Shown here: one piece after another, positions 1 through 35,903 of the stretch
Layout of the letters: every line of letters starts with the position of its first letter
How positions within the stretch are numbered: the first letter of the stretch is position 1
NCBI GenBank assembly: GCA_900318215.1
Contig: ONJV01000001.1
Coordinates: 1 to 35,903, forward strand
Direction: 5' to 3'
DNA: 35,903 nt
Source of the DNA: an uncultured Veillonellaceae bacterium
Lineage (GTDB): Bacteria; Bacillota; Negativicutes; Selenomonadales; Selenomonadaceae
Translations under genes and position numbers: made by a program
The notes under the pieces: generated by a model
What the model was told of the DNA's origin: nothing
The model's input: only the letters and a program-made list of their open reading frames with translations
The model's database searches: none

Positions 1-638
1 AGAACATGAAGCGGCGGACGCTCTACTACTGGTCGCAGGTCTACCTCATGCGTCTGCCGTCTGGTGCGAATTACAATGACCTGCGTCCAACGATTACAAT
101 CAACATCCTCGCGTTCGAGCTCTTGCCGCAGGAAGAGCCGCACGCAATGTACAGCATCTACAACCTGAAGACGCACGACCGCCTGAACAACGACATGGAG
201 CTTCATTTCCTCGAGCTCCCGAAGTTCGTGAAGGGCGTCCAGAAGCCTATTCGTGAGATGACGAAGATGGAGCGATGGATGGCCTATTTTGCGAACCGCA
301 TGAATCAAAGCGAAAAGGAGGAACTGGCGATGAGCGAAGCAGCAATCAACAAGGCTTATGATGCAACGGGCATCTTCTTGCAGGATAAGGCGGAACGTCT
401 GAAATACATCAACCGCGAGATGGCGCTCATGGACTATCGTTCCGGGATGATGAGCGCGGAAGAACGCGGCGAGAAGCGTGGCGAAAAGCGCGGTGAGGAA
501 CGTGGCGAGAAACGAGCCGATGAACGCTACTCCCGCCTCATCCAGATTCTGATGTCGCAGAAGCGGATGGACGATATTGGACGGATTGCTGCGGATGCGG
601 CATATCGCAAGAAGCTCTATCAGGAATTTCATTTGTGA
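1..638 (+). CDS. Rpn-family PD-(D/E)XK nuclease/transposase-like protein, 5' truncated
   Basis: C-terminal part of an Rpn-type (recombination-promoting nuclease, PD-(D/E)XK 'transposase') protein. The reading frame is open to the window edge, so the N-terminal nuclease core lies outside; an internal ATG at 6 is unlikely to be the true start. The family signature is visible as a segment reading TLYYWSQVYLMRLPSGANY followed by a stretch with ITINIL and HFLELPKF. The tail holds a charged run of GEKR/GEER units encoded by near-perfect 12-bp repeats (about 472-515), then a short helical C-terminus common in this family. Members are multicopy and self-mobile in Negativicutes. A strong hairpin follows the stop. 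The family call is from memory of the signature; catalytic residues are not in view. Confidence 0.75.
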   Translation, partial: NMKRRTLYYWSQVYLMRLPSGANYNDLRPTITINILAFELLPQEEPHAMYSIYNLKTHDRLNNDMELHFLELPKFVKGVQKPIREMTKMERWMAYFANRMNQSEKEELAMSEAAINKAYDATGIFLQDKAERLKYINREMALMDYRSGMMSAEERGEKRGEKRGEERGEKRADERYSRLIQILMSQKRMDDIGRIAADAAYRKKLYQEFHL

Positions 639-645
639 GCAGGGA

Positions 646-689
646 AAAACGTCAGGCATTTGTCATTCGGAACAGGTGCCTGACGTTTT
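646..689 (+). terminator. Rho-independent terminator after the Rpn gene
   Basis: The arms aaaacgtcaggca (646-658) and tgcctgacgtttt (677-689) form a 13-bp stem directly after the stop codon of the nuclease gene. The 3' arm ends in a T run. Confidence 0.8.
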
Positions 690-712
690 GTATTTCGGAC
701 ATGGAAGAAAGC

Positions 713-751
713 AAACGAAAAGGCCGCCGTACTACCATCGTACAGCGGCCT
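713..751 (-). terminator. Terminator of the tRNA-Ala transcript
   Basis: Read on the minus strand, the arms 740-751 and 721-732 form a stem of about 12 bp with one mismatch, followed by T-rich sequence (720-713). It begins 14 bases beyond the tRNA 3' end. Confidence 0.7.
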
Positions 752-764
752 GTGCTTTCATATA

Positions 765-840
765 TGGTGGAGACGAAGGGGTTTGAACCCTCGACCCCCA
801 GATTGCGAACCTGGTGCTCTCCCAGCTGAGCTACGTCCCC
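765..840 (-). tRNA. tRNA-Ala (anticodon CGC)
   Basis: Minus-strand 76-nt cloverleaf with encoded CCA. The acceptor stem is GGGGACG paired with CGTCTCC. The D arm is GCTC/GAGC, the anticodon stem CCAGG/TCTGG has loop TTCGCAA (anticodon CGC, codon GCG), and the T loop is TTCAAAC. The acceptor stem carries the G3:U70 wobble, the alanine identity element. A terminator hairpin follows at 751-713. Confidence 0.95.
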
Positions 841-930
841 GTGAACAATCAATAGTATAGCGCGAACGCCCCTCGAATGCAAGTGTTTTTTTGCAATTAA
901 TTTTATTTATGGGCAGATTGATTTTCTGTA

Positions 931-960
931 ATGGCATTTTTGGGCAAATTGTCGTATAAT
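931..960 (+). promoter_or_regulatory. Predicted promoter of the hydrogenase operon
   Basis: ATGGCA (931-936) and a perfect TATAAT (955-960) are separated by 18 bp. They sit in an AT-rich stretch about 90 bp before the hyaA start. No other strong promoter is seen before hypA, so it may serve the whole hya block. Confidence 0.6.
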
Positions 961-1053
961 AAAAGAACAACCAATTTGTGAAAGTGTCAGCTTTTTTCTG
1001 TGATTTGCGCAGGTCTGTCTCGGGATGGCGTTGCGCACGGAGGAGGGACCAAC

Positions 1054-2154
1054 GTGGAAAAACGGGAAAGTCTTTGGGAGCGGTATCTGCGGAAGGGCAT
1101 GAGCCGCAGGAGCTTCCTCAAGGGGTGCGTTGCGCTCACGACGATGATGGGTCTGAGCACTGAGAGGTTCCAGGAGGTCGTCGAGGCGGCCGAGACGCAG
1201 CCGCTGCCAGTCGTCGTCTGGATTCACGGCCACGAGTGCACGGGCTGCGATGAGTCGTTCATCCGCTCGGGCGCACCGCTCGCATCGGATGTCGTGCTCA
1301 GCCAGATCGATCTCGAGTATGACCATCTGCTCAGAGCGGCTTCGGGCGAGCCGTTCGAGGCGCATCTCAAAGAGGTCATGGAGAAGTACAAGGGGAACTA
1401 CATCCTGGCCGTCGAGGGCGCTGTCTCGACGAAGGACAACGGCGTCTACTGCATGTCGGGCGGCCGTCCGTTCACGCGGATGCTGCAGGAGGCAGCGGCC
1501 GGTGCAAAGGCGATCATCGCCTACGGCACCTGCGCTGTCGCGGGCGGCATCCAGAGCGCGAAGCCGAACCCGACGGGTTCTTCGGGCATCGGCCCGTTCG
1601 TCGGCAACACGCCGGTCGTCAATGTGCCGGGCTGCCCGCCGATTCCGGAGGTCATGACGGGCGTCATCATGCATGTCGCTCTGTTCGGCAACCTGCCGCC
1701 GCTCGATGGCGAGGGCCGTCCGAAGCAGTTCTACGGCAACCGCATCCACGACACGTGCTACCGCCGTCCGTTCTTTGATGCGGGCATGTTCGCCGAGAAC
1801 TTTGACGACGCGGGTGCGAAAGCGGGCTGGTGCCTCTACAAGCTCGGCTGCCGCGGGCCGGAGACGTACAACAGCTGCGGCAACCTGCGCTGGTTCCAGG
1901 GCATGAGCTATCCGATTCAGTCCGGCGCGCCGTGCATCGGCTGCAGCAATTCGAATTTCTGGGACGATACACCGTTCACGAAGCGCCTGCCTGGCTATGG
2001 CAAGCTCGGAAATGCCGACAAGATCGGCCTCGGCGTCGGCGCGCTCGCGGCGGCCGGCGTCATCGCGCATGCGGCTGGCTCGATCATGCAGAAGAACAAG
2101 CGTGACGAGGCGGAAGCCAAGGCGGCCGCCAAAGAAGAAGAAGACAAGTTTTGA
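1054..2154 (+). CDS. hyaA: [NiFe] hydrogenase small subunit (Tat-exported, membrane-anchored)
   Basis: Small electron-transfer subunit of a group 1 membrane-bound uptake [NiFe] hydrogenase; it carries FeS clusters from the active site towards cytochrome b. I chose GTG 1054 because GGAGGAGGG (1039-1047) lies 6 bases upstream and places the twin-arginine motif SRRSFLKG at residues 17-24. The frame runs back to 1000 but the extra residues are unlike a Tat leader. The product is 366 aa. HGHECTGCDESF (C62, C65) is the proximal-cluster motif; GTCAVAGG, VPGCPP, HDTC, GCRGPETYNSC and APCIGCSNSNFW follow. A C-terminal hydrophobic helix (about 325-345) and a charged tail anchor it. The two extra cysteines of oxygen-tolerant enzymes are absent (ECTGC, and GG after GTCAVA), so a standard oxygen-sensitive proximal cluster is predicted. 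Confidence 0.95.
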   Translation: MEKRESLWERYLRKGMSRRSFLKGCVALTTMMGLSTERFQEVVEAAETQPLPVVVWIHGHECTGCDESFIRSGAPLASDVVLSQIDLEYDHLLRAASGEPFEAHLKEVMEKYKGNYILAVEGAVSTKDNGVYCMSGGRPFTRMLQEAAAGAKAIIAYGTCAVAGGIQSAKPNPTGSSGIGPFVGNTPVVNVPGCPPIPEVMTGVIMHVALFGNLPPLDGEGRPKQFYGNRIHDTCYRRPFFDAGMFAENFDDAGAKAGWCLYKLGCRGPETYNSCGNLRWFQGMSYPIQSGAPCIGCSNSNFWDDTPFTKRLPGYGKLGNADKIGLGVGALAAAGVIAHAAGSIMQKNKRDEAEAKAAAKEEEDKF

Positions 2155-2173
2155 GGGAGCAGGTGGAAGATAA

Positions 2174-4114
2174 ATGAAACATGTAGTAGTCGATCCGATC
2201 ACGAGAATCGAAGGCCATCTGCGCGTCGAGGTCAATGTGGACGAGGGTTCGGGCAAAGTCACGGATGCCCTGTCGTCCGGCACGGCCTGGCGCGGCCTCG
2301 AGCTCGTCATGCACAACCGCGACCCGCGTGATGCGTGGGCCTATATCCAGCGCATCTGCGGCGTCTGCACGACGGCGCATGCGCTCGCTTCGGTGCGCGC
2401 CGTCGAGGATGCGCTCCAGATCCGTATTCCGAAAAACGCGAACTACATCCGCAACATCATGGCGGCGACGCTGACGGTGCAGGATCATATCGTCCATTTC
2501 TATCATCTGCATGCGCTCGACTGGGTCAGCCCGGTCGAGGCGCTCGCGGCCGATCCGGTCGCGACGGCGAACCTGCAGGCCACGGTGCTCAATGCCTACC
2601 GTCTGCCGTTCCGCGCGCCCGGCACGAGCGTGACGGAGGCGTACGACCATGCATTCCCGGCCGCGACGCCGCAGTATTTCGCAGAAATCCAGGGCAAGGT
2701 CAAGGCCATCGTCGAGAGCGGCCAGCTCGGCATCTTCTCGGCGAACTGGTGGGATCATCCGGACTACAAGCTGCTGCCGCCGGAAGTCCATCTCATGGCG
2801 GTCGCGCATTATCTTGAAATGCTCGACAAGCAGCGCGAACTCGTGACGCCGCATGTCATCTTCGGCGGCAAGAACCCGCATCCGCACTATGTCGTCGGCG
2901 GCATGCCGTGCTCCATCTCCATGACGGACGGCAACGCGCCGGTGAACTCCGCGCGCCTCGGCATCGTCGACCGCGCCATCAATCTCGGCCGCACGCTCGT
3001 CAACAATTACTATATCCCCGACCTCATCGCCATCGGCTCCGCGTACGTCAAGGCGGGCCGTGTCGACGGCGGCGGCCTCGCAGGCACGCGTGTGCTCGCG
3101 TATGGCTCGTATCCAATCGAGCCGCCTTCGGGCACGTCGGACGGCGATTTCTTCAACAACCTCCTGATCCGCTGCAACGGTGTCGTCGAGAACTTCAAGG
3201 CCGGTGCGGCGAATGCGAAGTTCACGGAGATCGCGGCCGAGGACATCAACGATCCGAAGTGCTTCACCGAGGGCGTCGTCCATTCGTGGTACGACTACCC
3301 CGAGGGCAAGCAGGGCGCCGACCTCCATCCGTGGGACGGCGTCACGGACGCGCACTACACGGGTCCGAAAGAGGGCTCGGCGACGGAGTGGAAAGCGCTG
3401 AACGAACAGGGCAAGTACAGCTGGCTCAAGACGCCGAAATGGCGCGGCAAGGTCTGCGAAGTCGGCCCGCTCGCGCGCTATATCATCATCTATACGAAGG
3501 CTGCGCAGGGCAAGCTCGGCGAGCCGACGTGGGCAGAAAAGATGATGCTCGACCAGATGGCCGCGGTTTCGAAAGTCCTGAACCTCCCCGCCGAGACCTG
3601 GCTCCCGACGATGGTCGGCCGCACGGCGGCACGCGCCCTCGACTGCCAGCTCAATGCAGAAATCAACAAGTTCTTCTTCGACAAGCTCATCGCAAATCTC
3701 AAGACGGGCGACACCGAAGTCGTCAACAACGAGCATTGGAATACGGACACCTGGCCGCAGAAAGCCAAGGGCGTCGGCCTCTACGAGGCGCCGCGCGGCG
3801 GCCTCGCACACTGGGTCACGATCAAGGACGACAAGGTGGACAACTACCAGTGCGTCGTCCCGACGACGTGGAACGCCTGCCCGCGTGACGACGAAGCCGG
3901 CCACGGCGCTTACGAGCTCGCCATGATGGACACGCATGTTGCCATCCCTGACAAGCCGCTCGAAATCGTCAAGGTCGTGCGCTCCTTCGACCCCTGCATG
4001 GCATGCGCGACGCACATGTACAACGCCGAGGGCGAGGAAATCAGCGTCGTGACGGCCGACCCGTGCTCCGGCACGCATGTCGAGACGAAGACACCGGCCG
4101 AGAAGAGGGAGTGA
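2174..4114 (+). CDS. hyaB: [NiFe] hydrogenase large subunit
   Basis: Catalytic subunit binding the NiFe(CN)2CO centre that splits H2. The 646-aa product has the expected signatures: ITRIEGHLRVEV near the N-terminus, RICGVCTTAH (R60, C62, C65, H69) supplying two nickel ligands, and DPCMACATH (C608, C611, H614) near the C-terminus supplying the other two. The maturation protease is expected to cut after H614. The tail that would be removed is 32 residues, longer than the usual 15 or so, and contains one more cysteine. A GGAGCAGGTGG Shine-Dalgarno stretch precedes ATG 2174, 19 bases after hyaA. There is no signal peptide: this subunit normally rides out with the Tat-tagged small subunit. Confidence 0.96.
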   Translation: MKHVVVDPITRIEGHLRVEVNVDEGSGKVTDALSSGTAWRGLELVMHNRDPRDAWAYIQRICGVCTTAHALASVRAVEDALQIRIPKNANYIRNIMAATLTVQDHIVHFYHLHALDWVSPVEALAADPVATANLQATVLNAYRLPFRAPGTSVTEAYDHAFPAATPQYFAEIQGKVKAIVESGQLGIFSANWWDHPDYKLLPPEVHLMAVAHYLEMLDKQRELVTPHVIFGGKNPHPHYVVGGMPCSISMTDGNAPVNSARLGIVDRAINLGRTLVNNYYIPDLIAIGSAYVKAGRVDGGGLAGTRVLAYGSYPIEPPSGTSDGDFFNNLLIRCNGVVENFKAGAANAKFTEIAAEDINDPKCFTEGVVHSWYDYPEGKQGADLHPWDGVTDAHYTGPKEGSATEWKALNEQGKYSWLKTPKWRGKVCEVGPLARYIIIYTKAAQGKLGEPTWAEKMMLDQMAAVSKVLNLPAETWLPTMVGRTAARALDCQLNAEINKFFFDKLIANLKTGDTEVVNNEHWNTDTWPQKAKGVGLYEAPRGGLAHWVTIKDDKVDNYQCVVPTTWNACPRDDEAGHGAYELAMMDTHVAIPDKPLEIVKVVRSFDPCMACATHMYNAEGEEISVVTADPCSGTHVETKTPAEKRE

Positions 4115-4118
4115 TCGC

Positions 4119-4838
4119 ATGGCACAGATTCATCGCATGAAGGAAGTCCAGCGCAAGGAATTCTACCTCTTCAGCCCGTTCCTGCGCATCTTCCACTGGA
4201 TCATGGTCGTGATGATCCTCGTCCTGTTCGGCACAGGCATCATCATCGCGACGCCGCTGCAGTCGATGAACCTCGAGCCGGCATACTCCACGACGTATGT
4301 CGACCTCGTGCGCGACATCCACTTCGTCGCAGCGTTCGTCTTCTGCGCATCGTTCGTGCTGCGCATCTACGGTTTCATCATCAACCGTGGCGACCGCCTG
4401 TTCCCGCGGTTCTGGAAAGGCTATTTCTACGCGCAGACGCTCGACGTCATCAAGCACTACATGCTCGTCCAGCCGAACCACGCATCGTTCCTCAGAAACC
4501 CCTTGGCGCGCATGTCGTATCTCATGCTCTACGGCCTCGTCGCCATCGAGATCTGCACGGGATTTGCCATGTACTACATGACGGAGCCCGCGACGTACAT
4601 CGCGCAGGCATTCGCTTGGGTCAACGTCGTCTGCGGCAACGAGATGGTCACGCACCTCGTCCATCACTACGCAGCCTGGGCGATCATCCTGTTCGCCATC
4701 GGCCATCTCTACATGGTCATCCGCTCGGAGTTCATGGAAGGCGAGTCCGAAGTCTCGAGCATGTTCTCGGGCAGCAAGTTCCTCGTCCACTATCCGCAGG
4801 ACGCGAGCGAAGTCGACCCGAGCGCAGAGAAGTCGTAA
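4119..4838 (+). CDS. hyaC: Ni/Fe-hydrogenase b-type cytochrome subunit
   Basis: Di-haem membrane cytochrome that anchors the hydrogenase and passes electrons to quinone. ATG 4119 is 4 bases after the hyaB stop, with AGAGGGAG upstream; the frame runs back to 4077 inside hyaB but the overlap has no family similarity. The 239-aa product has about four membrane helices. Histidines suited to haem binding lie in FHWIMVVMI, DIHFVAAF and VHHYAAWAIILFAIGHLYMV. Size and order after hyaAB match HyaC/HydC. The quinone is probably menaquinone, given the mqn genes further along. Confidence 0.93.
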   Translation: MAQIHRMKEVQRKEFYLFSPFLRIFHWIMVVMILVLFGTGIIIATPLQSMNLEPAYSTTYVDLVRDIHFVAAFVFCASFVLRIYGFIINRGDRLFPRFWKGYFYAQTLDVIKHYMLVQPNHASFLRNPLARMSYLMLYGLVAIEICTGFAMYYMTEPATYIAQAFAWVNVVCGNEMVTHLVHHYAAWAIILFAIGHLYMVIRSEFMEGESEVSSMFSGSKFLVHYPQDASEVDPSAEKS

Positions 4839-4893
4839 TCCCCATAAGCCTCCACCTTTGGGGGGAGGTTAAGCAATGAAGTCATTCAAACCC

Positions 4894-4944
4894 CAGCCTC
4901 CCTCTAGAGGGAGGGGAACCGCGAAGCGGTGGTGGGAGTAGTAG
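4894..4944 (+). repeat. Interspersed palindromic repeat unit, solo, forward
   Basis: One unit of a family seen about 15 times here. It has a first hairpin CCTCCCTC-tag-GAGGGAGG, then a second hairpin ACCGCGAAGCGGT, then GGTGGGAGTAGTAG. It lies between hyaC and the small CxxCGC protein gene. A related hairpin (cctccacctttggggggagg) lies just upstream at about 4849-4868. Confidence 0.8.
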
Positions 4945-4983
4945 GAAGCTACGTACTGACAATTCCAAAGGAGTAACTATAGA

Positions 4984-5226
4984 ATGTGCAAAGAATGTGG
5001 CTGCGGTGAAACGAACGGCAACACGCGCCTCCAGTTCACCGTCGAAGGCTATACCGAAGAACTCGCGAAAGATGTCGAGAAGGCCCTGTTCGGCCTCCCC
5101 GGCGTCCTCTTCGTCCACATCCACGCCCACGACGGCGAAACGACCGTCGACTACGCGCCGAAAAAGACGAAGCTCATGGACATCCTCGGAGTGTTCCAGA
5201 AGCGCGGGCTCGAAGCGCAGCTGTAA
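4984..5226 (+). CDS. Small CxxCGC protein with HMA-like fold, probable nickel-handling partner of HypB
   Basis: 80-aa protein starting MCKECGCGETNGN. That start is the nickel-binding N-terminus usually found on HypB (MCxxCGC). The rest, LQFTVEGYTEELAKDVEKAL and later GVLFVHIHAHDGETTVDY, resembles a small ferredoxin-like heavy-metal-associated (HMA) domain: two strand-helix-strand halves, with a His-rich HIHAHD segment. AAAGGAG (4967-4973) lies 10 bases before ATG 4984. It sits between the structural genes and hypA-hypB, and the HypB of this operon lacks the motif. I infer that it stores or hands nickel to HypA/HypB. The fold assignment is by pattern and not certain. Confidence 0.7.
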   Translation: MCKECGCGETNGNTRLQFTVEGYTEELAKDVEKALFGLPGVLFVHIHAHDGETTVDYAPKKTKLMDILGVFQKRGLEAQL

Positions 5227-5261
5227 AACCTGATCGGAAGAAACGGAGCCCGACAATCATG

Positions 5262-5307
5262 CAGCCCCCCTCTAGAGGGGGGACGGGCCGCGTGAGCGGC
5301 GGGGGGA
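5262..5307 (+). repeat. Interspersed palindromic repeat unit, solo, forward
   Basis: Same family as 4894-4944. First hairpin CCCCCCTC-tag-GAGGGGGG, second hairpin GCCGCGTGAGCGGC, then a G run. This variant has GGGCCGCGTGAGCGGC in place of GACCGCGAAGCGGT. It lies upstream of the hypA terminator-like hairpin. Confidence 0.8.
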
Positions 5308-5327
5308 TCAAATAGCATGAAAGAAAC

Positions 5328-5370
5328 TTCCGCGGGTGCGAATCTGAATATCGCACCCGCGGAACTTTTT
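5328..5370 (+). terminator. Intrinsic terminator, possibly an attenuator, just before hypA
   Basis: A perfect 14-bp GC-rich stem, ttccgcgggtgcga (5328-5341) with tcgcacccgcggaa (5351-5364), is followed by CTTTTTG. The hypA Shine-Dalgarno site starts 4 bases later, so the hairpin falls inside the hydrogenase block. No promoter is obvious between it and hypA. It would lower hyp expression relative to hya or be conditionally read through. Confidence 0.75.
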
Positions 5371-5387
5371 GCAGGAGAATTCATCCT

Positions 5388-5729
5388 ATGCACGAAATGT
5401 CAATCGCAGAGGGCATTCTCGACATCGCCCTCGACTACGCGAAGCAGAATGACGCCAAGGTCGTCCACGAGGTCGGCCTGATCCTTGGAGAGATGGCGGG
5501 CGTCGAGATGGAGTCGCTCGATTTCAGCTGGCGCCTCATCACGAAGGACACGATCGCCGAGGGCGCGAAGCTCACGGTGCGCCATACGCCGCTCGTCGGG
5601 CGCTGCTCGAAGTGCGGCAAGGAATTCCACATCGAACACTACAATTTCTGGTGCCCCGAATGTAAGGACGGCGTCCTCAAGACCATTTCGGGGCGCGAGC
5701 TCCAAGTCGAATATCTGGAGGTGGACTGA
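5388..5729 (+). CDS. hypA: Hydrogenase maturation nickel metallochaperone HypA
   Basis: HypA delivers nickel to the hydrogenase large subunit together with HypB. The 113-aa product begins MHEMSIAEG, with the conserved MHE nickel site (H2, E3). It carries a zinc site CSKCGKEFHIEH...CPEC (two CxxC pairs about 15 residues apart). Length is typical. GCAGGAG lies 9 bases before ATG 5388. It is followed after 5 bases by hypB, and the two are surely co-translated. Confidence 0.95.
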   Translation: MHEMSIAEGILDIALDYAKQNDAKVVHEVGLILGEMAGVEMESLDFSWRLITKDTIAEGAKLTVRHTPLVGRCSKCGKEFHIEHYNFWCPECKDGVLKTISGRELQVEYLEVD

Positions 5730-5734
5730 CCCAC

Positions 5735-6391
5735 ATGGAAATCAAGGTCATCAAGAACATCCTGGGCGAGAACGACCGCTTTGCGGCCGAGAACATGGCC
5801 CTTTTCAAAGACAAGAACGTCTTCGTCGTCAACTTCATGGGCTCGCCAGGCGCGGGCAAGACGTCTGTGCTCGAGCGCACGATGGAAAAGCTCGGCGGCG
5901 AGCTCCGCATGGCCGTCATCGAAGGCGACCTCTTCACGAGCAAGGACGCGGACCGCATCGATAAGTACGGCGTGCCTGTCATCCAGATCAACACGGCGGG
6001 CGGCTGCCACCTCGACGCGAACATGGTGCAGAAGACGGCGAAGGATATCGACCTCGATGCGCTCGACCTTCTCGTCATCGAGAACGTCGGCAACCTCGTC
6101 TGTCCAGCCGAATTCGCGCTCGGCGAAGACGCCCGCGCCGTCGTGCTCTCCGTCACCGAGGGCGACGACAAGCCGATGAAGTACCCGCTGATGTTCAAGG
6201 AAAGCGAGATTGCCCTCATCAACAAGATTGACCTCGCGCCATACTGCAACTTCGACCGCAAGAGTGCGAAAGAGGACATCGAAATGCTCCATCCGGGCAT
6301 CGTTGTGCAGGAAGTCTCGTGCACGACAGGCGAGGGCATCGACGCCTGGTGCGACTGGCTCAAGGCGGGCGTCGCGAAAAAGAAAAAATGA
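5735..6391 (+). CDS. hypB: Hydrogenase maturation GTPase HypB (lacking the N-terminal CxxCGC motif)
   Basis: SIMIBI-class GTPase that drives nickel insertion. The 218-aa product has a P-loop GSPGAGKT (36-43), a switch region VIEGD, the metal-site segment GGCHLDA with adjacent Cys-His, LLVIENVGNLVCP, and the guanine-specificity motif NKIDL. GGAGGTGG (5717-5724) lies 10 bases before ATG 5735. It starts directly with MEIKVIKNILGEN, so the high-affinity N-terminal nickel motif known from E. coli HypB is missing. An equivalent motif is on the separate 80-aa protein at 4984. Confidence 0.95.
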   Translation: MEIKVIKNILGENDRFAAENMALFKDKNVFVVNFMGSPGAGKTSVLERTMEKLGGELRMAVIEGDLFTSKDADRIDKYGVPVIQINTAGGCHLDANMVQKTAKDIDLDALDLLVIENVGNLVCPAEFALGEDARAVVLSVTEGDDKPMKYPLMFKESEIALINKIDLAPYCNFDRKSAKEDIEMLHPGIVVQEVSCTTGEGIDAWCDWLKAGVAKKKK

Positions 6392-6457
6392 ATGTCATGC
6401 TTTCGTGCGCGCACCCGCGAAATGATGCAACGTACGGATTCTTTTGCCGTACAGGGG

Positions 6458-6505
6458 ACTCCCACCACCGCTTCGCGGTCCCCCTCCCTCAGAGAGGGAG
6501 GCTGG
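6458..6505 (-). repeat. Interspersed palindromic repeat unit, solo, reverse
   Basis: Reverse-oriented unit reading ACTCCCACCACCGCTTCGCGG then CCTCCCTC-aga-GAGGGAGG on the plus strand. It fills most of the 146-bp gap between hypB and hyaD. A small hairpin, acggattcttttgccgt, lies upstream at 6434-6450. Confidence 0.8.
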
Positions 6506-6537
6506 AGTTTTAATTCCATGATATTAGGAGAAAAGTG

Positions 6538-7137
6538 ATGGATGATGTTTTGTTTCAATCCGATGTTACCATCTTGGGAATCGGCAACGTGATCCTGCGC
6601 GACGAGGGCTTCGGCGTGCGCGTCGCGGAGTATCTTGACGCGCATTACGATTTCCCCGAAAACGTCCAGATTGTCGACGGCGGTACGCTCGGCATCGAGC
6701 TCACGCAGTTCGTCACGGGCACGAAGAAGCTGCTTGTCATCGACAGCATCAATGGTCACGCCGCGCCCGGCACGCGCTTCGCCATCCGCGATGACGACGT
6801 CCTCGCCCACTTTCAGGACAAGATTTCCGCGCACGAAGTCGGCATCCAGGACGTCCTTGCCCTGCTCGAAGTCACGGGCCACAAAATCCCCACCGTCACC
6901 GTCCTCGGCGCCCAGCCCTACAACCTCGAAGCCGGCGTCGAGCTGTCAGAAGAAATGAAGAAGCTCGTGCCAGAAGTCGCGGAAGAAGCGCTCACGGAAT
7001 TGCGGAAATGGGGAATCAAGGCGACGGCGAAAAAAGTTCCTGATATGCTTGATGATACTTGTGTAGCAGAGGCATTCGCTTATCCTCAGCCCCCCTCTCA
7101 GAGGGGGGACGGGCCGCGTGAGCGGCGGGGGGAGTAG
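6538..7137 (+). CDS. hyaD: Hydrogenase maturation protease (HyaD/HybD family)
   Basis: Nickel-dependent endopeptidase that removes the C-terminal tail of HyaB after metal insertion. The 199-aa product shows GIGNVILRDEGFGVRVAEYL, DGGTLGIEL, IDSINGH and AHEVGIQDVL, covering the Glu, Asp and His that sense bound nickel in HybD. TAGGAG (6525-6530) favours ATG 6538; an in-frame GTG at 6535 is possible. The last 17 or so residues (PQPPSQRGDGPRERRGE) are encoded by the interspersed repeat that begins at 7087, which also supplies the stop codon. That tail is unlikely to be functional. Confidence 0.92.
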   Translation: MDDVLFQSDVTILGIGNVILRDEGFGVRVAEYLDAHYDFPENVQIVDGGTLGIELTQFVTGTKKLLVIDSINGHAAPGTRFAIRDDDVLAHFQDKISAHEVGIQDVLALLEVTGHKIPTVTVLGAQPYNLEAGVELSEEMKKLVPEVAEEALTELRKWGIKATAKKVPDMLDDTCVAEAFAYPQPPSQRGDGPRERRGE

Positions 7138-7272
7138 TAGGGTGCAGAAGCCGGACGAGATTTTGCGTCATATCTAAAGTCCTTTAGACACAATGGTAAA
7201 ATTTGTTCGGCTACAGCATCCAACTACTCCCCCAGTCGCCTGTTGGCGACAGCCCCCTCAATGAAGGGGCCT
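7087..7272. repeat. Composite repeat: forward and reverse units in inverted order
   Basis: A forward unit (7087-7140) and a reverse unit (7224-7272) flank an AT-rich core. The inner arms continue the match: gtagtagggtgcagaagccgg against ccggctacagcatccaactac-type sequence. The whole would fold as one long imperfect palindrome. A smaller hairpin, tctaaagtcctttaga, lies in the core near 7173-7188. The left unit overlaps the hyaD 3' end. No open reading frame is inside. Confidence 0.8.
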
Positions 7273-7359
7273 TGCACCGAGGCGACAATCCTCATTTTAT
7301 GAAATAACGCACATCCTCGTTGTGCTCTATTACTATCACTTTTTGGAGGTCCTACCATC

Positions 7360-7599
7360 ATGTGTCTTGCAGTCCCTGCCAAGATTCTGTCCATCCAGGA
7401 CGCCCTCGCGAAGGTCGAGCTTTCGGGCGTGACGAAGGATGTCTCGCTCATGCTGCTCCCCGAGGCGAAAGTCGGCGACTACGTGCTCGTGCATGCGGGC
7501 TTTGCCATGCAGATCGTCGATGAAAAGGAAGCCGAGGAGACGTATGCGCTGCTCGACGAGATGAACGGCGCGCCACGCACCGTGGAGGCGCTTTCATGA
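7360..7599 (+). CDS. hypC: Hydrogenase maturation chaperone HypC/HybG
   Basis: Small chaperone that binds the large-subunit precursor and, with HypD, carries the Fe(CN)2CO unit. The 79-aa product starts MCLAVPAKI, with the essential Cys2, followed by a beta-barrel-like sequence (VELSGVTKDVSLMLLPEAKVGDYVLVHAGFAMQ). GGAGGT (about 7345-7350) lies 9 bases before ATG 7360. Its stop overlaps the hypD start (ATGA), so the two partners are translationally coupled. Confidence 0.96.
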   Translation: MCLAVPAKILSIQDALAKVELSGVTKDVSLMLLPEAKVGDYVLVHAGFAMQIVDEKEAEETYALLDEMNGAPRTVEALS

Positions 7600-8741
7600 C
7601 GGCCGCCTCGCAGGCAGCGGCCGCAGACGGCAAGCTCACGCGAAAGGAAGAACGCGAGGCCGCGCAGGCGCTCGTCGCCGAGATTCGGCGCCTCGCGGTG
7701 GAAATCGGGCGGCCGCTCCGCTATATGGAGGTCTGCGGTACGCACACCGTCTCGATTTTCCGCGCGGGCATCCGCCAGCTGCTGCCTGAGAACGTCGCGC
7801 TCGTCAGCGGCCCGGGCTGTCCCGTCTGCGTCACGGCCGACGACTACATGGACAAGGCCATCGCCTATGCCCATCGCGATGACGTCATCCTCGCGACGTT
7901 CGGCGACATGCTGAAAGTGCCGGGCTCCCAGTCGAGCCTCGCCGAGGCGAAGGCCGAGGGCGCCGACATCCGCATCGTCTATTCGCCGCTCGACACGCTG
8001 GCCATCGCACGCGAAAACCCCGCCAAGAAAGTCATCTTCCTCGCCGTCGGCTTCGAGACGACGGCCCCGACGGCCGCCGCTCTCGTACTCGCGGCCGAGC
8101 AGGCGGGGCTGCAGAACGTCTACCTGCTCTCGTCGCAGAAGCTCGTGCCGCCAGCGCTGCGGGCGTTGCTGACCGACCCGGAAGTCCGCGTCGACGGCTT
8201 CCTGTTGCCGGGGCATGTCTCTGTCGTGACGGGGCTCGACGTCTTCCAGTTCGTCGCGGACGAATTTCATACGCCCGGCGTCGTGACCGGCTTCACGCCC
8301 GTGGCCATCCTGCGCTCGCTCGTGCGCCTCCTGCAGCAGACGGCGAAAGGCGAGGCACGCATCGAGAATGAATACGAGAGCGTCGTGCAGACGGCGGGCA
8401 GCCCCGCCGCACGACGCACACTCGCCGAGGTCTACGAGACCGTCGACGCCCCGTGGCGCGGCATCGGCGTCATCCCGCAGTCGGGCCTGCGCATGAAAGC
8501 GGCGCACGCCGCCCACGACATCGAGCGCCTGCTGCCGATGGACATCCCTGTGGGCGACAACCACCCCGGCTGCCGCTGCGGCGAGGTCCTGCGCGGCATC
8601 GTCACGCCGCGCGAATGTCCGCTCTTCGGCAAAGTCTGCATCCCCACCCACGCCATCGGCCCCTGCATGGTCTCCGTCGAAGGCGTCTGCGCCGCATGGT
8701 ACAAATATGGGCAGGGGAGATTTGAGTTTGGAAAATCATAA
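7596..8741 (+). CDS. hypD: Hydrogenase maturation scaffold protein HypD
   Basis: FeS scaffold on which the Fe(CN)2CO group is assembled with HypC. The 381-aa product has MEVCGTHT (C47, iron ligand), SGPGCPVCV (C75, C78), GFETTAPT, DNHPGCRCGEVLRG, and the C-terminal cluster region CPLFGKVC...AIGPCMVSVEGVCAAWYKY. Length is usual. It overlaps hypC by 4 bases. Confidence 0.97.
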   Translation: MTAASQAAAADGKLTRKEEREAAQALVAEIRRLAVEIGRPLRYMEVCGTHTVSIFRAGIRQLLPENVALVSGPGCPVCVTADDYMDKAIAYAHRDDVILATFGDMLKVPGSQSSLAEAKAEGADIRIVYSPLDTLAIARENPAKKVIFLAVGFETTAPTAAALVLAAEQAGLQNVYLLSSQKLVPPALRALLTDPEVRVDGFLLPGHVSVVTGLDVFQFVADEFHTPGVVTGFTPVAILRSLVRLLQQTAKGEARIENEYESVVQTAGSPAARRTLAEVYETVDAPWRGIGVIPQSGLRMKAAHAAHDIERLLPMDIPVGDNHPGCRCGEVLRGIVTPRECPLFGKVCIPTHAIGPCMVSVEGVCAAWYKYGQGRFEFGKS

Positions 8742-8792
8742 AACAAGAAAGAAATACTACATCGATAGAAAAATGGAGACATGCTTCTAACG

Positions 8793-8983
8793 AAGCCCCC
8801 CTCTCAGAGGGGGGGAGGGCCACGAAGTGGCAGGGGGAGTGTCGGAGGTAGGGTAAAACGTATTGTAGGATTGGTATCTGCGACGACGTACCTTCGCAAA
8901 TATTATCGAATTTATTGCCAAGTCCTACCTTCGACACTCCTTCAGTCACCCTTCGGGTGCCAGCTCCCTCTGAAAGGGAGCCT
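8793..8983. repeat. Composite repeat: forward and reverse units in inverted order
   Basis: The forward unit 8793-8852 ends in GTGTCGGAGGTAGG; the reverse unit 8924-8983 begins CCTACCTTCGACACTCC. This is the second subfamily of inner arm (gtgtcgaaggtagg type). It occupies most of the 301 bp between the hypD stop and the hypE start. No gene is seen in the gap. Confidence 0.8.
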
Positions 8984-9042
8984 TCTGTATATGTCACGTT
9001 CCTTGAAAGATGAGAATGTGTATGAAAAAGGAAGGTCTATCT

Positions 9043-10053
9043 TTGGCAAAAGAAAATCTGATTACCCTCGCCCACGGCGCGGGCGGCAAAATGAGTGCCG
9101 AGCTCATGCATGACGTCATCGGCCCGGCGTTTTCGAATCCCCTCCTCGACGAGCTCCACGACGGCGCGAAGCTTTCTACTTCTGGCCGCCTCGCGTTCAC
9201 GACGGATTCCTACGTCGTGCGGCCGCTGTTTTTTGCGGGCGGCAACATCGGCAAGCTCGCCGTCTGCGGCACGGTCAATGACCTTGCGATGACGGGCGCT
9301 GTGCCGCGCTATCTCTCGTGCGGCCTCATTCTCGAAGAGGGCTTCCCCGTGGATGATCTGCGGCGCATCACCCAAACCATGCACGACATGGCGGCCGAGG
9401 CGGGCGTCCAGATCGTCACGGGCGACACGAAGGTCGTCGAGCGCGGCAAGGCCGACGGTATCTTCATCAACACGGCCGGTGTCGGCGAGCTCATCGACGG
9501 CGTCGACATTTCGCCGAAAAACGTCCGTCCGGGCATGAAAGTCCTGCTCTCGGGCTACCTCGGCGACCATGCGGCCGCCATTCTCGCGGGCCGTCACGGC
9601 CTCGAACTGCCGCCTGACATCACGACGGACTGTGCGCCGCTCGCGAGCCTCACGCAGGCAGTGCTCCAGGCTGCGCCGCACACGGCCGTCCTGCGCGATC
9701 CGACGCGCGGCGGCGTTGCGGCCGTGCTCAATGAAATTGCCGAGGCGTCGGGCGTCGGCATCCTCATTGACGAAGACGCCGTCCCCGTGCGCGATGCTGT
9801 GCGCGGCGTCTGCGACATCCTCGGCTTTGACCCGCTCTACCTCGCGAACGAGGGCAAATGCATCGCTTTCGTGCCCGAGGACGAAGCGGACGCGGCTCTC
9901 GCCGCGATGAAGTCCGACCCGCATGGCAAGGACGCCGTCATTCTCGGCGAGACGACAGACAAAGCCCCTGGCCAGGTCGGCCTGCGCACGACGATCGGCG
10001 GTATCCGCATCGTCGACATGCCCGTCGGCAACCTCGTGCCGCGCATCTGCTGA
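9043..10053 (+). CDS. hypE: Hydrogenase maturation protein HypE (carbamoyl dehydratase)
   Basis: HypE dehydrates the carbamoyl group made by HypF on its C-terminal cysteine to give the cyanide ligands of the NiFe site. Features are LAHGAGGKMS near the start, a PurM-like ATP-binding fold (FTTDSYVVRP, NDLAMTGA, VTGDTKVV, DPTRGGVA, EGKCIAFV), and the invariant C-terminal PRIC. I favour TTG 9043: AAGGAAGG (9029-9036) lies 6 bases upstream and the N-terminus then matches the family (336 aa). In-frame ATGs at 9010, 9016 and 9022 have poor ribosome sites but cannot be excluded. The carbamoyl donor enzyme HypF is not in this window. Confidence 0.95.
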   Translation: MAKENLITLAHGAGGKMSAELMHDVIGPAFSNPLLDELHDGAKLSTSGRLAFTTDSYVVRPLFFAGGNIGKLAVCGTVNDLAMTGAVPRYLSCGLILEEGFPVDDLRRITQTMHDMAAEAGVQIVTGDTKVVERGKADGIFINTAGVGELIDGVDISPKNVRPGMKVLLSGYLGDHAAAILAGRHGLELPPDITTDCAPLASLTQAVLQAAPHTAVLRDPTRGGVAAVLNEIAEASGVGILIDEDAVPVRDAVRGVCDILGFDPLYLANEGKCIAFVPEDEADAALAAMKSDPHGKDAVILGETTDKAPGQVGLRTTIGGIRIVDMPVGNLVPRIC

Positions 10054-10074
10054 AAATCGCCGCCTCTCGGTAGA

Positions 10075-10120
10075 CAGGCCCCCTCTAGAGGGGGCTGTCA
10101 GCGAAGCTGACTGGGGGATA
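10075..10120 (+). repeat. Interspersed palindromic repeat unit, solo and divergent
   Basis: GGCCCCCTC-ta-GAGGGGGC hairpin followed by TGTCAGCGAAGCTGAC and GGGGGA. It lies just after hypE. Two more small hairpins follow: cttagcactttagtgcttag (about 10129-10148) and gccgaccgtaggtcgg (about 10159-10174). The downstream ggtgctggagcctg matches the inner arm of other copies, so it may be a decayed composite. Confidence 0.65.
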
Positions 10121-10208
10121 AGCAGACTCTTAGCACTTTAGTGCTTAGAGGTCGCTTATGCCGACCGTAGGTCGGTAATAGTCGGGTGCTGGAGCCTGAC
10201 AATTATGC

Positions 10209-10251
10209 AAAAAAGTTGCTAAGACACACGAGATGCCTTAGCAACTTTTTT
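10209..10251. terminator. Bidirectional terminator between hypE and the HTH regulator
   Basis: aaaaaagttgctaag (10209-10223) pairs with cttagcaactttttt (10237-10251). A T run follows on both strands, so it can end both the hydrogenase transcript and the convergent regulator gene. Confidence 0.85.
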
Positions 10252-10682
10252 TACCCCAGCAATGATTTTTCCCCAAGCTCTTCCAACAGCAGATTCGCCT
10301 CCGTCACGCTCAGCCCCTTTTCGAGCGCGTGCCAGACAATGCTGTCCCAGGCATCGCGGACATAGAGGCGCGGGCAGCGGGCGTAATAAAGGAGGTGCTG
10401 GGCTTCCTTCGGCGTGAGGCCGAGCGAGAGCGCGAGTGCCAGCACTTTTTCGCGGGCGGGATGCGGTTTTTTCCCGTCAAAGATATGGTAGGCGTACGTG
10501 CGGTCGAGCCCCGAGCGCTCGGCGACGAGTGACTTCGTCAGATGCTTTTCCGCGAGCAGCCGCGCGAGCTCCTCGGCGAGCGTGCGCTCTGCGAGCTCGT
10601 CCGCATTCTCGTCAAAGTAGTCGCGCACATCGCGCGCCCCGGAGAGCGCCTCTTCGAGTTCTTCCGTGTCTTTTTTCGGCAT
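10251..10682 (-). CDS. Helix-turn-helix (XRE-like) DNA-binding protein
   Basis: 143-aa cytoplasmic protein. Residues about 30-100 form an XRE-like helix-turn-helix (LARLLAEKHLTKSLVAERSG, then LDRTYAYHIFDGKKPHPAR), with an acidic N-terminus and a helical C-terminus (KGLSVTEANLLLEELGEKS). It is transcribed away from the first kinase gene, sharing an 81-bp intergenic region that holds a perfect 7-bp dyad (10711-10730), a likely operator. It is a different subfamily from the two XRE proteins at 13035 and 18586. I infer local control of the kinase; no target is proven. Confidence 0.75.
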   Translation of the reverse strand: MPKKDTEELEEALSGARDVRDYFDENADELAERTLAEELARLLAEKHLTKSLVAERSGLDRTYAYHIFDGKKPHPAREKVLALALSLGLTPKEAQHLLYYARCPRLYVRDAWDSIVWHALEKGLSVTEANLLLEELGEKSLLG

Positions 10683-10710
10683 GGCGGTTCCCCCTCTTGC
10701 CAGATGGTTT

Positions 10711-10730
10711 TCTTTATCTTATCATAAAGA
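10711..10730. promoter_or_regulatory. Dyad in the divergent regulator-kinase intergenic region, probable operator
   Basis: TCTTTAT-cttatc-ATAAAGA: perfect 7-bp arms around a 6-bp centre, in an AT-rich patch between the divergent starts at 10682 and 10764. It is suited to binding a dimeric helix-turn-helix protein. The second kinase copy at 16604 lacks this dyad. Confidence 0.5.
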
Positions 10731-10763
10731 ATAGGAGAGAACAAGAAGAAGGGAGGTGGTCGC

Positions 10764-12287
10764 ATGGACGAGGCAGAGAGCTATCTCTTCGGGCTGTTCG
10801 AGAAAGTCCGCTGTCTGCGCGAGACGGCGCGCGGCGAGGTCTGGCTCGGCGCCGACCGCGCGGGACGGCCCGTCATCTACAAGCGCATTCGCCGCACGGG
10901 CCTGCCGCTCGCGGAGCTCAAAGCACTCTCGCATCCGCTCTGGCCGGAAATCTACGCTTTTTTCGAAGACGCGGAGGCGGGCGAGACGCACATCCTCGAA
11001 GAATGCGTGCAGGGCGAGCCGATGACGCGCCGCCTCGAAACGGAACGCTATCTCACGGAGCGCGAGGCGCGCGCGCTGCTGCTCGCGCTCGCCGACGGCC
11101 TCGCTACGCTCCACGCGGCCGGCATCCTCCACCGCGACATCAAGCCCGGCAACCTCATCGAGCAGCCGGGCGGCACCGTGCGCCTCATCGATTTCGACGC
11201 CGCGCGCATGATGCATGGCGGCGCGCCCGACACGACGTACCTCGGCACGCGCGGCTACGCGCCGCCGGAGCAGTACGGCTACGGCGCGACCGACGCGCGC
11301 AGCGACATCTACGCGCTCGGCGTGACCGTCCGCGAGCTCCTCGGCCCGGCGTACCATGGCAGCCTCGCGCGCGTGCTCGATCGCGCGACGGAGGTCGACC
11401 CGAAGCGCCGCTACCCCTCGGTCGCCGCGCTCGTGCGCGACGTGCGCTACGGCCGCCGCCTCCGCATGGCGAAAGGTTTCGCAATCGCGTTGACCGTCTT
11501 CTTGTTCGCCGCCGCCTACCTCTTTTACCTCGCGCAGACGCACCCGGGCAAAATCGAAGAGCTCGAGACGACGCCGGTCGAAGAACTCGTGCGCCATCCT
11601 GAAGAGCTCGCGCCCGACACGCGCCGCGAGGACGTGCGCGAAACGGAACGCAAGAAAGAGGGCATGCCGCCGGGCGGGACGACCGTCACGGAGATCGGCG
11701 GCGGAGCGCCATCGGACGGCGCAAAGCCGCAGGCAGCAGGTAGCGCTGCCTCCGATGATGCGAACAACGCGGCAGGGAACAGCGGTGGCGCAAGCGAAGC
11801 ACCGCCGCGCGAAGAAATCCGCGCGCACTATTATTTTAGCGATGACTGCTGGAATGCATGGACGGATGCCTTCGACTATCCTGTGAACAACGCGAGCAAC
11901 ACCGTCTACATCCCGGCGGGCGTCTGGCAGAATTGGGCAGGTGACGACACGGCGCGCACGTTCCCCGATGACGCGTACTGGCACGTCCGCGTCCACGTCA
12001 CGAACACGACGCAGGAGACATTTGCCGCGCCCGTTCTCCACATGGAATACGACGGCGGCACGCAGACAGTGGTGCAAAATTACGAAGCCCCGCCGCTCGC
12101 ACCCGGCGGCAGCATCGACTTCGACCTCCCGCTCGCAGGTCTCGCCATCGCCAATCCCGGCCACGAAGGCTACATCGGCCACGACATGACGCTCGAACTG
12201 CGCGGCATCGACCACGAGATCTACGGCGCGCGCTCCGCCGTGAGCTTCGTGCCGCGCACGATGCCGGCGAATTTCGGAAACTGGTGA
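10764..12287 (+). CDS. Membrane-anchored Ser/Thr protein kinase with extracytoplasmic sensor-like domain (copy 1)
   Basis: 507-aa Hanks-type kinase. Residues 1-225 hold the kinase: VIYK (K40), HRDIKPGN (D125, K127, N130), LIDFD (D143), APPEQYGY and DARSDIYALG. The DFG motif reads DFD and the glycine loop is reduced to ARGEVWLG; the catalytic Lys and both Asp residues are present, so activity is plausible. One membrane helix (about 236-256) leads to a low-complexity linker and a C-terminal domain (about 352-507) with many aromatic residues that I do not recognise. It is not PASTA. GGGAGGTGG precedes ATG 10764. It is paralogous to the gene at 16604; the first 86 residues differ at one position only. 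It probably senses an envelope signal. Confidence 0.85.
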   Translation: MDEAESYLFGLFEKVRCLRETARGEVWLGADRAGRPVIYKRIRRTGLPLAELKALSHPLWPEIYAFFEDAEAGETHILEECVQGEPMTRRLETERYLTEREARALLLALADGLATLHAAGILHRDIKPGNLIEQPGGTVRLIDFDAARMMHGGAPDTTYLGTRGYAPPEQYGYGATDARSDIYALGVTVRELLGPAYHGSLARVLDRATEVDPKRRYPSVAALVRDVRYGRRLRMAKGFAIALTVFLFAAAYLFYLAQTHPGKIEELETTPVEELVRHPEELAPDTRREDVRETERKKEGMPPGGTTVTEIGGGAPSDGAKPQAAGSAASDDANNAAGNSGGASEAPPREEIRAHYYFSDDCWNAWTDAFDYPVNNASNTVYIPAGVWQNWAGDDTARTFPDDAYWHVRVHVTNTTQETFAAPVLHMEYDGGTQTVVQNYEAPPLAPGGSIDFDLPLAGLAIANPGHEGYIGHDMTLELRGIDHEIYGARSAVSFVPRTMPANFGNW

Positions 12288-12293
12288 AAAACA

Positions 12294-12330
12294 TGTCCCC
12301 GCAGGACACCAAATCCTGCGGGGACATTTG
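12294..12330. terminator. Terminator hairpin H1 (tgtccccgcagga family)
   Basis: tgtccccgcagga (12294-12306) pairs with tcctgcggggaca (12314-12326) around loop caccaaa, followed by TTTG. It sits 7 bases after kinase 1 and also faces the 3' end of the YgiT antitoxin gene. Nearly the same hairpin recurs at 12968, 15208 and 18530. Confidence 0.75.
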
Positions 12331-12356
12331 TATACCAACGTGTTGAGAAAGAAGCC

Positions 12357-12581
12357 TCAAGCCGCTTCGTAATCGATGATGGCAACTTCCGTCATCATTT
12401 TTTCGAGCGCGGCGACGAGTTCGTCGAGGCGGGCGGCAACTGTGCCGCTGTAAGTCACTTCGCCGCATTGCGTGCATTTATGACACGGGACGTTGCGGAT
12501 GATGATGAAATGGCCATTGACGTCAGCCATATAATTTGTCGTGCTCGCGACCATGTCGCCTTTACAGAAAAAACATTTCAT
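12357..12581 (-). CDS. YgiT-type zinc-finger antitoxin
   Basis: 74-aa protein starting MKCFFCKGDM with a second pair HKCTQCGEV. This is the two-CxxC zinc domain of the YgiT/MqsA N-terminal family. ATG 12581 is chosen for the AAAGGAG upstream and for its ATGA overlap with the stop of the toxin-like gene; the longer frame to 12620 lies inside that gene. No separate MqsA helix-turn-helix domain is present. It probably neutralises the DUF4258 partner. Toxin-first order matches mqsRA. Confidence 0.85.
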   Translation of the reverse strand: MKCFFCKGDMVASTTNYMADVNGHFIIIRNVPCHKCTQCGEVTYSGTVAARLDELVAALEKMMTEVAIIDYEAA

Positions 12582-12895
12582 GAACGATTCTCCTTTCGCA
12601 CGCGGAAATCTGCACTCCAACGTGCTGGATCTGGCTCATACGCCGTGATGATCCAGAGCTTGCCATCACCGATGCCAACAACGATGTGAAGTTTTCGTTC
12701 GGCGGGCGTGATGCCGAGGACGAGGCAACTAGGATAGGGAAAATCATGGGGGTAATCCTCGATGATTTCTCCACGTAGCAGAGCTTCTTTGATTTCGTAA
12801 TAGCGAATGCCACGTTGCTGAAAGCGCAGCATCATGTGTTGTGTGATTTCGATGGAGTCATCGTGACAAAGCTTGTGGATGTCTTCGATGGTCAT
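12578..12895 (-). CDS. DUF4258-family toxin-like protein
   Basis: 105-aa protein with the DUF4258 pattern: ITQHMMLRFQQRGIRYYEI, GEIIEDYPHDFPYPSCLVLG, then KLHIVVGIGDGKLWIITAYEPD. DUF4258 proteins are commonly paired with YgiT-type zinc fingers and are thought to be RelE/MqsR-like ribonucleases. AAAGGAATC lies before ATG 12895. It is co-transcribed with the antitoxin (4-base overlap) from the promoter at 12929-12957. Confidence 0.85.
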   Translation of the reverse strand: MTIEDIHKLCHDDSIEITQHMMLRFQQRGIRYYEIKEALLRGEIIEDYPHDFPYPSCLVLGITPAERKLHIVVGIGDGKLWIITAYEPDPARWSADFRVRKENRS

Positions 12896-12928
12896 GATGA
12901 GATTCCTTTCGGACGGAGATATATTTTA

Positions 12929-12957
12929 AGTATAGCGGCGTCAGGATACAGCGTCAA
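12929..12957 (-). promoter_or_regulatory. Promoter of the DUF4258/YgiT pair
   Basis: On the minus strand, TTGACG (12957-12952), a 17-bp spacer and TATACT (12934-12929). Both hexamers and the spacer length equal those of the mazEF promoter at 15872-15900. The sequence just downstream (taaaatatat) is AT-rich and may hold the operator. Confidence 0.75.
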
Positions 12958-12967
12958 GAAAAAAACG

Positions 12968-13004
12968 TGTCCCCGCAGGACACCAAATCCAGCGGGGACA
13001 TTTG
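12968..13004. terminator. Terminator hairpin H2 (tgtccccgcagga family)
   Basis: tgtccccgcagga (12968-12980) pairs with tccagcggggaca (12988-13000) with one A-A mismatch; a T-rich tail follows on the plus strand and an A-rich run precedes it. It lies beyond the 3' end of the minus-strand XRE gene. Confidence 0.65.
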
Positions 13005-13034
13005 TATCATGAGAGGTAGAACGTTGCGGACGCG

Positions 13035-13385
13035 TCAAGGCGCGCTGCCGGACGTGCCCTTCTGCTCGCGCTGGTAGACGGCGTCGAGTGTGATGTCGAC
13101 GATGCCGCGCCCGGCGTCGCTGAGGCCGAGGTATTTGCGCAGCTGTCCTTCGATGCGCGTGTCGTCATGCGCGGTTTCGGGCGCGGCCGCATCCTTGCCG
13201 AGGAGGTAGTCAGCGCTGACGCCGAAGAGATCCATGAGCTCGCGGAGCTTGCGCGACGGCGCCGTGACGCCGCTCTCGTACTTGTTGTACGCCGTGCGCG
13301 TGATGCCGAGCGCGTCGGCGACTTGCTGCTGGGAGAGATGCTTCTCCTTCCGCAGCATCCGCAGCCGCAGGGCCGTGACGTTCAT
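13035..13385 (-). CDS. XRE-family transcriptional regulator (paralog 1)
   Basis: 116-aa repressor-type protein. Residues about 5-62 are a classic XRE domain: LRLRMLRKEKHLSQQQVADA, LGITRTAYNKYESG, then LRELMDLFGVSADYLLGKD. The C-terminal half contains a GQLRKYLGLSDAGRGIVDIT segment. ATG 13385 is preferred because GGAGGTGAGG lies 5-6 bases upstream; the frame also opens with GTG 13394 inside that ribosome site. It is a close paralog of the protein at 18586-18939, and the two promoter regions also match (TTCATC, N17, TATAAT and a GTGA-N7-TCAC box just upstream). Confidence 0.9.
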   Translation of the reverse strand: MNVTALRLRMLRKEKHLSQQQVADALGITRTAYNKYESGVTAPSRKLRELMDLFGVSADYLLGKDAAAPETAHDDTRIEGQLRKYLGLSDAGRGIVDITLDAVYQREQKGTSGSAP

Positions 13386-13417
13386 GGGCCTCACCTCCGA
13401 TTTTCCCGATATGCTAC

Positions 13418-13465
13418 ATTATAGGAGTGATTTCCGGCTGGATGAAAGACGTGAAGTATAATCAC
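13418..13465 (-). promoter_or_regulatory. XRE paralog 1 promoter with GTGA-N7-TCAC box
   Basis: Minus strand: -35 TTCATC (13446-13441), 17-bp spacer, -10 TATAAT (13423-13418). A gtga-agtataa-tcac box (13451-13465) lies 4 bases upstream of the -35. The same layout occurs at XRE paralog 2, so this is probably the binding site of these regulators. Confidence 0.7.
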
Positions 13466-13509
13466 TTATTGATTTTGATGGAATTGTACTAAATAGCAAC
13501 TTTTTAGAC

Positions 13510-13561
13510 TTTACAAATTGATAATTCGTAGTATAATGAAAATATAGTGAAATAAACTCAC
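13510..13561 (+). promoter_or_regulatory. Promoter of the zinc-ribbon operon with GTGA-N7-TCAC box
   Basis: TTTACA (13510-13515), 16-bp spacer, TATAAT (13532-13537). The box gtga-aataaac-tcac (13547-13561) covers the expected start point, a position suited to repression. Confidence 0.65.
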
Positions 13562-13619
13562 GTATTCGTATGACGAAATCCGCAAGGATGATGATGGGGA
13601 ATCCAAGGGAGGAGTGCAT

Positions 13620-14405
13620 ATGAAAGTTTGTGAAACGTGTCAGAAGGAATATCCGGACGACGTCAAATTCTGCAAGACGTGCGGAACGCCGCTGATGGAA
13701 AAACAGGAAGCGTCGTTCTGTCCGTATTGTGGCGCGAAGCTCGATGCAGACAGCCGGTTCTGTCCATCGTGCGGCAAAGCTGTGGAAGGAGAAGAAGCGG
13801 CGGGCACTGGGGCTTCGCCTGCGGCAACGGATGTTCCAGCGCAGGACGATGCTCCGTCAGCGCTTGCACCCGTCGAAGAGGTGCCGCCGGTTGCTCTGGA
13901 CGAACGGTTCCAGCTGTCGAGTGGCGGCATCGTGCTGCACTCGGGCGCACCGTTGCCATCAAAGACGGGCTGGTGCAAGTGGGCTTATATTGCAGGGCTG
14001 CTGCTGCTTCTTGCCGGTGGATTTGGACTGATTGTCCTTCTGTTCACTTATGCGATTGAATACAATATCATCCAGTTTCAGAAAGATAAGCTGCGTCGCA
14101 TGAAGTTCAAATTTGTGTCACCGGTGACGACGGATGATATCTATAGCCGCCTTCAGCCGGTGCTCATGAAGAAATATGGAAACGCGATGCAGTTTGATCG
14201 GGAGGACGATACGATCGTTGTCCGGTATGATGAGGTCATCTATGACATCAATCCGAATGAGGATGGCACGGTTTCCATCTGGTGGCGGAAATCTCTTGCT
14301 GGAGCGTTCTTGAGGTTCCGTGAGGGGAAACTCTACCGGAAGATTCGCACGGGAACGGCGCTGATCGCTTACGAGCTTCAGCAGCAGTTCGGCGTGCATG
14401 AGTGA
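13620..14405 (+). CDS. Double zinc-ribbon membrane protein
   Basis: 261-aa protein. Residues 1-55 hold two zinc ribbons (CETCQKEYPDDVKFCKTCG and CPYCGAKLDADSRFCPSCG). A Pro/Ala-rich linker, a single membrane helix (WAYIAGLLLLLAGGFGLIVLL, about 123-145) and a C-terminal domain of about 110 residues of unknown family follow. AAGGGAGGAG (13604-13613) lies 6 bases before ATG 13620; the frame also has GTG 13614. It is the first gene of a two-gene operon with 14430. Such zinc-ribbon single-pass proteins often act as scaffolds or kinase partners, but no function is assigned. Confidence 0.8.
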   Translation: MKVCETCQKEYPDDVKFCKTCGTPLMEKQEASFCPYCGAKLDADSRFCPSCGKAVEGEEAAGTGASPAATDVPAQDDAPSALAPVEEVPPVALDERFQLSSGGIVLHSGAPLPSKTGWCKWAYIAGLLLLLAGGFGLIVLLFTYAIEYNIIQFQKDKLRRMKFKFVSPVTTDDIYSRLQPVLMKKYGNAMQFDREDDTIVVRYDEVIYDINPNEDGTVSIWWRKSLAGAFLRFREGKLYRKIRTGTALIAYELQQQFGVHE

Positions 14406-14429
14406 TTTGTTTTTTGAGGAGGGAAAAAG

Positions 14430-15137
14430 ATGACAGCGATTTGTGTGATTCTCGTAGCCCTTTCCCTCATAGCGATCGTGCTTGGCTTGATCAAGCCGTC
14501 GCTTGTCATCCGCTGGGGCGATCCGGACAAACGGACGCGTGGAAAAGTCTTGAAGACGTATCTGATTGCTTTTGTCGTATTTTTTGGCCTCGGAATGGCG
14601 GTTGATAGAATGCCGTCTTCTGACGACGAGAAACCTGCGACGACTTCCTCGCAGCAGGCATCGTCTTCGTCGTCTTCTTCGTCAAGCGTATCTTCGGGTG
14701 CAGCGACGAAAAAAGAGTCGGAGCCGAAATGGAACAAATCGGAGCCGGAAGCAGAGAAGAATGGAAATGCGAACATTGCAATCAAGGAGCTGAAGAAAGT
14801 CGGGGATATGAAACCTGTTGCCGAGCAGGTGGATCCGGCAGAGCTCATGAAGCGCCCGTGGGATTATTACGGCAAGGTTGTTTCTTACAGCGGCAGGATT
14901 TCTGATATCGGAGACAATCCTCCGGGCAGCCCGGAGTCGAAAGCCTTCGGTGGCGATACGTACACGGTTGTCGTCATGGGAGATGGCGATTCATCTGTGC
15001 AGGCAATTATGTCAGGCAAGAGCGGTTCCCTGCAGAAAGACCAGCAGGTTACGATTTACGGATTCCCTGTTGGCACGATGAAACTGCAAAACCGTATGGG
15101 CGGCCAGAACAATGCTGTGTTGCTGATCGGAAAATAA
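14430..15137 (+). CDS. Membrane protein with Ser-rich linker and OB-fold-like C-terminal domain
   Basis: 235-aa protein. Two N-terminal membrane helices (about 3-22 and 41-58) are followed by a Ser-rich stretch and a charged linker. The C-terminal domain (about 130-235) reads ELMKRPWDYYGKVVSYSGRI, then VVVMGDGDSSVQAIMSG and DQQVTIYGFPVG. This pattern resembles the tRNA_anti-like/OB-fold domain often attached to zinc-ribbon or lipoprotein partners. GAGGAGGG lies before ATG 14430, 24 bases after the previous stop. The GC content is lower than in the neighbouring housekeeping genes, which suits an accessory region. Confidence 0.75.
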   Translation: MTAICVILVALSLIAIVLGLIKPSLVIRWGDPDKRTRGKVLKTYLIAFVVFFGLGMAVDRMPSSDDEKPATTSSQQASSSSSSSSSVSSGAATKKESEPKWNKSEPEAEKNGNANIAIKELKKVGDMKPVAEQVDPAELMKRPWDYYGKVVSYSGRISDIGDNPPGSPESKAFGGDTYTVVVMGDGDSSVQAIMSGKSGSLQKDQQVTIYGFPVGTMKLQNRMGGQNNAVLLIGK

Positions 15138-15207
15138 GAAAACAAAGCGTGGCATCATGCGTGAGAAGTGGGAGCGCAAGTCATGACTATGTTCGCTGGG
15201 ATGATGA

Positions 15208-15247
15208 ACGTCCCCGCAGGATGATGGGATCCTGCGGGGACGTTTGT
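15208..15247. terminator. Terminator hairpin H3 (tccccgcagg family), bidirectional
   Basis: acgtccccgcaggat (15208-15222) pairs perfectly with atcctgcggggacgt (15229-15243), then TTTG. It lies between the plus-strand membrane-protein operon and the convergent mazF. Confidence 0.75.
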
Positions 15248-15263
15248 TGTTCCGTGTGGAATT

Positions 15264-15599
15264 TTATTTTCCGAGAATCGCGTCCACGATGTCGAGCGCG
15301 GCGTCGAAGATGTCGTCGGGTGCGGGTTCGACGCGGCGCCAGTGGCGGGCGCTGTAATCGAGCGACTTCAGTTGCTCGCAGAGGATGTCGCCGTGCGTGC
15401 GCGTACGGTCGTCGAGTGGGATGTGCAGCGGGAAGTCGCGGTGCGTCGACGTGATCGGGCAGACCATGACGAGGCCGGTCAGCCGGTTGAACGCATCGTT
15501 CGAGACGACGAGCGCGGGACGGTGTTTTTTGATCTCATGACCGCGCTGCGGGCCGAAGTCGATGGTGATGATGTCGCCGGCTTTCGGAAAGTCATGCAT
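15264..15599 (-). CDS. mazF: MazF/PemK-type endoribonuclease toxin
   Basis: 111-aa protein with the family pattern: PKAGDIITIDFGPQRGHEIK, HRPALVVSNDAFNRLTGLVMVCPIT, GDILCEQLKSLDY and a helical C-terminus. These toxins cleave mRNA at short motifs. ATG 15599 overlaps the antitoxin gene by 8 bases, so the pair is translationally coupled. The usual antitoxin-first order is kept. Confidence 0.92.
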   Translation of the reverse strand: MHDFPKAGDIITIDFGPQRGHEIKKHRPALVVSNDAFNRLTGLVMVCPITSTHRDFPLHIPLDDRTRTHGDILCEQLKSLDYSARHWRRVEPAPDDIFDAALDIVDAILGK

Positions 15600-15843
15600 C
15601 GAACTGCTCCTTTCCGACGGCAGCGCCCGTGTCCGCTTCCTCGGCGCGCCAACTGCCTTGGAAGTCGCCGAATCGTTCGAGGAACGCTTCGGCTTTCGTC
15701 TGCGGCACTTTCGTCAAGCGGATGGATGAGCCCTCTTGCGAAACGGAAACCTTGTCGCCAACGTGCAGTCCCGTGCGCGCGAGGATGTCTTTCGGCAGGC
15801 GGACGGCCTGGCTGTTGCCCCAACGGGCGATGGTCGTTGCCAT
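15592..15843 (-). CDS. mazE: MazE-type AbrB-fold antitoxin
   Basis: 83-aa protein. The N-terminus IARWGNSQAVRLPKDIL is the swapped-hairpin AbrB DNA-binding domain; the acidic C-terminal half would bind MazF. ATG 15843 is chosen; AAAGGAG lies 10 bases upstream, and the frame also has GTG 15852 too close to that site. The promoter at 15872-15900 overlaps a gtatatctttagtatag dyad-like region, a likely autoregulatory operator. Confidence 0.92.
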   Translation of the reverse strand: MATTIARWGNSQAVRLPKDILARTGLHVGDKVSVSQEGSSIRLTKVPQTKAEAFLERFGDFQGSWRAEEADTGAAVGKEQFDA

Positions 15844-15871
15844 GAGGATCACGCTCCTTTTGTATATCTTT

Positions 15872-15900
15872 AGTATAGCCGTGACTGGAGTTCACGTCAA
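15872..15900 (-). promoter_or_regulatory. mazEF promoter
   Basis: Minus strand: TTGACG (15900-15895), 17-bp spacer, TATACT (15877-15872). Its -35 lies 7 bp from the -35 of the divergent hicAB promoter. Confidence 0.8.
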
Positions 15901-15907
15901 GAGCGAC

Positions 15908-15936
15908 TTGCAAAATGATACTGCATATGGTACTAT
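15908..15936 (+). promoter_or_regulatory. hicAB promoter
   Basis: TTGCAA (15908-15913), 17-bp spacer, TACTAT (15931-15936), 22 bases before the hicA start. It faces away from the mazEF promoter. Confidence 0.75.
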
Positions 15937-15958
15937 ACAAACAAAGGAGACGCGAGAC

Positions 15959-16192
15959 TTGAGTCAATTTGAGAAATTGTTGTTGCGCATCCGGAACAAT
16001 CCGAAAGCGGTGAAATTCGACGAGCTCAAGAAGATTTTGACGAAGTACGGATATGAATGCACACAGCCGAGCGGAGGAAGCAGCCACTATACATTCCGCA
16101 AGAACGGAAGGATTTTGACCGTTCCGAAGCATGGCGCTTATGTGAAGGAGATTTATGTTCGTCAGGTGATTGCGGCGCTCGATGCAGAGTGA
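15959..16192 (+). CDS. hicA: HicA-type mRNA interferase toxin
   Basis: 77-aa protein with VKFDELKKILTKYGYECTQP, then GGSSHYTFRKNGRILTVPKH and YVKEIYVRQVI. This is the dsRBD-like HicA fold, with the catalytic His in SSHYTF. The start is TTG 15959: AAAGGAG (15943-15949) lies 9 bases before it, and the upstream frame has no HicA similarity. A weak start codon on a toxin gene keeps its translation low. hicB follows after 10 bases. Confidence 0.9.
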   Translation: MSQFEKLLLRIRNNPKAVKFDELKKILTKYGYECTQPSGGSSHYTFRKNGRILTVPKHGAYVKEIYVRQVIAALDAE

Positions 16193-16202
16193 GGTGTTCA
16201 AA

Positions 16203-16565
16203 ATGGAAAAAGATTTAGCGTATTACATGAGCCTCCCGTACCGGGAAGTGATTGAAGCCGATCCAGCGGGCGGATATGTCGGTTCTATCCCAGAGCTCTC
16301 CGGTTGCATCACGCAGGGAGAGACGAAAGCGGAAATTCTCGAGATGCTCGAAGATGCGAAAAAAGCGTGGATTTCCACAGCGCTGGATGATGGCATGGAG
16401 ATACCGGAACCGCTTCGCGAGGAAGATTTCAGCGGCAGGTTCAATCTCCGCATCCCGAAGAGCCTGCACAAGCGCCTGGCGATGCAGGCAAAAGCGGAAG
16501 GCGTGAGCCTGAACCAGCTTGCCATGTATCTGCTCGCGAGCGGGCTGAAGACGGCGGCTTCGTGA
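16203..16565 (+). CDS. hicB: HicB-type antitoxin
   Basis: 120-aa protein. The N-terminal half (YREVIEADPAGGYVGSIPEL, SGCITQGETKAEILEMLEDA) is the degraded RNase H-like HicB fold; the C-terminal half (FNLRIPKSLHKRLAMQAKAE, GVSLNQLAMYLLASGL) is a ribbon-helix-helix DNA-binding domain for autoregulation. ATG 16203 follows GTGAGGTG. The second kinase gene starts 38 bases downstream with no clear promoter or terminator between, so it may be co-transcribed and come under HicB control. Confidence 0.9.
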   Translation: MEKDLAYYMSLPYREVIEADPAGGYVGSIPELSGCITQGETKAEILEMLEDAKKAWISTALDDGMEIPEPLREEDFSGRFNLRIPKSLHKRLAMQAKAEGVSLNQLAMYLLASGLKTAAS

Positions 16566-16603
16566 AAGTAGAACGATACTTGGCTAGAAAATGAGGCGGT
16601 CGC

Positions 16604-18121
16604 ATGGACGAGGCAGAAAGCTATCTCTTCGGGCTGTTCGAGAAAGTCCGCTGCCTGCGCGAGACGGCGCGCGGCGAGGTCTGGCTCGGCGCTGACCGCG
16701 CGGGACGGCCCGTCATCTACAAGCGCATCCGCCGCACGGGCCTGCCGCTCGCCGAACTCAAGGCGCTCTCGCATCCGCTCTGGCCGGAAATCTACGCCTT
16801 TTTCGAAGACGCAGCGGCGGGCGAGACGCACATCCTCGAGGAATGTGTGCAGGGCGAGCCGCTTTCACGGCGCATCGAGACGGAGCACTATCTCACGGAG
16901 CGCGAGGCGCGGCGCTATCTGCTCGCGCTCGCCGACGGCCTCGCCGTGCTCCATGCGCACCGCATCCTCCACCGCGACATCAAGCCCGAAAACCTCATCG
17001 AAGAGCGTGACGGCACGATCCGCCTCATTGATTTTGATGCGGCGCGCGTCATGGGGGCGGAGGGCGAGGAAAAGGCCGCCGACACCGTTTACCTCGGCAC
17101 GCGCGGCTACGCGCCGCCCGAGCAGTACGGCTACGGCGCGACCGACGCCAGGAGCGACATCTACGCGCTCGGCATGACAATGCAGGAGCTCCTCGGCCCC
17201 GATTATCACGGCAACCTCGCGCGCATCTGCCGCCGCGCGTCCGAAGTCGATCCGAAGCGCCGCTACCAGAGCATCCGCGCGCTCGTGCGCGATGTGCGCT
17301 ATGGCCGCCGCATCCGTTTCGCCAAAGGCATGGCCGCACTTGCCATTCTCGCCGTGCTGGCTGTTGCTGCCTACCTTTTCTACCTCGCACAGGCAAAGCC
17401 AGAAAAGCTCGAAGAGCTCGAAACGACGCCAGTGGAAGAGCTCGTGCGCCATCCCGAAGAGCTCAAGCCGAACACGAGACGCGATGACGTGAAGAAAAAG
17501 GAGCAGGAGGCGCAGCCGCCGTCAGGCGGAGCGACGGTCATCCAGACGGGCGGCGGCGAAGAAGCCAGCGGCGCGAAAGCGGCAGAAACGGCGGCGGACG
17601 ACGCGAAGGACAAGGCCGCGGAGCCTGCCGCAGAAGAAGAGAAGCCGCGTGAAGAAATCCGCGTCCACTATTACATGAACGGAACGTGTTTCAATGGTTG
17701 GACGGACGCGTATGACTATCCCATCAACAATGCGACCGGCATCGACTACATCCCGCCAAGCACCTGGCAGACCTGGGCGGGCGATGACGATGCGCGCATC
17801 TTTCCTGACGGCGCGGCATGGCACATCCGCGTCAATGTCCAGAACACGACGCAGAACACGTATCCTGCGCCCGTCCTTCACATGGAGTACAACGATGGCG
17901 CCGAGACGACCGTCCGCGACTACGAAGCGCCCGCCCTCGTGCCGGGCGGCAGCATCGACTTCGACGTCCCGCTCGCGGGCCTGCGCATCGTGAATCCGGG
18001 CGAGGAAGGCTACCACGCGCGGAGGATGCAGCTCGAAGTGCGCGGCATCGACCACCAGCTTTTTGGCGGGCAGATGCCCATCGACTTCATCCCGAAAGCG
18101 CGGCCGAATTTCGGCTGGTAA
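16604..18121 (+). CDS. Membrane-anchored Ser/Thr protein kinase with extracytoplasmic sensor-like domain (copy 2)
   Basis: 505-aa paralog of the kinase at 10764. The same order is seen: kinase domain with K40, HRDIKPEN, LIDFD and APPEQYGY; one membrane helix (about 245-265); a charged linker; and an aromatic-rich C-terminal domain (about 350-505) with the NNAT and WQTWAGDDDAR segments. DFG again reads DFD. The 5' 250 bases are about 95% identical to copy 1, while the linker and membrane segment have drifted, so the similarity is patchy. It stands after hicAB rather than next to an HTH gene. A role in envelope sensing is inference. Confidence 0.85.
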   Translation: MDEAESYLFGLFEKVRCLRETARGEVWLGADRAGRPVIYKRIRRTGLPLAELKALSHPLWPEIYAFFEDAAAGETHILEECVQGEPLSRRIETEHYLTEREARRYLLALADGLAVLHAHRILHRDIKPENLIEERDGTIRLIDFDAARVMGAEGEEKAADTVYLGTRGYAPPEQYGYGATDARSDIYALGMTMQELLGPDYHGNLARICRRASEVDPKRRYQSIRALVRDVRYGRRIRFAKGMAALAILAVLAVAAYLFYLAQAKPEKLEELETTPVEELVRHPEELKPNTRRDDVKKKEQEAQPPSGGATVIQTGGGEEASGAKAAETAADDAKDKAAEPAAEEEKPREEIRVHYYMNGTCFNGWTDAYDYPINNATGIDYIPPSTWQTWAGDDDARIFPDGAAWHIRVNVQNTTQNTYPAPVLHMEYNDGAETTVRDYEAPALVPGGSIDFDVPLAGLRIVNPGEEGYHARRMQLEVRGIDHQLFGGQMPIDFIPKARPNFGW

Positions 18122-18157
18122 GGCGACAAAAGATGCTGCATGCAGCTTTGGAAATTC

Positions 18158-18186
18158 TTGCCAGATGCAGGGGGAAATGCTATAAT
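18158..18186 (+). promoter_or_regulatory. Promoter of antitoxin RNA 1
   Basis: TTGCCA (18158-18163), 17-bp spacer, TATAAT (18181-18186). No open reading frame follows before the terminator at 18242-18282, so it should produce a short untranslated RNA. Confidence 0.75.
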
Positions 18187-18192
18187 AGGCTC

Positions 18193-18284
18193 GTAAAGGA
18201 CAGAAGAAAGGGAAGTCACGTCATACGAGCTTCACCGAATCAAGAAGACCCCTGCGGCTTGGTAACCCGCAGGGGTCTTCTTGG
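18193..18284 (+). ncRNA. Predicted antisense antitoxin RNA 1 (Fst/par RNA II-like)
   Basis: About 90-nt RNA predicted from the promoter at 18158-18186 to the terminator at 18242-18282. Bases 18218-18236 (acgtcatacgagcttcacc) repeat, in direct orientation, the plus-strand sequence over the start codon and Shine-Dalgarno site of the peptide gene (18410-18426, acgtcatattcttcacc). Because the genes run in opposite directions, this RNA is complementary to that part of the toxin mRNA. It also shares the terminator stem with it. Ends are predicted, not measured. Confidence 0.7.
18242..18282. terminator. Shared bidirectional terminator of type I-like locus 1
   Basis: A perfect 16-bp stem, aagaagacccctgcgg with ccgcaggggtcttctt, and a 9-base loop. 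It lies between the convergent antitoxin RNA and toxin mRNA. Confidence 0.85.
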
Positions 18285-18323
18285 CGTCATCAGCTGGTAA
18301 GGCAGAGAGGACACACCGAGAGA

Positions 18324-18416
18324 TTACTGCCGCCACTGGCGAATCCAGTCATACAAGGCATTTGCGAGCAAGCCCGCAAGGACGCCGATGACCAAAGACA
18401 GAAAAAAGGACGTCAT
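18324..18416 (-). CDS. 30-aa hydrophobic peptide, predicted type I toxin (Fst/Ldr-like), locus 1
   Basis: A very small gene for a 30-aa peptide: a short N-terminus, one membrane helix and a charged aromatic end, containing VLAGLLANALYDWIRQW. This resembles Fst/Ldr toxins (hydrophobic helix, a small-residue VxAG patch, then a W and basic tail). GGAGGTGA (18429-18422) lies 5 bases before ATG 18416. A paralog at 22028-22120 shares the VLAGLLANALYD core and the same gene layout. The mRNA leader contains UACCUC (from 18454-18449), able to pair with the ribosome site, and UGCCGCC (18461-18455), able to pair with GGCGGCA near the stop (18334-18328). It probably inserts in the inner membrane. Confidence 0.8.
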   Translation of the reverse strand: MTSFFLSLVIGVLAGLLANALYDWIRQWRQ

Positions 18417-18466
18417 ATTCTTCACCTCCCTCGCTATTGTGTATGGGTGAGGTAGGCGGCAATTTC

Positions 18467-18475
18467 AGTATAGCA
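18467..18475 (-). promoter_or_regulatory. Extended -10 promoter of toxin mRNA 1
   Basis: Minus strand TGC-TATACT (18475-18467). The upstream block GATTCCATC (about 18497-18489) is also kept at locus 2. The leader to the start codon is about 45 nt. Confidence 0.6.
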
Positions 18476-18529
18476 TGAATTTGTGCGAGATGGAATCGGA
18501 GTGGCATGTTGTTTCTTGGAAAAATCATT

Positions 18530-18564
18530 GTCCCCGCAGGACACCGAATCCTGCGGGGACTGTT
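18530..18564. terminator. Terminator hairpin H4 (gtccccgcagga family)
   Basis: gtccccgcagga (18530-18541) pairs with tcctgcggggac (18549-18560). It lies beyond the 3' end of XRE paralog 2 and matches H1-H3 in stem sequence. Confidence 0.65.
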
Positions 18565-18585
18565 GTATACTGGAGACTGGGAATG

Positions 18586-18939
18586 TCACGAGCTCTGCTG
18601 CTGCGGCGGCTGTTTCTGTTCGCGCGCGTAGACGGCGTCGAGCGTGATGTCGACGATGCTGCGGCCGCCCTCGCTGAGGCCGAGGTATTTGCGGAACTGG
18701 CCTTCGACGTGCGAATCTTCGCGCGTGGCTGTCGCGCCTTCTGCGTCGCGGCCGAGCAGGTAGTCCGCGCTCACGCCGAAGAGGTCCATGAGCTCGCGGA
18801 GCTTCCGTGACGGCGTGATGACGCCGCTCTCGTACTTGTTGTAAGCCGTGCGCGTGATGCCGAGCACATCGGCGACTTGCTGCTGGGACATTTTCTTTTC
18901 CTTGCGGAGCATGCGCAGCCGCAGGGCGGTCACATTCAT
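18586..18939 (-). CDS. XRE-family transcriptional regulator (paralog 2)
   Basis: 117-aa protein, close paralog of the regulator at 13035-13385. The XRE domain has LRLRMLRKEKKMSQQQVADV, LGITRTAYNKYESG and LRELMDLFGVSADYLLGRD; the C-terminal segment EGQFRKYLGLSEGGRSIVDIT is also shared. The end is Gln-rich. ATG 18939 follows GAGGTGA; the longer frame from 18948 lacks a ribosome site. The promoter has the same TTCATC-N17-TATAAT and a GTGA-N7-TCAC box as paralog 1. The pair most likely arose by duplication with a kinase gene, and they may bind each other's sites. Confidence 0.9.
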   Translation of the reverse strand: MNVTALRLRMLRKEKKMSQQQVADVLGITRTAYNKYESGVITPSRKLRELMDLFGVSADYLLGRDAEGATATREDSHVEGQFRKYLGLSEGGRSIVDITLDAVYAREQKQPPQQQSS

Positions 18940-18983
18940 GGGCGTCACCTCGCGTTCTCGAATCGAAATATCTGATATGCTAC

Positions 18984-19030
18984 ATTATATGGATGATTTC
19001 TTGCGGGATGAAGTCGTGAAATGCAATCAC
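18984..19030 (-). promoter_or_regulatory. XRE paralog 2 promoter with GTGA-N7-TCAC box
   Basis: Minus strand: -35 TTCATC (19012-19007), 17-bp spacer, -10 TATAAT (18989-18984). The box gtga-aatgcaa-tcac (19016-19030) lies 3 bases upstream of the -35, almost as at paralog 1. Confidence 0.7.
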
Positions 19031-19112
19031 TTTCTGGGAGCTTTGCAGGTTCTTGATAAAATTATGCTTTTGCGTGTTTGCAAATGCGGAGATGAGATAT
19101 TGTAAAAATAAA

Positions 19113-19127
19113 GTGAATAAAAATCAC
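19113..19127. promoter_or_regulatory. Additional GTGA-N7-TCAC box
   Basis: gtga-ataaaaa-tcac, with the flank tta also shared with the box at 13451. It lies about 85 bp upstream of the box at 19016 and next to the terminator at 19135; it may be a second, cooperative operator for XRE paralog 2. Confidence 0.5.
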
Positions 19128-19134
19128 TTATTGG

Positions 19135-19186
19135 AAAGAAAGCCGTCTCTCCAGGGCGTCGAAATCCTGGAGAGACGGCTTTCTTT
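19135..19186. terminator. Long bidirectional terminator after the AAA-ATPase gene
   Basis: A perfect 21-bp stem, aaagaaagccgtctctccagg (19135-19155) and its reverse complement (19166-19186). It ends 9 bases from the stop of the minus-strand ATPase gene. Confidence 0.85.
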
Positions 19187-19195
19187 GCGTGTGCC

Positions 19196-20869
19196 TCAGG
19201 AGCACATCTTTACGATCACGCGCTTCTTGCAGAAGGCGATGCCGTAGCACCAGATGGGGCTTGCGCCTTGTGCTTCGAGCTCGGCTGTGTAGGCTTTTTC
19301 TGCAATCTGCTGGCAGGCAGCGTCAACGGCGGGAGCCAGCTCTTCTTCTGTTTTGACGGCTTTGAATTCCATGACGATGCCGGGGAATTTCGCCTGTTTC
19401 GGGAAGAAGGCGAGGTCGAAGCGTCCGTAGCCGCTCTCGCGGTTGGAGCGGATGCGGTAGCGTTTTTCAAGCCAGACGGTCAGGCCGAGCATGAGTCCGT
19501 GATAGAAGTGCTCGGGATGCGCGGCGTCGTGGATGCCGCACATGCTGCGGACGATGTCCTGCAGACATTCTTCGAACATGTCCGTATCGCCCTCGACCAT
19601 GGCATTCAGCATGTAGTCGAGTGTTGTGCGGCCGACGGAGTATGTCAGATATTTGAGGATTTCGCGGCGGAAAACGCTGCGGATTTCGCGGTTCGGCAGC
19701 GCAACGGTGTAGAGCTCGTCATCTTCGTCTTCGTCGTACTCGCTGCCCGTGCATTTGAGGTAGCCGGTGTAGAGGAGCAGGGTGTAGAGGTTGTCGATGT
19801 GCTCTTCGACGTCTTTGTAGATGAAAGCCTCGTCGACGCGCACGCGGATGGAGCCGCCCCTGGCGAGTTCATAGAGATCCCTTTCACGCTTCTGGTCGAC
19901 ATCGCGCAGCATCGTCTGAAGAATGCTGTTGCCGGACGTCCGCATCCAGTAGGGGCGCGCCTTGCAGTGTTCCATGAAGTAGTTGTTGACCGACCACGGA
20001 TTGTAGATTTCTGTGCCTTGGAAATCATAGCCGTCATACCACGAGGCGAGCTCTTCGAGCTTGTCATCATGGCCGAGGTCGTGCGCCATTTTTGCAACTT
20101 CGGCTTTCGTGTAGCCACAGGCCGAGGCGTAGCCACCGGAAAGGGCGGAGGAGACGCGCAGGTTGTTGAGCCCGCTGAAGATGCTTTCTTTCGCGATGCG
20201 CAGTACGCCCGTGAGGATGGCGAAGTCGAGCGAGGGATTCGATTTCAGTGCCGAGGAATAGAGGCTGCGAAAGAAGCCGATGGCTTCGTCGTAATAGCCG
20301 TGCGACCATGCGCATTGAAGCGGGGCGTCGTATTCGTCGATGAGCAGGACGGCTTTCTTTTCGTGGTGAGCTTCGAGAAGCTGGCACAGGAGGAGAAAGC
20401 CGTTTTTCATCGTTTCGAGTGTTGCCTTGCCGGAAGAGATGCTTTCAAATGCAGTCCGCACGTTATCGTCCATTTTATCTTGCGCAAGATATTTGAAGGG
20501 GCTGTACAGTCGGGCAAGCTCCCATGCGATGTTTTTCTGCATGCCTTCCCAGGTATCCCACTCGATGTTTTTCATCGTCAGAAAGATGACGGGCCGCTGC
20601 CCCTGCTCAGCCATGGCTTCCGCATCTTGAGAGACGGCCAGTCCGTCGAAGAGCTTGCGATTTTCTTCGGCATCTTTGAGGTCGAGAAAGCGCTGCATCA
20701 TCGACAGCAGGAGCGTCTTGCCGAAGCGCCGCGGGCGCGTCAGGAGCGTCACGGCCGCATGGTCGCAGAGAAACTCTTGGAGGAAGGGCGTCTTGTCCAC
20801 GAAATAATAGCCGTTTTCGCGAAGCTGGTCAAAGAATTCCATCCCGATCGGAATTTTCCACTGCATCAT
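19196..20869 (-). CDS. AAA-ATPase-like protein with C-terminal PD-(D/E)XK nuclease domain
   Basis: 557-aa protein of the AAA-ATPase_like/DUF1703 type. The N-terminal region reads IPIGMEFFDQLRENGYYFVD, with a Walker A-like LLTRPRRFGKT (K51) and Walker B AVLLIDEYDAPL. The C-terminus has the nuclease-like FDLAFFPKQAKFPGIVMEFK (D...E-F-K). Such genes are multicopy and move between genomes; a role in mobile-element or defence biology is suspected but not shown. ATG 20869 is chosen because AAAGGA lies 7 bases upstream; an earlier in-frame start at 20887 overlaps the ribosome site. It forms a single-gene unit ended by the hairpin at 19135-19186. Confidence 0.88.
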   Translation of the reverse strand: MMQWKIPIGMEFFDQLRENGYYFVDKTPFLQEFLCDHAAVTLLTRPRRFGKTLLLSMMQRFLDLKDAEENRKLFDGLAVSQDAEAMAEQGQRPVIFLTMKNIEWDTWEGMQKNIAWELARLYSPFKYLAQDKMDDNVRTAFESISSGKATLETMKNGFLLLCQLLEAHHEKKAVLLIDEYDAPLQCAWSHGYYDEAIGFFRSLYSSALKSNPSLDFAILTGVLRIAKESIFSGLNNLRVSSALSGGYASACGYTKAEVAKMAHDLGHDDKLEELASWYDGYDFQGTEIYNPWSVNNYFMEHCKARPYWMRTSGNSILQTMLRDVDQKRERDLYELARGGSIRVRVDEAFIYKDVEEHIDNLYTLLLYTGYLKCTGSEYDEDEDDELYTVALPNREIRSVFRREILKYLTYSVGRTTLDYMLNAMVEGDTDMFEECLQDIVRSMCGIHDAAHPEHFYHGLMLGLTVWLEKRYRIRSNRESGYGRFDLAFFPKQAKFPGIVMEFKAVKTEEELAPAVDAACQQIAEKAYTAELEAQGASPIWCYGIAFCKKRVIVKMCS

Positions 20870-20936
20870 GGTCACGTCCTTTCGCACGTTTTGTCACCCT
20901 CAGTATATCATGAGTCTGTGCCTTTGGGGGAGGATT

Positions 20937-21860
20937 TTACGGAACGGTCACGGTGAGTGCTTCGGCGTGGCGGATGGGGATGCGGCCGGGAGCGTTGCCA
21001 TCGAGGATGATTTTCGCGATGGCGGCGGCTTCGCGGCCGCTTTTTTCGTAGTCGATGCCGAGCGCCGCAAAGACGGGGCCGCGGAGCATTTCGGGGGAGG
21101 CGGCGATGGTGGGGGCTGGCGTGTCGTTTTCGAGCGCGGCGGCCGCGAGCTCTTCGATGTGGGCGGCGATGAGGTGGTCGGTCGGCGCAAAGAAGGCGTC
21201 GACGCGATGGGCAAAATAGCGGGCGGAAGGCGCGATGCCCTCCGCGTGGAAGATGGGGAGGACTTCGACGTGCAGACCGGCGGCCGTCGCGGCGCGCTCG
21301 AAGGCTTGAACTTCGACGGCGGAGGAGAGTTCGCGCGGGTCGTAGAGGATGCCGATGGTGTAGGCGCTCGGCAGGAGGTCGTGCAGGAGCGCGACAGCGG
21401 CCGCCGCGTCGTAGCGGTCGCTCGTGCCGGTGACGTTCGTGCCGGGGGCGTCTTCGCTTTGGACGAGGCGGGCGGCGGCGTAGTCGGTGACGGCGGCGCC
21501 GACGATGGGGATTTTCGTCGTCTGGCGCGCGGCGGCCTGCGCGGCGGGCGTGCCGATGGCGAAGATGAGGTCGGGCTGGCTTGCGACGATGCTTTGCGCG
21601 AGCGTCGCGAGGCGGGCGGGGTCGCCGTCGGCGTTGCGGCGGTCGATCGTGACGTTCTCTCCCTCATCATATCCCGCGTCCGCAAGCCCTGCCTCGATGC
21701 CGCGCTGCGCCGCTGTGAGCGAGTCGTGCGAGGCGGTCGAGAGGATGGCGATGCGGAGCTGATGATGCGGCGCACTGCGATGCATCGCAAAGAACGCGAA
21801 CGCGCCGATGATGGCGAGCGCGACGAGTACGGCGACGAGGTGGAAGCGAGAGATGCGCAT
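20937..21860 (-). CDS. ABC-type substrate-binding protein, TrpX/DUF534-like, orphan
   Basis: 307-aa periplasmic-facing protein. An N-terminal membrane segment (about 8-26) is followed by an ABC substrate-binding fold of the ABC_sub_bind (TrpX-like) family: RIAILSTASHDSLTAAQRGI, EAGLADAGYDEGENVTI, LIFAIGTPAAQAAARQT, IPIVGAAVTD, then GILYDPRE. AAGGAG lies before ATG 21860. The family usually sits beside a permease and an ATPase; neither is here, so the partners are elsewhere or lost. The signal has no lipobox cysteine, so it is probably membrane-anchored or released. Ligand unknown. Confidence 0.8.
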   Translation of the reverse strand: MRISRFHLVAVLVALAIIGAFAFFAMHRSAPHHQLRIAILSTASHDSLTAAQRGIEAGLADAGYDEGENVTIDRRNADGDPARLATLAQSIVASQPDLIFAIGTPAAQAAARQTTKIPIVGAAVTDYAAARLVQSEDAPGTNVTGTSDRYDAAAAVALLHDLLPSAYTIGILYDPRELSSAVEVQAFERAATAAGLHVEVLPIFHAEGIAPSARYFAHRVDAFFAPTDHLIAAHIEELAAAALENDTPAPTIAASPEMLRGPVFAALGIDYEKSGREAAAIAKIILDGNAPGRIPIRHAEALTVTVP

Positions 21861-21871
21861 GAAGAATCTCC

Positions 21872-21900
21872 TTGTCAGGCGGAGAGGAAAATGATATAAT
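21872..21900 (+). promoter_or_regulatory. Promoter of antitoxin RNA 2
   Basis: TTGTCA (21872-21877), 17-bp spacer, TATAAT (21895-21900). It matches the position and strength of the locus 1 promoter. Confidence 0.75.
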
Positions 21901-21906
21901 GAGACA

Positions 21907-21989
21907 CAAAGGATAAGAGGGTCATGTCTCCATGTCTCACCGAATCAAAAAGCCCCCTGCGGCCCGGTAAACCGCAGGGGGCTTTTTGT
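21907..21989 (+). ncRNA. Predicted antisense antitoxin RNA 2 (Fst/par RNA II-like)
   Basis: About 82-nt RNA predicted from the promoter above to the terminator at 21947-21987. Bases 21926-21941 (gtctccatgtctcacc) directly repeat the sequence over the start codon and ribosome site of toxin 2 (22113-22130, gtctccatgtatctcacc) with a 2-base gap. It is therefore complementary to toxin mRNA 2. The block tcaccgaatca after the repeat is the same as in antitoxin RNA 1, but the specificity segment differs. Confidence 0.7.
21947..21987. terminator. Shared bidirectional terminator of type I-like locus 2
   Basis: aaaaagccccctgcgg pairs with ccgcagggggcttttt around a 9-base loop. T runs on both strands can end both the antitoxin RNA and the toxin mRNA. 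Confidence 0.88.
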
Positions 21990-22027
21990 GTCATCGGTTG
22001 GTAAGACCGGGAGGACACACACGGGAA

Positions 22028-22120
22028 TTAACGCCGCCAGTCACGGAAACAGTCATACAGCGCATTTGCAAGCAGTCCTGCAAGAACGCTGATGGCAAAG
22101 GATAAAATAAGGGTCTCCAT
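22028..22120 (-). CDS. 30-aa hydrophobic peptide, predicted type I toxin (Fst/Ldr-like), locus 2
   Basis: 30-aa peptide starting METLILSF, with one membrane helix and the shared core VLAGLLANALYD, ending in FRDWRR. GGAGGTGAG (22133-22125) lies before ATG 22120. A longer frame to 22216 runs back through the promoter and is not real. The leader carries UACCUC (22161-22156), which can pair with the ribosome site, and GCCGCC (22167-22162), which can pair with GGCGGC at the gene end (22038-22033), as in locus 1. The family call rests on size, helix, tail and gene layout; toxicity is inferred. Confidence 0.8.
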   Translation of the reverse strand: METLILSFAISVLAGLLANALYDCFRDWRR

Positions 22121-22173
22121 GTATCTCACCTCCCTCTTCTCGCTTGATTGGGGTAGAGGTAGGCGGCACACAC

Positions 22174-22182
22174 AGTATAGCA
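22174..22182 (-). promoter_or_regulatory. Extended -10 promoter of toxin mRNA 2
   Basis: Minus strand TGC-TATACT (22182-22174), with GATTCCATC conserved upstream, as at locus 1. Confidence 0.6.
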
Positions 22183-22210
22183 TGGATTCTGACGCGATGG
22201 AATCCTTTCC

Positions 22211-22256
22211 TTCCAATATCTGTCAAACGATGGTATAATTCAAGGGAATGTTTGAC
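22211..22256 (+). promoter_or_regulatory. Promoter of the menaquinone cluster with flanking dyad
   Basis: TTCCAA (22211-22216), 17-bp spacer, TATAAT (22234-22239). The arms gtcaaac (22222-22228) and gtttgac (22250-22256) flank the -10 box and could bind a regulator or form a leader hairpin. Confidence 0.6.
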
Positions 22257-22278
22257 GGAAAAATAGGAGGAGTTTCCC

Positions 22279-23442
22279 TTGCTTTGTTCAAAAGGCTATG
22301 AAGATATCGAGGAAAAGGTCTTGAATGGCGAGCGGCTGACGCGGGAGGACGGCGTGCGGCTGTTTCACTGCCACGACCTCGCGTGGCTCGGCGCGATGGC
22401 GGACATCGTGCGGCGGCGCAAGAACGGGGACTATGTCTACTACAATGTGAACTGCCATGTGAATCTGACGAACATCTGCACGAGCCGCTGCAAGTTCTGC
22501 GCGTTCGGCCGCGATGCCGACGACCTCGGCGCCTACGAGATGACGAAGGAGCAGGCGCTCGACCTCGTGCGCGATGCCATGCGCGACCCGGATCTCGCGG
22601 GGCTGCACATCGTCTCGGGCCTGCACCCGACGTGGACGTTCGAGCAGTACTTGGGCATCGTGCGCGCGCTGCATGAGGCGTATCCCGAGCTCTATATCAA
22701 AGGCTTCACAGGCGTCGAGATCACGCATTTCGCGCAGATTTCGGGCCTTTCCGTGCGCGAGGTGCTGACGCGGCTGCGCGATGAGGCGGGACTCCAGGCC
22801 ATCGCGGGCGGCGGCGCGGAAATCCTCTCCGACCGCGTGCGCGGCAAGCTCTGCCCGAAAAAGGCGACGGCTGACGAGTGGCTGGGCGTCGCGCGGACGG
22901 CGCACGAGCTCGGCATCCAGTCGAATGCCTCGATGCTCTACGGCCATATCGAGACGCTTGAGGAGCGCGTCGACCACCTGATGAAGCTGCGTGCGCTGCA
23001 GGATGAGACGCATGGCTTCCTGACGTTCATCTGCTTCCCGTTCCTGCCCGCAAATACGGAGCTCGGCAAGAAGGTGCGGCAGACGAGCGTCTGGGACGAC
23101 CTCAGGACGATGGCGATTTCGCGCCTGATGCTTGACAACTTCCCGCACATCAAGGCGTACTGGGTCATGCTGACCGTCCCCGTCGCGCAGGTCGCGCTCG
23201 GCTTCGGCGCGGACGACATCGACGGCACGGTGCACAAGGAAACCATTCTCCACGACGCCGGCGCCAAGAGCCCGCGGGCGCTCTCGGAGGACAAGATTGT
23301 CTCCCTCATCCGCGAGGCCGGCCGCATCCCGGCGGCATGCGACTGCAACTATCGTGTCCTGCATACGTTCGGGACGATCGAAGGCCTGAAGCGTCATCAA
23401 GTGGCAGACCGCCTTGAAAGTGTGTCGAAGATTCCGTATTAA
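22279..23442 (+). CDS. mqnE: Radical SAM aminofutalosine synthase (MqnE-like, copy 1)
   Basis: 387-aa radical SAM enzyme of the MqnE/MqnC/CofH group. MqnE joins SAM's adenosyl group to the chorismate-derived enolpyruvyl benzoate to give 6-amino-6-deoxyfutalosine in menaquinone synthesis. The cluster motif is CTSRCKFC (C67, C71, C74), preceded by NCHVNLTNI; later GGGAEILSDRVR and LCPKKATADEW match the family. The start is TTG 22279, 8 bases after TAGGAGG. It is closely related to the next gene. Which of the two is the true MqnE cannot be settled from sequence alone. Confidence 0.85.
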   Translation: MLCSKGYEDIEEKVLNGERLTREDGVRLFHCHDLAWLGAMADIVRRRKNGDYVYYNVNCHVNLTNICTSRCKFCAFGRDADDLGAYEMTKEQALDLVRDAMRDPDLAGLHIVSGLHPTWTFEQYLGIVRALHEAYPELYIKGFTGVEITHFAQISGLSVREVLTRLRDEAGLQAIAGGGAEILSDRVRGKLCPKKATADEWLGVARTAHELGIQSNASMLYGHIETLEERVDHLMKLRALQDETHGFLTFICFPFLPANTELGKKVRQTSVWDDLRTMAISRLMLDNFPHIKAYWVMLTVPVAQVALGFGADDIDGTVHKETILHDAGAKSPRALSEDKIVSLIREAGRIPAACDCNYRVLHTFGTIEGLKRHQVADRLESVSKIPY

Positions 23443-23447
23443 AAGAG

Positions 23448-23640
23448 AAGCCCCCCTCTCAGAGGGGGGACGGGCCCGAAGGGCGGGGGGAGTGTCGAAG
23501 GTAGAATGTGAATTCAGATGGCGATTGTGTAGTCGAAGGTACATTTTCCCTTCGCCTGTACAATCCATCAAATTTGCACGTCCTACCTTCGCCACTCCTT
23601 CAGTCTCGCTTCGCTCGACAGCTCCCTCTGAGAGGGAGCC
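23448..23640. repeat. Composite repeat: forward and reverse units in inverted order
   Basis: Forward unit 23448-23504 (inner arm gtgtcgaaggtag) and reverse unit 23582-23640 (cctaccttcgccactcc). It begins 6 bases after the mqnE copy 1 stop and fills most of the 257-bp gap. A long open frame reading into the next gene from 23508 is an artefact of the repeat. Confidence 0.8.
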
Positions 23641-23699
23641 TTGCGGAATTTGCTACGCTCATTCATAGTAAGAGACAATCGAAATCATCAGGTGACAAA

Positions 23700-24806
23700 G
23701 TGATTGATAATCAGCAACAAATCGCAGCCGCGCGCAAAAAGGCCGTCGAGGGCGGCCGTCTTTCCATTGACGACGCGCTGGCGCTTTATGAGGACAACGA
23801 CCTCCTGTTCCTTGCCGACTGTGCGCGGCGGGCGAAGGAGCGGGCGAGCGGGCGGTCGGTCTATTATACGGTGAACCGCCATATCAATCTGACGAACATC
23901 TGCTCGTCGAACTGCCCGCTCTGCGCGTTCCAGGTCGAAGAGGGCGATGCGCGCGGATATGTGCTCGAGACGGACGACATCGCGCGGATTCTTGACGATG
24001 CGAAAAAGGTCAAGAATCTCTCGGAAATCCATATCGTTTCGGCGCTCCATCCGTCGAAACCGTTTTCTTATTACGTCGATGTCGTGAAGCAGGTCAAGGC
24101 CGCGCTGCCGGACGCCGACTGCAAGGCGTTCACGCCCGTCGAGGTCGTGAATTTCTCGAAGATGACGGGCAAATCCGTCCGCGAAGTGCTTGAAATCCTC
24201 AAGGATGCGGGCCTCGACTCGCTGCCGGGCGGCGGCGCGGAAATCCTTTCGGACCGCGTGCGGCAGATCATCTGCCCGAAGAAGGCGACGGCGGCGGAGT
24301 GGGAGACGACCATGCGCACGGCGCACAGCCTCGGCATCCGCACAAATGCCTCGATGATGTACGGCCACATCGAGACCGTGCGCGAGCGTTTCGAGCACCT
24401 CGCGACGCTCCGCGCCATCCAGGATGATACAAGGGGCTTTCAGGCATTTATGCTGTTCCCGTTCCACCCCGCGCATACGAAGCTCGGCGAGGAATATCAT
24501 CTCACGCGCGTCGGCGCCTGGGAAGACCTCAAGATGATGGCGCTCTCGCGCCTGTTCCTCGACAACATCGCGCATGTCAAGGCGTTCTGGATCATGATGA
24601 CGCTGCCGATTGCCGAGCTCGCGCTGCAGTTCGGCGCGGATGACCTCGACGGCACGATCGGCGAGGAAAAAATCATCCACGCGGCCGGTGCCAAGACGCA
24701 GACGGGCATCACGAAAGCAAAGCTCCAGAGCATCATCCGCGAGGCGGGCTACGACCCCGTCGAGCGCGATACGTTCTACCACGCGATCAGCAGCCTCCCT
24801 CATTGA
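23700..24806 (+). CDS. mqnE: Radical SAM aminofutalosine synthase (MqnE-like, copy 2)
   Basis: 368-aa radical SAM protein similar to the preceding gene: VNRHINLTNI, CSSNCPLC (C68, C72, C75), IHIVSALHPSKPFSYYVDVV, LPGGGAEILSDRVRQI and CPKKATAAEWE. I start at GTG 23700 behind CAGGTGAC; the frame extends to 23508 but that part lies in repeat sequence with no family similarity. The last few codons (SSLPH) and the TGA stop fall in the next interspersed repeat (from 24791). Both copies keep all three cluster cysteines, so both are probably active. Division of labour is unknown. Confidence 0.85.
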   Translation: MIDNQQQIAAARKKAVEGGRLSIDDALALYEDNDLLFLADCARRAKERASGRSVYYTVNRHINLTNICSSNCPLCAFQVEEGDARGYVLETDDIARILDDAKKVKNLSEIHIVSALHPSKPFSYYVDVVKQVKAALPDADCKAFTPVEVVNFSKMTGKSVREVLEILKDAGLDSLPGGGAEILSDRVRQIICPKKATAAEWETTMRTAHSLGIRTNASMMYGHIETVRERFEHLATLRAIQDDTRGFQAFMLFPFHPAHTKLGEEYHLTRVGAWEDLKMMALSRLFLDNIAHVKAFWIMMTLPIAELALQFGADDLDGTIGEEKIIHAAGAKTQTGITKAKLQSIIREAGYDPVERDTFYHAISSLPH

Positions 24807-24971
24807 GGGAGGGGGACCGCGAAGCGGTGGTGGGAGTAGTAAGGTGCTGGAGACTAGCAAGAATACATGTGTTGCTAAAGTCTTTTAGCAACGTTTTGCA
24901 TACTTGTCCGGCTTCAGTATCCAACTACTCCCCCAGCCTCACTTCGTTCGGCAGCCCCCTCTAGAGGGGGC
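24791..24971. repeat. Composite repeat: forward and reverse units in inverted order
   Basis: Forward unit 24791-24846 (GAGGGAGG, ACCGCGAAGCGGT, gtagtaaggtgctgg) and reverse unit 24925-24971. The core contains gttgctaaa-gtct-tttagcaac plus GTTTT, a terminator-like hairpin at about 24872-24899. The left unit supplies the stop of mqnE copy 2. Confidence 0.8.
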
Positions 24972-25021
24972 CAGCTCCTTTAAGGATGGGCTGGATGATA
25001 AACTTACGAAAAGGTGTATCT

Positions 25022-26065
25022 ATGAACCGTATCACAGAAAACGAAGCCGTTGATGCATTAAAGCACGGCGACGTCCTCGCCCTCGGCCGCGCGGCTGATG
25101 CCATCCGCCGCGAACGCTATGGCGATACCGCGACGTTCCTGATCGACCGCAACATCAACTACACGAACGTCTGCCAGAACGAGTGCCGTTTCTGCGCGTT
25201 TTACTGCAAGCAGGACGACCCGCGCGCGTATCTGCTCTCGACGGACGAAATCCTCGCGAAGTGCCGCGAGACGGCCGAGGCGGGTGGCACGCAGGTCATG
25301 ATCCAGGGCGGGCTCTATCCGGGGCTCGGCCTCGACTATTACCTCGATATGCTGCAAGCCATCAAGCGCGAATTCCCGCAGCTCGTCATTCACTCGTTCA
25401 CGGCGACGGAAATCCAGCATTTCGCAAAGGAAGCGGGGCTCTCCATCCGCGAGACGCTGCTGCGCCTGCAGGACGCGGGCCTCGCGAGCCTGCCGGGCGG
25501 CGGCGCGGAAATCCTCGACGACGCCGTGCGGAGCCGCGTGAGCCCGAAGAAGATTTCGACCGACGACTACCTCGACGTCATGCGCACGGCGCACGAAATC
25601 GGCATGGAGAGCACGGCGACGATGGTCATCGGCCTCGGCGAGACCATGGAGCAGCGCATCGCGAGCATGGCGCGCATCCGGCGTCTCCAGGACGAGACGG
25701 GCGGCTTCCGCGCGTTCATCATGTGGACGTTCCAGCCCGGCCACACGGCGCTTGAGCGCGATGGTGAGGCGGGGGAAAAAGTCTCGGCCATCGACTACAT
25801 GAAGACGCTCGCGCTCTCGCGCCTGTTCTTCGACAACATCGCCCATATCCAGGGCTCGTGGGTCACGCAGGGCGAGCGTATCGGCCAGCTCACGCTCGGC
25901 TTCGGCGCCGATGATGCGGGCAGCATCATGCTCGAGGAAAACGTTGTCCGCGCGGCGGGCACGCGCTACGACATGACGGAAAACAAGATGGTGCGCCTGA
26001 TTCGCGCCGCTGGTTTCACGCCCGCGCAGCGCGACACGGAGTATCACGTCATCCGAAATTTCTGA
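25022..26065 (+). CDS. mqnC: Cyclic dehypoxanthinyl futalosine synthase
   Basis: 347-aa radical SAM enzyme that cyclises dehypoxanthine futalosine, the step after base removal in the futalosine pathway. Motifs: NINYTNVCQNECRFCAFYCK (C51, C55, C58), VMIQGGLYPGLGLDYYLDML, SLPGGGAEILDDAVRSRVSP and GWVT-like GSWVTQG. ATG 25022 follows AAAGGTG; an upstream frame from 24986 is in the repeat flank. The order mqnE-mqnE-mqnC is kept on one strand and the next gene is 21 bases away. Confidence 0.92.
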   Translation: MNRITENEAVDALKHGDVLALGRAADAIRRERYGDTATFLIDRNINYTNVCQNECRFCAFYCKQDDPRAYLLSTDEILAKCRETAEAGGTQVMIQGGLYPGLGLDYYLDMLQAIKREFPQLVIHSFTATEIQHFAKEAGLSIRETLLRLQDAGLASLPGGGAEILDDAVRSRVSPKKISTDDYLDVMRTAHEIGMESTATMVIGLGETMEQRIASMARIRRLQDETGGFRAFIMWTFQPGHTALERDGEAGEKVSAIDYMKTLALSRLFFDNIAHIQGSWVTQGERIGQLTLGFGADDAGSIMLEENVVRAAGTRYDMTENKMVRLIRAAGFTPAQRDTEYHVIRNF

Positions 26066-26086
26066 CCCGAACGAAGGAGGGCCCGC

Positions 26087-27850
26087 ATGAACTGGAACGT
26101 CTGGAAGAACCGCCCAGAAGAGCGCTGGGCCCTCCGCCTCGTGCTCATCTTCGTCTTGGGCATCGTCCTGCTCGGCGCGGCCGACCTCGCCATTTTCCGA
26201 GGTTCTATGGAGCCGCGCGGCGGCGATCTGCGCCCGCAGGCACAGGTCACGGTCTATGAGCGCGGCGGCGGCGTCCACAAAGACACGTCGCTCGCGCCGC
26301 TCCTCCATCGCGGCGACCGTGCCGTCGTCCGCATCCCGCTGCCGCGCGAACTCAGCCGTCCGCAGGCCGTGCTCGCTCTCACGGCCGAGCATGTCTGCCT
26401 GTGTGCCGCATGGGACGGCCGCGTCCTCGACCACTATGGCATGGGCGATGTCGCGCCGTACAAGCTGTTTGGCAAGGTCACGCGCTTCGTCCCCATCCCT
26501 GATGGAGCCTATGGCAGCGATATCGTCATCGAGATGACGGCCATGCAGGATCAGGCGCATGCCTTCCTGATGCCCATCTACCTCATGGATGCGGGCACGA
26601 GCTGGCATTATCCGTTGGAGGAAAATGTGCTGTTCTTCCTGCTGTTCCTCTCGACGCTCGTCCTGCTCGTCGTCGCCCTCGTGCTGCTCGTGGCCTGGTG
26701 GCATGTGAAGCTCGTCCGGCGCGGCATCGCGCTCGCCATCTTTTCCATCAGCTTCATCGTCTGGATGATGGGCTATCAGGGCATGCTGCCCATCCTGTCC
26801 GCCGATCCCTATCAGAATGCCTGTGTCGAATACGGCGCGCTGTTCTTCCTCCCGCTGCCATTCCTCACGTACCTGCTTCTCGCCGAGCAGGACGAAGGAC
26901 GGCGGCGCACGTATGGCGTCCTGCGCATCTGGTTTGGCGCGCTCCTCGTTTTCGCCGTCAGCTTTCAGGCGACCGGCGTCTGCTCGATGAAGACGCTGCT
27001 GCCGCTGCTGCACATCACGATTTTCGTGGCCGTCCTGCTCGTCGTCTGGCACAGGTTCCACCCCCTCGGCAAAGAACCCGTCTGGGACATCCTGTTCCGC
27101 TATGGCTTCCTCGCAACGTTCGCCTCCGTCGTGCTCGGCATGATCCAGTTCTATCTCGTCAACTACTTCGGCTTCTCGGCGCAGTTGTTCTTCGCGAACA
27201 AGGTCATCGCGAGCGGCCTGCTCATCTTCCTCCTGACCATCATCTTCTGCTACGTCTACCGCTTCGTCGGGCAGGTCATGCATTCGCAGGAAAACCGCAT
27301 CTACAAGCGCATGGCGCTGCAGGACATGCTGACAGGCCTGCTCTCTCGTGCCGGCGTCTTTGACGCCGTGCGCTCCCTGCGCCTCAGCGACCGCTACGCC
27401 GTCCTCTTCTTCGACGTCAATGGGCTCAAAGAGGCGAACGACCTCTACGGCCATGCGACGGGCGACCGCCTGCTGCGCGTGACGGCCGCCATCCTCGAAG
27501 ACATCTTCCAGCCTGCGGGCTCGGAGAATCTCTGCGCCCGTGTCGGCGGCGATGAATTCCTCGTCGTCGTCCGCGGGGAGGACCTTTCCCGCATCGAATC
27601 CCTCTGCACGGCCGTCCGCCACCAGCTCGAAAGCCTCGCCGGAAAGTCTGGCTTCCCGAAAGACACCTCGATTTCCTGCGGCGTCAGCGAAAACAACCCC
27701 GCGAGCCCGAAAGCCTTCGAAGAGCACATCAAGATTGCCGACGACCGCATGTACGCGGCGAAGAACGCCTACAAGCGCAAGAAATACGGCGGCCGTCGCG
27801 CCAGCGACCGCGTGTTCCTGCGAGAAAATGAACCTCCTGAAAAATCTTGA
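26087..27850 (+). CDS. 7TM-type membrane diguanylate cyclase (GGDEF)
   Basis: 587-aa protein. An N-terminal membrane helix and an extracytoplasmic region (about 40-175) precede seven or so membrane helices (about 180-400), a 7TMR-DISM-like layout. A C-terminal GGDEF domain (about 420-575) has DMLTGLLSRAGVF, VLFFDVNGLKEAND, and RVGGDEF with an intact GGDEF at about 487-491. The RxxD inhibitory site five residues upstream is absent, so product inhibition is not expected. It should make cyclic di-GMP in response to an external or membrane signal. AAGGAGGG lies before ATG 26087. It is embedded in the menaquinone operon, which is unusual. Confidence 0.88.
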   Translation: MNWNVWKNRPEERWALRLVLIFVLGIVLLGAADLAIFRGSMEPRGGDLRPQAQVTVYERGGGVHKDTSLAPLLHRGDRAVVRIPLPRELSRPQAVLALTAEHVCLCAAWDGRVLDHYGMGDVAPYKLFGKVTRFVPIPDGAYGSDIVIEMTAMQDQAHAFLMPIYLMDAGTSWHYPLEENVLFFLLFLSTLVLLVVALVLLVAWWHVKLVRRGIALAIFSISFIVWMMGYQGMLPILSADPYQNACVEYGALFFLPLPFLTYLLLAEQDEGRRRTYGVLRIWFGALLVFAVSFQATGVCSMKTLLPLLHITIFVAVLLVVWHRFHPLGKEPVWDILFRYGFLATFASVVLGMIQFYLVNYFGFSAQLFFANKVIASGLLIFLLTIIFCYVYRFVGQVMHSQENRIYKRMALQDMLTGLLSRAGVFDAVRSLRLSDRYAVLFFDVNGLKEANDLYGHATGDRLLRVTAAILEDIFQPAGSENLCARVGGDEFLVVVRGEDLSRIESLCTAVRHQLESLAGKSGFPKDTSISCGVSENNPASPKAFEEHIKIADDRMYAAKNAYKRKKYGGRRASDRVFLRENEPPEKS

Positions 27851-27867
27851 AAGGATGAATCTCTGCT

Positions 27868-28722
27868 ATGAAACTTTTAGCGCAAGTCCCGGCTGCCTCC
27901 TTCGCCATCGTCGGCGGCTCCGGCACGCTTTCGAGTGATTTTCCCGCGCGGTCGAAAGACGCGGATGTCGAAATCCTCGCCGACGAGCTGCACTTTTCGA
28001 CGCCATACGGTGCGAGCCCGGCGATGCGGCTGTTCTCTGTCGCGGGCAAGCGCGTGCTGACGTGCCGCATGCACGGCTGGCGCTCGGGCGTCACGCGCGC
28101 CGATGCCTCGCGGCAGGTCTTCTGGGTCTTCCGCGAAGCGGGCGTCACGCGCATCCTCTCCGAGGGCGGCGTCGGCACGGTGAACAAGCTCCTCGACCTG
28201 CGGGATTTCATGATCCCGGACGACTATCTCGACCTCTCGTGCCGCAAGGACGTCATGCTCGACGGCCGGTACCTGCTCATCATGCGCGACGCGCTCTGCC
28301 CCGAGCTCCGCAAGGCGCTGATTTCCGCGACGCGCAAGCATTTCGATGGCCGCATTTTTCCGCGCGGCACGTACGCCGTGACGGACGGCCGCCATTTCGA
28401 GAGCCCGGCCGAAGTCGCGATGATGCAGGGCCACGCTGACATCGTCGGCCAGAGCATCGCGCCCGAAGTCTACCTCGCCCGCGAAATCGGCGCGTGCTAC
28501 GCGGGGCTCTACTTCACCGTCAACTACGGCGAAGGCATCCGCCGCGCCTGGTCGCACGACGACATGAAAGACATCTTCTACGATGACGCCCCGATGATTG
28601 GCGAAATCCTGCTCGACACCATCCGCAGCGTGGACGCCGACGAAAAACACTGCGAGTGTGAAAGCCTGCGGAAAGAGACACTGCTGAAGGACGTGTACAA
28701 CGAGGTTTCCAGCAAAGGGTGA
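27868..28722 (+). CDS. MTAP/PNP-family nucleoside phosphorylase-like enzyme
   Basis: 284-aa enzyme of the MTAP/PNP-2 family: FAIVGGSGTLSSDFP at the start, TPYGASP, CRMHGWR in the place of the family's RHG motif, VGTVNKLLDLRDFMIPDDYLD, then EVAMMQGHADIVGQSIAPEV and AREIGACYAGLYF. In true MTAP a TDYD segment reads the adenine; here the equivalent part (about 217-223) reads TVNYGEG, and the TTACGS-type phosphate loop reads SEGGVGT. Substrate is therefore uncertain. The place among mqn genes suggests it removes the base from (amino)futalosine, replacing MqnB. AAAGGATG precedes ATG 27868. Confidence 0.75.
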   Translation: MKLLAQVPAASFAIVGGSGTLSSDFPARSKDADVEILADELHFSTPYGASPAMRLFSVAGKRVLTCRMHGWRSGVTRADASRQVFWVFREAGVTRILSEGGVGTVNKLLDLRDFMIPDDYLDLSCRKDVMLDGRYLLIMRDALCPELRKALISATRKHFDGRIFPRGTYAVTDGRHFESPAEVAMMQGHADIVGQSIAPEVYLAREIGACYAGLYFTVNYGEGIRRAWSHDDMKDIFYDDAPMIGEILLDTIRSVDADEKHCECESLRKETLLKDVYNEVSSKG

Positions 28723-28727
28723 GACGA

Positions 28728-29783
28728 ATGAAGCGGCTTTTTTCGATTCTTCTCTTGTTGATTTGCACCCTTTCCCTCTCCGCCTGCGGCCGCGAGCCCT
28801 ATACGAAGACGGCCGTCGTCATGGATACGGTCGTCGAGCTGCAGGCGGATGACGGGGAGCAGGAGCAGGCCGTCGAGGAGGGCATCGCCTATCTCAAGAA
28901 GCTCGACGCGCTCGCGAGCCAGAAGGACGGCAGCGACCTCACGGCGCTGCGCCTCGCGGCCGGGACAGGCGAGTGGGTGCAGGTCTCGCCGGAAATCTAC
29001 GAGATGCTCGCCTTTTCCAAAGGCTGGTCGGAAAAGACAAACGGCGCGTTCGACATCACGACGGGGCCGCTCATCAAGCTCTGGGGCATCGGCACAGAGA
29101 GTGAGCGCGTCCCGTCGGACGCCGAAATCGCCGAAGCGCGCAGCCATGTCGGCTGGCAGAAGCTCGAGCTCCGCGCGGAAGACCACAGCGCCCGCCTGAC
29201 GGAGGCTGGCATGCGCGTCCACCTCGGCGCTGTCGCGAAGGGCTATGCCATCGACGGCCTGCGCAAAATCTACGAGAAGCACGGCGTCAAAAACGGCCTC
29301 GTGAGCCTCGGCGGCAGCTCCATCTATGCGCTCGGCAGCAATCCGAAGGGCAAGAAGTGGCGCATCGGCATCCGCCATCCGCGCGCGGACGACCCGAAGA
29401 CGTATCTCGGCGTCGCGCCGCTCGGCGATGCCGCGCTCTCGAGCTCCGGCGATTACGAGCGCTACTTCGAGCAGGACGGCCAGCGCTACCATCACATCTT
29501 CGATCCCGCGACGGGGCGTCCGGCCGCGACCGGCCTCGAGGGCGTCACCGTCGTCGCGCGCGGCGAGCACGCGGGCGAGCTTTCCGACATCCTCACGACG
29601 GCGCTCTTCGTGCTCGGCGAGGAAAAAGGCAAGGCGCTCATCGAAAGCTGCGGCGAAGACGTCACGGCGCTCTTCGTGCGGCAGGACGGCGAGACGTTCT
29701 GCCTCGGCACGGCCAAGAGCGGCGAGCTGCCGAATCTCAAGGGCATCCTCGAAGACGTCGATGACAGTGTCGCGTGGGAATAA
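28728..29783 (+). CDS. apbE: FAD:protein FMN transferase lipoprotein
   Basis: 351-aa ApbE-type flavin transferase that attaches FMN to Thr/Ser of exported flavoproteins such as RnfG/NqrC or fumarate reductase-like enzymes. The N-terminal signal has lipobox LSLSAC (Cys about 19). Motifs: MDTVVEL, KTNGAFDITTGPLIKLWGIG, LGAVAKGYAIDGL, GLVSLGGSSIYALG, HHIFDPATGRPA and a DILTTALFVLG segment with the magnesium-site Asp/Thr. ATG 28728 follows AAAGGGTG, 5 bases after the previous stop. It links this operon to quinone-dependent anaerobic electron transport. Confidence 0.94.
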   Translation: MKRLFSILLLLICTLSLSACGREPYTKTAVVMDTVVELQADDGEQEQAVEEGIAYLKKLDALASQKDGSDLTALRLAAGTGEWVQVSPEIYEMLAFSKGWSEKTNGAFDITTGPLIKLWGIGTESERVPSDAEIAEARSHVGWQKLELRAEDHSARLTEAGMRVHLGAVAKGYAIDGLRKIYEKHGVKNGLVSLGGSSIYALGSNPKGKKWRIGIRHPRADDPKTYLGVAPLGDAALSSSGDYERYFEQDGQRYHHIFDPATGRPAATGLEGVTVVARGEHAGELSDILTTALFVLGEEKGKALIESCGEDVTALFVRQDGETFCLGTAKSGELPNLKGILEDVDDSVAWE

Positions 29784-29806
29784 TGGCTAGGTTCTCCATT
29801 CAAATT

Positions 29807-29861
29807 CAGCCTCCCTCTCCGAGGGAGGGGGACCGCGAAGCGGTGGTGGGTGTGTCGGAGA
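29807..29861 (+). repeat. Interspersed palindromic repeat unit, solo, forward
   Basis: CCTCCCTC-tcc-GAGGGAGG, ACCGCGAAGCGGT, then GGTGGGTGTGTCGGAG. It lies 24 bases after apbE. No reverse partner is seen nearby. Confidence 0.78.
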
Positions 29862-29883
29862 TGGGTCATTTCAATTTATGAGA

Positions 29884-29930
29884 AAGGCTTCTGCGGAGGA
29901 CAAAAGATTCTTTCGCAGAAGCCTTCCTTT
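29884..29930 (+). terminator. Terminator hairpin before yitT
   Basis: aaggcttctgcg (29884-29895) pairs with cgcagaagcctt (29914-29925), followed by CCTTT. It probably ends the mqn-apbE transcript. Confidence 0.75.
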
Positions 29931-29958
29931 GCAAAACAACCAAATTATCAAGTACAAT
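29929..29958 (+). promoter_or_regulatory. Predicted yitT promoter
   Basis: TTGCAA (29929-29934), 18-bp spacer, TACAAT (29953-29958). It directly abuts the terminator. A second TACAAT at 29973-29978 is possible. Confidence 0.5.
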
Positions 29959-30015
29959 GTCCTCTTTTATGTTACAATGGAATGGACAAAACTTATGAAC
30001 AGGAGCGTGACGTCC

Positions 30016-30957
30016 ATGCCGGAACATCACTTGACCCCCAATCCCCAAGAACCCAGCGGTCAGTCCCCCATTCCCGTGGTGCCGGCAGTGAAGAAGACCA
30101 TCGCCCAGCACCGCAAGGCGTCGTTTTACATCAAGAAGTACGTGATGATTTTTCTCGGCGCCATCATCGCGTCCATCGGCCTCGAGCTCTTCCTGATTCC
30201 GAACCACGTCATCGACGGCGGCGTCGTCGGTATCTCCATCATGGCGAGCACGGTCACGCCGATGTCGTTCGGCTTCTTCCTCGTCGTGATGAACCTGCCG
30301 TTCCTCTATCTCGGCTACAAGCAGATTGGCAAGAACTTCGCCATCGCGACGCTCATCGCCATCTGCTTCCTCTCGGCGTGGTCGGCCGTGTTCGAGACGC
30401 TGCCGCGCGTCACGGAGGATCCGTTCCTCGCTGCCATTTTCGGCGGCATCATCGACGGCCTCGGCGTCGGCCTCATCATCCGCGCGGGCGGCTCGCTCGA
30501 CGGCACCGAGATCGTCGCCATCATCATGGATCGGCGCTCCGTCTTTTCCGTCGGCGAAGTCGTCATGTTCATCAACCTCTTCATCCTTTCGAGCGCGGGC
30601 CTGCTGTTCGGCTGGGACAAGGCGATGTATTCGCTCGTCGCCTACTTCGTCATCAGCAAGATGATCGACGTTGTCATCAAGGGCCTCGACGAAAGCTATG
30701 CCGTCATGATCGTCACGAACGAGCATGAAGACATCACGTCCGCCCTCAACGACCGCCTCGGCCGCGGCGTCACGCTGCTGCACGGCGCGGGCGGCTACAC
30801 CGGCGACAGCAAGGAAGTCCTCTACTGCGTCGTCACGCGCCTCGAAGTGGACAAGCTCAAGGAAATCGTGCTCGAAAAAGACGAAAACGCCTTCGTCACC
30901 ATTAACGCCGTCCACGACATCGTCGGCGGCCGCTTCAAGAAAAAAGCCATCCACTGA
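30016..30957 (+). CDS. YitT family membrane protein with DUF2179 domain
   Basis: 313-aa protein. About five to six membrane helices (45-240), with the YitT patterns FLIPNHVIDGGVVGISIM and GGIIDGLGVGLIIRAGGSLDGTEIVA, precede a cytoplasmic DUF2179 domain (about 235-310; GRGVTLLHGAGGYTGDSKEV, INAVHDIVGGRF). Members are thought to be transporters or membrane sensors, substrate unknown. ATG 30016 is preferred, with AGGAG 10 bases upstream; the open frame runs back to 29878 through the promoter and terminator, which rules the longer form out. The restriction gene follows after 24 bases. Confidence 0.9.
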   Translation: MPEHHLTPNPQEPSGQSPIPVVPAVKKTIAQHRKASFYIKKYVMIFLGAIIASIGLELFLIPNHVIDGGVVGISIMASTVTPMSFGFFLVVMNLPFLYLGYKQIGKNFAIATLIAICFLSAWSAVFETLPRVTEDPFLAAIFGGIIDGLGVGLIIRAGGSLDGTEIVAIIMDRRSVFSVGEVVMFINLFILSSAGLLFGWDKAMYSLVAYFVISKMIDVVIKGLDESYAVMIVTNEHEDITSALNDRLGRGVTLLHGAGGYTGDSKEVLYCVVTRLEVDKLKEIVLEKDENAFVTINAVHDIVGGRFKKKAIH

Positions 30958-30981
30958 CGCTCTGGAAAAGAGGCATCCCCC

Positions 30982-33900
30982 ATGGAAAATCAGGCGAAAG
31001 CCGCTGCCGCCTTTGCCAAGAAATGGCAGGGCATCGGCGACGAAAAACAAGACAGCCAGCGCTTCTGGTTCGAGCTCCTGCAAAAAGTCTACGGCATCGA
31101 AGACCCCGCGAGCTTCGTCCGCTTCGAGCAGCGCGTCAAGCTCTCCCACGTCAGTTTCATCGACGTCATGATCCCCGCGACGCACACCATGATTGAGCAG
31201 AAAAGTCTCGGCAAAGACCTCGACGCGCCCATCAAGCAATCTGACGGCACATTCCTCAAACCATTCGAGCAGGCGAAACGCTACGCCGCCGCCCTGCCAT
31301 ACTCCGAGCGCCCGCGCTGGATCGTCTCGTGCAACTTCTCCGAATTCCACGTCTACGACATGGAGCGGCCGAACGACGAACCCGAGCGCATCGCACTCAA
31401 AGACCTCGGCAAAGAATACTACCGCCTCCACTTCCTCGTCGACGTCCGCGACAGCCACATCCAGCGCGAAATGGACCTCTCACGCGAAGCCGGCACGCTC
31501 GTCGGCAAGATCTACAGCGCCCTGCTGCCGTGCTATGGCGACGCACCGACCGCGAAAGACCTGCAAGACCTCAACAAGCTCATCGTCCGCCTCGTCTTCT
31601 GCTTTTACGCCGAAGACGCCGGACTTTTCGGCCGCCGCAATACCTTTCACGACTATCTTGCCTCGTTCCGCCCGCAGCATTTTCGCACCGGCTTGCGCGA
31701 TCTTTTCCGCGTGCTCGACCAACCCATCGCCGACCGTGATAAATTCATCGAACCCGAGCTCGCCGCGTTTCCCTACGCCAATGGCAGCCTTTTTACGGAA
31801 GACGTCCCCATCCCGCCGATCGACGAGCCGACGCGCAACCTCATCCTCGAAGAAGGTTGCGGTTTTGACTGGCGCGAAATTTCTCCGACGATTTTCGGGG
31901 CAATATTTGAGGGCACATTAAATCCCGAAACGCGTCGCCACGGCGGCATGCATTATACGAGCATCGAAAATATTCACAAGGTGATCGACCCGCTCTTTTT
32001 CACCGAATATAAAAATCGCTTCCAAGACGCCATGCAGGAAAAGCAGCCGAAAAAACGCACGGAAAAACTCCGCGCCCTGCAAAAAGAACTCGGACGCGGA
32101 AAATATTTTGAACCCGCCTGCGGCAGCGGCAATTTTTTGACAGAAAGCTATCTGTCCCTGCGCCGTCTCGAAAATGACATCCTGCGCGAGACGCTCATGG
32201 GCGAAAGCGGCACGGGCGTCCTCGGTCTCGACTTCGGCGGCAGCACGGAAGAAGACTACGTCCACGTCTCCATCCAGCAATTCTACGGCATCGAGATCAA
32301 CGACTTCGCGACGAGTGTCGCCAAGACCGCCATGTGGATCGCGGAAAGCCAGATGTTCCGCGAAACAGAAGACATCATCCACAAGGAAATGGACTTCCTG
32401 CCGCTCCATACGAACAGCAACATCCGCGAAGGAAACGCGCTGCGCATGGACTGGAAGGAAGTACTGCCGCCGAGCGATGACGTTAAGATTCTCGGGATTC
32501 CCTGTAGTGATCTCCGTGCGCGTCTCCTAAGTCTCCCTTGCATCTCCTCTCAGATCCGCACCAGAACGGCATGCTGATGTCAATGCCAGCCCTGCTGAGC
32601 CTCTGCGTGCATTGATAGCAGCATGCCGTTCTGGTATCCTCGCCAGCCGGAGATGCGAAGACGCAAAATACCCTGTCTTCTACGCACAGATCCTGATTGT
32701 ACGGGAGGTGGCATTGATCTATGGCACAGCCACTACGGAGAATCTTCAATCCACCATTTGTGGGCTACTCGCTGCAATCGAAAGAACAGAAAGCCGACAT
32801 GCTCGCCACGTACATCGACGAAAACGGCAAGCCGTATAAAAAGGCTGGAAAAATCGATTACGTCTCCGGCTGGTATTTCAAGGCCGCCGAATACATGAAC
32901 GGCACGAACGTCAAAACCGCCTTCGTCTCGACAAACTCCATCACGCAGGGCGAACAAGTCGCCGACATCTGGGAGCCGCTTTATCATCGCTTCGGCATCC
33001 ACATCGATTTTGCCTATCGGACCTTCCGTTGGGATAGCGAAAGCACAAATAAAGCACACGTCCATGTCGTGATTATTGGATTGAGTGCGTGCGAAAATAA
33101 CGGTGAAAAATACCTCTTCACCGATAATATTTCAAAGCATGTTGACGAAATAAATCCATACCTCCATGCAGCAAAAACTGTTTTTATAAAAGCGCGGACA
33201 AAAGCTCTTTGCGATGTTCCCAAAATGCTCTCTGGAAATCGCCCAACGGATGGCGGAAATTTGATTTTGTCAGAAGACGAAAAAAATGATTTATTGCAAA
33301 AAGAACCGGGCGCAGAAAAATTCGTAAAACGTTTCATGATGGGCTACGAATTTATCAATAATGTTCCGCGTTATTGCCTGTGGCTTGTTGACGCAGAACC
33401 AAGTGAATTAAAAAAAATTACCATTGGTCACAAAGCGCGTCACTCTCTGCAAAAAATCCCGTTTGGAAAGCACCGATAAAGGACGGCAAAAACTCGCTGA
33501 CACACCGACATTATTCCGCGAGCAAATGAATCCAGATGCATGTATTGTTTTGCCGAAAGTTTCATCTCAGAGACGCAGATATATTCCGATGGGATATATT
33601 GACAACCAAACGATTGCAGGCGATAAATTATTTATCATCCCAGATGCAACACTCTATCATTTCGGTATTTTGAACAGTAACGTTCACATGGCATGGATGC
33701 GGACAATTTCTGGAAGGTTGAAAAGCGACTACAGTTATTCCATCAATGTCGTCTACAACAACTTCCCGTGGCCGACCCCGACGCCGGAGCAGCGTGCGGA
33801 GATTGAGCGCACGGCGCAGGGCATTTTGGACGCCCGCAGCCATCATCCCGACAGCTCCCTCGCCGACCTCTACGACGAAGTCTTCATGCCCAAAGACCTC

Positions 33901-34023
33901 CGCGAAGCCCACCGTTCCAACGACCGCGCCACCCTCCGCGCCTACGGCTTCCCCCTGAAAATCACCGAACCCGACTGCGTCGCCGAGCTCATGAAGCGGT
34001 ACGAGGAACTGGCGAAAGAGTAG
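30982..34023 (+). pseudogene. MmeI-like (type IIL) restriction-methyltransferase gene, broken twice
   Basis: Remains of a bifunctional restriction enzyme/adenine methyltransferase of about 930 residues. Part 1 (30982-32496) has an N-terminal PD-(D/E)XK-type site (FIDVMIPATHTMIEQKS), a helical linker and methyltransferase motif I (FEPACGSGNFLTESYLSLRR). The frame is then cut at KILG by a 249-bp element; after it the gene resumes with NPPFVGYSLQS (motif IV, from 32748) and DIDFAYR-like target-recognition sequence to 33479. A second break, one extra A in an A8 run (33410-33417), shifts to the final frame ending at 34023 (PTLFREQ...LFIIPDATLYHFGIL). With 7 A the last two parts would join. It is almost surely inactive as read. 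Confidence 0.88.
32496..32744. mobile_element. MITE-like palindromic insertion in the restriction gene
   Basis: A 249-bp segment foreign to the gene frame. Its ends match as inverted repeats, GATTCCCTGTAGTGA (left) and GATTCTCCGTAGTGG (right, complemented), 12 of 15 identical. Inside is a perfect 17-bp inverted repeat, accagaacggcatgctg (32560-32576) with its complement at 32619-32635, and a further 8-bp pair, gcatctcc/ggagatgc. It has no credible gene. No clear target duplication is seen, and the net gain in the gene is 251 bp if codons GGG and AAT were adjacent. Confidence 0.75.
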
Positions 34024-34048
34024 GACTGCAAAGGTCATGCAAACTTTT

Positions 34049-34248
34049 GGCCTCCCTCTCCGAGGGAGGGGGACCGCGAAGCGGTGGTGGGAGTGGCGAA
34101 GGTATGGTGCACCAATGTCATCGATTGTGCAGTCGAAGAGATTTCCTGAGTTCTACCTTCGACTGCACAATCGAACTTTACTTCACGTCGTACCTTCGCC
34201 ACACCTCCAGTCGCCTTCAGCGCCAGCCCCCTCAGGGAGGGGGCCTTA
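34049..34248. repeat. Composite repeat: forward and reverse units in inverted order
   Basis: Forward unit 34049-34105 (inner arm gtggcgaaggta) and reverse unit 34190-34248 (taccttcgccacacc). The core holds a second inverted pair, tgtgcagtcgaag against cttcgactgcaca (about 34125-34168). It fills the 268 bp between the restriction pseudogene and the secreted-protein gene. Confidence 0.8.
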
Positions 34249-34291
34249 GGTTGATTGGCTTTTTAATTTTTCCAGAAAGGTCGCGATCACC

Positions 34292-34978
34292 ATGCGAAAA
34301 AAACTTCCACTATTTATTTTTTTCTGCACGCTGGTATGTTTGCTCTGCGCGTCCGTTGTTTTTGCAGCAGAAAAAAATAACGCGCAGGAAAAAACCGAGG
34401 TGCAGACGGCCAGCACGCCGCAGACGCTGCGGCTCGCTCGCGTGCCGCTGATCGTGCGGTCGTCGTATGCGGATGACGAGGTGGAAAATCTCCTCGAAGA
34501 CCGCCTTGACCGTGCGCTGCATGTGCCGCTGAATGATACGATGCATTATGTCGAGGAGCTGCCGGCGTCGGACGTCGAGGCGGCGCTCGATGAGGTGCTC
34601 GCAGACCTCAAAAAAGAGAAGCGCCGCGTGCGCATGAAGGACGCGATGCAGCTGCTTGCGGAGAAGCTCGATGCCGACCTCGTCGTCTGTCCTGTACTGA
34701 CGGATTACCGCGAGATCATCTTTTATGGCGGTGGCGGATGGGATTGGGATTCCGTCGCGGATTCCATGATCCTTGAGAGCCGCGTCGGCCTCGAGCTTGA
34801 TGGCTACGACCGCACGACGCAGGAAAATTTCTCCGAGGCCACGAGCCGTTTCTACCACGAGGGCTACGCCCCGCGCGGCCGCGCCTCCGTGCTCGCGAAA
34901 GACGCCCTCGAAAGCCTCATCGCCGAGACGGACATCAACGAACGCGTGATGCGGACGGTACGGGAAAGAGTGAAATGA
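34292..34978 (+). CDS. Secreted protein of unknown function
   Basis: 228-aa protein. Residues 1-26 form a signal peptide (KKLPLFIFFCTLVCLLCASV, cleavage probably after VFA). The mature part is acidic-basic mixed helix, with a strand-rich centre ADLVVCPVLTDYREIIFYGG, GGWDWDSVADSMILESRVGL, and a helical end. I do not recognise the family; the layout is reminiscent of small periplasmic proteins with an ASHA/GNA1162-like nucleotide-binding fold, but that is a guess. GAAAGG lies 13 bases before ATG 34292. It seems to be a single-gene unit. Confidence 0.75.
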   Translation: MRKKLPLFIFFCTLVCLLCASVVFAAEKNNAQEKTEVQTASTPQTLRLARVPLIVRSSYADDEVENLLEDRLDRALHVPLNDTMHYVEELPASDVEAALDEVLADLKKEKRRVRMKDAMQLLAEKLDADLVVCPVLTDYREIIFYGGGGWDWDSVADSMILESRVGLELDGYDRTTQENFSEATSRFYHEGYAPRGRASVLAKDALESLIAETDINERVMRTVRERVK

Positions 34979-35006
34979 TGAAATCGAACGCTCGCCAAAT
35001 TTCCTC

Positions 35007-35035
35007 TTGACAGATGAACTGTAACATTGTATAAT
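35007..35035 (+). promoter_or_regulatory. Consensus sigma-70 promoter of metY
   Basis: TTGACA (35007-35012), 17-bp spacer, TATAAT (35030-35035): perfect hexamers and spacing. The leader of about 50 nt has one small hairpin (aaacata/tatgttt, 35039-35061) and is too short for a SAM riboswitch. Confidence 0.9.
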
Positions 35036-35091
35036 TCCAAACATAGCAATCAGATATGTTTACTGGAACGGAAGACATAGGAGGAAGTACC

Positions 35092-35903
35092 ATGAGCGAA
35101 GAGAGAAAGTACCACTTTGAGACGCTGCAGCTGCATGTCGGCCAGGAAGAGGCCGATCCCGCGACGGATGCGCGCGCCGTGCCGATCTACCAGACGACGA
35201 GCTATGTGTTCCGCAACTGCCAGCACGCGGCTGACCGTTTCGGCCTGAAGGATGCGGGCAACATCTACGGCCGCCTGACGAACCCGACGGAGGACGTGCT
35301 CGAGAAGCGCCTCGCGGCACTCGAAGGCGGCGTCGCGGCGCTCGCATTCGCATCCGGCGCGGCGGCGGTCACGGCGGCGGTGCAGGGCCTCGTCCATGCC
35401 GGCCAGCACATCGTCGCGGCCACGACGATCTACGGTGGCACGTTCAACCTCTTCGAGCACACGTTCCCCGATTTCGGCATCGAGACGACGTTCGTCGATC
35501 CGACGAAGGGCACGCAGGTCTTCGAGGACGCGATCCAGGACAACACGCAGATCATCTACATCGAGTCCGTCGGCAATCCGAACGCGAACCTCATCGACAT
35601 CGAGGCGGTCGCGAAAATCGCGCATGCGCACAAGATTCCGCTCGTCGTCGATTCCACGTTCGCGACGCCGTACCAGCTGCGCCCGTTCGACTACGGCGCC
35701 GACATCGTCGTGCACTCCGCGACAAAGTTCATCGGCGGCCACGGCACGACGCTCGGCGGCGTCGTCATCGACAGCGGCAAGTTTGACTGGGCGGCCTCGG
35801 GCAAATTCCCGTGGCTCGTCGAGAAGAACGTCAGCTATCACGGCCTGAGCTTCGCGAAAGACATCGGCGCGGCGGCCTTTGTCGTCTACCTGCGCGCGCT
35901 TCT
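35092..35903 (+). CDS. metY: O-acetylhomoserine sulfhydrylase, 3' truncated by the window
   Basis: PLP enzyme of the Cys/Met-metabolism family that makes homocysteine (or methionine) from O-acetylhomoserine and sulfide. The first 270 residues are visible: FETLQLHVGQEEADPATDAR, AVPIYQTTSYVF, YGRLTNPTEDVLEKRLAALE, ALAFASGAAAV, YGGTFNLFEHTF, VVDSTFATPY and SATKFIGGHGTTLGG, containing the PLP lysine. The early HVGQ and NPT segments favour MetY over MetB/MetC. ATG 35092 has AGGAGG (35079-35084) upstream. The frame is still open at the window end; about 155 residues should be missing. Confidence 0.93.
   Translation, partial: MSEERKYHFETLQLHVGQEEADPATDARAVPIYQTTSYVFRNCQHAADRFGLKDAGNIYGRLTNPTEDVLEKRLAALEGGVAALAFASGAAAVTAAVQGLVHAGQHIVAATTIYGGTFNLFEHTFPDFGIETTFVDPTKGTQVFEDAIQDNTQIIYIESVGNPNANLIDIEAVAKIAHAHKIPLVVDSTFATPYQLRPFDYGADIVVHSATKFIGGHGTTLGGVVIDSGKFDWAASGKFPWLVEKNVSYHGLSFAKDIGAAAFVVYLRAL

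Follow-up and report, generated by a model that had tools for sequence, protein, structure and literature searches.

A small gene within a hydrogenase operon

The window analysed here, a stretch of 35,903 nucleotides from an uncultured bacterium of the Selenomonadaceae, harbours a [NiFe]-hydrogenase operon in which a small gene sits between hyaC and hypA (Table 1). The open reading frame at 4984–5226 encodes a protein that begins, at its extreme N-terminus, with MCKECGCGE, as the initial annotation had read it, and the HMA-like domain with HIHAHD described there is borne out by a predicted HMA fold in which HIHAHD occupies residues 45–50. The gene is real and its motif is no chance match, since a Shine-Dalgarno sequence precedes it, purifying selection acts on it (dN/dS 0.04–0.33 among same-family relatives, a range limited to comparisons with more than a handful of changes) and this gene contains the only match in the 2.7-Mb genome to the DNA pattern of an N-terminal MCxxCGC. 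GGAG-type sites similar to AAAGGAG also precede the ATG in most of the 12 relatives compared. Within the family to which the protein belongs, here called family A, the presumed ligands are nearly invariant: among 121 unique proteins, Cys2, Cys5 and Cys7 are conserved in 121, 121 and 120, and H45, H47 and H49 in 119, 118 and 113, respectively.

REP-like palindromes (CCTCCCTC..GAGGGAGG with ACCGCGAAGCGGTGG) lie between genes of the window, several of them within the hydrogenase operon, at 4897–4932, 6465–6501, 24794–24830, 29810–29846 and 34051–34087, with a variant at 5280 and 7106. Two protein-kinase-like genes at 10764–12287 and 16604–18121 (507 and 505 aa) have near-identical starts.

Table 1. 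Coordinates of the hydrogenase genes, the small gene and its sequence elements in the window
Feature	Position	Strand	Basis
hyaA, [NiFe]-hydrogenase small subunit	1000..2154	+	TIGR00391
hyaB, [NiFe]-hydrogenase large subunit	2174..4114	+	profile match
hyaC, hydrogenase cytochrome b; likely start 4104 or later	4077..4838	+	TIGR02125
Shine-Dalgarno AAAGGAG of the small gene	4967..4973	+	sequence; ten bases ahead of ATG
Small gene (family A), 80 aa: MCxxCGC N-terminal tag and HMA-fold domain	4984..5226	+	sequence, relatives, AlphaFold model
MCKECGC tag: Cys2, Cys5, Cys7 and N-terminal amine, predicted Ni(II) site	4984..5004	+	conservation, HypB likeness
HMA (ferredoxin-like) domain, residues 14–80; GYTEELAK replaces the canonical CxxC loop	5023..5223	+	AlphaFold model, structural matches, profile vs PDB
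HIHAHDG hairpin, residues 45–51, possible second metal site	5116..5136	+	conservation
hypA	5388..5729	+	PF01155, TIGR00100
hypB without CxxCGC prefix; G-domain Cys-His site GGCHLDA present	5735..6391	+	TIGR00073 E 4e-80
hyaD/hycI maturation protease	6535..7137	+	profile match
hypC	7360..7599	+	profile match
hypD	7596..8741	+	named from place and sequence; seed of relative searches
hypE	9010..10053	+	named from place and sequence; seed of relative searches

A HypB-type tag on an HMA body, beside a tagless HypB

In the AlphaFold model, residues 14–80 adopt the HMA fold with a pLDDT of about 94, while the tag is disordered, nearly all of residues 1–8 having a pLDDT <50. Among solved structures, the model most resembles CopZ and CsoZ (Z about 13, rmsd 1.1–1.2 over 66–68 residues), with CopZ as the best match (Z 13.1, rmsd 1.1). 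The predicted structure is thus that of the HMA domain PF00403; the Pfam profile on the window protein alone gave E 0.0018 and 19.1 bits, under the gathering score of 24.8, and the CopZ copper chaperone model NF033795 gave 18.4 bits, under its curated cut-off of 91 bits. The CxxC metal loop that HMA domains carry between strand 1 and helix 1 is absent from the window protein (GYTEELAK) and from family A as defined. It is found in a sister group of 11 proteins, group B, which combine the same MCxxCGC tag with a CopZ-type CxxC, have no HxHxH, and in no case have nickel or hydrogenase neighbours. Group B loci come from other Negativicutes families (L097, L099, L109, L110, L112, L116, L120, L124, L126 and L128), and L099 carries two such genes in tandem.

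The tag itself matches that of HypB, the hydrogenase-assembly GTPase, as it occurs elsewhere. HypB opens with MCTTCGCGEG in Escherichia coli MG1655 (read from the genome), MCTVCGC in Rhizobium tropici, MCVTCGC in Trichormus, MCTTCGC in Paraburkholderia and MCGTCGC in Parabacteroides, and five of five yardstick HypBs from other phyla carry the tag in a form and at a position identical to those of family A. Family A proteins of one genus (L084, L085) start with MCATCGCGNHDHHHDHD, the form in L084, or MCATCGCGNHEHQHDHE, to which the HypB start of Parabacteroides, MCGTCGCGEHHHHHDHTH, is strikingly similar. From these comparisons, the match extends to sequence, to position and, in that genus, to a His-rich stretch after the tag. 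Sharing of a tag seven residues long may reflect common descent or convergence. The HypB_prefix_1 model (NF053667) gave 13.5 bits for the window protein, below its curated cut-off of 30 bits, and weak matches for 14 of 18 relatives (best E 0.0011). Of the features of the high-affinity HypB site, the small protein has MCxxCGC at the extreme N-terminus, with a presumably free amine; attachment to a HypB GTPase domain is lacking, the gene standing alone at 80 aa, and no fusion of a family A protein to HypB was seen. In E. coli HypB, the ligands of Ni(II) at this site are the N-terminal amine and three cysteines (Cys2, Cys5 and Cys7), and the Kd is sub-picomolar (PMC7055735). One ITC study runs against this high affinity: Cu bound to the synthetic tag peptides CTTCGCG and MCTTCGCGEG, whereas no isotherm was obtained with Ni (PMC6848105).

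The HypB encoded downstream does start without the motif, as had been claimed, hypA lying between the two genes; it opens MEIKVIKN and keeps the CHLDA Cys-His site of the G-domain. A sample of 100 unique HypBs, drawn almost entirely from Negativicutes, contains no CxxC in the frame before the P-loop; the CHLDA metal site is present in 94 of them. No HypB_prefix_1 match exceeded the cut-off in 199 Bacillota; because the model detected only E. coli among the controls, the N-termini of 29 HypBs from other Bacillota were read directly, and none had the motif at the start of HypB, although the L295 frame has a CxxC well upstream of its likely start. The HypB of Negativicutes families that have no family A gene is also without the tag. 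The expectation that genomes with the small gene have a HypB lacking the motif therefore held: no MCxxCGC-HypB was found in the lineage among the 100 HypBs, a count taken from the HypBs themselves and not from the motif-pattern matches listed across 300 genomes, and the frequent co-occurrence with full-length CxxCGC HypBs, which the initial annotation had counted against its proposal, did not appear. Of the alternative nickel delivery design by a split that it envisaged, the tag on a separate protein and the tagless HypB stand, but no loss from HypB matches a gain of the small gene; since HypB is tagless throughout the lineage, including genomes without the small gene, 'split' serves as a description and is overstated as an event.

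Distribution and gene neighbourhoods

Family A is widespread in Negativicutes. At E 0.01, matches to the small protein, group B included, occur in 150 of 300 Negativicutes genomes, and hypB in 198. In the 109 genomes of Selenomonadaceae, both genes are present in 93 and neither in 12, with the small gene alone in 1 and hypB alone in 3 (Fisher's test, p about 2e-12, the table being descriptive only as the genomes share ancestry). Most of the 12 genomes with neither belong to one genus, and in the five genomes of that genus searched, the hydrogenase large subunit was matched only in part. In two genomes, G259 and G074, the small gene and a full-length hydrogenase large subunit are present and hypB was not found; G074 (99% complete) has larC, a full-length [NiFe] large subunit and two family A genes (L122, L123), and a TIGR00073 HypB was not found in it. 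Outside the class, no family A member was found at a comparable score in the 348 Bacillota genomes sampled, the profile dropping from at least 119 bits to at most 47 bits, where it meets ordinary HMA proteins and P-type ATPases; exceptions among these matches are L249 and L250, which have MCxxCGC-type starts. No family A match was found in plasmids.

The neighbours of the 121 unique family A proteins are hydrogenase or hyp genes within 4 kb in 63 cases, NikA-, NikD- or NikE-like genes in 9, and larC or a nickel-pincer isomerase gene in 3. The remaining 46 have no such neighbour, an upper bound given the ends of draft contigs; most of these loci belong to one rumen genus, where the gene often stands by itself, with crcB and a hydrolase gene nearby. 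The small gene lies directly between hyaC and hypA in 46 of the 121, after hyaC in 59 and before hypA in 47. Other copies stand beside hypF (L090), after hypE (L105, L118), after an Opp/Nik-type ABC set (L107), by larC (L114) or by a group-22 nickel-pincer isomerase gene (L140, L115), and in G194 and G288 the gene is with hyaABC while hypAB is on another contig. One copy, L122, is found downstream of an [FeFe]-hydrogenase and a cytochrome b. Two rumen genomes have the small gene tightly inserted between two ATPase genes, one NikD-like and one NikE-like, with 6–24 bases separating it from the preceding gene and 4 from the following one; a NikA-like binding protein is encoded upstream (its best NCBIfam model, Opp5A_nikA, scores below cut-off). 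A NikA-like binding protein is encoded together with a class I methyltransferase at L160:3966–7994 and L205:6294–8579, a pairing that might point to metallophore-type nickel uptake. By eye, no copper export genes were recognised around the loci inspected.

Three relatives (G239, G279 and G284) have a hydrogenase and HypB and no intact small gene, which indicates that the gene is helpful at most and not essential for having a hydrogenase. It was not found in the draft assemblies G279 and G284. In G239, where the hydrogenase, hypA and hypB are present, only MCKECGCGHRERTIHIHSR... remains at its place, in frame with HypA, which retains its own Shine-Dalgarno sequence and MHE start. At this site (L070:7272–7717), the MCKECGC tag is kept, the HMA domain is gone and the frame continues into HypA; it may be what a natural deletion left behind, or else a fusion of the tag to HypA. 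Likewise, HypB does not need the small gene, since many Negativicutes have a prefix-less HypB and no family A gene.

A putative nickel chaperone and its known counterparts

The likeness of the tag to the nickel site of E. coli HypB, the hydrogenase, nik and lar neighbours, the tagless HypB and the co-occurrence of the two genes lead us to favour, with moderate confidence and from sequence evidence, a metallochaperone that stands free in the cytosol, binds nickel and serves the maturation of [NiFe]-hydrogenase. The disordered M-C-x-x-C-G-C tail would bind a single Ni(II) with high affinity and planar geometry, its ligands being three Cys thiolates and the N-terminal amine freed by removal of the Met, in a site resembling that of E. 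coli HypB. The HMA body, having lost its own Cys pair, would serve for docking, and the HxHxH hairpin would offer a second site or a surface for passing nickel on. Having picked up nickel from the cytosol or close to the importer, the protein would hand it on to HypA/HypB, where HypB retains just the weaker G-domain site; the metal, its affinity, the partners and the direction of transfer are those we infer. Counted against this reading are the 46 loci that have no nickel neighbour, the presence of the same tag on CxxC-bearing CopZ-like proteins together with the copper binding of HypB-tag peptides (PMC6848105), the many Negativicutes that combine a prefix-less HypB with no family A gene, the three hydrogenase genomes that have no intact small gene, and the copy near an [FeFe]-hydrogenase. 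A more elaborate form can be put forward only tentatively: a dedicated Negativicutes relay in which a HypB-type tag on a redesigned CopZ-like body would load at the NikDE importer and deliver to HypA/HypB, and perhaps to nickel-pincer enzymes, replacing the on-board HypB site.

A nickel buffer or store, or a gatekeeper of NikDE uptake, with no specific hand-over to HypA/HypB, would accommodate the isolated copies that have no hyp neighbour, those inside the nik operon and the His-rich tail of one genus, and it has a parallel in the Helicobacter pylori metallochaperone SlyD, which contacts the nickel permease NiuD (PMC7840056); it is rather unlikely, however, as the hydrogenase operon is by far the commonest place, with the hyaC–hypA position in particular recurring, and one tag site on 80 aa makes a small store. 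We consider it improbable that the protein is a hydrogenase-specific assembly factor that acts on the large subunit or on cytochrome b (it might, for instance, shield the active site while this is open) and in which the metal tag has a minor role: adjacency to hyaC is more constant than adjacency to hypA, in two genomes the gene stays with hyaABC where hypAB is elsewhere and one copy follows an [FeFe]-hydrogenase and cytochrome b, yet copies also occur in nik, lar and hypF/hypE neighbourhoods and the Cys and His ligands are near-invariant. Equally doubtful is a CopZ-type chaperone for copper or another thiophilic metal lying beside hydrogenase genes by chance, which would fit the predicted fold, the CxxC-bearing relatives with the same tag and the copper-binding peptides (PMC6848105), but not the loss of the canonical CxxC, the conserved HxHxH or the recurring nickel neighbours.

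Selenomonas-type bacteria carry the seven-residue HypB-type nickel tag on a separate protein that probably takes nickel towards the enzyme. The source of nickel for HypB and the purpose of its N-terminal site are stated as open questions in a review (PMC7055735), and a separate gene for a HypB-type site means that the site can be deleted, mutated or moved with the GTPase untouched, in a natural system where a few relatives manage without the tag gene and others have it linked to nickel import. If the nickel chaperone reading is true, the HMA-fold chaperones, whose best-known cargo is copper, would also include a carrier of nickel, in bacteria that are common rumen inhabitants. Prefixes on HypB and chaperones of the HMA type are each already known; what appears new is their combination in one small protein, of which we found no description in the literature searched, a scope that left most subscription journals outside.

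Among known systems, SlyD, HspA, Hpn and similar proteins are small, free nickel-handling proteins that feed HypA/HypB or import, a role only proposed for family A, and their fold and sequence are unrelated to those of the family A protein. The fold and size are instead those of the HMA metallochaperones CopZ, CsoZ and Atx1, from which family A differs in having no CxxC metal loop and in its MCxxCGC tail, conserved HxHxH hairpin and nickel-related neighbours. The closest counterpart of the tail is the N-terminal nickel site of E. coli-type HypB (NCBIfam HypB_prefix_1/2), where MCxxCGC likewise forms the first seven residues in a setting next to hypA/hypB, and the His-rich HypB type of rhizobia and Bacteroidota has its equivalent in the one family A genus with a His-rich stretch after the tag. 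Unlike the HypB tag, that of family A stands on a separate protein, with an HMA fold in place of the HypB GTPase and an adjoining HypB that has no tag, and the HMA domain with HxHxH is an addition of family A, absent from HypB prefixes.
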